A stretch of 36,457 nt of DNA from positions 1-36,457 of IMG/VR virus record IMGVR_UViG_3300028577_000004. One strand, 5' to 3'. The notes below the pieces were generated by a model. That model saw only the letters and a list, made by a program, of their open reading frames with translations. It was not told the DNA's origin and ran no database searches. A program made the translations under genes and the position numbers. Each line of letters starts with the position of its first letter. Positions within the stretch are counted from its first letter, which is position 1. Positions 1-36,457 of the stretch are shown in pieces. The stretch is from a virus.

Positions 1-127
1 ATAACCGATCATTACGTTATTAGAACCAGTAATTAATCCAGTTCCTAGAGAAGAATTTTGCGCACCGTCTCTTCCAAGAATTGTATTATTTGACCCAGAA
101 GTAATCCGAAATGCAACCCCGTCTCCA
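1..127. repeat. Terminal direct repeat marking circular closure
   Basis: Bases 1-127 are identical to bases 36331-36457. An exact 127-base overlap at contig ends is what an assembler with word size 127 leaves on a circular or circularly permuted molecule, so I infer a closed genome of 36,330 bp. The fibre gene on the minus strand stays in frame through the junction, which supports a true join. It could instead be a real short terminal redundancy, but the length and the position inside a gene argue for the assembly explanation. Confidence 0.93.
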
Positions 128-1182
128 ACCGTCACATTTGAAACTCCAGTAGTCAATGCTGATATCGCTTGTGATCCAATTCCTACGTTACCAATTGCTG
201 CAACGTTCATGGTAAAATTGCCAGAATCAAGCCCAACGAATGTATTATATCCATTGGTTGAAGCAGGTACTCCAGGATAGTTGTGTATAAAATCACCTTC
301 AGTAGGGATAGACACAGCTATTAAACCACTCACATTTGCTACCCCATTATCACAAATAAGCACGTTATTTGACTCGATTCCGGTTAGGTTACTCCCAGCC
401 AAATTCCCTAGGAGACAATTTTTCACGCCGCTTGTTACGGCGGTACCTGTTGAAGAACCTACGAAAGTGTTAGATCCGGTACCAGATGTTAAAGCAACTC
501 CCGAAAGATACCCTAGACATACGTTATTGCTTGAATTAATTACTGCATGCCCAACTGATTTACCAAGAAAAACGTTATTGGTAGCTGTTAAGGTTAAATT
601 CCCAGCATTATTGCCAATAATAGTATTGTTATTCGCATCAGTTACATTGAGTAATACAGCATTAGCAGCGCCAGAAAATTTAACTGAACTACCAGAACCA
701 AGCGATGCATTATTTGCCCATATTGTTAAAGCACCCGCAGCCGTAGGAACCGCCGTTCCAGAATCAGTGAGAAATGTTTGCGATGCAATACCACCACCAA
801 CAAGAGAAGCTGTTAGTGTATGAGTTCCTGGAACACCAGTAATGGTTATACCGACGCCATCACCAACTACATTAACATTGCTTGCCCCATCAGGGCCTAC
901 CGCGCCACCACTGTTACCAGTTAATGTCTCTAAGTTTCCTCCACTTAAAGATACCCATGTCGCCTGGTTGCCCAAAAGAGCCACAAGCATATATATATCA
1001 TTAGCAGTTGGCGGCGTATTCGTTCCCGTATCAAGCCAAATTTGCCCCAAGGAGAAGTTTTTTGAGTCTGTCGGTGTTGGTGGTCGTGGTTTAGTTACAA
1101 AATCAGGTGGCTGAACGGCGTTAACCCCGGCGTAAGCCAGGGGGTCAAGACCGTTCAATCTCTGATTAATATTAAATGCCAT
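1..1182 (-). CDS. Tail fibre with S74 chaperone, N-terminal part (continues at 36330)
   Basis: This is the first 394 codons of a 577-residue tail fibre whose remainder lies at 36330-35779. The start is ATG at 1182, and I followed the minus-strand frame without a stop to base 1, where it enters the right-hand end in phase. The N-terminus (MAFNINQRLNGLDPLAYAG) resembles the short virion-attachment starts of the other fibres here. It is followed by a low-complexity shaft rich in N, T, G and S, with repeated turns of the type NN.(I/V/F)(I/L)G...G, as in beta-structured trimeric fibres. The C-terminal half carries the self-cleaving S74 domain. The role is probably host receptor binding. It lies downstream of the 69-residue membrane protein gene, two bases away. 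Confidence 0.9.
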   Translation of the reverse strand, partial: MAFNINQRLNGLDPLAYAGVNAVQPPDFVTKPRPPTPTDSKNFSLGQIWLDTGTNTPPTANDIYMLVALLGNQATWVSLSGGNLETLTGNSGGAVGPDGASNVNVVGDGVGITITGVPGTHTLTASLVGGGIASQTFLTDSGTAVPTAAGALTIWANNASLGSGSSVKFSGAANAVLLNVTDANNNTIIGNNAGNLTLTATNNVFLGKSVGHAVINSSNNVCLGYLSGVALTSGTGSNTFVGSSTGTAVTSGVKNCLLGNLAGSNLTGIESNNVLICDNGVANVSGLIAVSIPTEGDFIHNYPGVPASTNGYNTFVGLDSGNFTMNVAAIGNVGIGSQAISALTTGVSNVTVGDGVAFRITSGSNNTILGRDGAQNSSLGTGLITGSNNVMIGY

Positions 1183-1184
1183 CG

Positions 1185-1394
1185 TTATTCCTTTTTATCT
1201 GAGCTTGAAGAACTTGTAGTAGTAAGATCTTCTGGGCTCAAATCAATAGAGAGACCCGTTTCTTCTTTAATGACTTCTTCAGCTACCTGCTCAACAGGGT
1301 TATCATTTTTGAGCTTAAAGATGAATGTTGAAGCGAGTCCAACGATGACTGATCCTGTGATGATTATTATTTTAGCTATTAATGATATTGCCAT
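1185..1394 (-). CDS. Small single-span membrane protein
   Basis: This 69-residue protein has one hydrophobic segment (about residues 5-26, AKIIIITGSVIVGLASTFIF) followed by an acidic tail ending in a serine run and DKKE. It lies between two S74 tail-fibre genes in the same direction, 10 bases after the 390-residue fibre gene and two bases before the 577-residue fibre gene. One transmembrane segment with a charged cytoplasmic or periplasmic tail would fit a holin or a small virion or membrane accessory protein, but nothing in the sequence decides this. The function is unknown. Confidence 0.7.
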   Translation of the reverse strand: MAISLIAKIIIITGSVIVGLASTFIFKLKNDNPVEQVAEEVIKEETGLSIDLSPEDLTTTSSSSSDKKE

Positions 1395-1404
1395 TTTTAA
1401 TTCC

Positions 1405-2577
1405 TTAATTTCTTGATTCCAAAACTTCTATCCTTTTCAATGCCTTTTTCAATTCGGAAAGTAAAAATATAGGTAATTCTTGATATTTAATTGTTTCAGG
1501 AAGACCTTCTTCATTCCGTACCACTAATTGAGGAAGTATTTTTTCTACATCTTCCGCAATCAACCCATAAGAAATCTCTGATGCTGAACGATTTTTATAA
1601 TTAAATTGAACAGGATTAAGATCCATAACCGCAGAACTATCAAATTCTTTTACGTTATCTTTATATCTTATAGATGAACTTACCGTGCCAAGTTGTCCCG
1701 CTGAATCAATGAGCACAGCAATAGCATCATTGTTTACGGTAGTAATCCCCCTGATGCCCGAAATAAATGTTTTATTTATTTCACCGTTTCCAGTTCCGGT
1801 TCCTTTTGCCAAACGCATGAGGTTAGATTCACCAGTAGTTCCCTCGTTATCATGCCCTATCAAAATATTTGAAGATTCACTTGATGTGTATTGATATCCC
1901 GCTGCAAAACCTAAAAGTTGGTTAAACGACCCTGTCGTTATACGATTACCTGCAATATTGGAAAATGCATTATTAAAAGTTCCGGTTGTTAAACTTTGAA
2001 GAGCGCCCTCGCAAGCGGCAAAATTACCAACCCCAGAGACGATAGCTGTTAAAGTATTTCTTCCTATAGCAGCGTTACTAGTTCCTACGCTTGTTGCATT
2101 CCCTGATCCTTGACCAACAAAAACGTTACCATTAGCATCGGTAGTATTTAAAGTTAAAGTTGTTCCTGTTCCAGAAAATTTAATTGTACCACCAGCATTT
2201 GTCGCTCCGTTACCTTTTATGGTTACTGTTGTTCCAGTAACAGATCCCGTGTCTCCGTTGATAGTAGAAATTCCGGTAGCGGTAGCATTTTGAAATGTAG
2301 GAGCAACACCAGCACCATTAGAAGTAAGAACTTGAGTCGCAGTACCAACAGCTGCTGTAACGAGTCGAGTACCATCAAAATAAACAACTCCATTAGTATT
2401 CACCATAGAAGTTGCGTTAGTACCACCATTAGCTATAACGACAGGTACTGTTAATGCTACTGACCCTGTATCTGTAATTGGATTGGGAGTTAATGTTATT
2501 CCAGTGCCAGAAGTGATAGAAGTAACGGAACCAGCTCCAGGCCCAGAAAGAGGTATGTATTTTCCTGCTTGTGACAT
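1405..2577 (-). CDS. Tail fibre with C-terminal S74 intramolecular chaperone
   Basis: This is a 390-residue fibre protein. Residues 1-75 (MSQAGKYIPLSGPGAG, then GTGIT and LTVPVVIANGGTNAT) match the N-terminus of the fibre at 3246-3947 and probably bind the virion. The middle has TDANGN and G.G.GNAT-type beta repeats. From about residue 300 the S74 peptidase/chaperone domain begins at SSSIRYKDN. Its Ser and Lys (SxRxxK) are the family's self-cleavage dyad, and GLIAEDVEKILPQLV is the typical core. S74 domains assist trimer folding and then cleave themselves off. The start codon overlaps the upstream stop as TAATG at 2577, suggesting translational coupling to the 115-residue protein before it. 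Confidence 0.9.
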   Translation of the reverse strand: MSQAGKYIPLSGPGAGSVTSITSGTGITLTPNPITDTGSVALTVPVVIANGGTNATSMVNTNGVVYFDGTRLVTAAVGTATQVLTSNGAGVAPTFQNATATGISTINGDTGSVTGTTVTIKGNGATNAGGTIKFSGTGTTLTLNTTDANGNVFVGQGSGNATSVGTSNAAIGRNTLTAIVSGVGNFAACEGALQSLTTGTFNNAFSNIAGNRITTGSFNQLLGFAAGYQYTSSESSNILIGHDNEGTTGESNLMRLAKGTGTGNGEINKTFISGIRGITTVNNDAIAVLIDSAGQLGTVSSSIRYKDNVKEFDSSAVMDLNPVQFNYKNRSASEISYGLIAEDVEKILPQLVVRNEEGLPETIKYQELPIFLLSELKKALKRIEVLESRN

Positions 2578-2924
2578 TATACAACTCCTGTACCATAAAA
2601 GGTTGTAAGATAAACAGATCCCAGTGTTGGCGCTCCTTTTACATAAATCCGTTGCCCTTGAGCTACGGCAAATGAACCGCCCGTATCAGTTTTATTTGTT
2701 GTTACATCAAGAAGCAAAAATGCCCTAGATGGGATAACAAAATGGTCACTGAGTCCATCGAAACTAAATGTTAATAAAACATCAGTATCGTTTACTAAAT
2801 ATACAATTCTTGCAGGATTCGCATTTCCCGATCCTATTCCTGCATACGTTCCTGAAATTGATCCAAAAGCAAGTGACCGTAGTAATTCTGGATAGACCCG
2901 TACGGCTAAATTTTGTGCTGACAT
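2577..2924 (-). CDS. Small fibre-associated protein, copy B
   Basis: This 115-residue protein is clearly a paralogue of the 112-residue product of 3947-4285. Aligned features include a G(T/A)Y near the start of the shared part, a central (V/M).FIPS(R/K) block, D(V/L).TNK and AQG..(I/F)Y.KGA. Both copies sit directly before a fibre gene with a matching N-terminus and share its TAATG stop-start overlap. The family is mostly beta-structure by appearance and has no transmembrane segment. I do not recognise a named family. Context suggests a fibre-adaptor or baseplate decoration protein, one per fibre. Confidence 0.8.
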   Translation of the reverse strand: MSAQNLAVRVYPELLRSLAFGSISGTYAGIGSGNANPARIVYLVNDTDVLLTFSFDGLSDHFVIPSRAFLLLDVTTNKTDTGGSFAVAQGQRIYVKGAPTLGSVYLTTFYGTGVV

Positions 2925-2935
2925 AAATTCTCCTT

Positions 2936-3232
2936 TTATGATAATAATTCGAGATCTCGCGCTGCACGATCTTTATAGTTAGGTTGAGAAAATACTAATG
3001 ATGCATATTCGTCTTTATCTATGGGGATCATAGTTATTCCATTAGCTGCAAGCTTAGCATCCCATTCATTCTTAAGTTCATTAAAACATTGTTCATATTT
3101 CTGCATCATAATCCATTGAAGTCTACGCCCCAAATCATTACCAAGTGAACTCGATGCAATGTTATTCTTTATCACTTGTTCTTGAACGGGAGATATAGTG
3201 AAAAGTTCCACATCATTAACTGATATCTTCAT
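2936..3232 (-). CDS. Hypothetical phage protein (98 aa)
   Basis: This 98-residue protein has an N-terminal beta-like segment (MKISVNDVELFTISP) followed by a predicted helical region with QWIMMQKYEQCFNELKNEWDAKL. It lies between the two fibre cassettes and is read in the same direction, with an AAGGAGA ribosome site just before the ATG at 3232. No signal peptide, membrane segment or catalytic motif is visible. Position alone suggests a role in tail-fibre assembly. I do not assign a function. Confidence 0.7.
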   Translation of the reverse strand: MKISVNDVELFTISPVQEQVIKNNIASSSLGNDLGRRLQWIMMQKYEQCFNELKNEWDAKLAANGITMIPIDKDEYASLVFSQPNYKDRAARDLELLS

Positions 3233-3245
3233 ACGATCTCCTTTT

Positions 3246-3947
3246 TTAACAGACTAAATATCCATAAAAGAAACTATACGATGCACCATTTTGTATATTA
3301 ACACCTTTGGTAGTGTTATACACTTGAACGGTTACATATGCCGTATCTCCCGCAGCCATATTAGCTAATACACTAAAATATTGAATCAATGGTCCAGTCC
3401 CACTTGCCTGCATCGTAAAAGGATTGCAGAAAGTATAATATGGCTGAGCAGTTGTTACTAACGTCATAGTTAAAGAGTTATTAACGGCTACGATACCATT
3501 GAGATACACATTGAATCCGAATGCATATATTCCCGTAACCGGAGCAGTAAATGTATTCGTTACTGTATTAAAAGAAGTAGATCTATCAAATACTTTTGTA
3601 TCATACGCAACTTTTACTATCGTTCCATCCCCCGTAGCAGCTAATTGAGCCGTGGATTGATAAGCACGAAATGCCGGTTGTGAAGTATTGGTATAAATAC
3701 CAGCACTACTCAATTGAGGACCAGCATAATTTACCAGTCGAGTTCCGTTATAGGTTACTATTCCGTTAGATTGTGTAAATGTAGTAGCGTTCGTACCACC
3801 ATTGGCTATAACAACAGGTACCGTTAGATTTACGGTAGGATTTACTGTTGAAGTGCCAGTGATTGTAATACCCGTTCCACCACTAACTGAAGTAACTGTA
3901 CCAGATCCAGGGCCAGAAGTAGGTATTAAATTTATCGCTTGTGACAT
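3246..3947 (-). CDS. Tail fibre with C1q/TNF-like C-terminal domain
   Basis: This 233-residue fibre shares its first 75 residues or so with the fibre at 1405-2577 (MSQA...IP.SGPG.G.VTS, LTVPVVIANGGTNAT, NGTRLV). The C-terminal 140 residues instead look like a C1q/TNF jelly roll: PAFRAYQST, a VAYDTKVFDRSTSFN segment, then FTAPVTGIYAFGFNVYLNG, and a final strand ending FFYGYLVC. In C1q-like phage proteins this domain forms trimeric heads that bind surface ligands. The start overlaps the upstream stop as TAATG at 3947. The gene is followed by an AAGGAG site for the 98-residue gene. Confidence 0.87.
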   Translation of the reverse strand: MSQAINLIPTSGPGSGTVTSVSGGTGITITGTSTVNPTVNLTVPVVIANGGTNATTFTQSNGIVTYNGTRLVNYAGPQLSSAGIYTNTSQPAFRAYQSTAQLAATGDGTIVKVAYDTKVFDRSTSFNTVTNTFTAPVTGIYAFGFNVYLNGIVAVNNSLTMTLVTTAQPYYTFCNPFTMQASGTGPLIQYFSVLANMAAGDTAYVTVQVYNTTKGVNIQNGASYSFFYGYLVC

Positions 3948-4285
3948 TATTGTCCCCTTGGTTGATACAATCCAACAAGCTTAATTAATCCAACGCCAGC
4001 GGCTCCTTTTGCATAGAAGATGGTTCCCTGCGCCAAGGTACACATTTCGTTATTAGGCTGCTTATTTGTTTGGAGGTCGTATAAAACGGCACTTTTTGAA
4101 GGGATGAAATCCATATCAGTAACACCATTAAGTGATATAGTCACATCAACCGTTGAATTGTTGATGATCTTATATATAAAACAGGGCTGAGGAGTTCCCG
4201 TATTTATGGCTTGATACGCTCCAGTGAACGCGGCAGAATCTAAGCCGGTCAAAGGGATATAGTACATAGAATTTTTTACGGACAT
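3947..4285 (-). CDS. Small fibre-associated protein, copy A
   Basis: This 112-residue protein is a paralogue of the 115-residue product at 2577-2924 and immediately precedes the C1q-type fibre, to which it is coupled by a TAATG overlap. Shared marks are FTGAYQAI versus ISGTYAGI, DFIPSKSAVLYDLQTNK versus FVIPSRAFLLLDVTTNK, and AQGTIFYAKGA versus AQGQRIYVKGA. The pairing of a small protein with a fibre occurs twice in the array. This suggests that the small protein belongs functionally to the fibre (adaptor, cap or assembly factor), but this is inference. Confidence 0.8.
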   Translation of the reverse strand: MSVKNSMYYIPLTGLDSAAFTGAYQAINTGTPQPCFIYKIINNSTVDVTISLNGVTDMDFIPSKSAVLYDLQTNKQPNNEMCTLAQGTIFYAKGAAGVGLIKLVGLYQPRGQ

Positions 4286-4305
4286 TAGCTACTCTCCTTT
4301 AATGA

Positions 4306-4524
4306 TTAAGCGTTTACGATTTCAGCTTCAACGGGAGCAGCTTCTTGTTCTGCTTTACGTTTTGCCTCTTCTTCTTCACGCAATTTCTTGAGTTCAACAA
4401 AATCTTGTTTGAATTGCTCAAGAACGTCCATCACTTCCTCAAATGTTGCAGCGCCAGACATAAACTGGAATACTTTACCATCTTTTTCTATTGAGAAGAT
4501 GCTTACTAAATGTTGTGACATCAT
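4306..4524 (-). CDS. Small acidic coiled-coil protein
   Basis: I place the start at the ATG at 4524, because an AAAGGA ribosome site lies six bases before it. An in-frame TTG two codons upstream is less likely. The 72-residue product begins MMSQHLVSIFSIEKDGKVF and continues into a charged heptad-like helix (FKQDFVELKKLREEEEAKRKAEQ) with an acidic end. It sits immediately after a strong terminator and before the first fibre cassette. The composition fits a small assembly chaperone or linker for fibres. No family is recognised. Confidence 0.7.
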   Translation of the reverse strand: MMSQHLVSIFSIEKDGKVFQFMSGAATFEEVMDVLEQFKQDFVELKKLREEEEAKRKAEQEAAPVEAEIVNA

Positions 4525-4549
4525 AGCCAATCCTTTGAAGTTATATGTT

Positions 4550-4592
4550 TAAAAAATTCCCCCAAAAACATACCAAATATCTTGGGGGAATT
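4550..4592 (-). terminator. Rho-independent terminator after the first fibre gene
   Basis: An 11-bp perfect stem (AATTCCCCCAA at 4555-4565 with TTGGGGGAATT at 4582-4592) is followed on the minus strand by six T residues (4556-4551, partly inside the stem base). It lies between the 369-residue fibre gene (ends 4616) and the coiled-coil gene (starts 4524), so it should end or attenuate transcription of the 5.7 kb fibre gene. No obvious new promoter is visible between it and 4524, so partial read-through may feed the fibre array. Confidence 0.85.
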
Positions 4593-4615
4593 GAATTGGA
4601 AGAAATTTGAGTTCG

Positions 4616-5725
4616 TTAATTTACCCAGAACGATACTTGAACATTTCCATTAAGAGCCGCCGCTCCATTATTTTTTAATATAATGGTACATACTCCAGCA
4701 GAAGGAAGCACTCGTTGCAACGTCATTTGAGCATCATTACTACCAAGATTACTTACCGTTAAGAATATGCTTGATGTCGCTGAAATTAATACGTTGTTAA
4801 GCGTTATTGTTTCGTTAGCTCCTGAAGCGGTAGTAAGTCCCGTATATATTGCTTGTCCAACACGAACGTTGTTTACTACAAGTCCGCCTGCTGCTGATGC
4901 ATTAACAAAAGGCACGCTTACAAGACCAGACGTGCTGGAACCTATGACAATGATACCGGTAGTCATTGCAGAACCCATAGTTATAGATCCGGCAGTTTGT
5001 GTAGTCCCGATTGAGATGGCATTCGCCGCTGAACCTGTTGCAATGTTTACGGTTTTAATACCAGTACCACCAGTACCTAAATTAACCGTTTGAGCGCCAG
5101 TTCCACCACCAACAGTTATAGTTCCCGTCTGAAGTCCTGTTCCACCGATAGAGATCGTTCCCGTTGTCATACCAGCACCCACGTTAACTGCACCAGCAAC
5201 CTGAGCGTTGGCTATATTAACGGTAGATGCGCCTGCACCTGCTGCTACATTTACTATATTAGTACCCGATGAAGATCCTAAAGTAATGGTTCCTGTTTGA
5301 CCTGTTCCGCCGATAGTAATCGTTCCAGCAACAGCGGAAGCGCCTACAGAATATGTTGAAGCAGCAACACCATCTACACTGAAATTACCTGTTCCTACGA
5401 GCAATGAAAGAGATGTGGCTCCTAAAATATTCCCAAAAGTGTTAACTGTTCCTGTTCCTGTAGCAAGAGTAGTATCCGCTGAAGAAGTGAGTGTTGAAAA
5501 TACACCTGCTCCACCAGAAACAGTAAGAAGTTCCCATACTGCTGCATTATTAACGATGCTGGTAAGAATATAAGGTGCATTGAGAGCAGAATATATCCAT
5601 AACTGACCAACAGGGAATCCCTTGTCGGCAGCTATTGGTGCTCTATTTGCTTTTATTGGGAACGGAGCCAGATTTGGCAACGCATCGGTTAATCCATAAC
5701 CAACTCTATTAATATATTGAGCCAT
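4616..5725 (-). CDS. Tail fibre or spike with repeated Gly/Thr beta motif
   Basis: This 369-residue protein has a distinct N-terminal part (MAQYINRVGYGLTDALPNL, then GQLWIYSALNAPYILTSI) that resembles the attachment part of other fibres here. It is followed from about residue 130 to 280 by many near-repeats of the form TGTITIGGTG, VNIA and TGTISIGGTGLQTG, typical of triple-stranded beta-helical shafts. The C-terminus (about residues 290-369) is a non-repetitive beta-rich head ending VQVSFWVN. No S74 or C1q domain is present. It is the first gene of the fibre array and is followed by a terminator. The likely role is host attachment. Confidence 0.85.
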   Translation of the reverse strand: MAQYINRVGYGLTDALPNLAPFPIKANRAPIAADKGFPVGQLWIYSALNAPYILTSIVNNAAVWELLTVSGGAGVFSTLTSSADTTLATGTGTVNTFGNILGATSLSLLVGTGNFSVDGVAASTYSVGASAVAGTITIGGTGQTGTITLGSSSGTNIVNVAAGAGASTVNIANAQVAGAVNVGAGMTTGTISIGGTGLQTGTITVGGGTGAQTVNLGTGGTGIKTVNIATGSAANAISIGTTQTAGSITMGSAMTTGIIVIGSSTSGLVSVPFVNASAAGGLVVNNVRVGQAIYTGLTTASGANETITLNNVLISATSSIFLTVSNLGSNDAQMTLQRVLPSAGVCTIILKNNGAAALNGNVQVSFWVN

Positions 5726-5802
5726 TAGTATCTCCTTAAATGGACATTAAATTATTTACTCAGCCAAAGAAAACATTCTTTAGTAAAAGTTGCAAGATAA
5801 AT

Positions 5803-5831
5803 TTGACATTATGTATAAATGTACGTATCAT
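5803..5831 (+). promoter_or_regulatory. Consensus sigma70-type promoter for the 5.9-6.3 kb island
   Basis: TTGACA at 5803-5808 is followed after exactly 17 bases by TATCAT at 5826-5831. The predicted transcript start is near 5838, 21 bases before the ATG at 5859. This excludes the upstream in-frame ATGs at 5790 and 5811 as starts of the first gene. It is one of the best promoter matches in the genome and fires against the surrounding late genes. Confidence 0.75.
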
Positions 5832-5858
5832 AGTTTCTATATGAAAGAAAGGAAGAGA

Positions 5859-6029
5859 ATGAAAGATAAACATGGAAATGAATTGAAAAGATTGATTGTC
5901 GATCTGAATATTAATATTCATTGCGAAATAAAGAAAAGAGCTTCTCAAAAGAATATGACTATAAAAGCATGGATTGAAAAAGCGATTATGGAACAAATAA
6001 GAAAAGAAATAGACTTAGGATGGAAATGA
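5859..6029 (+). CDS. Ribbon-helix-helix (Arc/CopG-like) DNA-binding protein
   Basis: I choose the ATG at 5859 because an AAGGAAG ribosome site sits just before it and because upstream ATGs precede the predicted transcript start. The 56-residue product has the ribbon-helix-helix layout: a beta strand KRLIVDLNINI near residues 10-20, then helix HCEIKKRASQKN, then MTIKAWIEKAIMEQIRKE. Such proteins are dimeric repressors that bind operator DNA with the strand. It heads a three-gene plus-strand unit inside a minus-strand late region and overlaps the next gene as ATGA. It may autoregulate the unit or control neighbouring late genes. Confidence 0.82.
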   Translation: MKDKHGNELKRLIVDLNINIHCEIKKRASQKNMTIKAWIEKAIMEQIRKEIDLGWK

Positions 6030-6247
6030 AAAGAGCTTCAGCCAAAGAGACACGAGAGGCAATATTGAATTTCTTAAAAAAAGACAACGCAACAATTGAT
6101 GAGCACAATGAAGGTTGTTCTGTTTTTAAAGAAGGTATGGATGATGGATTAGCCGATTGTTCATGTTTTTGTGAAACAGAATGCCTGCATGAAGACGGTC
6201 ATTGCACCAATTGTCACGATGATTGTAATTGTTTTTTAGGAGAATAA
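6026..6247 (+). CDS. Small Cys-rich protein (possible metal binding)
   Basis: The ATG at 6026 overlaps the preceding stop (ATGA), so I prefer it to the ATG at 6020. The 73-residue product has a helical N-terminal half (REAILNFLKKDNATIDEHN) and a C-terminal half dense in Cys and His: C-S-C-F-C-E-T-E-C-L-H, then GHCTNCHDDCNCFLGE. Spacing such as CxCxCxxxC and CxxCxxxCxC fits zinc or iron-sulphur cluster binding rather than a standard zinc finger. It is the second gene of the plus-strand island. The function is unknown. Confidence 0.75.
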   Translation: MKRASAKETREAILNFLKKDNATIDEHNEGCSVFKEGMDDGLADCSCFCETECLHEDGHCTNCHDDCNCFLGE

Positions 6248-6250
6248 TAA

Positions 6251-6328
6251 ATGAATCCTATTGATGCAATAGTTTACTTTCTTTTCATTTGCTATTTCGT
6301 TTATTATAACCAAAAATCAGTCGATTAA
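6251..6328 (+). CDS. 25-residue membrane micropeptide
   Basis: The ATG at 6251 is preceded by GGAGAATAATAA, a good ribosome site that overlaps the end of the Cys-rich gene. It encodes MNPIDAIVYFLFICYFVYYN plus QKSVD: a single hydrophobic span with a polar C-terminus. Its last 12 bases overlap the end of the convergent gene at 6317. The ribosome site, tight spacing and clean membrane-peptide composition support it as a real gene. It could be toxin-like, holin-modulating or a membrane anchor. I cannot decide. Confidence 0.55.
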   Translation: MNPIDAIVYFLFICYFVYYNQKSVD

Positions 6329-7531
6329 TTCGTATTCTTTATCATCGAGCAATTCGAATTCTTTAGCTACACCATTTAACTTAGCAATATCCTTGGTAAG
6401 ATTGGTAGCATTTCCCGCAAAGGCATCTTTTAAGATGTTTATATAGAATTCTTTTCCCGTTGATGTGCCCAAGAATTTACGTAATCTATTCCCTTCGGAA
6501 ACACCTTTATAAATCCCCGCTCCAGCAGCAACGGCGGGTAATTTACCGGTAGCGTATGTTCCTACACCTAGTAATCCTTTTACGAGTGGTGATAAAGCGA
6601 CTCCAGAAGGCATATGTTTCTTTATAAACTTTGTAGCCCTATCCGATTCTAAAAAAGAACTATAAATATCATCCGCTTGTTCAAGCATTTTGTAATTTGG
6701 ACCTATAGCTTTTAAAGTATCTTTTTCAACTGAAATAATATCATGCAATACTTGTCTTTCAGCCTTGCTAGCGTCAGAGAAATGAAGATTGGCGTCCTTT
6801 TTTAATTCCCACAATCTTCCTGCATCAATCTTATCTCCTTCAATAGCGCTTTCAATTGCCAATAATCTTTCACGTGCAAAATTCTTTGCAGGAGAATCGC
6901 CTTTAGTGTATTTATCATAAATACTTTCAATCTTTTCTCTTAAAGGAGCGGCCGGAATCTTTTTGCCTTTAGCTAATTTGCCAAACTCATCGTAGTTTTT
7001 TTCATATACTTTTTTCAATTCGCCTTTACGGAAACCTAGCACTCCACCCATAACACCAGCTGTTTTTGCTATTGCCTGCGTTAAATCAGAACCGCCTAAT
7101 CCCTGAGCTATAGTTTGTGCAATCTCTCCACCCAAAGATCCTTTTAATGCGGTGGTAAATTTTGCTCCTTTACCTAAAGGACCTAATGGAGTCATTAATG
7201 AAGTAATTGTTTCAACAGCGCTATCATATTTCTTGCCCCATTCAGTTGTTGGCTCTAATTCAGGTCCAGTTAATCTCTGCGTTGCAGAACGTAACTGCTC
7301 CGTGGTAGGTAAACTAACGGGTAATTTCTGTTGGAGTTCTTCATATGTCGGAATAGGTTGCTGATCACCAATGGCCTTACCAACATAATTAAGAGCGCCT
7401 AACCCAGTAGATAATATATTGCCAGGAAGACCAGCCACTGTCTCAAATGTTCTTGCCCCAGTTCTAAGTAGTCCCTTTGCAGCTTGCTTACCTAAAGACT
7501 CTGGTTCATTATCGAGTAATTCATATTCCAT
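6317..7531 (-). CDS. Probable DNA-ejection / internal virion protein (404 aa)
   Basis: This 404-residue protein combines Gly/Ala-rich hydrophobic helices (GPLGKGAKFTTALKGSLGG, MGGVLGFRKG, and near the end GLLGVGTYATGKLPAVAAGAG) with a charged helical middle (residues about 175-300). This is the usual composition of podovirus ejection proteins, which are carried in the capsid and form a channel through the envelope. It is coupled by TAATG at 7531 to the Gln-rich 381-residue gene. Both ends carry a similar acidic motif: YELLDNEPE at residues 3-11, and FELLDDKEYELID at the C-terminus. I infer the role from composition and position, not from a recognised domain. Confidence 0.65.
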   Translation of the reverse strand: MEYELLDNEPESLGKQAAKGLLRTGARTFETVAGLPGNILSTGLGALNYVGKAIGDQQPIPTYEELQQKLPVSLPTTEQLRSATQRLTGPELEPTTEWGKKYDSAVETITSLMTPLGPLGKGAKFTTALKGSLGGEIAQTIAQGLGGSDLTQAIAKTAGVMGGVLGFRKGELKKVYEKNYDEFGKLAKGKKIPAAPLREKIESIYDKYTKGDSPAKNFARERLLAIESAIEGDKIDAGRLWELKKDANLHFSDASKAERQVLHDIISVEKDTLKAIGPNYKMLEQADDIYSSFLESDRATKFIKKHMPSGVALSPLVKGLLGVGTYATGKLPAVAAGAGIYKGVSEGNRLRKFLGTSTGKEFYINILKDAFAGNATNLTKDIAKLNGVAKEFELLDDKEYELID

Positions 7532-8676
7532 TATTTTTCCTCAACCCATTCAACGCCATTACTTTTAAGTATTCTACCATCTTTAGATTTGATTTTTTTG
7601 CCAGCAAATTCACGCGCAGAAGGAAGCCCTTGAAACTTTTTGCTACTAGTTTTGGTGGGCAATTCTTCTTTAACACTAGGCAATTCTTTTTCAATTTCTT
7701 TAGCTCTTTTACGAACTTTAGTTTCTAAATCACGCGGCTGAATATTATTATTTTCTTCCATTATTTGTTCGTATGCCATCTCTAAAGATTGAGCTTCATT
7801 CGCACTTTTTATTTCTCTCTTTAGAATTTCTTCTTGCGCTTTACGTGGCAAATTTAATCCGGCTTTGGTTCTTTGAGCTGCTTCTATCTTTGCCTTGCCA
7901 ACCGGCCCCCGAAGTTCTAGAGCCTTTTCATTGGCCAATTCTCCAACTAACGTTACAAATCGCGCATCAGACTCATTAAAGGCAGTAAGCAACTTTTCTG
8001 GTATTAAACCAGTTGCACCGCTTGTTACATTTCCTGCACGAACTAATTCAAGAGCTTCTCGAGCAAGATCCCCTCTTTTTTTTGCACTCGTTACATATTG
8101 AGTCATTTTGTCTAAAAACGACTTGTTTGATTTATCAACAGATAATTGTTGAGCAGGCGTAAGATTACTTGACGCAGAAGCTGGAGCTGCCAAGGATTGA
8201 GCCAATGATGGCTTTTGTTTTTTTACAGCACCAATTTGTTGTTGTGCTTGCTGTATTTGTTGAGATAATTCTTGCTGTTCTCTGCCACCATATTCAGGTT
8301 GCTTCGTCCCTGTAAATTCAGGACGATAAGGGAATTGAGATTTTTGTTGCTGTCCTAAAAGAGCTTGTAATCCTTGCGTTTGTTCTGATTGTTGCTGCTG
8401 TTGTTGTTGATTTAAGCCAGAAATACCAGATGAGTATTGCTGCAATAAGGCGGTTCGCTCTTTAGGTGGTTGTTTGGAAAGAAAAAATGCTTCTTCATGA
8501 GACAAACTAGGAAACGCATTGCGTAGATCTCTAGCTTCTTTTTGCTCTTGCATTGCATTCAATTTAGATTCAGCTAATGCTTGGATTCCCTCAGATAAAG
8601 CACTTCCTATGCCACCACCTATTAAGGAGCCTACTCCTGCTGCTCCGCCAGATCTTGGTATTGATTGTATTGCCAT
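7531..8676 (-). CDS. Probable internal virion / ejection protein, Gln-rich
   Basis: This 381-residue protein has a Gly-rich N-terminus (GGAAGVGSLIGGGIGSAL), a strongly Gln-rich segment at about residues 90-150 (QQQQQQQSEQTQ, then QQELSQQIQQAQQQIG), and a charged helical C-terminal half with a block of Lys and Glu. The neighbours on both sides are similar helical or Gly/Gln-rich proteins, and the stop overlaps the next start as TAATG. This fits one of the two or three ejection proteins that podoviruses carry. No enzymatic motif such as a transglycosylase is visible. Confidence 0.65.
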   Translation of the reverse strand: MAIQSIPRSGGAAGVGSLIGGGIGSALSEGIQALAESKLNAMQEQKEARDLRNAFPSLSHEEAFFLSKQPPKERTALLQQYSSGISGLNQQQQQQQSEQTQGLQALLGQQQKSQFPYRPEFTGTKQPEYGGREQQELSQQIQQAQQQIGAVKKQKPSLAQSLAAPASASSNLTPAQQLSVDKSNKSFLDKMTQYVTSAKKRGDLAREALELVRAGNVTSGATGLIPEKLLTAFNESDARFVTLVGELANEKALELRGPVGKAKIEAAQRTKAGLNLPRKAQEEILKREIKSANEAQSLEMAYEQIMEENNNIQPRDLETKVRKRAKEIEKELPSVKEELPTKTSSKKFQGLPSAREFAGKKIKSKDGRILKSNGVEWVEEK

Positions 8677-8690
8677 GGGTTACTCCTTTA

Positions 8691-9329
8691 TTACATTGGA
8701 AAGTATTTGTTACCATAAAAAGATCCCGCTGCTTGACCAAATCCCTTAGCGGCAGAACCTAGCCCAGGCATTAGTTGTTGCAATAGTTCTTGTAACGCAC
8801 CTGCTTGTGCTGGTCGATGAAGAGTTTCAAATGGTGATCGCAGCCCCATATTCAGTTGCTCTAATGCTTGGCCTCTATTTTGGAATCCATATTGTTGTTT
8901 TAAAGCACCTAACTCTGATGCTAATCCCGCACCTGCTGCCCCTAAAGAACCAGTAAAGTCAGAACTTCCCGCTGTATCAGATCCACCCATTGAAGTAAAC
9001 CGCTCTGCAAGAGAAGGAACTATATTCCCTTGAAATTGTTGTGTAGCATAATTCTCAATATCTCCAAATCCCTCATACGGGTTCTGTAAATTACCTAATC
9101 CCATTTGAAGAATTTGTTGTAATGCACCAAATTGTTCGGGAGTTACATTGGGAACTTGCTGCATCTTTTCACTTCGACCTGCGAAGAAATGTTTTATCCC
9201 GCGACCAATTCTTTTAGGAATACCATATTGTTGCTCTCCCATTTGATATTGAGGCGGATATTGGGATGGCAAATTTTGCAATGCTTGCATGCCATTTCCT
9301 TGATTCATCATCGGTAAATTCATTGCCAT
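8691..9329 (-). CDS. Probable internal virion protein (Met/Gln/Gly-rich)
   Basis: This 212-residue protein begins MAMNLPMMNQGNGMQALQ and is rich in Gln, Gly and aromatic residues. A basic patch (IPKRIGRGIKHFFAGRSEK) lies near residue 45, and a middle section reads IVPSLAERFTSMGGSDTAGS. It ends with a Gly/Ala hydrophobic segment and YFPM. It lies between the tail protein genes and two other ejection-protein candidates and is read in the same direction. The role is assigned by position and composition only. Confidence 0.6.
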   Translation of the reverse strand: MAMNLPMMNQGNGMQALQNLPSQYPPQYQMGEQQYGIPKRIGRGIKHFFAGRSEKMQQVPNVTPEQFGALQQILQMGLGNLQNPYEGFGDIENYATQQFQGNIVPSLAERFTSMGGSDTAGSSDFTGSLGAAGAGLASELGALKQQYGFQNRGQALEQLNMGLRSPFETLHRPAQAGALQELLQQLMPGLGSAAKGFGQAAGSFYGNKYFPM

Positions 9330-9338
9330 AATACTCTC

Positions 9339-9890
9339 CTAGTTTTGTAAATACTCAAGTACAACGTAAACGATATTAAAATTAGATCTATTGATAGTAC
9401 CAGTATTTATTATTACATTTGTTCCATCAATATCAATTTGAACTTGATCAGTAGCTGCAGCATTCGATGTATAAGGTATTGGAATATAGTTCTTTGCTGT
9501 AGTATCACTTGCACATCCGTATATCCTGGTAAAGGTAGTCATAGGAGTACACGTTATTCCATGAGCAACGGATTTTGCACCTGCATTAGGCAAAGCCCCA
9601 AAATTAATTACCTTACGCAGTACTTGCCTGTCTTCAGCGACTTGGTCAGTAGCTGAACTTAAAGCAGGATTACTAAAGAACGTCTGCCCATTCACAAACT
9701 CAGAAAGAACATACTTGCCCGTATCTTTAATGTTAAGAACGTTCACAATGTTGTTGATTTGTTGGTGAAGATTGACGATCAGTTTCTTAAAATCATCACT
9801 CGTAACATCAACTTTTTCAATCTCACTGACGTCCCATATCTGGGTAGTTTGTAGGAAAGCACCAAATTGGTCTGCGTCTTGTAAAGCCAT
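9339..9890 (-). CDS. Conserved structural protein (183 aa)
   Basis: I set the start at the ATG at 9890 (MALQDADQFGAFL), which overlaps the stop of the large tail gene as TAATG. A longer frame from 9917 lacks that support. Residues about 25-60 form an amphipathic helix (VTSDDFKKLIVNLHQQINNIVN). The C-terminal half is beta-rich (FGALPNAGAKSVAHGI, then TFTRIYGCASD, and FNIVYVVLEYLQN) and resembles small receptor-binding or tail-tip domains of phages. It may be a tail-tip or fibre-attachment protein. The family is not recognised. Confidence 0.7.
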   Translation of the reverse strand: MALQDADQFGAFLQTTQIWDVSEIEKVDVTSDDFKKLIVNLHQQINNIVNVLNIKDTGKYVLSEFVNGQTFFSNPALSSATDQVAEDRQVLRKVINFGALPNAGAKSVAHGITCTPMTTFTRIYGCASDTTAKNYIPIPYTSNAAATDQVQIDIDGTNVIINTGTINRSNFNIVYVVLEYLQN

Positions 9891-12244
9891 TATTGCAATC
9901 TCCCAATCGGTTGACAATACAGCGCCATCCCGTGTAATTCGAATTGGTCCAATGTTATTTTCGGGTCAATCATTTGGTCAAAAGAGAAAGACATTGCTAT
10001 CTGGATAAAGGTTCCGTAGGATTGGAAATTTATCGGGTGCCAAAGGATCTTTTGCTGTAACTCAAACGGATAGTACCGTGGATCGTAAGGTGCCGTTTCA
10101 AGAACACCATTACCCATGCGAGCACCAGTAAACTGTCCTTCAGAAAGCATACTGGTCTCACTCGATGAAGGATAATAGTCAACCGTAATGGATACGCCAC
10201 CAACAATTTGACCATCTACAAGGTCGCCTGTTTTGGTTACACCGAAATCTATTTTGGATAGATAAAAGTTGCGATCTTTATCCACATACGGATTCCATTG
10301 TTTACTGCGAATTTGAATGTTAGACACACGAGCAGCAGTGCCTCCTCCAGAATACGTTCCTGAGGTAAGTGGAGCAAATATTCTTCCAGTTGTATCAATC
10401 GTTATGGTATTGGCATCAACTACAGTAAATACCTGGAATATATTGCCGTTCAATGTAGCCATTGTTGTTGCATCGCCAACGATATTCTCTAAAAGGATAA
10501 AGTCTTGGTCCCAATCAAATTCTATAGGGTTTGCTGTAAGATTATGATTCACGATAGTTAGTGTCAGTATTCCTGTTGCAGCATATGTTATATTAGTCAC
10601 CTGCATTGCTGCGGCGTTGCGTGCTAATTCTGGATCAAGAACAAGGATATATCCTTCGGGAGTGCCACATAATATCTGGCGTTGGTTTGCTTGTATTACG
10701 TTACTATTCCAAGAGAACCCGGCATTTTCCCATTTTATGGGAGATGATGATGCCCATGTCATATCTGTTGCTTGTTCAAAATATCCAAAGGTAGTTAAGC
10801 AATCATCATTGAGAGCCCATGAACCGTTTTTATAGTTGTATACAAGAACTTGGTTAGGAAACTTCTGCGTAGGTTCTTTTAAATCGTCTACAAATGTCCA
10901 GTAGACCAACTCAGTATAATAATCGCGAATACCAGCAGTTCTTACGGGAGCATTATTCTTCGTTTGGAAGTCAAATACGGTATCGGGTATCTTGTCGTCA
11001 ATACGAGAAGTGTTCGTGCCTGAACACGCATGTATCCCAGATTGGCCTATGCCAAGAACCGCTTGGTCAAAAGGAACAACGCTGAAGGTCGATTGACTAC
11101 CAAGCTCTGTGTTTATTTTTTGCCATACAAACGGAAGTACTTGGTTATTGGTATATACAAGTTCCCAGGTAGAGCGCTCAAAATAGACGATCAGACGATC
11201 TTTAATAAATTCAGCAGATATTATCTGTTCATCAGTTGCGGCGTCAACATAACCGCCACCTGCGGCCACATTACCTGAAGTATCGGTAGTATTTTTCTCG
11301 TACCACGCATTAACGGCAAACGGAGATCCATAAAAACAATAACGAGCCCTATTAGTATATGCAGTTGCGGTCCCTTCATATATTGGACCAACGCCGCTAT
11401 ATGAGCTATTGTCATTTTCAATTGTGTTAAGCAAAATTAATCTGTTCTTAAAAACAACTATCAATCGGGCCGTCTGAACAAAGGGTCCTGTTTTTGGCGC
11501 TAATCCAGTCGGTCTAAAAAAGAAAGCATCTACTCCTGATCGAGAAACCCAATTAGTACCGTCATATGTCCATATAGGGTCATCAGTTAGTGAAGGTTGG
11601 TTTATTCCCGTTGTCGCATTAAAATTTGTGACAAATAAAACGGTAGTTCCAGCTACACTTTCCCAATTAGTTGACCAAAAATAATTAATATCAGTACCAT
11701 CCCATAAAGCCGTTCCTGATCTATCCCATGCTCCACCACTAAAGAGATAAGCAAACTGAGTATCGAAGGCAAAAGTAGGATGATTATTAATGCTTCCCGA
11801 TTCATATTGCGTTATGCCCATTACAGGTAACGAGGGATAAAAATAGAGCGCTGTTGCGGGAGCGGCTCCGGTAATTATTACTTGTCCTGTTGTCGTATCA
11901 AAAGTTCCGGTTGCAGTACCTGTTGAAAGCATGTTCGCAGGATTCCCGGCAACATTAACCGTGAACATTTGTGTTCCCACTGAGAACATCTGTCCTACTG
12001 CAAATTTACCAGGAACTGATACTGTTTTATCTCCTGCCCCGTCGGTATTCCCCAAATTAACTCTAAGCCTAGTATTAAGTTGTGAGGTCCCCATCCATCG
12101 GGTTCCAAATCTTTTGCGAACGCGACCACGAAATACATATGCATTTTGCAGATAATCAAAAGCATCCTCTGGTATGAGCCATGGCTTCGTATCGGTCTGC
12201 TTTCCAGAATTGAATGGTGCTATTAAAAATCTATCAAATGCCAT
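9890..12244 (-). CDS. Large tail (nozzle / DNA-stabilisation) protein
   Basis: At 784 residues this is the largest protein of the genome. The opening (MAFDRFLIAPFNSGKQTD, then LQNAYVFRGRVRKRFGTRW) is the typical start of podovirus tail-tube proteins of the P22 gp10 / T7 gp12 type, where gene-product copies form the nozzle below the adaptor and retain the packaged DNA. The rest is beta-propeller-like, with repeated W, Y and GT.(W/Y) strands (for example TYDGTNWVSRSG and GSWALNDDC). Near residues 560-650 an FCCH-like insert occurs (NITYAATGILTLTIVNHNL). The gene lies between a fibre-like protein and the 183-residue protein. Confidence 0.75.
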   Translation of the reverse strand: MAFDRFLIAPFNSGKQTDTKPWLIPEDAFDYLQNAYVFRGRVRKRFGTRWMGTSQLNTRLRVNLGNTDGAGDKTVSVPGKFAVGQMFSVGTQMFTVNVAGNPANMLSTGTATGTFDTTTGQVIITGAAPATALYFYPSLPVMGITQYESGSINNHPTFAFDTQFAYLFSGGAWDRSGTALWDGTDINYFWSTNWESVAGTTVLFVTNFNATTGINQPSLTDDPIWTYDGTNWVSRSGVDAFFFRPTGLAPKTGPFVQTARLIVVFKNRLILLNTIENDNSSYSGVGPIYEGTATAYTNRARYCFYGSPFAVNAWYEKNTTDTSGNVAAGGGYVDAATDEQIISAEFIKDRLIVYFERSTWELVYTNNQVLPFVWQKINTELGSQSTFSVVPFDQAVLGIGQSGIHACSGTNTSRIDDKIPDTVFDFQTKNNAPVRTAGIRDYYTELVYWTFVDDLKEPTQKFPNQVLVYNYKNGSWALNDDCLTTFGYFEQATDMTWASSSPIKWENAGFSWNSNVIQANQRQILCGTPEGYILVLDPELARNAAAMQVTNITYAATGILTLTIVNHNLTANPIEFDWDQDFILLENIVGDATTMATLNGNIFQVFTVVDANTITIDTTGRIFAPLTSGTYSGGGTAARVSNIQIRSKQWNPYVDKDRNFYLSKIDFGVTKTGDLVDGQIVGGVSITVDYYPSSSETSMLSEGQFTGARMGNGVLETAPYDPRYYPFELQQKILWHPINFQSYGTFIQIAMSFSFDQMIDPKITLDQFELHGMALYCQPIGRLQ

Positions 12245-12253
12245 TGTATCTCC

Positions 12254-12868
12254 TTAAAGTCCAACTACAAACCAAGTAAAATCTGCTGTCCCACCAATAG
12301 CGGCGCTTGATCGTGCTACGAATTGCAAATTAGTAAAAGACTGCAAGAAAGGTGTTGTGGTTATAGTTGCGCCCGAGCTAATCCGCGTTAATTGAGGAGC
12401 AGATGTTTGCGTAGTAAATCCGGGGAAAGAAGGTATTTCTGTGGCATAAACTACGGTAAATAAACCAGGAGCAGCCAATGTCGCTCTTCCCCACGCCATC
12501 TTCAATCCACATGGAAGGTAGCACCAGCCATTAGCGGCATTAGTACCGCCAAGAACATAGCCGGTCATAGGAAGTTGCACCACACCCAATGAAGTTGTTT
12601 TATTAATATAAAGTTCGTTTACTCCAGTGCTTGCATTCAAGGCTGAATACATGCCAATTTGCCCAGCGGCAAAAGCAGATCCAACAGGAGGAATAGACCC
12701 CTGAACTGGCAAATAAAGCCAATTGAAGCCAGAATTAGTGTTCAAAGAAGCGCTTGAGTTGTTAGCATTCCCTGCTATAGCGCCAAGAGCGGTAAAGTTG
12801 CCCAGAATTTGACCCTGGGAAATTGAAAGTTGATCTGTTGATTGTGGAATCAGTGCATTATAAGCCAT
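12254..12868 (-). CDS. Tail-fibre-like protein with gp53-like C-terminus
   Basis: This 204-residue protein has an N-terminus found in small tail proteins (MAYNALIPQSTDQLSISQGQ) and a short linker (GQIGMYSALNAS). Its C-terminal domain reads WCYLPCGLKMAWGRAT, YATEIPSFPGF, and finally GTADFTWFVVGL. The W-G pattern in the middle with a closing W-F-V/A-I/V-G is typical of the tail-fibre gp53-like C-terminal domain, which trimerises and binds receptors. It sits between the adaptor candidate and the large tail protein, away from the main fibre array. Confidence 0.75.
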   Translation of the reverse strand: MAYNALIPQSTDQLSISQGQILGNFTALGAIAGNANNSSASLNTNSGFNWLYLPVQGSIPPVGSAFAAGQIGMYSALNASTGVNELYINKTTSLGVVQLPMTGYVLGGTNAANGWCYLPCGLKMAWGRATLAAPGLFTVVYATEIPSFPGFTTQTSAPQLTRISSGATITTTPFLQSFTNLQFVARSSAAIGGTADFTWFVVGL

Positions 12869-12877
12869 TCTATCTCC

Positions 12878-14023
12878 TTAAAAGTTATTACCCCAACCAT
12901 TCCAACCGAAGTTCCTACCGCCTGTTTGTTCAGAATATATGGAAGCAGTTCGTTCGTTGGTGTGTTGAATAAGGGTTCTTCGATTACATAAATTCATCTG
13001 CATGCGAAATTCAGGCATTATCATTTGCACTGAATCCATATCCATACGATCTTCAAATATTTTCTTTGCAGCCATGTAACTAATAAACTGCCAATATTCG
13101 TTTAGCTCAGGAAGAGAGGATGTTTGTAGTAATTGCGTTGGCGCTTGATATACTTCAAAATTGACCCTGTACGGTTGATCGGGAATCGGACGTACAGTAA
13201 ACTTATTTTGGTAATAAAGTATTGCCTGAGGCAAAGCGATTACCTGCGGAACTGTTTGTGAATTTATCTTCTCGTTGGCACCAGGAGCTGATGAAAATGT
13301 AATCGTATATACTCCCGTTGCATAGTTGATAGTATTATTCGCTATAAGATCTGCCGGATAACGTGGCGGAGCGAGTAAGGCCGCGTTATAAGCTGCATCA
13401 TTAGGAGAATATAAGTTCCCGTATACCGTTGTATTTCCTGTCGCGGGATCAATCAAAGGAACATCAACTAAAGATAGCCCCTCAAGAGTCGTACTGAGAG
13501 AACTGAACAGTACTTGGCGCTGTAACAACGCTATGTGCTGACGGAAGTTACTTGGCGTAATAGATTGCTGCGTATTGATTACACCAGTAAACGTTGTTGT
13601 AATGCCATCGCCAATATGCGCTGTCGATTGTATGAAGTTGATTTTAGGGTATACGCCGAAAAATTGTTGACGGTCTTGCATCCATAAGGCCTGATATCCG
13701 GCAATAAAAGCTGGGGGATGGACCGTCAAATACTTGTTCTGAAAGTTATATAATGGGTTATTTTGCGCTGACGGATTAGTACCAAAAGATGCAATGTCGG
13801 TTGGGTATTCATCTTGGTACGGATTAGTATAGAACGTGAATTCTTTTCTAAGATTGAATGTTCTTAAATGCTCGGGGAAATCATACACAACGCACGTATT
13901 AATATAATTATTAAGATCATCGGTCGTTAATTGCGTTTCAGATGGTGACCGTGTAAGACGTCGGACTTTAATTTGTATTGCTTCAAGCGTCGTCTGTGGC
14001 GCAATAGTTGGATATGTGGGCAT
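12878..14023 (-). CDS. Head-tail adaptor/connector candidate
   Basis: This 381-residue protein has a helical N-terminal domain (LEAIQIKVRRLTRSPSETQL, then DDLNNYINTCVVYDFPEHLR) and later the helical segment YWQFISYMAAKKIFEDRMD near residue 320. The N-terminal segment resembles podovirus adaptor proteins that sit under the portal. The middle carries a beta insert (TAHIGDGITTTFTG and NYATGVYTITFSSAPG). It is located between the FCCH-type proteins and the tail proteins, the expected place for an adaptor. I assign it from position and this pattern. Confidence 0.6.
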   Translation of the reverse strand: MPTYPTIAPQTTLEAIQIKVRRLTRSPSETQLTTDDLNNYINTCVVYDFPEHLRTFNLRKEFTFYTNPYQDEYPTDIASFGTNPSAQNNPLYNFQNKYLTVHPPAFIAGYQALWMQDRQQFFGVYPKINFIQSTAHIGDGITTTFTGVINTQQSITPSNFRQHIALLQRQVLFSSLSTTLEGLSLVDVPLIDPATGNTTVYGNLYSPNDAAYNAALLAPPRYPADLIANNTINYATGVYTITFSSAPGANEKINSQTVPQVIALPQAILYYQNKFTVRPIPDQPYRVNFEVYQAPTQLLQTSSLPELNEYWQFISYMAAKKIFEDRMDMDSVQMIMPEFRMQMNLCNRRTLIQHTNERTASIYSEQTGGRNFGWNGWGNNF

Positions 14024-14060
14024 TCTCTCTCCTCAAGGTTTTTTGTTCAAGCTTAGCATA

Positions 14061-14423
14061 CTAAAGTTGATTCACAACAGCTGCTTTAAGAGTTGCAGAT
14101 ATTTCCCCAATCGGCACTACTTGCGGACACACATCAATGAATGGTCCCAAACCAACAGGTACGACAAATGGTGCAAATTGCGTTGTATCAATAGCGATGG
14201 TAAACGTTGTTGTTCCCGTAACTAAAATAGGAGAAGTGAGTTGATTAATCTGTTGCATTCCACAAGCAGGAGGAATATCAAATCGAACAATCGTTCCATC
14301 AACATACCCATGATCGAACGTTGTTGTTACCGTAGCGGCAGTAGCGTTAGTAATCGAAGATATTAAGCGCATTGCAGGGCCATAAACAGGCGTTCTATAC
14401 GCATAGCATTGATAATCAGCCAT
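14061..14423 (-). CDS. FCCH-like domain structural protein (small)
   Basis: I choose the ATG at 14423 (MADYQCYAYRTPVYGPA), because an AGGAGA site precedes it by five bases. The longer frame from 14444 lacks one. The 120-residue product is mainly one beta domain: ITNATAATVTTTFDHGYVDG, RFDIPPACGMQQIN, then TTTFTIAIDTTQF. The pattern (..H G...G....F..P...GM..(I/L)N.......T...I..DT..F) also occurs in the products of 14956-16062 and, more loosely, 9890-12244, and matches the FCCH-type fold used as a decoration module in phage structural proteins. Confidence 0.7.
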   Translation of the reverse strand: MADYQCYAYRTPVYGPAMRLISSITNATAATVTTTFDHGYVDGTIVRFDIPPACGMQQINQLTSPILVTGTTTFTIAIDTTQFAPFVVPVGLGPFIDVCPQVVPIGEISATLKAAVVNQL

Positions 14424-14444
14424 CACTTCTCCTATAAAGTTCAA

Positions 14445-14855
14445 TTATTTAAGTATCGTTACTGTTTCAATATTAGCAGGAGATAACTCGTTGAGCTCTG
14501 AAACATCCATAAATTCTAATGGTTCAAAAGTACAACGTCTTCGTTTTTTGGAGACCATCATACTTTGCTTACCGTGCTCATCCATCTTATAGGTGTGTTC
14601 GGGATACCAGCAATTATTGGACAAATGATGAGCTACTCCCCGAGGAAGAGTGTATATTTCGCCGTCATTAAGCGAGAAAGTTTCAATTTCATCTTCACGG
14701 TATTTTCTAAACGAGAATGACAGATTCCCGCCCGGTACTTCAAAGAAACGGAATATGCCACGTACCATCTCTCTATCTCTATCTCTTAGATATTTCAGGT
14801 CTTTCCCTTTTATTGGGAGATTACTCTTTAGGTCTTTTTTTTGTTCTATAGCCAT
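14445..14855 (-). CDS. Conserved phage structural-region protein (136 aa)
   Basis: This 136-residue protein is highly charged. The N-terminus (LPIKGKDLKYLRDRDREMVR) is followed by a beta-rich core (GIFRFFEVPGGNLSFSFRKY, then FSLNDGEIYTLPRGVAHHL) and a Lys/Arg cluster (SKKRRRCTFEPLEF). The core resembles a small cupin-like or capsid-decoration fold with HH in a turn, but I do not see a confident family match. It lies between two FCCH-type genes downstream of the capsid gene, so a virion role is likely. Confidence 0.65.
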   Translation of the reverse strand: MAIEQKKDLKSNLPIKGKDLKYLRDRDREMVRGIFRFFEVPGGNLSFSFRKYREDEIETFSLNDGEIYTLPRGVAHHLSNNCWYPEHTYKMDEHGKQSMMVSKKRRRCTFEPLEFMDVSELNELSPANIETVTILK

Positions 14856-14893
14856 TATTTTCCTTAATCAATTGCCGACATTTTGTAGATAAC

Positions 14894-14918
14894 TGGGGAA
14901 CCCGAGTTGAGTTCCCCA
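14894..14918. terminator. Hairpin without clear T tract
   Basis: TGGGGAAC (14894-14901) and GTTCCCCA (14911-14918) form a perfect 8-bp stem with a 9-base loop in the gap between the 368-residue and 136-residue genes. Neither side is followed by a run of T, so it may be a processing or pausing site rather than a full terminator. Confidence 0.4.
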
Positions 14919-14955
14919 CGAAAACGTATATTTCAAATAAGATCAGACGAGTCTG

Positions 14956-16062
14956 TTATAGTCCGCCGAAGCTTGACTTACCAGCTTGCCAGTACACTAC
15001 GTCACCAGTTACTGAACCAGCAGGACCGCCAATTGCAGCACCACTTACCGTACCTAAACCACCTGTTCCAAGTAACATACCAAGAACGCCCGTATTAGTT
15101 GTTGCATCAGCAAGTAAACCTGATTGGGTATTAGGAATTTGCAATCCACCAATTGTTGGAACTTGAGAAGCAGCAGTTACTAATGAGGTTGCAGTATCTT
15201 CACCAAAAGGAATTAAGATTGGGAATGATGAAGGTTGTTGTGCGATTGTTGGGAAAGTAAATGCAGTGAAAGCCGTTGTATCAATATTGATGGTGATATT
15301 GTAATCATCAACAACGCTTACAACGATTGCAGCCAAATAGTTGTTTTCAGGAACTGGATTCAATTGAATCATTCCAGAAACAGCAGGAATTGAGAATCTG
15401 ATCTCTTGACCAGGAGTCAACCCATGCGCTACTGAGGTAGATATTTGAGCGTTTACTGCGCGAGTAATATTGGTAATGTAACGACGTTTTGGATAGAAGA
15501 GTGAAGATGCGTTCACAATTCTATAGAAGCCAGCACCACCAATAGCACCAGGAGCGGTTGCTAAAACGTTAGTAGCGGTCAATAAAGTGAAATTGGTGTT
15601 TAAAGTAACCGCACCAACAACCATATCGATACCATTAACATCTGTTTGAGCAGTATTACTCATACGAACAACAGTTCCAACTGCGATACCAGCGGTAGAA
15701 CCGGTAGACACAACAGGTTGAACTGCGTTAGTAGAAGCGGTAGTTGCAACAGGATTGCCAACTAATGGCAATGCGCCAATTGATTGACCAGATGGATCAT
15801 AAAGAGTAAAACCACCTGATACCAATGTATCGCCAGTTACTACTTGGCCGCCGTTTGCATAATATTGAACTATACCTGTTCCCGCAGCCATACCACGTTG
15901 CCAGTAGAAACTGTTACCATATGCCGCAGCGCCGCCTACAGTGCCGAATCTTGTATAGTTGAATACGCGCATCCAATCAACGTTTGAAGGGATGACGACG
16001 ACACGATTTACGATAGTAGCAGGAGCTATAAATGAACCCTGCGAAAGAATAGTTCCGTCCAT
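14956..16062 (-). CDS. Capsid-associated structural protein with FCCH-like domain
   Basis: This 368-residue protein lies immediately downstream of the last capsid exon, with an AAGGAGAG site before its ATG. The N-terminal domain (MDGTILSQGSFIAPATIVNR to about residue 60, ending YGNSFYWQRGMA) is found in small capsid-decoration or head-fibre proteins. Residues about 200-280 form the FCCH-like module (TRAVNAQISTSVAHGLTPG, RFSIPAVSGMIQLN, INIDTTAFTAF). The C-terminus is Gly-rich, with VVYWQAGKSSFGGL. It is a plausible head decoration or cement protein. FCCH modules are common in such phage proteins. Confidence 0.7.
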   Translation of the reverse strand: MDGTILSQGSFIAPATIVNRVVVIPSNVDWMRVFNYTRFGTVGGAAAYGNSFYWQRGMAAGTGIVQYYANGGQVVTGDTLVSGGFTLYDPSGQSIGALPLVGNPVATTASTNAVQPVVSTGSTAGIAVGTVVRMSNTAQTDVNGIDMVVGAVTLNTNFTLLTATNVLATAPGAIGGAGFYRIVNASSLFYPKRRYITNITRAVNAQISTSVAHGLTPGQEIRFSIPAVSGMIQLNPVPENNYLAAIVVSVVDDYNITINIDTTAFTAFTFPTIAQQPSSFPILIPFGEDTATSLVTAASQVPTIGGLQIPNTQSGLLADATTNTGVLGMLLGTGGLGTVSGAAIGGPAGSVTGDVVYWQAGKSSFGGL

Positions 16063-16075
16063 AATCTCTCCTTTA

Positions 16076-16108
16076 TTAAGCTAATGTTGCGCGTAAGTTA
16101 ATTACCCA
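16076..16108 (-). CDS. Major capsid protein exon 4
   Basis: Ten codons and the stop (WVINLRATLA) complete the capsid protein. The exon starts directly after the terminal G of intron 3 at 16109. Joined to exon 3 it gives EVPRITNDL|WVINLRATLA, the typical end of this N4-gp56-type capsid family. The exon is preceded by intron sequence AGTAACAGAATG, which is nearly the same as the 3' ends of introns 1 and 2. As an isolated open frame it would never be called. Confidence 0.85.
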   Translation of the reverse strand, partial: WVINLRATLA

Positions 16109-16317
16109 CATTCTGTTACTTTTGTGACCTTTTCAGGCGGGGAAACCTCTTCGGATCTCCCTCTCTATGTCGCCATAGAGTTCAGACTATCGCATCGCCT
16201 TGCGGCGTCTCTTCACTTAGTCGTTCACGCTGTAGCTAAAGCCACTTGCGCCTTGTTGTCTGCAAAGCAGAGTTCCAAGTCAATCAGAAGAGATTTTAAG
16301 ACCTCAAGGATTTTTTT
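16109..16317 (-). ncRNA. Group I intron 3 (209 nt, no ORF) in the capsid gene
   Basis: The 5' exon ends in GACCTT (16323-16318), which pairs with the intron guide GAGGTC. The last exon U pairs with G, as required for P1 of a group I intron. The core shows the R and S elements of P7 (CGACTAAGTG, and further on GCGATAGTCTG). A hairpin GACGCCGCAAGGCGATGC lies between them. The intron ends in G at 16109. Reading through instead would add a stretch beginning KKILEVLKSLLIDLELC and stop at 16225, losing WVINLRATLA. It is a minimal, ORF-less ribozyme closely related to intron 2. Confidence 0.88.
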
Positions 16318-16791
16318 AAGGTCGTTCGTGATACGAGGCACTTCGGCAAATTTATAACCAACAGAAGCGTTAAGCGCTAATGGACCATCATATATTGGTG
16401 GACGATAAATAAAGCTTGCGCTATATCCGTCTTGTTCGATACAAGCGTATGCCTCTAAACCGACGCAGAAAATATTGTAAACATTTGCGCCGTTGCTTGA
16501 AGCGTTTGCTGCAAATGATCCAATAGAACTGATAAGGAAACGAAGGTTACCAATCGCTCCCCATTCGCTGCGCAACGCGTTCATAGGTGAAGGATACTGA
16601 TTTTGATGGATAAATCCGGCAACTGCATCCAAGTTACCCGTTAATTGGGTTGAGCATAATGCAAAGTACGCATCACGAACTGGCGCTGTACCGAACTTAT
16701 CTTCACCTTCAATGTTATCCATAATTGTGTATGCATTGTTATTAAGCAATGTACGCACAACAGCATCAACGTCTGAACGTGTGATTTCAGT
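16318..16791 (-). CDS. Major capsid protein exon 3 (largest)
   Basis: 158 codons encode the central and C-terminal part of the N4-gp56-type capsid protein, including DAVVRTLLNNNAYTIMDNIE, GTAPVRDAYFAL, YPSPMNALRSEWGAIGN, YNIFCVGLEAYACIEQDG and GYKFAEVPRITNDL. The exon begins after the terminal G of intron 2 at 16792 with codon ACT. It ends at 16318 with CTT, the last base of P1 of intron 3. An apparent TTG start at 16794 is only the intron-exon border. The joined phase is intact on both sides. Confidence 0.9.
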
Positions 16792-16988
16792 CAAATTTGT
16801 TACTCCCTTGCGGGGGATAAGCCATTTCTGCTTATCTCAGAACCTTTCGTTGTTCTGTCCGGACTATCGCATCCCTTGCGGGTCTTCTCACTTAGTCTCT
16901 CACGCTGCTTACGCTTGCGCCCTGTCGCCATAGTTTCCCTTAGGCTTCCAAGTCAATCAGAGAAGATTTTACAACCCCACTAAAATCT
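16792..16988 (-). ncRNA. Group I intron 2 (197 nt, no ORF) in the capsid gene
   Basis: The 5' exon ends AACCCT (16994-16989) and pairs with guide GGGGTT inside the intron, again with a terminal U.G pair. Next comes AAATCTTCTCTGATTGACTTGG, almost the same as in intron 3. The P7 strands are AGACTAAGTG and GCGATAGTCCG, separated by an ACCCGCAAGGGA hairpin. The 3' end is GAGTAACAAATTTG with the terminal G at 16792. Splicing joins NGDNP to TEITRSD in frame. The unspliced reading stops within a few codons. Confidence 0.88.
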
Positions 16989-17139
16989 AGGGTTATCGCC
17001 ATTTACTCCACCAACACAGTTAATGAAACCAGCAGTTGCTGCTAACATATCACGTGTTAGTTGATCTTCTGTTTGACGGAGTGAAACACCAAGACGTGCT
17101 GCGCATTCATTCAAAACTGGATCTTGGTTTTGTAAGGTA
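16989..17139 (-). CDS. Major capsid protein exon 2
   Basis: 151 bases encode TLQNQDPVLNECAARLG, VSLRQTEDQLTRDMLAATAG and FINCVGGVNGDNP. The exon begins with the last base of a split Val codon (GT|T) and ends on a codon boundary with CCT. The residues upstream in the same frame (MVNKSNRKC) are intron 1 sequence and are not part of the protein. The QDPVLNE...G..LRQTED..TRD core is characteristic of this capsid family. Confidence 0.9.
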
Positions 17140-17877
17140 CATTTTCTGTTACTTTTATTGACCAAATGTTTTCTATTTGGCGATGAGTCTTGTTATTCCT
17201 CATTCTCTATGTCTCCATAAAGATCGGACTATCGCTTCACCTTTCGGTGTCTACCCGCTTTAGTCTCTCACGCTAGTCATCTATTCTTATTTATGGTACA
17301 CTGTATACATAAATAAAGGATTAATCTTATGTGGTCAAAAGAACAATTAATTTATATGGCTGGAATCTTCGATGGTGAAGGTTCAGTTAATATTGAAGTA
17401 CAAGCTCCCAGAGAAAATAGAAAGTATTATTACTATAGCCTAAGAATCATTCTCATTAATACCAACAAGGATTTAATGGAATGGTTGGTAACTTCATTTG
17501 GTGGCAAATACTCTGAAAGAAAGAAGATTGAGAAACGAAAACTATGTTACCGTTGGGCAAAATGTTCTCGTGAAGCTGCCGAAATATTAGAGGCATGCTT
17601 GCCATATTTAATTGTTAAAAAGCCACAAGCGCTTTTATTTATTGAGTTCATGCAAACTATGGGAAAAACTGGTTGGTTTGTTTCTGATGAAACAAGATCC
17701 AAAAGACAGTTTCTTTATGATGAGATGCGTAAACTTAATAAACAAGGCGATTAATATATAGACCCTTGCGCCTTGTCACGCTCGTCTTTACGTTAGCGCT
17801 TCCAAGTCAATTAGGGCTGATTTAAAGCAGGCTACTGCTTACAAAACCAAGAAATTTCAAAGATCGTTCGTTATTTA
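17140..17877 (-). ncRNA. Group I intron 1 (738 nt) with antisense LAGLIDADG gene
   Basis: The 5' exon ends GCAGGT (17883-17878) and pairs with the guide GCCTGC 40-odd bases into the intron, with a U.G pair at the splice site. After the guide comes TTAAATCAGCCCTAATTGACTTGG, related to introns 2 and 3. The P7 strands are AGACTAAAGCGG and GCGATAGTCCG, and the 3' end is AGTAACAGAAAATG with the terminal G at 17140. The extra length is an insertion holding a homing-endonuclease gene on the opposite strand. Splicing restores LNEQV|TLQNQDP. Confidence 0.87.
17329..17754 (+). CDS. LAGLIDADG homing endonuclease, antisense in intron 1
   Basis: This 141-residue protein has the single LAGLIDADG motif as YMAGIFDGEGS at residues 9-19. 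It continues with the usual beta-rich DNA-binding part (YYYYSLRIILINTNKDLMEW, then WAKCSREAAEILEACLPYLI) and helix PQALLFIEFM. Single-motif enzymes act as homodimers and cut intronless alleles so that the intron is copied in. The gene is read on the plus strand, opposite to the capsid mRNA. It therefore cannot be translated from the capsid transcript and needs its own promoter. AAAGGA before the ATG is its ribosome site. It lies in a peripheral part of the intron outside the conserved core. Confidence 0.9.
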   Translation: MWSKEQLIYMAGIFDGEGSVNIEVQAPRENRKYYYYSLRIILINTNKDLMEWLVTSFGGKYSERKKIEKRKLCYRWAKCSREAAEILEACLPYLIVKKPQALLFIEFMQTMGKTGWFVSDETRSKRQFLYDEMRKLNKQGD

Positions 17878-18196
17878 ACCTGCTCGTTCAACGTTACATA
17901 AGTCAAAAACGTTAAACTGTTATGGCACTTTTACCATAAAACGAAATCTGAGCATCAATGTCCACAGCGGTTAGACTTTGCGCTGGAGGCGTGATTCCTG
18001 AGTTGCCTAGTGGTACCATTGCAGTGTTCAATGGATTGTATCTACGCATACGTAAAGTGTTACCACCGTTACGAGGCATATTTTTCTTCATTGCAGGGAT
18101 TTTATGAATCATATTTGGCACAGGAACGCTCAAAAGTTTATAAGAAAAACTTTGCTGAACGGGCGATGGCAAAATACTTGTAGTAGTTATAGCCAT
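17878..18196 (-). CDS. Major capsid protein (N4-gp56 family) exon 1, interrupted
   Basis: The start ATG at 18196 (MAITTTSILPSPVQQSFSYK) leads into MPRNGGNTLRMRRYNPL and DIDAQISFYG, the N-terminal part of N4-gp56-type capsid proteins, which form the icosahedral shell. The expected continuation TYVTLNEQV is present at 17903-17878 but in another frame, because 29 extra bases (17904-17932) follow the YG codons. Read straight, the frame gives KSAITV and stops at 17914-17912. If those 29 bases are omitted and the three introns are removed, the four exons give exactly 316 codons (315 residues), the normal family length. The gene has its own promoter and is preceded by a terminator. Confidence 0.85.
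17904..17932 (-). other. 29-nt frame-breaking segment in capsid exon 1
   Basis: On the minus strand this segment begins AAAAGTGCCATAACAG and ends ACGTTTTTG. It separates the YG codons from the ACT TAT GTA codons that resume the family sequence. It contains a TAA in the incoming frame and is not a multiple of three. CATAA (17925-17921) and TTATG (17901-17897) could form a weak stem around its middle. It is too short for a group I intron. Options are translational bypassing, a -1 frameshift that keeps extra residues, an assembly indel or a real defect. Confidence 0.6.
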
Positions 18197-18204
18197 TATG
18201 GCTC

Positions 18205-18340
18205 CTAAACGAAAAGTACTTTAGATTGGACTACAGGCTCGGTCGAGACCCACGAGACGCCGATGATTTGACGGAGAGGGACGAGGCTCCAAATGACGCC
18301 CATAAAAGATCGTAATAGAGCGACTATTACATTTACGCTG
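18205..18340 (-). promoter_or_regulatory. Capsid mRNA leader with hairpin and short ORF
   Basis: This is the untranslated region between the predicted capsid promoter and the capsid ATG. It holds a 7-bp hairpin (GTAATAG 18312-18318 with CTATTAC 18324-18330). It also holds a 32-codon open frame (18303-18205, MGVIWSLVPLRQIIGV...) that starts without a good ribosome site, and a patch of higher GC than the surroundings. The capsid ATG at 18196 has AGGAG just before it. The region could stabilise or regulate the capsid mRNA. I do not call the short frame a gene. Confidence 0.4.
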
Positions 18341-18345
18341 CGGTG

Positions 18346-18374
18346 AATATACGATTATCAATCAAATGAGTCAA
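18346..18374 (-). promoter_or_regulatory. Sigma70-type promoter of the capsid unit
   Basis: On the minus strand TTGACT (18374-18369) and TATATT (18351-18346) are separated by exactly 17 bases. The promoter starts right at the T tract of the preceding terminator and points to the capsid gene, with a predicted start near 18340 and a leader of about 140 nt. Confidence 0.72.
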
Positions 18375-18375
18375 T

Positions 18376-18423
18376 AAAAACCCCGTAATATGCAGAGGAG
18401 CGACCCAAAGACATAGTACGGGG
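18376..18423 (-). terminator. Rho-independent terminator between endolysin and capsid genes
   Basis: CCCCGTA (minus strand, 18423-18417) pairs with TACGGGG (18387-18381), followed by five T (18380-18376). The 29-base loop is long and may itself fold. It would end transcripts from the scaffold and endolysin genes and is directly abutted by the capsid promoter. Confidence 0.72.
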
Positions 18424-18476
18424 GCGTACATAAAGAGCAAGGGAAGGAATTGAAACTCTTGCTCTCAGAGTAATAT

Positions 18477-18836
18477 TTAAGGAACCATCTGAAAATGATT
18501 GCCGTCCACATTTTGATGAGGATGAAGCGTAGACGGTTTCCAATCTCCACCCCATTCATTTGCCTTATCTAAAGACTTCCAATAAGATCCAAACAGGGCA
18601 TAATCATGACTATCAGGTAGATAAATTCCCTCGTCATTGATCAAATTCAAGTCTATTGCAAGTCGTTGGCAATGAAGACTATCAACGATTCCAATGCCTT
18701 TTTGAGCATTAAGTTTTGCTTGTTCTGCAGTTCTAAACGCTTCACCAAAAGTTGCATGATATCCTTTTGATTGAATATATTGCAATAATAACGCTACATT
18801 TTGCGCAAAAAGTGCTTGCTTTTCCCATAGTTTCAT
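18477..18836 (-). CDS. M15-type peptidase endolysin
   Basis: This 119-residue protein has the metal ligands of the M15 (VanY / L-alanyl-D-glutamate or D-Ala-D-Ala peptidase) family: SLHCQRLAID at residues 53-62 (His55, Asp62) and DGNHFQM near the end (His114). EWGGDW lies between them, and GEAFRTAEQA matches the usual upstream strand. Such small Zn peptidases cut peptide bridges of peptidoglycan and serve as endolysins in many phages. There is no signal peptide or cell-wall-binding domain. It lies between the scaffold candidate and the capsid gene, an unusual place for lysis, so a virion-associated role is also possible. Confidence 0.88.
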   Translation of the reverse strand: MKLWEKQALFAQNVALLLQYIQSKGYHATFGEAFRTAEQAKLNAQKGIGIVDSLHCQRLAIDLNLINDEGIYLPDSHDYALFGSYWKSLDKANEWGGDWKPSTLHPHQNVDGNHFQMVP

Positions 18837-18863
18837 ACTGCTTCTCCTTTAATGATTAAATAA

Positions 18864-19715
18864 TTATCTATTACGGAACTCGTTCATTTCCTTGAGCATT
18901 TGCGATTTCAATTCATCAGTCAATTTACCATTGGCAAACGCATTAGCTTTAGATAGTGGGCTATCGCCTTGTTGCGGAGAGATTGATGCTAATGGCTTAG
19001 GTTTTGCTGCATTACGCTGAATAATTGCCTTTTCTTCAACATAAGGATCTTCTTCACCAATGCCAAGCTTCTTGATCATGGTATATGCCGATACCGCTTT
19101 GCCATAAAGATCAGGATTGGCATTAAGGGATTGTGCGATCTCTGGATATGCCATACGCAATGACTCTAAATTGTCACGAGAGACGATTTTATCAAAGTCT
19201 GGATACTGAGACTTTAATCTCACTTCTGTTGCATTTAAGGTTGTTTGTTGTTGATATTGTTTAAGCTGGTCTTGAAGTTTCTTAATGTGCTTGTTTACTT
19301 TGGATAAATGCTTCCCTTCAACCAAAGCGTCTGCATCAACTGCAACTTCTGATATTTCCTCTTCCTCTTCTTCTTGAGCAACTGTTTGTTTTTGTGACTG
19401 TGATGCCAAGAGAGCGGCTTCAAGTTCTTGAGCTCTTTTTTCAGCGGCAAGAGCTTTTTCTTTCATTGCTCTGAAGTTCATCGCTTGATGTGATTCTCGT
19501 GCTGGTTTTTCAGGGTTGTTTTGTACTGATTGTGCTGATATTTCGGAGTTGGATTCCGCAACTTCCTGTACCTCTGGTGCTTCTGTTTGATTTTCAGCCA
19601 AAGATTCAAGCGCAGTTGTTTGATTTTCAACCACCGGAGCAGCTGGCTCTTCAAACTTAGGTTCCTGACCTTTAAGAGGAAGACCATTCACGTCATACTT
19701 CATTTCAAATGCCAT
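18864..19715 (-). CDS. Capsid scaffolding protein candidate
   Basis: This 283-residue acidic, mostly helical protein has low-complexity N-terminal repeats (ENQTTALESLAENQTEAPEV), a helix AMKEKALAAEKRAQELEAAL, a run of six Glu near residue 120, and a coiled coil KHIKKLQDQLKQYQQQTTL. The C-terminal part includes LRMAYPEIAQSLNANPDLYG. The length, acidity, coiled coil and location upstream of the capsid gene fit a scaffold that guides capsid assembly and is then lost. The start overlaps the previous stop as TAATG. No protease gene is apparent nearby. Confidence 0.7.
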   Translation of the reverse strand: MAFEMKYDVNGLPLKGQEPKFEEPAAPVVENQTTALESLAENQTEAPEVQEVAESNSEISAQSVQNNPEKPARESHQAMNFRAMKEKALAAEKRAQELEAALLASQSQKQTVAQEEEEEEISEVAVDADALVEGKHLSKVNKHIKKLQDQLKQYQQQTTLNATEVRLKSQYPDFDKIVSRDNLESLRMAYPEIAQSLNANPDLYGKAVSAYTMIKKLGIGEEDPYVEEKAIIQRNAAKPKPLASISPQQGDSPLSKANAFANGKLTDELKSQMLKEMNEFRNR

Positions 19716-20197
19716 TATTTTTTCTCCAATTCAGGGGATGTTAAATCTTTCTCACCATTCAACTCTTTAGCTAACTTAAACAATGTGCCATCTTGGAACG
19801 CAATTACATATTTGAGTAAGGCATGCTCTTCTGTGGCAACATATTGCGCATTTTTGAGTAAATGTATACTTGCATCGCGCGATGGGATAACCCACATAAA
19901 GACAACCTGGTTATCTTTGCGTTTGTATTTATATAAAGTTTGATCGTAGTCAGGCGTAGGGCAACTTAAACGCCCATAAAAGAAATTACGAAACACATTA
20001 GGCAGAAGCTTTTCATTTTTAGTGATAACAACCACATAAAAATCGCCAGGGAAATCTTTTTTACATCGCTCAATACATTCCCATATATTCGCTTCATATT
20101 CAGTCAGACTTTCGCGCATCTGTTCAATCGGCGATCTTGTTTCTGGAGCTTTCTGCATTAAATCAGAAGCTACTTTACCTACGGTTTCTCTTGTCAT
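19715..20197 (-). CDS. Hypothetical protein (160 aa) before the scaffold gene
   Basis: This 160-residue soluble protein is coupled to the scaffold gene by TAATG. The N-terminus is polar (MTRETVGKVASDLMQKAPET). The core is alpha/beta with FPGDFYVVVITKNEKLLPNV, FFYGRLSCPTPDYDQTLYKY and DNQVVFMWVIPSRDASIHLL. It has no clear catalytic motif. Its position between the accessory genes and the scaffold suggests a head-assembly or virion protein, but I do not recognise it. Confidence 0.68.
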   Translation of the reverse strand: MTRETVGKVASDLMQKAPETRSPIEQMRESLTEYEANIWECIERCKKDFPGDFYVVVITKNEKLLPNVFRNFFYGRLSCPTPDYDQTLYKYKRKDNQVVFMWVIPSRDASIHLLKNAQYVATEEHALLKYVIAFQDGTLFKLAKELNGEKDLTSPELEKK

Positions 20198-20217
20198 ACT
20201 GCTCCTCTTATTGTCTA

Positions 20218-20290
20218 TTGCCCAGGCAGGATTTGAACCTGCATCTTCCTGATCCCAACCAGGGCTCTTCTAGTCTTGAGCTAATGGGCC
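20218..20290 (-). tRNA. Degenerate tRNA-like sequence (possible pseudo-tRNA-Pro)
   Basis: A 73-base element on the minus strand has an intact T arm (GCAGG TTCAAAT CCTGC), a D stem GCTC/GAGC and an anticodon stem CCTGG/TCAGG. The anticodon loop is only six bases (TTGGGA), the D loop lacks GG, and the acceptor stem pairs over only five positions, with mismatches at 1:72 and 7:66. TTGGGA resembles a proline tRNA loop with one base missing. It may be a decayed or structural tRNA-like RNA rather than a working tRNA. It lies between the terminator at 20304 and the 160-residue gene. Confidence 0.5.
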
Positions 20291-20303
20291 GCATTAAGAT
20301 ACG

Positions 20304-20336
20304 AAAAAACCCCCTCATAAGCAAGTCATGAAGGGG
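20304..20336 (-). terminator. Rho-independent terminator after the DUF6496-like gene
   Basis: CCCCTTCAT (minus strand, 20336-20328) pairs with ATGAGGGGG (20318-20310) and is followed by six T (20309-20304). It lies 24 bases after the stop of the basic protein gene and ends the upstream portal/accessory transcription block. Confidence 0.88.
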
Positions 20337-20359
20337 AAAATAGAAAAAAGGATCAAAGG

Positions 20360-20749
20360 TTACTTCTTTTTTCGCTTGCCTGCTTTTAAACCTTTACGTC
20401 GTGCTTCGGATATGGCAATAGCAACTGCCTGCTTAGGATTTTCCACCATAGGTCCTTTTTTGGAGCCAGTGTGGAGTTTTCCTTCACCATATTCATGCAT
20501 CACTTTAGAAATCTTCTTTTCAGCCTTCTTGCTGTATTTTTTTGCTGGTTTCTTCTTAGGATCTTTTTTTTCGTGCTCTTTTTTCTCGTGTTTCTTGGAC
20601 TCGCCTTTTTCATGCTTCAAGTTCTTGATAAGGTCTTTGTCTTCTTTGGACTCATGCTTATAAGTATCAATATCACCTTTAAGGTGCTTAACTATTTTCT
20701 TCTTACTTGCTTTGGGCATTGGTAATCCGCGAATCTTTTTTTTAACCAT
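20360..20749 (-). CDS. Lys-rich basic protein with DUF6496-like C-terminus
   Basis: This 129-residue protein is extremely basic. The N-terminal two-thirds is Lys/Glu/His low complexity (HEKGESKKHEKKEHEKKDPK). The C-terminal part reads KVMHEYGEGKLHTGSKKGP and NPKQAVAIAISEARRKG, the pattern of DUF6496 (M.E...G.L.SG......N.KQA.AIALSEA). It probably binds nucleic acid and may be packaged with DNA, but the family has no proven function that I know of. A terminator follows it directly. Confidence 0.75.
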   Translation of the reverse strand: MVKKKIRGLPMPKASKKKIVKHLKGDIDTYKHESKEDKDLIKNLKHEKGESKKHEKKEHEKKDPKKKPAKKYSKKAEKKISKVMHEYGEGKLHTGSKKGPMVENPKQAVAIAISEARRKGLKAGKRKKK

Positions 20750-20761
20750 TCTATAATCCTT

Positions 20762-20998
20762 TTAATTAGAACTGGGCTTCACCGAAACAGGATCCACATC
20801 TGAAGTTGCAGTTACTGATGACACTTCTGATGCAACAGATGTAGCTATTTCTATTGCTCCTTCAACTGGATTAATTGATCCCGCTGCGATTCCAGAGCTA
20901 AGTTTAACAAGGTTTTCAACTAGTGATGCGAAATGATGCACATTATCAGCGGTAACATGTGACGCTATAACGTGGACAAAGTTTTCAAACTTAGACAT
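20762..20998 (-). CDS. Small Ala/Ser/Val-rich protein (78 aa)
   Basis: I choose the ATG at 20998 (MSKFENFVHVIASHVTADNV), because AAGGG lies at the right distance. The longer frame from 21043 begins with basic residues and lacks such a site. The product has an amphipathic helix up to residue 30, then a mildly hydrophobic Gly/Ala/Ile segment (LVKLSSGIAAGSINPVEGAI) and a Ser/Thr/Val tail. It could be a small virion or membrane-associated protein. No family is recognised. Confidence 0.6.
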   Translation of the reverse strand: MSKFENFVHVIASHVTADNVHHFASLVENLVKLSSGIAAGSINPVEGAIEIATSVASEVSSVTATSDVDPVSVKPSSN

Positions 20999-21054
20999 AT
21001 TTTCCCTTTTCAAAGATGAGGCATGCCGGACCTTCCGACACACCCCAATTTACG

Positions 21055-21204
21055 TTATCGAACTCTAGCAGTTTCAGAATATAATAAACGATGCTCAATA
21101 CGCTTATCACGTTCTGATTGTTTGTTTTGCCTATTTTGAGGAATTCCTAAAACAGCTCGTGCTATCTTGAATGCTTTTCCCATAGGTCTTGGCATAGCTG
21201 GCAT
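21055..21204 (-). CDS. 49-residue basic protein
   Basis: The start ATG at 21204 overlaps the stop of the 156-residue gene (TAATG). The 49-residue product, MPAMPRPMGKAFKIARAVLG then IPQNRQNKQSERDKRIEHRL, is basic and probably mostly helical. It fills a gap that otherwise holds no gene. The stop-start overlap is the same type used eight times in this genome, which supports translation. The function is unknown. Confidence 0.6.
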   Translation of the reverse strand: MPAMPRPMGKAFKIARAVLGIPQNRQNKQSERDKRIEHRLLYSETARVR

Positions 21205-21674
21205 TATCTGAACTTTCTATAAAGCGCAAATCTGTCCATTACTAATCCATTATCATCAGGTGTCGCAACTTGACCACGCACCGTATCATCAAGATATGGC
21301 GATGAATAATAACCTGCTTGAGGATATTCATGATGCTGTGCTTGCCTTGGAAGATTAGCCATAGCATTATGATCTTCACGAATCATGCCACCATCGCCAA
21401 TTTCCTGTCTTCTGCGTGGATCTACGCCAGCATAAAACTCGTTGCTCATATCGCGCGTTCTATCGAAGGTACGTTGATCTCTACGCTGCTCAAGTTGATA
21501 CATTGCAGAATACTCCGCACGAACTTCATCACGCCTTTTAGCGCGCTCCTGAGAGCGCGCATCATATTGATCTTGTGGCATATAATCATATGTCATAGCG
21601 CGTTTAGGCTCATCAAAGTCTTCACCTCGATTACCCTTTGCGCGAACATATGTATCTTTTTTTTCTTTAGCCAT
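21204..21674 (-). CDS. Arg/Asp-rich accessory protein with EDH-ANLP motif (copy 2)
   Basis: This 156-residue hydrophilic protein has a highly charged helical N-terminal half (DARSQERAKRRDEVRAEYSA, then QLEQRRDQRTFDRTRD) and a C-terminal half containing GGMIREDHNAMANLP, followed by YPQAGYYSSPYLDDT. The motif MI.EDH.A.ANLP....... YP recurs in the product of 21905-22264, so the two are paralogues in their C-terminal halves. They lie between the portal and scaffold regions. The function is unknown. A capsid-interior or portal-associated role is a guess. Confidence 0.68.
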   Translation of the reverse strand: MAKEKKDTYVRAKGNRGEDFDEPKRAMTYDYMPQDQYDARSQERAKRRDEVRAEYSAMYQLEQRRDQRTFDRTRDMSNEFYAGVDPRRRQEIGDGGMIREDHNAMANLPRQAQHHEYPQAGYYSSPYLDDTVRGQVATPDDNGLVMDRFALYRKFR

Positions 21675-21683
21675 AATAATTCC

Positions 21684-21899
21684 TTATTGGACTAATTTGG
21701 ATAATTCACAAGACTGACTACCAAATTGACTAATATATTTATCCGAACAAATAAGTTCCTTCAGCTTTCGCTGATGTTGATCGGTTGACTTGTTTTGTTC
21801 GGCTATATCTATTCCACAACAATCGCATATATCAAGAGATTTTACTCCTAAATAAGTGCATGGTGCGGGACTATAATGACAATTAAAGCAACCAGGCAT
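21684..21899 (-). CDS. Small Cys-rich protein (71 aa)
   Basis: The 71 residues begin MPGCFNCHYSPAPCTYLGVK and continue SLDICDCCGIDIAEQ, giving CxxC, C, and CxCC clusters that could hold a zinc ion. The C-terminal part is helical and charged (STDQHQRKLKELICSDKYIS). It lies between the two paralogous EDH-ANLP genes and is read in the same direction. No named family is recognised. Confidence 0.65.
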   Translation of the reverse strand: MPGCFNCHYSPAPCTYLGVKSLDICDCCGIDIAEQNKSTDQHQRKLKELICSDKYISQFGSQSCELSKLVQ

Positions 21900-21904
21900 G
21901 CTCG

Positions 21905-22264
21905 TTAAACCTTCTTTGGGAAAAAATGTGCGCGACGTTGTGAATCATCATAATCCATTTGACGATCAATCCCAGAACGACTGTCATCAAGACCTTCTGG
22001 CAAGTAAGGACCATTTTTTGGATATGCTTTGATCATCACTTCTTGTGGAAGGTTAGCAATTGCGCGGTGATCTTCATGGATCATTTCATCGTCAACTTCT
22101 AATCCACGGCGCATTCCTGTTGGCATGCCCATATATTCTTCTGAAGAATTCATACGCAAGGTGTGGCCATCGCGGGAATTTTGTTGATGCTTACGCTCAT
22201 CGTTGAACTTATCTGCATGATGGCGAGAGTTTCCGCCTTCTGATGCATATTTTCTTTTTGCCAT
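21905..22264 (-). CDS. Accessory protein with EDH-ANLP motif (copy 1)
   Basis: This 119-residue polar protein is His/Asp/Arg-rich. The N-terminus reads MAKRKYASEGGNSRHHADKF. The C-terminal half has DEMIHEDHRAIANLP, then YPKNGPYLPEGLDD, aligning with GMIREDHNAMANLP...YP...YLDD in the 156-residue protein. It is the first gene after the portal. The shared motif with conserved Asp, His, Asn and Pro suggests a common binding surface. The function is unknown. Confidence 0.68.
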   Translation of the reverse strand: MAKRKYASEGGNSRHHADKFNDERKHQQNSRDGHTLRMNSSEEYMGMPTGMRRGLEVDDEMIHEDHRAIANLPQEVMIKAYPKNGPYLPEGLDDSRSGIDRQMDYDDSQRRAHFFPKKV

Positions 22265-22361
22265 GTTATGGCTCCTTCTCGAAACTGTAGTCTTTAAACT
22301 ACAAGGTTATACCTCTATCGGCATCCAGACCATTTCTGAATGATTTAAGGCAATATTCTTC

Positions 22362-24446
22362 TTATTGTTGCGGTTGCAAAGCAGGCTGTGCCGAAGCTTG
22401 CTGCGCTAATGCACCTTCTGTTCTCTTGGTATCTTTATCTTCTTTTTCGGTAACTGATTGCGCATCTTGCATTTTAAGCATTTGCGATAAGGCAATAAGC
22501 TTCTCAAGGTGCGTAATATCCAATTCTTCCAGCTCTTTAAGCGCCCTGACTTTATCCAACAACCCAGAATCTTCATCTCTGATAGCTTGGGCACGTCGTT
22601 CAACTGCCAATGCCTGATTTTCTTCAACACGTGATATCCTTTCAAGACCCAATCCTTGGTCTGCTGCTGCACGCGCACGAGCCAATTCAGCTTGAGCAGC
22701 TTGTAAATCCATTTGCTGCTGCATCTGAGCTTGTTGCGCTTGTGCTTGTTGCTGTTTGGCTTGTTCAATAGCTTCAATAAGTTCTTTTTTATTCTGCATA
22801 GTAGACGCATTCAGCAATACATCTTCCGGTATAGGAACACCCGATTCGCGCATCTGCAATAACTGAGCAAATTGCATATTCTTCTGTGTTGCAGTGTTTA
22901 ATCCTTCAGTTACTACCGCATGATATTTGCCGAAGGCCTTATTATAAAACTGATCGGTTGGCTCTTGGCCTTCCAGAATCTTTTTCATCTTTCCTGGTGT
23001 AAAATTGGTCTGAATAAGATCAATCATCAAGTCACCTAGAAGCTTCTGCGCGTAATCTAAATTATCAAAAAGAATCTGTAAGGTTGTAAGCCCTGCACCC
23101 TGGCGAAGCATCGATAGAATGCCCGCTTTGTCGTCGACGGCACTGCCGAGTAGCTCTTCATTCACACCACTGATTTGGGCAATTTCTTCGCCTAAGATGC
23201 GCGATAATTCAATCATTGATGGCGGTATCTGTGGGGCAACTATCTGTTGAACATCCGTCATTTGCGCATCGTCTTTAAGCGCGACGCCTTTCCCTTGTCC
23301 CGACATGAAAACATCTTTTGGATTTACTAATGCGTTCTCTTTGTAAATGAATCCAGAATTAATTTGCGATTCAAGAATATCCAGCTCAATGATCTTACGA
23401 CGATTGTATAAATATTGAGCATCTCTTAAACCACGAACAACGCCCTGACACCTGTACGGGAAATAGGGCATTTGCGGATTATAATACGCCAAAACAGGAA
23501 CAAATGGATACTTATCGATGCCAGAAGGCTGAGGGCCATCGTAGAAGCATTTACCTTGAATAACGATGGCAAGTTTAACGGTGGGTACTTCAGATTCGAT
23601 CATCGTTACTTGCGGATATTGCTTCAAGAACAACTTGAGTTTGTCTTCATCTTGGCTGCGCCACTCTTGTACTTCGCCTGTTTGTGAATCGACAAGCAGT
23701 TGTTGCTTACGATAATCGCGATAATAGAATTCATCATAGGTGAGCAAGTTGGTATAGCTGACTGCGTAAGATTCTGGCATAAACTGGAATTTGGAAGAAA
23801 GTCCAGCTTGCGATTCATTTCCTTGAAGGCCAAGTATTTCTTCTGCATAATCAGGCATCAATGATATAGCTTCGCGCTTAGTTATGAATGAACGTTTCCA
23901 TATAGCATTGCAATCCGAAAGATCTTTCTTTCGGAAGAATGGGTCTATTAAGAACGAGTTGTACGAACAGTTGTCAACCTTGATAGTTCCTGAAACAGGA
24001 TCCTCACGATAATCCATCCATACATTAAGTAAATTCATTCCCGTTACCAATGATCCATGAAAGGAATCTGAAATGGTATTGAGAACACCTTCAGTATTAT
24101 TGATCCAAATAAGGCCCTTAGTAAATTGGTCCGCGGTGTCATTATCGGAGTTAATAATCCCCTCAACAATAATAGATTTCCTATTGTTTCGTTGATGTCC
24201 GGAAATCATATTAATCGTACGTTTGATTCGGTTAAAATTGAACTGAGTGCGACGATTTACGGGAAGGTTGCCATATACATCACTCCACAGAGTCTGGTCT
24301 CCTGACTCGAACCTAGTGTCTAAATCGGCTTCAGACCAGAACGACTGATTAAGCGTTATTGCTTCAGCATAGAACGATTCCATCTTTGACAATATGCCGC
24401 GGTGTTTTTCATTATAATATTGGGGACCCAAAGAAGGGAATATCAT
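22362..24446 (-). CDS. P22-type portal protein
   Basis: This 694-residue portal forms the dodecameric vertex through which DNA is packaged and ejected. Typical portions are NRRTQFNFNRIKRTINMISG, QRNNRKSIIVEG, DYREDPVSGTIKVDNCSYNS, IDPFFRKKDLSDCNAI, PQMPYFPYRCQGVVRGLRDA and EIAQISGVNEELLGSAVDDK. The stretch from about residue 540 to the end is a long Gln/Ala-rich helix (QQAQAQQAQMQQQMDLQAAQ), corresponding to the C-terminal barrel of P22-type portals. The family is usually 600-750 residues. AGGAGAG precedes the ATG. It lies in the expected late block with the terminase genes upstream. Confidence 0.92.
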   Translation of the reverse strand: MIFPSLGPQYYNEKHRGILSKMESFYAEAITLNQSFWSEADLDTRFESGDQTLWSDVYGNLPVNRRTQFNFNRIKRTINMISGHQRNNRKSIIVEGIINSDNDTADQFTKGLIWINNTEGVLNTISDSFHGSLVTGMNLLNVWMDYREDPVSGTIKVDNCSYNSFLIDPFFRKKDLSDCNAIWKRSFITKREAISLMPDYAEEILGLQGNESQAGLSSKFQFMPESYAVSYTNLLTYDEFYYRDYRKQQLLVDSQTGEVQEWRSQDEDKLKLFLKQYPQVTMIESEVPTVKLAIVIQGKCFYDGPQPSGIDKYPFVPVLAYYNPQMPYFPYRCQGVVRGLRDAQYLYNRRKIIELDILESQINSGFIYKENALVNPKDVFMSGQGKGVALKDDAQMTDVQQIVAPQIPPSMIELSRILGEEIAQISGVNEELLGSAVDDKAGILSMLRQGAGLTTLQILFDNLDYAQKLLGDLMIDLIQTNFTPGKMKKILEGQEPTDQFYNKAFGKYHAVVTEGLNTATQKNMQFAQLLQMRESGVPIPEDVLLNASTMQNKKELIEAIEQAKQQQAQAQQAQMQQQMDLQAAQAELARARAAADQGLGLERISRVEENQALAVERRAQAIRDEDSGLLDKVRALKELEELDITHLEKLIALSQMLKMQDAQSVTEKEDKDTKRTEGALAQQASAQPALQPQQ

Positions 24447-24553
24447 TTTTACTCTCCTTAAAAGATTTAAAATGCGCTATAGCATTGGCCTATAGTCTAG
24501 AATTACTCCGAAGATACTTCAACAATAATTCCCCACAGCGTATATCAAGCGAA

Positions 24554-24904
24554 TTAATGGGCGCCTTGATAAATAAGAACTCCCGCCATACCAAGCATCA
24601 TAACGATAGAAGAATATAAGGAAGCATTACGATATTCTTCACCGATAGTTTCTTCTACAATCTTAGCTTGCGCGTACAATAAAGCAGCTGCCACAGCCAA
24701 GAAAGAGTATGGGCTATCAAGAACCTCTGACCATTTGCAGACACGTTGTGCTGCCAATAAAACGCCACCGGTAAAGGTAGAGACGGCCGCAGTAATAGCA
24801 ACTTTCCCAACTATTTTACCTGTTGAATCATGAGAGGTTTGTTCTGTTCCCCATCCAGCAAAACAAGAAGAAGAAAATAACAAGACAAATACTAAAACTT
24901 TCAT
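24554..24904 (-). CDS. Secreted/membrane protein with signal peptide (holin candidate)
   Basis: The 116-residue protein starts with a signal-like segment (MKVLVFVLLFSSSCFAGW). Three further hydrophobic stretches follow at about residues 31-52, 64-82 and 94-113 (VMMLGMAGVLIYQG). The number of membrane spans and the position next to other small membrane proteins suggest a lysis role such as a holin, but no family pattern is clear. A GGGGGACCC ribosome site precedes the ATG. Confidence 0.6.
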   Translation of the reverse strand: MKVLVFVLLFSSSCFAGWGTEQTSHDSTGKIVGKVAITAAVSTFTGGVLLAAQRVCKWSEVLDSPYSFLAVAAALLYAQAKIVEETIGEEYRNASLYSSIVMMLGMAGVLIYQGAH

Positions 24905-24966
24905 GGGTCCCCCTAGTTAAACATTGTTTACATAAGGATATCATTTAAAATCTCAGAAAAGCAAGA

Positions 24967-25344
24967 CTAAAACGTCTCTTCTATGAATGGATACTCTAAT
25001 ACAAAGGATTTTGCCCATTCAACTAAGCATGTTTCATCGTGATTTAACGGAGCGATCAACTCAAGAAGATCTCTTGTTTGTTGCGCCATGCCAATGAAAA
25101 TCAATTGCTTATGTTTGGGGTGAATTGAGTCATCTTGTTCAAGCTTATCGGTAGCGTCGCGCATTTGCTCTAATTGATCTATGAGCCAATCCAAAACATG
25201 TTCCTCCAAAGCAATATAGGTCAACTTGTTTTTTGGTCGTGCCATCGCATTCACCTCGCCCTTTTTTAAAAAAAAAATAAAAAGCGACAGAAAAACCGCC
25301 GCTACCAATATACCTACCACGCTATACTTCCTTTTTACTTCCAT
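24967..25344 (-). CDS. Membrane-anchored small protein (125 aa)
   Basis: I place the start at the ATG at 25344 (MEVKRKYSVVGILVAAVFLS), because AAAAGGA lies seven bases upstream. The frame from 25368 begins inside the previous gene with no site. One membrane segment (VVGILVAAVFLSLFIFFLKK) is followed by a basic linker and a soluble helical domain (HVLDWLIDQLEQMRDATDKL). Such an N-in anchor plus helical domain is seen in spanins and in virion membrane proteins. It overlaps the previous gene by about 23 bases. Confidence 0.6.
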   Translation of the reverse strand: MEVKRKYSVVGILVAAVFLSLFIFFLKKGEVNAMARPKNKLTYIALEEHVLDWLIDQLEQMRDATDKLEQDDSIHPKHKQLIFIGMAQQTRDLLELIAPLNHDETCLVEWAKSFVLEYPFIEETF

Positions 25345-25525
25345 TACAATCCTTTTTGCGACAATCAAAACATATCGGCTCTACTTCTTCATAGCTGATA
25401 TAGGTCTGTAACGGACCATCTTCAGCTATCTTATTTATACCATCCGCGTGCGGATTTGTCAGTGAGTTTATGGTCGTCTTTCTAATCTTGTACTGAAGTA
25501 TCAGTTGGCCGGAGCATCGGAACAT
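25322..25525 (-). CDS. Hypothetical protein (67 aa), overlapping genes on both sides
   Basis: The 67 residues, starting MFRCSGQLILQYKIRKTTIN, are preceded by GAGAG about six bases before the ATG. The C-terminal part has CFDCRKKDCN, a small Cys cluster. The gene overlaps its upstream neighbour by 25 bases and its downstream neighbour by 23. The nested layout near a membrane protein with coiled coil recalls Rz/Rz1 spanin pairs, but there is no lipoprotein signal. It is of uncertain reality. Confidence 0.45.
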   Translation of the reverse strand: MFRCSGQLILQYKIRKTTINSLTNPHADGINKIAEDGPLQTYISYEEVEPICFDCRKKDCNGSKKEV

Positions 25526-25806
25526 TTTTTACTCTCTGGCATATCGTAATAGGTGCTGCTACCATAATATTTTTTGTCGGCATAAATAGTTCCCGCAAGC
25601 CAATTTCTATCGAGGCAATCCTGAATAAATACAGATCCGCCCTTGGAATCAATGAATCGTTTGATATATTCTTCGGCTTCTTTCTTCATTTGGTCTTGGC
25701 TTTCTTTTTCTTTTAACCTTTGTCGATAACGCCAATGAACCTGAAGGGCAAAATATAATTTATAAGTTATAGCGCTCAATAAAAATCCTAAAAATAAGTA
25801 AATCAT
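25501..25806 (-). CDS. Membrane-anchored coiled-coil protein (spanin-like?)
   Basis: 101 residues: an N-terminal membrane segment (MIYLFLGFLLSAITYKLYFA) is followed by a charged coiled coil (RYRQRLKEKESQDQMKKEAE) and a short C-terminal domain. An N-terminal anchor plus periplasmic coiled coil is the layout of inner-membrane spanins (Rz), and the next gene overlaps it as Rz1 often does. The partner, however, lacks a lipobox, so this stays a suggestion. The ribosome site is AGAGAGGATATAT, which is shared by the Fic-side genes. Confidence 0.5.
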   Translation of the reverse strand: MIYLFLGFLLSAITYKLYFALQVHWRYRQRLKEKESQDQMKKEAEEYIKRFIDSKGGSVFIQDCLDRNWLAGTIYADKKYYGSSTYYDMPESKKCSDAPAN

Positions 25807-26148
25807 CTATATATCCTCTCTGCAACACGCAAAGCACATTTTCATATTCATTGCTATACAGCATTCTTCATGCAACTTCTTTTGAAATTCTGGGCTCCTC
25901 TCTGGATGAGGATCAACTTCCTGCGTTGATTTCACCGATAGCTCATTGGGGAAGAATGGGTTTTCGTATTCTGTTTCAAAATACTTACGTCTCTCCTTGT
26001 TCCATTTATTTTTCATCTCTGCAGTCATCTCAGAAACATGAAAAAGATTTTCTTGGTTTATCTCTTCATTCATCTGCTTATAAGTAACAACTTCTTCCTT
26101 AACAATCGCATCACCAATACATTGTTCAAAAGGTATTTTATCTTCCAT
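25807..26148 (-). CDS. Hypothetical protein (113 aa) with Cys cluster at C-terminus
   Basis: 113 polar residues, with acidic and helical parts (EMTAEMKNKWNKERRKYFET) and a C-terminal CCIAMNMKMCFACCREDI in which five Cys are close together. The end REDI is the same as the C-terminus of the large terminase, because the same ribosome-site sequence (GAGAGGATATA) is used before the next gene. It lies directly after the Fic gene. The function is unknown. Confidence 0.6.
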   Translation of the reverse strand: MEDKIPFEQCIGDAIVKEEVVTYKQMNEEINQENLFHVSEMTAEMKNKWNKERRKYFETEYENPFFPNELSVKSTQEVDPHPERSPEFQKKLHEECCIAMNMKMCFACCREDI

Positions 26149-26149
26149 T

Positions 26150-26180
26150 ATATATCCTCTCTAAAGAATCCACTTGTTTG
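26150..26180. repeat. Left copy of 31-bp repeat flanking the Fic gene
   Basis: These 31 bases match 26612-26642 at 29 positions (ATATATCCTCTCTAAA, one mismatch, AATCCACT, one mismatch, GTTTG). The right copy is the 3' end of the terminase gene. This left copy forms the last codons of the Fic gene in another frame. The pair suggests that Fic was inserted with duplication of the border. Confidence 0.75.
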
Positions 26181-26613
26181 ACCCCCTTTGCGAAAATCTT
26201 TCAAGGGTTTGGTAATAAAAAGCATGTAAAAAACCTAAGGACATACCTTTTCGCCGCCATAACCAAAGTGCTCTGCCAAGTCTTCCATTACCATCAGTAA
26301 AAGGATGAAGCTTTTCATACTGGCAATGTAAATCATACGAATCATAATTTCTACTCAGCAGTCTATCAACAAATTCAGTCATTCTTGGATCGCCAAAGGG
26401 AGGATAATACTTACCTATTCTTACATTCATTCCATATTGATCCCTAAGAAGAGCTTCCGGCTGGTAAATAGAAAGAAATAACTTCATATCTTCCAAAGTA
26501 ATTTTATCTAAGGATACAAAGCGAATTAATTCATCAATTTCTTGCTGAGTAGGCTCCCGGTGAATTCCTTCTATTGCGTTAGATTCTTTAACAAAATCAT
26601 AATAAGTTATCAT
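26161..26613 (-). CDS. Fic-domain protein (probable AMP transferase), class II type
   Basis: The 150 residues contain the full Fic catalytic motif HPFTDGNGRLGR at 103-114 (His103, Asp107, the GNGR anion hole, and the second Arg). They also contain an N-terminal SNAIEG at residues 11-16, matching the (S/T)xxxE(G/N) inhibitory helix of class II Fic proteins. The family transfers AMP (or other nucleotide parts) to hydroxyl groups of target proteins. The C-terminal residues SNKWIL come from a duplicated piece of the terminase gene end. The ATG overlaps the terminase stop (ATGA at 26613-26610). A Fic gene in a terminase operon looks like a moron that modifies a host target or defends the infected cell. 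Confidence 0.92.
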   Translation of the reverse strand: MITYYDFVKESNAIEGIHREPTQQEIDELIRFVSLDKITLEDMKLFLSIYQPEALLRDQYGMNVRIGKYYPPFGDPRMTEFVDRLLSRNYDSYDLHCQYEKLHPFTDGNGRLGRALWLWRRKGMSLGFLHAFYYQTLERFSQRGSNKWIL

Positions 26614-27959
26614 ATATCCTCTCTAAAAAATCCACTGGTTTGTCTTCCACCATACATTGCTTCTCTATATCTCTTGTCTAAATCATCAGCGCTCAATCCA
26701 TCACGCGTCTTAGGCAACGACACTGCAAGATATCGCATTGCATCTGCCCAATGTGATGACCAATCATGGAGTGGGATAGGCTTATACACCTTTTTCTTTA
26801 TATCGTACTCTTGACGGTAATTCTCCATCGCTTTGATAAACGAAGCACAATTCTTCTCATCAATCCATACTTTACTTAAACAAGAACGAACAGATTCTAT
26901 GCCATCGTAGATACTGATATTGGGTGCAACAGTAAAATTAATGCCCAGCTGCTTTGCTTTCTCAATCCGTGTCATACCAGAACCAAATTCTTTCACGGCA
27001 ATATCATGCGGTGCTATATGCTTGCCATAGTTGTAGTCTTTTTGCTGTAACACTTTAACATAATGCTCAAGGCCTTGCTTGGAGTTTTCGTAGCAGTCAA
27101 ATATTCGCACCGTCTGGCCTATAATTTGCGCAAATAATATTACTGTCGAATCTCTGACCCCGAGGTCCCAGAAACTGTGAGTTTTAAACCCAACTTCATG
27201 CGGCACTTGCCCAATTCTGCCATCTAAGCGCATCTTATCGAGATACTTGGCATAATAAGCTCCCTCCACGCCCATATCAAAGCTCGTGTAATATTCTTGA
27301 TACACTAAGTCTTGTGATATCAGGCCTTCTTGTAAGTCTTTTTGGATCTCGGCCAATGGTATATGATCGGTATCGTCCAGCGTAAGCTTTGATACGAACC
27401 AATCGGACGAGTGAGAAGCGATCTGAAACATCTCGAAAAAGTGGTTCTTGCCGCGCGGCGTGCTTTCAAAGACAGCCCAGCCCGCATTCGCCGCCAGCAC
27501 GGGTCTCAGGAATGCATATGCGTTGGGCGATTGGAGCGCATATTCTGAGAAGACCAAACCCTGGGGGTTTGTTCCAACAAGTGAATCGATATTATCTGAT
27601 CCGACAATTTGAATAAGTGAATCGTTTACTAATTTAATCTTGAGCTCTTGAGAGTTTGTAGACGCGACAAGTTCGCTGGGAATATAATCCAAAAAACGTC
27701 TTCCTTCATTGGTAATCGAATCATATATTACCTTCTTCCCTTGGCTATACGTGGGGAATACATAATAATAAACCCCAACTTTCCTTAAAGCAGCACGAAT
27801 TACCAGATTGAACGTGCATAAATCTTTCCCTGCCCGCCGAGGCCACGCCAAAAAGAACTTCTTAAACTTTCCTTCATCAAATGCTTTGCAGAAAGGGAGC
27901 TGGTATGGACGAGGTTGAAAAGAATCTAACCTGATGCGTGTTTCTACATTAAGATTCAT
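26610..27959 (-). CDS. terL: Terminase large subunit
   Basis: This 449-residue protein packages DNA into the prohead. The N-terminal ATPase has an unusual Walker A, AWPRRAGKD, at about residues 38-46, and Walker B GLVFSEYAL at about 134-142. The motor motif ESTPRGKNHF follows. The C-terminal nuclease has FWDLGVRDSTVILFAQ (about 263-278) and DWSSHWADAMRY (about 399-410), with conserved Asp residues for metal binding. Length and motif order fit headful-packaging terminases of podoviruses. A locally more GC-rich stretch occurs around 27.4-27.5 kb. The start overlaps the stop of the zinc-finger-like gene by four bases. Confidence 0.93.
   Translation of the reverse strand: MNLNVETRIRLDSFQPRPYQLPFCKAFDEGKFKKFFLAWPRRAGKDLCTFNLVIRAALRKVGVYYYVFPTYSQGKKVIYDSITNEGRRFLDYIPSELVASTNSQELKIKLVNDSLIQIVGSDNIDSLVGTNPQGLVFSEYALQSPNAYAFLRPVLAANAGWAVFESTPRGKNHFFEMFQIASHSSDWFVSKLTLDDTDHIPLAEIQKDLQEGLISQDLVYQEYYTSFDMGVEGAYYAKYLDKMRLDGRIGQVPHEVGFKTHSFWDLGVRDSTVILFAQIIGQTVRIFDCYENSKQGLEHYVKVLQQKDYNYGKHIAPHDIAVKEFGSGMTRIEKAKQLGINFTVAPNISIYDGIESVRSCLSKVWIDEKNCASFIKAMENYRQEYDIKKKVYKPIPLHDWSSHWADAMRYLAVSLPKTRDGLSADDLDKRYREAMYGGRQTSGFFREDI
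26612..26642. repeat. Right copy of 31-bp repeat (end of terminase gene)
   Basis: This copy encodes the terminase C-terminus (QTSGFFREDI) and the ribosome site of the Fic gene. It is the partner of 26150-26180. A shorter match of 14 bases (ATATATCCTCTCTG) begins near 25809 and covers only the ribosome site. That copy probably reflects shared translation signals rather than insertion. Confidence 0.75.
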
Positions 27960-28144
27960 TTGCGTGCTTCTTTATAGGCTGACTTGCATTCTTCTGAACA
28001 GAATCTCTGCTGGCATGTAGGAGCAACTTCAAACTTCTTAAAGCAGAAATGGCATTGTTTGAGTCCACTCTTGCGCGTTGGAGGATATACTTCTCTGCTT
28101 GTTTTTTTTAATGTTGTTCGCTTCACAAAGTTAGTGTTTGTCAT
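27956..28144 (-). CDS. Zinc-ribbon-like small protein
   Basis: The 62-residue basic protein has KQCHFCFKKFEV, then TCQQRFCSEECKSAYKE: Cys pairs spaced CxxC ... CxxxxCxxxC, as in small treble-clef zinc ribbons. The N-terminus is basic (KRTTLKKTSREVYPPTRKSG). It directly precedes the terminase large subunit gene and overlaps it by four bases. Such proteins often accompany terminases and may help DNA binding or cleavage (HNH-like cofactor), but no HNH residues are visible. Confidence 0.7.
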   Translation of the reverse strand: MTNTNFVKRTTLKKTSREVYPPTRKSGLKQCHFCFKKFEVAPTCQQRFCSEECKSAYKEARK

Positions 28145-28162
28145 TCTTTCTCTCCTTCTACA

Positions 28163-28342
28163 TTACTTACATTTTTGATCGCAATACACACCGTGTTTTG
28201 TTTCTAAATTATGTTTTACTCGTTCGTCCCAAGGAATATACCCTTCACCGGTAGGATTGTGGTAGCATCGGATTGCATGACCACAGCATTTCTCTTGGAT
28301 AGGTTCGGGACAGAGTTTTAAAAGAAAGCACTGTTCCGGCGT
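28163..28342 (-). CDS. Cys/His-rich small protein with apparent ACG start
   Basis: An open frame of 59 residues (PEQCFLLKLCPEPIQEKCCG, then HAIRCYHNPTGEGYIPWDER, ending YCDQKCK) contains eight Cys and four His, in the layout of a zinc-binding domain. There is no ATG, GTG or TTG near its beginning. The frame is closed upstream by a TAA only four codons before an ACG that has a perfect AAGGAG five bases upstream. I therefore propose initiation at ACG (28342). Otherwise it is a gene that lost its start. It lies between the DUF551 gene and the zinc-ribbon gene. Confidence 0.5.
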   Translation of the reverse strand, partial: TPEQCFLLKLCPEPIQEKCCGHAIRCYHNPTGEGYIPWDERVKHNLETKHGVYCDQKCK

Positions 28343-28355
28343 TCTTTCTCCTTAT

Positions 28356-28592
28356 TTACTTAGAGCCATCCATATCCAATCTCATGTCTTTAACAGGATA
28401 CCAGTGCGTTACTGTTACTTCTTGATCATCAGGTTCCGACCATGCTCTCCAGCGAGGTTCTCGATCCATTTCTTTAATATATCTTGCTATAGTCGGTTTA
28501 CCGTCTACTAAAACGACATTCACGTCCATTATATTTGTTGCCCGTGATATTCCTGGTTCGGGGAGTCTGTCTTTTACTGATATCCACTTCAT
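28356..28592 (-). CDS. DUF551-like protein
   Basis: The 78 residues open with MKWISVKDRLPEPG and end with VTVTHWYPVKDMRLD, the two hallmarks of the DUF551 family (W.SV.DRLPE at the start and V.HW.P(L/V) near the end) seen in many phage genomes. The molecular role of the family is not known. The ATG overlaps the stop of the upstream gene as ATGA. The next frame downstream is the ACG-start candidate. Confidence 0.85.
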   Translation of the reverse strand: MKWISVKDRLPEPGISRATNIMDVNVVLVDGKPTIARYIKEMDREPRWRAWSEPDDQEVTVTHWYPVKDMRLDMDGSK

Positions 28593-28939
28593 TTTTTTAT
28601 CCTTTTTACTTTTTTTGATTTAATTTTTTCGAAGAAATCATTGTTGTGTTCATGAATAAATTCTCGAGGTGGTTTATCAAGATGATATAAATAGCTCATA
28701 AAGAGAGCATGATCACTCATCTCCCAGTAACGCAAGTTCTTGATGACTACGTAAGGCTTACTAACTATTTTGTCAGGGATAATTTCTTGGCAAACTTCTT
28801 TATCACATGAAAAAATATCGCAATCGAACGCATGTTTCTTTTCAAAGGTGGGAAATTCTTGGAAATCTTCGTCTAGTCTTTGCCTTAAGGCTTTTATCTG
28901 ACTTCGAGAAATGTACCCGTAAGCTACTTCTGTTTTCAT
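28589..28939 (-). CDS. Hypothetical protein (116 aa)
   Basis: The 116 residues begin MKTEVAYGYISRSQIKALRQ, have a small Cys cluster (FDCDIFSCDKEVC) and a basic C-terminus (KIKSKKVKRIKK). No transmembrane or catalytic motif is seen. It overlaps both the terminase small subunit gene and the DUF551 gene by four bases (ATGA), so the three are probably translated as a coupled set. Confidence 0.65.
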   Translation of the reverse strand: MKTEVAYGYISRSQIKALRQRLDEDFQEFPTFEKKHAFDCDIFSCDKEVCQEIIPDKIVSKPYVVIKNLRYWEMSDHALFMSYLYHLDKPPREFIHEHNNDFFEKIKSKKVKRIKK

Positions 28940-29445
28940 TTCTTATCCTTCTTAGCAGGAACCTCCTCAAAGGCGGGTATTTCCACTACCCTTATACCAC
29001 CAGCAGCAGCAATCTTTTCCTTAAGAGCAGTTTCATATTTCTTAGCCTCGTCAAATTCTGGGCTATAACTATGAATCATAAAACGCACTGCGCTCCAATC
29101 TGCTTTTTTATCTACTGCATTACCCCATAATCTTTCGCCAAGTCTTGCCATAGCTTTTTCGTGTTCTTCTTTAAAGTAAGGGTGCTTGTCCAAGAGTTTG
29201 TAATAAGAACCACGAGTAAGACCTAAAGAGTATATGAATTCGGTTATTGTTTTTGCTTCTGGGTTTAATTGGACCCAAGTAGAGAGCTTATTGGTCCATT
29301 CTTCTATCATAGCTTGTGAAATAGGAATTGTTCTCCATGAATAGATCCCATCTTCAGAAGAAATCACAGGCGCCCTTTTTGCCTTTGCTTTTTCTTTATT
29401 GTTAACTTGGGGTTTTTTATTCAATACCTTCTTCTTTGCTTTCAT
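28936..29445 (-). CDS. terS: Terminase small subunit candidate
   Basis: The 169-residue protein has a basic N-terminus (KKKVLNKKPQVNNKEKAKAK) and a helix-turn-helix-like segment at about residues 62-85 (TITEFIYSLGLTRGSYYKLL), followed by a helix LGERLWGNAVDKKADWSAVR. This is the layout of small terminases that recognise the packaging site. It lies in the same operon as the large subunit but is separated from it by four small genes. It overlaps the RusA gene by 29 bases. Confidence 0.72.
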   Translation of the reverse strand: MKAKKKVLNKKPQVNNKEKAKAKRAPVISSEDGIYSWRTIPISQAMIEEWTNKLSTWVQLNPEAKTITEFIYSLGLTRGSYYKLLDKHPYFKEEHEKAMARLGERLWGNAVDKKADWSAVRFMIHSYSPEFDEAKKYETALKEKIAAAGGIRVVEIPAFEEVPAKKDKK

Positions 29446-29845
29446 TTGTCGCTTTCAATGGGAGTTGTGTCAATACCAATTCAGTCTTGCCGATATCGGC
29501 CCATATTTTTTTAGCAAATATTTGAGCAATTAGCGAGTCATCTTTGTATAATACGCCATTGCAGACATCAAGTATGTATTTAATCATATTGTCTAAGTCC
29601 GGGCGTTGAGGATGATATTTGTCACGCGTGAGATCTCTTCTGCGTTCGGAGTATGATCGTGGTATGGGCATAAAGAATGTAATATCGGCAAATAATGGTC
29701 CCTCGAAGAGTGGATTAAGACCATGTTGTTTCTTAATTTGTATTCCGTCTAAATATTTTTGTTGCCGCTGCACATCCACGACATGCCCCTTAAAAAAGCG
29801 AGGACGCTGCAAAGCCTCAGGATCACCATGGAGTATGTACTTCAT
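29417..29845 (-). CDS. RusA-type Holliday junction resolvase
   Basis: The 142 residues include the RusA signature: P.. RPRF near the start (ALQRPRFF), HPQRPDLDNMIKYILD at residues 78-93 with Asp83 and Asp85, and NGVLYKDDSLIAQ at 96-108 with paired Asp. These acidic residues and Lys89 match the metal site and catalytic Lys of RusA. RusA proteins cut four-way junctions made in recombination or replication. Here it would act with the ERF-like annealing proteins encoded at 33-35 kb, and may clear branched DNA before packaging. Confidence 0.9.
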   Translation of the reverse strand: MKYILHGDPEALQRPRFFKGHVVDVQRQQKYLDGIQIKKQHGLNPLFEGPLFADITFFMPIPRSYSERRRDLTRDKYHPQRPDLDNMIKYILDVCNGVLYKDDSLIAQIFAKKIWADIGKTELVLTQLPLKATNESKEEGIE

Positions 29846-29891
29846 ACGCGTATATCTCCTATTATGTAAAGATTCCTTTTATTATACGACA

Positions 29892-30521
29892 TTATACTTC
29901 TTCCCATACCGATTCATCAAGATACTGTTCCTCAAGTGGTGTGATAGTAGTAACGGCAATCTTATCGGCAAGCTTCTGGGCAATATCGGGCATTATCAAT
30001 CCCGCATGTTCATTTTTGCGACAGGTGCAATCTTTTGTGTGCGCTTGATTCAATATACTATCTCTATCGAAATCGCTTAACTTGGACCAAATTGGATTGC
30101 GATCAAACTTAGCACATCGTCTGGCAAGATCGGGATCGTCAATAGTACGTTGGTGAATGGCTTTCTCAAAGTTCAATGCAAATTCGTAGTCTGTTTCTAC
30201 GTGGGTAATGGTTGTTTGGTAGTATTTATCGTTATTGATAACACGAGCTCCGGGGATCCATTTTCCTCTTTCAACGTATTGAGTGAAGTTAGAAGGCTTT
30301 GGTTTCCCTTCAGATGTGGTTGCTTTTTGTGTATACGTTGCTTGCGGTTGTTTATAATTCCTGCAAATGGAAAGAAAGTATCCAAATTGATTGGATATAG
30401 ATTTCCCACCTAGCAGTTCTTGAGCCAATTTCTTATTAGCATGTTCAAGAATGTGCTTGGGAAATTCTGCTAGTTGAGTCAATTGTTCTTGAGTAAATGG
30501 AAATTGCTTCTGGTTATACAT
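29892..30521 (-). CDS. Hypothetical replication-region protein (209 aa)
   Basis: The 209-residue protein begins MYNQKQFPFTQEQLTQLAEF. It has a basic Gln/Thr-rich linker (QPQATYTQKATTSEGKPKPS), a segment RCAKFDRNPIWSKLSDFDRD and CTCRKNEHAG, a Cys/His patch. It lies directly downstream of the winged-helix replication gene, so a primosome or helicase-loader role is plausible by position. No AAA or Walker motif is present, and I do not assign one. Confidence 0.6.
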   Translation of the reverse strand: MYNQKQFPFTQEQLTQLAEFPKHILEHANKKLAQELLGGKSISNQFGYFLSICRNYKQPQATYTQKATTSEGKPKPSNFTQYVERGKWIPGARVINNDKYYQTTITHVETDYEFALNFEKAIHQRTIDDPDLARRCAKFDRNPIWSKLSDFDRDSILNQAHTKDCTCRKNEHAGLIMPDIAQKLADKIAVTTITPLEEQYLDESVWEEV

Positions 30522-30544
30522 CTCTCCCTTTCCCGTTTATGGGT

Positions 30545-31300
30545 TTATATTTCAAGTGAACGAAGGGGCGTTCCCCCAAAGTGAACGGTTATCGATTGGC
30601 CTATAGAGGAAAGCATCGTATCAAATTCTGCAAAGGTAAGTTGTTTGTTAATCTCGTTTGAAAAATCAATCGTCCTCGTCTCGGGTTGACATGGTCCTTG
30701 CTTTGCGACCCCACTCGCGCTGATGCTCTCGTGAGACGGGTCGCTGGACCACGCCAGAGGATCTTGATACTCGTGACGATGTTCTGACGATTTTAAAGAT
30801 CGAAAAGAACGAGGAAAATCACGCGAAAGAGAATCCACTATTATTCCATATTTCCTTTTAATTATTAAAGGTAGGTCAACTTCTGGAAATGAAGACTCAG
30901 AGCGGGGTTTAGAAAATAACGAAAAGAGAGGTAATTTGTACATGTTTTTAAGGAAAACTGACAACATATCTTGGACTTCAATTCTCCTAAAATCGGAAGA
31001 CAAATAGTAGGTATTGGGGGCATTCAAACGATCATTTATTTTAAATGTGTCCCATGAGCAAAAGCCAATATCCCTTAAAACGTTCAATGCTCTTTTAATA
31101 GTAGATGAACTTGAAAAGGTTCTTTCTGCTATTTGTCCGTGGGTATAAACAACTGAATCATTCGATTGGAATTGATACGATAGCCATGCAGCAACACGAA
31201 GAGCGCTTTCATTCAAGCAATGCAAGACTTCTCCCGGATTACACTCCTGGATAAAGGGTAGATTTTTGGTATTTTGTTGACTTTGTTGAGTTTGTAACAT
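30545..31300 (-). CDS. Winged-helix replication initiator candidate
   Basis: In this 251-residue protein, residues about 25-85 form a winged helix-turn-helix (VLHCLNESALRVAAWLSYQF, then HGQIAERTFSSSSTIKRALN and VLRDIGFCSWDT), typical of phage and plasmid replication initiators. The middle and C-terminus are unlike any family I know, and include the sequence SGVAKQGPCQPETRTIDFS. The corresponding DNA near 30700-30745 has a GCGACCC/GGGTCGC inverted repeat. It is the first gene of the leftward operon. Its leader has a promoter, a tandem 18-bp repeat and a possible countertranscript. Confidence 0.62.
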   Translation of the reverse strand: MLQTQQSQQNTKNLPFIQECNPGEVLHCLNESALRVAAWLSYQFQSNDSVVYTHGQIAERTFSSSSTIKRALNVLRDIGFCSWDTFKINDRLNAPNTYYLSSDFRRIEVQDMLSVFLKNMYKLPLFSLFSKPRSESSFPEVDLPLIIKRKYGIIVDSLSRDFPRSFRSLKSSEHRHEYQDPLAWSSDPSHESISASGVAKQGPCQPETRTIDFSNEINKQLTFAEFDTMLSSIGQSITVHFGGTPLRSLEI

Positions 31301-31305
31301 ATTAT
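31277..31305 (+). promoter_or_regulatory. Plus-strand promoter facing the replication gene leader
   Basis: TTGACT (31277-31282) and TATTAT (31300-31305) are spaced by 17 bases. Transcription would begin near 31312 and run right to the terminator at 31466-31500, antisense to the 5' leader and ribosome site of the replication gene. The region is AT-rich, so chance matches are possible. Confidence 0.5.
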
Positions 31306-31314
31306 TAAGGCATC

Positions 31315-31350
31315 CTTTTAGTATTTATCTTACTTTTAGTATTTATCTTA
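31315..31350. repeat. Tandem 18-bp repeat with operator-like dyad
   Basis: CTTTTAGTATTTATCTTA occurs twice without a gap (31315-31332 and 31333-31350). The second copy with the next bases forms TTAGTA-7-TACTAA, a dyad. It lies between the predicted start of the replication gene transcript and its ATG. It could bind a regulator, act as an iteron, or both. Confidence 0.65.
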
Positions 31351-31379
31351 CTAAGAAGTTAATTGAATACGCATTTCTT

Positions 31380-31408
31380 ATAATGGAATGCTTAGTTCAG
31401 TCTGTCAA
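31380..31408 (-). promoter_or_regulatory. Promoter of the replication gene
   Basis: On the minus strand TTGACA (31408-31403) and CATTAT (31385-31380) are separated by 17 bases. The predicted start near 31373 leaves a leader of about 73 nt that contains the tandem repeat. AAAAGGA lies upstream of the ATG at 31300. Confidence 0.6.
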
Positions 31409-31465
31409 TTAAGCCAATCCATGACGGCAAATCAATTCATGGCTTATCGACGGTTTAAATTTTAT

Positions 31466-31500
31466 GACTCTCCATGAACTAAAAGTGGAGAGTCTTTTTA
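31466..31500 (+). terminator. Rho-independent terminator in the divergent region
   Basis: GACTCTCC (31466-31473) and GGAGAGTC (31487-31494) form an 8-bp stem with a 13-base loop. It is followed on the plus strand by TTTTTATTT. No plus-strand protein gene precedes it, so it probably ends a short RNA. On the minus strand the T tract is poor. Confidence 0.75.
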
Positions 31501-31543
31501 TTTCAATAGCACGTAATATAAAGACATTTTCATTAATTGGCTA

Positions 31544-31675
31544 TCATTTTCTTTCTTTCAGCCATTCCGCTATAAACAACCCCAAAACAATAAACGTCAA
31601 TACAATTAATATCATCAGCGATATCATTATCATCTTAAAGAAAAAGTCCACCTCAGTGGATATTTGCGTGCTCAT
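31544..31675 (-). CDS. 43-residue membrane protein in the divergent region
   Basis: The ATG at 31675 has a CAGGAGA ribosome site six bases upstream. The product MSTQISTEVDFFFKMIMISL continues as a hydrophobic span MILIVLTFIVLGLFIAEW and ends LKERK, a single-pass helix with a basic end. It lies alone between the leftward and rightward operons. Size, anchor and charge fit a small holin-like or regulatory membrane peptide. The function is unknown. Confidence 0.62.
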   Translation of the reverse strand: MSTQISTEVDFFFKMIMISLMILIVLTFIVLGLFIAEWLKERK

Positions 31676-31704
31676 ATGTTCTCCTGTTCTTATATAGCAT
31701 TATC

Positions 31705-31732
31705 TTGACATTGATCTACTATCGTGTAATAT
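31705..31732 (+). promoter_or_regulatory. Promoter of the rightward operon
   Basis: TTGACA (31705-31710) and TAATAT (31727-31732) are separated by 16 bases, leading to the first rightward ATG at 31777. It is a near-consensus site and probably drives the recombination operon up to the terminator at 35143-35192. Confidence 0.7.
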
Positions 31733-31776
31733 TATGACAGTATATGTAAGATGAATTAATAAAGCAACTGAAAGAT

Positions 31777-31977
31777 ATGATGAACAAACCAACATTTGAT
31801 GGATTGCAAGGTAATTTAATGGAAATATATCAGGCTCGTAAAGAATGGTTAGATCGTATTGAAAAGCTTCACCAGGCTATCAAAGATGATCCGTACCATG
31901 CAAAGTATCGTGACTGCGAAGAAGACAATCAACATCCATTTTGGGAACCAAAGTTAAACTACAAAGGAAACAAATGA
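31777..31977 (+). CDS. Hypothetical protein (66 aa), first gene of rightward operon
   Basis: The 66 residues, beginning MMNKPTFDGLQGNLMEIYQA, are helical, acidic and soluble, with KEWLDRIEKLHQAIKDDPYH in the middle. It is 45 bases from the predicted promoter. The stop overlaps the next ATG (ATGA at 31974-31977). No family is recognised. Confidence 0.65.
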   Translation: MMNKPTFDGLQGNLMEIYQARKEWLDRIEKLHQAIKDDPYHAKYRDCEEDNQHPFWEPKLNYKGNK

Positions 31978-32270
31978 AAAGACTCGTACTGCTCAACGCC
32001 TTGCTTGGAACGATTTCCATAAACGCATCCGCACCACAAGAACAAACAATCATTTCTATGCTTGAAGCGTTACATATCAACTCGCCAATCGAAAATTCCC
32101 ATATACCCTATCAAATGCCACATCAAATGCCGCCAACTCCTAAAAGATGTTGCCGCCGATTAGATTTCGGTACTCGCGATACAGATGGAAAGCATCCAAA
32201 GAAGATAGAGTCAGCAAAGATCTTTATAATAAAGAAACCGCTCGTGAATAATTATATAGCAAAGAAATAA
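31974..32270 (+). CDS. Secreted small protein with signal peptide
   Basis: The ATG at 31974 is preferred over the ATG at 31941 because AAAGGA precedes it and it overlaps the previous stop. The product starts MKRLVLLNALLGTISINASA, a classic cleavable signal peptide (probable cut after ASA). A Pro/Met/His stretch (PYQMPHQMPPTPKRCCRR) and a basic C-terminus follow. The mature protein of about 78 residues would be exported. Its presence in an early recombination operon is odd. It could alter the envelope or exclude other phages. Confidence 0.65.
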   Translation: MKRLVLLNALLGTISINASAPQEQTIISMLEALHINSPIENSHIPYQMPHQMPPTPKRCCRRLDFGTRDTDGKHPKKIESAKIFIIKKPLVNNYIAKK

Positions 32271-32279
32271 GAGGAACTA

Positions 32280-32546
32280 ATGAATATTGAGTTGATGGAA
32301 GAAATAAGTAAATCCAAAAAGAGATCCGGAAGATCGATCTCATGGCTTATGAATGAACTAGAAATAACCATAGAAGCAGAACTTCAAGGCTTCTTGGCTA
32401 AATATACCAAGATCAAAAAAGATAATGGTAGCTATGGTCCTTTATATCAAACTGCTGTTCGATTAGTGCCAGCGTATGATCTTCTTAAAGTACGTAACCC
32501 CGAGCTAGCCAGAGCTCTTGAAACCATATTCGATATGAAGAAATAA
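32280..32546 (+). CDS. Hypothetical protein (88 aa)
   Basis: The 88-residue protein begins MNIELMEEISKSKKRSGRSI and continues with helical charged segments (LMNELEITIEAELQGFLAKY) and ARALETIFDMKK at its end. It has an AGAGGAAC ribosome site. Nothing enzymatic is visible. It is in the rightward operon between the secreted protein and the 112-residue protein. Confidence 0.62.
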   Translation: MNIELMEEISKSKKRSGRSISWLMNELEITIEAELQGFLAKYTKIKKDNGSYGPLYQTAVRLVPAYDLLKVRNPELARALETIFDMKK

Positions 32547-32547
32547 C

Positions 32548-32886
32548 ATGCAAGAAGTATATACCGCACTAAGAAATACAGAGTTAGATAAAATTGGAGA
32601 TGAAATATATAAAGCAAACAATTATGTTGAGCGACATAAAAATAAAATAAATTGCTTTATATATGAAATATTAACGGAAGATAATAAAACATATTTCTTC
32701 AGATGTGGATATATGTATCCACAAACAAAATCTGGATATCGGATAATATATGAATGTTATGACAATATTAATAATAAATTCATTGAATCAACATCATTTG
32801 GGCAAGCTAAAGCCGATATTCGCATGAAATTCCATCCTTATCTCTATTCTTTTATCGAATCAATCTCATTAAAAATTAAAGGATAA
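32548..32886 (+). CDS. Hypothetical protein (112 aa)
   Basis: The 112-residue protein is rich in Tyr, Asn, Ile and Lys. It has an amphipathic N-terminus (LRNTELDKIGDEIYKANNYV), a beta-like core (FIYEILTEDNKTYFFRCGYM) and FHPYLYSFIESISLKIKG at the end. It starts one base after the preceding stop. The lower GC of this stretch compared with its neighbours suggests a separate origin. The function is unknown. Confidence 0.62.
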   Translation: MQEVYTALRNTELDKIGDEIYKANNYVERHKNKINCFIYEILTEDNKTYFFRCGYMYPQTKSGYRIIYECYDNINNKFIESTSFGQAKADIRMKFHPYLYSFIESISLKIKG

Positions 32887-32890
32887 ATAA

Positions 32891-33061
32891 ATGTATTTCC
32901 ATAAATTTCCAGATAAATTCCCCGAACAAGGTGATTGTATTTTAGTGATATATTCTGACTATAATAATGAGTTCAAAATAATGAAATGCTTTTATGATAG
33001 TAAATTAACATATATACCAGGAATTCAAGATATTTATTGGACTATGTATCCAAAAAATTAA
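32891..33061 (+). CDS. Small hypothetical protein (56 aa)
   Basis: The 56 residues read MYFHKFPDKFPEQGDCILVI, then SDYNNEFKIMKCFYDSKLTY, and finish IYWTMYPKN. It is in the same AT-rich style as the preceding gene and starts four bases after it, with AAAGGATAAATAA before the ATG. The pattern of a P.(Q/E)G..(I/V)L(V/A) strand and a closing W resembles DUF551-like small beta proteins. This is only a visual similarity. Confidence 0.6.
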   Translation: MYFHKFPDKFPEQGDCILVIYSDYNNEFKIMKCFYDSKLTYIPGIQDIYWTMYPKN

Positions 33062-33105
33062 AGTCAATACTTTAGATTATCCTCAAGGATATAGAAAGGA
33101 ATAGC

Positions 33106-33744
33106 ATGCTACCACTCCAATTAAATGAAATAGTTAAGCTAGAAACCAATGTGGCATCAGCTTTACATAAAGCTCAATCAGAAATGGATGCTGCACATGA
33201 AGGCGGTTACAATCCGCACTTTAAGTCCAACTTCTGCAGATTAACCGATCTTATTAATGCGAGCAGACCATCTCTAACGAAGTACGGGCTGTCTGTTAGT
33301 CAGTATCCAGATTCCGACGCAGACGCAACGTATTTAGTCACCGTGTTGATGCACTCATCAGGTGATAAAATAACGTCTCGAGTCAAAATGGTGCTCGATA
33401 AGCCCAGTGATATACAATCCTTTGGCAAAGTGATGACATATTTGAAGCGCTATGCATATGCCGCTATTGTGGGAATCGCTACCGCTGATGAACAAGAAGA
33501 TGATGATGGTAATTCTATTTCAGTTCGTGACGAATCCTCACGACCTTCTGGCAACGTGGGACAAAATGTCACGACTCCTGGTTCAAATTGCATCTCGGAT
33601 AAACAACTTGCTATGCTTAAAGCCATCCTCAAAGGCGATAGCGACCGAGAAGCAAAGATCTGCGCTCATTACAAGATAAGTGATTTGTCACAGTTGTCAT
33701 GGAAGCATATGCAGGAAGTAGTCAATAAACTTAAAGGAGCATAA
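33106..33744 (+). CDS. ERF-family single-strand annealing protein, copy 1
   Basis: This 212-residue protein has typical ERF features: an N-terminal helix with ALHKAQSEMDAAHEGGYNPH and FKSNFCRLTDLINASRPSLT, LTKYGLSVSQYP, a central beta part with TVLMHSSGDKITSR, and FGKVMTYLKRYAYAAIVGIA followed by an acidic run EQEDDD. ERF proteins anneal complementary single strands in phage recombination and can circularise permuted genomes. A Ser/Gly-rich linker leads to a C-terminal tail domain (SDKQLAMLKAILKGDSDREA). The downstream gene overlaps as TAATG. Confidence 0.88.
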   Translation: MLPLQLNEIVKLETNVASALHKAQSEMDAAHEGGYNPHFKSNFCRLTDLINASRPSLTKYGLSVSQYPDSDADATYLVTVLMHSSGDKITSRVKMVLDKPSDIQSFGKVMTYLKRYAYAAIVGIATADEQEDDDGNSISVRDESSRPSGNVGQNVTTPGSNCISDKQLAMLKAILKGDSDREAKICAHYKISDLSQLSWKHMQEVVNKLKGA

Positions 33745-33953
33745 TGATTAAATGGCTATTTTTAGGGCGTAGTCCAGATGAATGGAAAAGCGAAACTCTT
33801 GAACGATTGTCTAACAAGCACTTAATTTCTATTATGCAGAGCGGTAAAATGAGCATGCGCTCAGGAAGTACCGCTGCCACAATAGTTCTAGAACGGCTAG
33901 AAGAAAGAATAAAAAAATTAGAAGAAGAATTTATGCTGCGGAAAGAAAAATGA
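33744..33953 (+). CDS. Hypothetical helical protein (69 aa)
   Basis: The 69 residues begin MIKWLFLGRSPDEWKSETLE and end in a strongly charged coiled coil (LERLEERIKKLEEEFMLRKE). It is coupled by TAATG to the first ERF gene and overlaps the next gene by four bases (ATGA). It may be a partner or regulator of the annealing proteins. No family is recognised. Confidence 0.62.
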   Translation: MIKWLFLGRSPDEWKSETLERLSNKHLISIMQSGKMSMRSGSTAATIVLERLEERIKKLEEEFMLRKEK

Positions 33954-34126
33954 AAAAAGTTACTATCTATCTTGTTGATGGTTCAACAATTTCTACTAAT
34001 GTTGAAAAATGGGATAGAAGTACAACGATTGACTCATTTAAAGGAGTTTATACATGGGGGTATGATAATGACTATATTATTGTCAATGGTGATCATATAG
34101 TAAAAATTCATGTAGAAGATATGTAG
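33950..34126 (+). CDS. Small hypothetical protein (58 aa)
   Basis: The ATG at 33950 overlaps the previous stop. The 58 residues, MKKVTIYLVDGSTISTNVEK then WDRSTTIDSFKGVYTWGYDN, are mostly beta-strand by appearance, with no Cys. The operon layout supports it. A similar AAAGGAG site follows for the second ERF gene. The function is unknown. Confidence 0.58.
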   Translation: MKKVTIYLVDGSTISTNVEKWDRSTTIDSFKGVYTWGYDNDYIIVNGDHIVKIHVEDM

Positions 34127-34141
34127 TTATAAAGGAGCATA

Positions 34142-34915
34142 ATGAACGGAATAGAAATCGCCGAAATCATAGGCAAGATCAATGATCTGTATACGATGAT
34201 TGATGATAGATTTAATAACTTGCGCAAGAAAGAAGATAAACCATCGCGTGATCTGCTTTATGAGGCGTTGGCAAAAGCAAAACTTGAGTATCGTACTGTC
34301 AGATTTAATAGAACGAACAGCTTCAACAAAGCAGTGTATGCAGACTTAGAAATGATCCAACGATCAACCAACACAGCGTTGTCCAATAATGGATTATCCT
34401 TTATTCAGATGCCTGTGGATGTTGATGGGACTACGTATCTTGATTCAATATTGACCCATGCCAGCGGCCAAGAATTGTCATGTCGCAATCGATTAATCAT
34501 TCCAGGATATACCGGGGCCAAATCGGATAATCAACGTTTTGGGGAAAGTTTGGCATATCTTAAGCGACAAGTCGCACAATGTATGCTGGGTGTTGTGGCA
34601 TGTCATGATGAAGAAGATAATGATGATGCTGATGTAGCAGAATCCACCTGGAACGCGCAAACGCGTAAAGCAATGGCAGGAGACGAAGCTAACGCCACTG
34701 TTGATCAAGGGGTCTTGACTGAAAAGATAACCAAAGATCAACTGGAAGAGTTATATTACGAGTTAGAGCAGTATCCCAAGATGACCGAAGCTTTGCTACG
34801 CGGATTGCAAATATCAAAACTTGCCGATATGCCAAAAGCTAAGTACGCTTCAGAGATGCAACGTATTCGTAAGAACAAGATTGCTTTAGAGAGTCAGCCT
34901 AAAAAGGAGTGGTAA
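34142..34915 (+). CDS. ERF-family single-strand annealing protein, copy 2
   Basis: The 257-residue protein repeats the ERF pattern: RDLLYEALAKAKLEYRTVRF, DLEMIQRSTNTALSNNGLSF, ILTHASGQELSCRNRL, and FGESLAYLKRQVAQCMLGVV followed by DEEDNDDADV. The order and spacing match copy 1, so both descend from a duplication or separate acquisition. It has an extra N-terminal helix (about residues 1-30) and a longer, acidic tail domain. It overlaps the next gene as TAATG. Confidence 0.82.
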   Translation: MNGIEIAEIIGKINDLYTMIDDRFNNLRKKEDKPSRDLLYEALAKAKLEYRTVRFNRTNSFNKAVYADLEMIQRSTNTALSNNGLSFIQMPVDVDGTTYLDSILTHASGQELSCRNRLIIPGYTGAKSDNQRFGESLAYLKRQVAQCMLGVVACHDEEDNDDADVAESTWNAQTRKAMAGDEANATVDQGVLTEKITKDQLEELYYELEQYPKMTEALLRGLQISKLADMPKAKYASEMQRIRKNKIALESQPKKEW

Positions 34916-35124
34916 TGGTTAAAAATATGATCACGCTTCCAACCCACTTGGATCATGAGCCATATTTAACCGAATGGCATGCAGATGTTGAACCTAAGAT
35001 GCAAGTGTGGATTCAATGCAGCAAGGATCAAGAAAATCCACGCTGGGTCCGTTTAGGGGAATTATTCGAACATGCAGTACTTACCGATAAAAGATCTTTG
35101 TCCATAAAAGACTGGATCGATTAA
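34915..35124 (+). CDS. Hypothetical protein (69 aa)
   Basis: The ATG at 34915 has AAGGAG upstream and overlaps the ERF stop. It is preferred to the GTG at 34909. The 69 residues include MITLPTHLDHEPYLTEWHAD and WIQCSKDQENPRWVRLGELF. It is soluble, His/Trp-rich and acidic. It is the last gene of the rightward operon, before a strong terminator. No family is recognised. Confidence 0.62.
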   Translation: MVKNMITLPTHLDHEPYLTEWHADVEPKMQVWIQCSKDQENPRWVRLGELFEHAVLTDKRSLSIKDWID

Positions 35125-35142
35125 ATAGAATTATAAAACTTG

Positions 35143-35192
35143 TAATCCCGGGCACATCAGCAATGAGTAGTTCCGGGATTATATATTTTTTT
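35143..35192 (+). terminator. Terminator of the rightward operon (possibly bidirectional)
   Basis: TAATCCCGG (35143-35151) pairs with CCGGGATTA (35173-35181), followed on the plus strand by TATATTTTTTTT. It also overlaps the end of the convergent regulator gene, so it probably serves both directions. Confidence 0.82.
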
Positions 35193-35388
35193 CAAGCCAT
35201 TCTTTGATACGAAACAAATTAGTAGACGATACAGAATCTCCCAATAAAAAGACCCGTAATGTTGAATAGGGCATTTCCATCTTCTTACTTAAATCCATAA
35301 TGGTATATTCTCTCGACTGATAAATGGACATTAAAGATTCCCTGAGTAATTCTTCTCTGTTTTTCAACTCCCGCAAATTACGTACCAT
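35179..35388 (-). CDS. Small helix-turn-helix regulator
   Basis: This 69-residue protein has a helix-turn-helix in its centre: YTIMDLSKKMEMPYSTLRVF, then LLGDSVSSTNLFRIKEWLEK. The helical N-terminus (NLRELKNREELLRESLMSIY) could mediate dimer formation. Small proteins of this kind act as repressors. It faces the end of the rightward operon and has its own upstream region with a repeated 13-bp element (35439-35480) that could be its operator. AAAGAGAGCT precedes the ATG. Confidence 0.78.
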   Translation of the reverse strand: MVRNLRELKNREELLRESLMSIYQSREYTIMDLSKKMEMPYSTLRVFLLGDSVSSTNLFRIKEWLEKNI

Positions 35389-35438
35389 AGCTCTCTTTCT
35401 TTAAAATGGGTTCAGGCATACTTTATCGAAAAAAGCAA

Positions 35439-35480
35439 GTTTGTCTATAAAATATTGACTTTAACGGGTTTGTAGATAAA
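35439..35480. promoter_or_regulatory. Two 13-bp repeats, probable operator sites
   Basis: GTTTGTCTATAAA (35439-35451) and GTTTGTAGATAAA (35468-35480) agree at 11 of 13 positions, with centres 29 bases apart, close to three DNA turns. They lie 50-90 bases upstream of the regulator gene and surround a TTGACT at 35456-35461. Confidence 0.45.
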
Positions 35481-35535
35481 TTGAATAATGTCGAGTTTTT
35501 ATACGTAAGCAGATAATAACCCACTTTGAAAGACA

Positions 35536-35625
35536 CTAGTATGGGGCCATTGTACTTTTTGATGGTAATGCTATTTCATTCAGTAATGATTTGCATCTTG
35601 ATAGTAAAAATAATACGAGAATCAT
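35536..35625 (-). CDS. Possible 29-residue micro-gene
   Basis: The ATG at 35625 has AAGGAG at ideal spacing. The ribosome site lies in a tandem 14-bp repeat (CATAACTTCTCCTT twice, 35623-35650), so a second site-ATG sits just upstream but runs into a stop within six codons. The product MILVLFLLSRCKSLLNEIAL then PSKSTMAPY has a short hydrophobic start. It fills part of the 390-base gap between the regulator and the fibre gene. Low certainty. Confidence 0.3.
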   Translation of the reverse strand: MILVLFLLSRCKSLLNEIALPSKSTMAPY

Positions 35626-35659
35626 AACTTCTCCTTCATAACTTCTCCTTCATAGGGTA

Positions 35660-35700
35660 AACCCAGGACTCACTGCTAAAAAAACAGTCCTGGGTTTTAT
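35660..35700 (+). terminator. Terminator-like hairpin between regulator and fibre gene
   Basis: CCCAGGACT (35662-35670) and AGTCCTGGG (35686-35694) form a 9-bp stem. It is followed on the plus strand by TTTTATTA and on the minus strand by TTTACC. It may end the fibre transcript or shield the fibre genes from rightward transcripts. The stretch 35389-35659 otherwise holds only the operator repeats and the micro-gene candidate. Confidence 0.75.
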
Positions 35701-35778
35701 TATGCGGATCTTTTTGAAATGAAATTCCCCCACACGTGGAGTGCATGCAGGGGACCGAAAGATGGTAATGAAGCCGAA

Positions 35779-36457
35779 TTAACAACAAGATCTCTTGATC
35801 AAGTCTTCTTCCAGTAATTTAACACGATTCATTAAATCTGCAATTATTGCTTGCTGCTGAGCTATTAATCTACAATGCTGTTGTTGTTCGTTTAACATCA
35901 TAATCGGCAAGTCTAAATACTTCACCGTTTCTGGTTGACCGTCTTTATCATAAACAACCAACTGCGGAGCAACTTCTGCTACTTCTTCAGCAATCAAACC
36001 AACAGATATCGATTCAGGCGAATGTTTCTTGTAATTGAATGTTACCGGTCTAAGTTGTCGCAAAACGTCGCTGTAAGAACCCATATCGTTGATGTTTTCT
36101 TTGTATCGTCTTGATGATGATACAGTACCAAGTTGGCCAGCAGAGTCTATGAGGACTGCAATGGCATCAGCATTGGTGGTTGTCTTTCCCCGAATACCAG
36201 CTATGAAACACGTTGTTTGCGTTCCTTCTAAACCAATATGAGTTGTATCGATTTCACCCACAATACCGGTAACGTTAGCACCAATTAGTATATTCCCAGT
36301 TTCTGCACCAGTATAATTTCTGCCAACGTGATAACCGATCATTACGTTATTAGAACCAGTAATTAATCCAGTTCCTAGAGAAGAATTTTGCGCACCGTCT
36401 CTTCCAAGAATTGTATTATTTGACCCAGAAGTAATCCGAAATGCAACCCCGTCTCCA
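35779..36457 (-). CDS. Tail fibre with S74 chaperone, C-terminal part (joins 1-1182)
   Basis: The frame is open through the repeated right end and continues in phase at 1-1182. The ATG at 36342 is internal (residue 391 of 577). The S74 domain starts at SSSRRYKEN (about residue 465), with the Ser and Lys of the self-cleavage dyad. The core reads VGLIAEEVAEVAPQLVVYDK, and a helical C-terminus (LIAQQQAIIADLMNRVKLLE) follows. The 30 residues before the cleavage site (IRG.TT.N.DAIAVLIDSAG) match the 390-residue fibre closely, so the two domains are paralogues. The chaperone part is expected to be released after trimer folding. Confidence 0.92.
   Translation of the reverse strand, partial: GDGVAFRITSGSNNTILGRDGAQNSSLGTGLITGSNNVMIGYHVGRNYTGAETGNILIGANVTGIVGEIDTTHIGLEGTQTTCFIAGIRGKTTTNADAIAVLIDSAGQLGTVSSSRRYKENINDMGSYSDVLRQLRPVTFNYKKHSPESISVGLIAEEVAEVAPQLVVYDKDGQPETVKYLDLPIMMLNEQQQHCRLIAQQQAIIADLMNRVKLLEEDLIKRSCC

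Follow-up and report, generated by a model that had tools for sequence, protein, structure and literature searches.

We conclude that the major capsid gene of this virus is read through a pre-mRNA that is predicted to carry five exons and four introns, with three ribozymes among those introns. The fourth intron, of only 29 nt, lies just upstream of a group I intron of 738 nt (here, the partner). We consider it probable, from comparison of related genes, that a single group I core removes this mini-intron and then itself, the mini-intron being a nonautonomous element with guides of its own and no core. It also seems reasonably likely that the pair represents a natural one-ribozyme, two-intron unit, in which a cis-acting spliceozyme core is accompanied by a core-less satellite of 28 to 41 nt, whose arm is readdressed together with the site of the core and through which the core has been made indispensable to the host gene. 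At the level of sequence, comparison among loci shows the boundaries, P1, P10, the antisense helix with its register, and the need for a core-bearing neighbor. We infer that splicing occurs, that the partner core performs it in cis, and that the mini-intron leaves first.

The capsid gene and its full-length introns

The gene occupies the minus strand of the window (the whole stretch of viral DNA analyzed, 36,457 nucleotides). Spliced protein-to-DNA alignment placed four introns in it, of 29, 738, 197, and 209 nt, and recovered the shortest of them unprompted. The query was a profile built from relatives that lack introns, and a small bonus was given for a T preceding an intron and for a terminal G, so the score favored U at the 5' site and a final G, and P1 and P10 were unscored. 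The features are as follows.

16079-18196, minus: gene for an N4-gp56 family major capsid protein, 5 exons, 315 aa when spliced (spliced alignment; TIGR04387)
17933-18196, minus: exon 1, residues 1-88, ending TTTTATGGT
17933-17938, minus: last six bases of exon 1, TATGGT, the 5' strand of the mini-intron P1
17904-17932, minus: mini-intron, 29 nt, no catalytic core, AAAAGT/GCCATA/ACA/GTTTAACGTT/TTT/G
17927-17930 with 17900-17903, minus: P10, mini-intron AAGT paired with mini-exon ACTT
17921-17926, minus: mini-intron guide GCCATA
17908-17917, minus: mini-intron antisense arm GTTTAACGTT
17878-17903, minus: mini-exon e2, 26 nt, encoding TYVTLNEQV
17886-17895, minus: part of the mini-exon that pairs with the antisense arm
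17878-17885, minus: GAGCAGGT, the P1 strand of the next intron
17140-17877, minus: partner group I intron, site 96.2, 738 nt (spliced alignment, P1/P7, family model)
17825-17832, minus: partner intron guide GCCTGCTT
17701-17823 and 17204-17327, minus: the two halves of the partner core, with an endonuclease gene between them
17329-17754, plus: LAGLIDADG homing endonuclease open reading frame, 141 aa, inside the partner (Pfam PF00961, 25.4 bits; cut-off, 23.1)
16989-17139, minus: exon 3 (spliced alignment)
16792-16988, minus: compact group I intron, site 147.0, 197 nt; core 16839-16969 (family-specific model, 127 bits)
16318-16791, minus: exon 4 (spliced alignment)
16109-16317, minus: compact group I intron, site 305.0, 209 nt; core 16162-16296 (family-specific model, 124 bits)
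16079-16108, minus: exon 5 (spliced alignment)
16076-16078, minus: stop codon TAA of the capsid gene

The spliced product has 315 residues and no stop, is 96% identical to the uninterrupted protein of a related locus (L001), and scores 142.3 bits against TIGR04387 (cut-off, 60), which identifies it as an N4-gp56 major capsid protein. The initial annotation had described a capsid sequence scattered over several frames of the minus strand and had suggested aligning a 315-residue product with proteins of this family. The scattering is evident, and 62 uninterrupted homologues of 315 aa (78 to 96% identity) match the exons across the joins, including the three joins that had been proposed, all of which are in frame. 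Its expectation that standard gene calling would yield fragments also holds, as the single open reading frames score 43, 17, and 56 bits, each below the TIGR04387 cut-off. The count of four exons and three introns, however, was wrong. The first reading frame, thought to run on to LNEQV, stops after ISFYGKSAITV, whereas the homologues read ISFYG-TYV; the 29-nt insert at 17904-17932 had been missed. The join drawn between the first two exons silently passes over it. Thus, the three group I introns of that annotation stand; it overlooked the fourth intron, which has no core, the link between this intron and the one of 738 nt, and the antisense orientation of the LAGLIDADG gene.

The evidence that the three longer insertions are group I introns comes from covariation, P1 helices with U.G, a family model, and intron-free homologues. 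All three P1 helices noted at the outset are present (GCAGGT/GCCTGC, AACCCT/GGGGTT, and GACCTT/GAGGTC), as is the shared 3' end AGTAACA..G. The P7 strands are found as well, with their pairs kept in 31 of 31 introns and compensatory changes at two positions (C-G to G-C at one, A-U to U-A or G-C at the other). The family consensus contains P3, P4, P6, P8, P9, and P9.1; of its 35 nested core pairs, 33 show double changes. Counting the mini-introns in, 177 of 183 family introns have a P1 of 6 to 9 bp with U.G, which is re-made at each site, and a P10 of at least 3 pairs is common. The family-specific model finds the partner core as two half-core matches of 20 and 46 bits. Rfam's general group I model, RF00028, which had been put forward as a check, does match 17205-17363 (22.9 bits) and 16163-16327 (25.3 bits), both below its gathering score of 50, a library threshold that describes no structural feature; in six relatives it gave no match. 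The general model misses this compact family.

We sampled 197 distinct capsid loci, taken from IMG/VR and from genome contigs; 195 of the loci cover residue 88. By alignment, 77 of the 195 genes are intron free, and about 118 carry introns of the compact family. The idea that these introns have spread within the gene agrees with their distribution, as the same core of about 200 nt recurs at about 30 positions of the capsid gene across relatives, and none was found outside the capsid gene in the fetched loci. Relatives of the family occur in the ribonucleotide reductase gene of Roseobacter phage CRP-118 and in the P22-like coat gene of ctn9Y15; no mini-intron was detected at either intron.

The mini-intron and its tie to a neighboring core

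An insert of 28 to 41 nt occurs at codon 88/89 (FYG/TYV) in 55 of the 195 loci, and the statistics given here refer to the 49 distinct cases with a resolved neighbor. All 49 contain an in-frame stop, have a length not divisible by three, or both; retention would break the capsid frame, so the insert must be removed. As the 49 distinct sequences come from many metagenomes, an assembly error can be dismissed.

The ends of the insert resemble those of a group I intron. U precedes the 5' site and G is the last base in 49 of 49. The upstream exon ends CGGT or TGGT, and the U.G pair of P1 is likewise invariant. P1 itself is TACGGT/GCCGTA in 46 cases; the TATGGT/GCCATA of the window is a compensatory change, and the other two are compatible. 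The glycine codon is always GGT when the mini-intron is present, and in its absence is GGA (42), GGC (28), GGT (19), or GGG (9). P10 forms between ACN of the next exon and the three nucleotides that precede the guide. It covaries, with all four Watson-Crick pairs in use: opposite the wobble position of Thr89, the insert has the complementary base in every case (G-C 31, A-T 8, C-G 5, T-A 5), compared with 21.9 expected and a maximum of 33 in 20,000 permutations. P1, P10, and the terminal G are thus those of group I splicing. The boundary could be moved by one base with the protein unchanged (GG/../GAC); its placement, with U before and G last, follows the group I rule and is supported by the adjacency of P1 and P10.

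The antisense arm begins three bases past the guide and is the complement of the exon sequence that directly precedes the next intron. Bases 3 to 11 of the arm face exon positions -9 to -17 of the partner 5' splice site, and 402 of 441 such positions (91%) are paired; sliding the arm by 1 to 4 nt lowers this to 33 to 52%, and compensatory changes are seen at several to many positions. Because the partner P1 takes exon positions -1 to -8, the arm helix abuts it. The tails fall into three classes that match three neighbor sites (96.2, 104.2, and 116.2), and each binds the exon at its own site (-10.8, -14.7, and -15.7 kcal/mol, respectively), compared with -5.6 kcal/mol or weaker at sites without shared exon sequence. 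The sole exception to this specificity is site 104.0, which is two bases from 104.2 and shares its exon sequence. Permuting arms among loci of one class weakened the pairing from -11.1 to -6.3 kcal/mol in class 96.2 (none of 5,000 permutations as good) and from -15.7 to -11.0 kcal/mol in class 104.2 (p 0.0002); class 116.2, with too few loci, gave p 0.33. In minimum-energy folds, the mini-intron P1, the arm helix, and the partner P1 formed three consecutive abutting hairpins in seven of seven loci tried, predictions made after the pairs had already been seen by comparison.

The mini-intron was never found without a downstream partner intron in the 53 resolved loci of the 55. The remaining two are L291, which ends 85 bases downstream, and L235, which breaks off before the end of the gene so that alignment fails, and in which family core sequence is nevertheless present downstream of the mini-intron. 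The reverse combination, a partner-site intron without a mini-intron, occurs once at 96.2 (L300), nine times at 116.2, and never at 104.2. We built a tree of 169 capsid genes after removing the codons that flank the insert; along its supported branches, the mini-intron switches between present and absent at least 23 times. Independent contrasts associate it with introns at partner sites 21 to 0 (p about 1e-6) and with other introns 6 to 4. These counts of changes are approximate, because the tree is a quick one (FastTree) and these phages may recombine.

A structural detector blind to the protein gave 34 distinct matches in 5.8 Mb, all at codon 88/89, and none in 2.0 Mb of shuffled sequence; on both strands of the window its only match was 17904-17932. 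At other sites or in other genes, spliced alignment yielded no convincing mini-intron below 150 nt, and the detector none elsewhere in the 5.8 Mb. Inserts of 19 nt at residues 118-119 were rejected as alignment noise, since five residues are deleted alongside, and the remaining short inserts fall in truncated contigs.

The LAGLIDADG gene inside the partner is antisense to the capsid gene, an orientation shared by the other endonuclease-bearing introns at 96.2. Most partner introns at this site carry such a gene, and short ones without it still accompany the mini-intron. We take this to mean that the mini-intron is tied to the ribozyme and not to the endonuclease.

A possible order of events, and other readings

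Removal of the partner first would strand the mini-intron, and an ordering mechanism is therefore needed. We propose that the RNA is arranged as mini-intron P1, 3 nt, antisense helix, partner P1, and partner core, which would amount to P1-J1/2-P2-P2.1-P3. The arm helix would be P2-like and the partner P1 P2.1-like; the P2-like helix would tether the P1-P10 guides, and the 3' splice site of the mini-intron would lie in the loop of the arm helix. In a first step, the partner core would dock the P1 of the mini-intron and cut after GGU. In a second, the GGU exon would be joined to AC(N), with the terminal G of the mini-intron marking the 3' splice site. Finally, the core would dock its own P1 and excise itself. 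A speculative advantage is that the mini-intron makes the partner essential, as loss of the partner alone might leave the capsid gene unspliceable, and the pair could then spread as one unit by homing. This reading does carry a difficulty of its own, as P1 would have to dock through a helix of 9 to 12 bp that replaces the usual entry, a geometry that is hypothetical. No P9.0 pairing was identified for the mini-intron at its 3' end.

Dependence on a partner is not logically required, because the core-less introns of Phialophora are reported to splice without a second intron (PMC3160393). We nevertheless consider it unlikely that the inserts splice alone as minimal group I ribozymes of this kind, with the neighbor incidental. 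In the PaSSU introns, which are reported to splice in vitro, P1, P7, and P10 are joined by a helix between the middle of the intron and the 3' exon (PMC3160393). The inserts likewise have P1, P10, and an intron-exon helix. However, guide and arm leave no P7 in 28 to 41 nt. The register of the arm is fixed to the splice site of the neighbor and not to the 3' end of the insert; the distance from that end to the target of the arm varies from 9 to about 69 nt. The arm also retargets with the neighbor, and the mini-intron was never found without one.

Similarly improbable is that the neighboring core acts in trans or after its own excision, with the arm serving as a docking site for the free intron or holding the transcript. 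Group I cores accept detached P1 substrates, which would allow it. It is also favored by the engineered spliceozymes, group I ribozymes that act in trans to remove introns of 100 nt (PMC6155759). The arm, however, pairs with exon that the excised partner leaves behind, so that the core would no longer be recruited, and the arm helix adjoins the partner P1 without a spacer, an arrangement that fits action in cis.

We give very little weight to translational bypassing, in which the ribosome would hop from the glycine GGT over the insert, as known from T4 gene 60 and the byps of yeast mitochondria. The small size, the hairpin containing the take-off GGT, and a stop codon close behind in many copies are all reminiscent of such elements. 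Against this, the codon before the resume point is GGN in none of 49 cases (AAG 14, TTG 12, ATG 8, TAG 7, CTG 4, ACG 2, GAG 1, CCG 1), so glycyl-tRNA cannot re-pair, and bypassing explains neither the covariation of P10 nor the tie to a downstream ribozyme. There is just as slim a chance that the insert is a relic of a former full-length intron, the gene being dead or the insert harmless. Inserts of class 96.2 do hold a GTAACAG-like sequence resembling the 3' end of full introns, but in every case the insert disrupts the reading frame of a gene that is essential and otherwise intact. Compensatory changes have preserved its P1, P10, and arm over 23 or more supported changes of state, and no locus has a full-length intron at residue 88. 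Exon skipping from the mini-intron 5' site to the partner 3' site was rejected, since P10 covaries with the mini-exon and not with the later exon, and joining a phase 0 site to a phase 2 site would put the reading frame out of step.

Comparison with known introns and implications

Cluster J mycobacteriophages, in their capsid and tail genes (PMC3706429), and Bastillevirinae (PMC11878797) are among the phages with ordinary group I introns. The three full-length introns resemble such introns in P1, P3 to P9, the terminal G, and the homing endonuclease present in one, and differ in being compact, in occupying about 30 positions of one gene, in scoring below the RF00028 gathering score, and in the antisense orientation of the endonuclease. 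The introns at 96.2, 147.0, and 305.0 are new representatives of a known kind, group I. The mini-intron appears to fit no known family. It lacks the core that defines group I introns, as guide and arm use nearly all of its 28 to 41 nt and the 29-nt insert of the window has no P3-P8, and we file it in none.

In nature, the closest likeness is with PaSSU and its relatives, small core-less group I introns in the rDNA of Phialophora. These introns, of 63 to 75 nt, retain P7 and have a terminal U, and splicing on their own has been reported for them (PMC3160393). They share with the mini-intron a P1 with U.G at the 5' splice site, P10, the loss of most of the core, and a helix between the intron middle and the 3' exon (PMC3160393). 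Each, however, is a single intron in ribosomal RNA of a fungal nucleus (PMC3160393), whereas the mini-intron interrupts a phage protein gene. The mini-intron is also shorter (28 to 41 nt), ends in G, not U, has no room for P7, and needs a neighboring core-bearing intron whose splice site its arm targets.

Engineered spliceozymes offer a likeness in function, as a group I core there removes an intron other than itself; they are artificial, act in trans, and reach the 3' site through P9.2 (PMC4094466, PMC6155759). The capsid unit, by contrast, is natural and apparently works in cis, with the 3' site probably reached through P10, after which the core would remove itself. In Euglena plastids, group III introns and twintrons are degenerate and are thought to be spliced by catalytic parts located elsewhere. 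Their chemistry, however, is that of group II, and no antisense arm is known to tie them to a neighboring intron. A literature search, largely outside subscription papers and bioRxiv and thus no proof of absence, returned no natural example of an intron that lacks a core and is served by the group I core of a neighbor.

If our reading is correct, the insert would be among the smallest introns known and would show a ribozyme that has been given a second, programmable target. The whole unit is small: in L064 and L018, for example, its intron RNA amounts to about 230 nt. In these two loci and L081, the mini-intron measures 28 to 35 nt, the mini-exon 26 nt, and the partner 195 to 199 nt. Short, unexplained, frame-breaking inserts in phage genes may likewise be spliced and be missed by gene callers and by the general group I model of Rfam. 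Subject to an in vitro test, we would rate the two-intron unit as categorically new, on account of the unit itself, the full introns being of a known kind. On the path thought to lead from self-splicing introns to the spliceosome, the decisive step is that introns without a core come to be spliced by an RNA catalyst separate from them. Such a step is a subject of discussion for group II introns and has been engineered for group I, and the capsid genes compared here suggest that it also occurs naturally, and recurrently, in phages.

Extended pairing at site 96.2

In 25 of the 34 introns at site 96.2 of the capsid gene, the guide, the intron strand that pairs with the 5' exon in P1, lies at least 35 bases inside the intron, and the P1 loop of these introns contains a stretch antisense to the 3' exon. 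The copy in the window pairs as follows.

17833-17877 with 17116-17139, both (-): P1-loop/3'-exon pairing at site 96.2

Such stretches pair at -18.1 kcal/mol with their own 3' exons versus -15.5 kcal/mol with those of other loci, and none of 5,000 permutations was as good. The two strands form a predicted extended P10-like helix.

Range and relatives of the compact introns

Among the fetched loci, a single capsid gene hosts one family of compact group I introns at about 30 positions, and the family was found in no other gene within the fetched stretches. The isolated Roseobacter phage CRP-118 has a ribonucleotide reductase gene that is broken by a relative of these introns. Another relative breaks a P22-like coat gene (ctn9Y15), and neither is annotated as an intron.

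Intron relatives outside this capsid gene
L423, 2501-2588
L424, 2501-2620

Of the three genome-collection matches to the capsid, two (loci L295 and L296) are on contigs that binning placed among environmental chlamydiae of the Parachlamydiaceae and Simkaniaceae. Infection of chlamydiae by tailed phages would be notable if true; the chlamydial assignments are likely binning errors.

The window also holds a tRNA-like sequence, its anticodon called with two bases.

20218-20290 (-): tRNA-like sequence, Rfam 28.2 bits, slightly under the cut-off of 29

Reading frames within the introns

Mid-sized introns at sites 104.0, 144.0, 184.0, and 273.2 (L006, L048, L226, and L236) carry sense ORFs of about 90 to 130 amino acids, several of which start with MTRGKIM and none of which shows a LAGLIDADG motif. 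Where the compact family carries an endonuclease, the LAGLIDADG gene is mostly antisense to the capsid gene, as in the window.

17329-17754 (+): LAGLIDADG gene, antisense to the capsid gene

Antisense copies occur at sites 96.2, 98.2, 104.2, and 116.2, with several more at 104.0 and 144.0; those at sites 12.0 and 12.2 run in the sense direction. Antisense endonucleases are already known from rDNA introns (PMC9548176).
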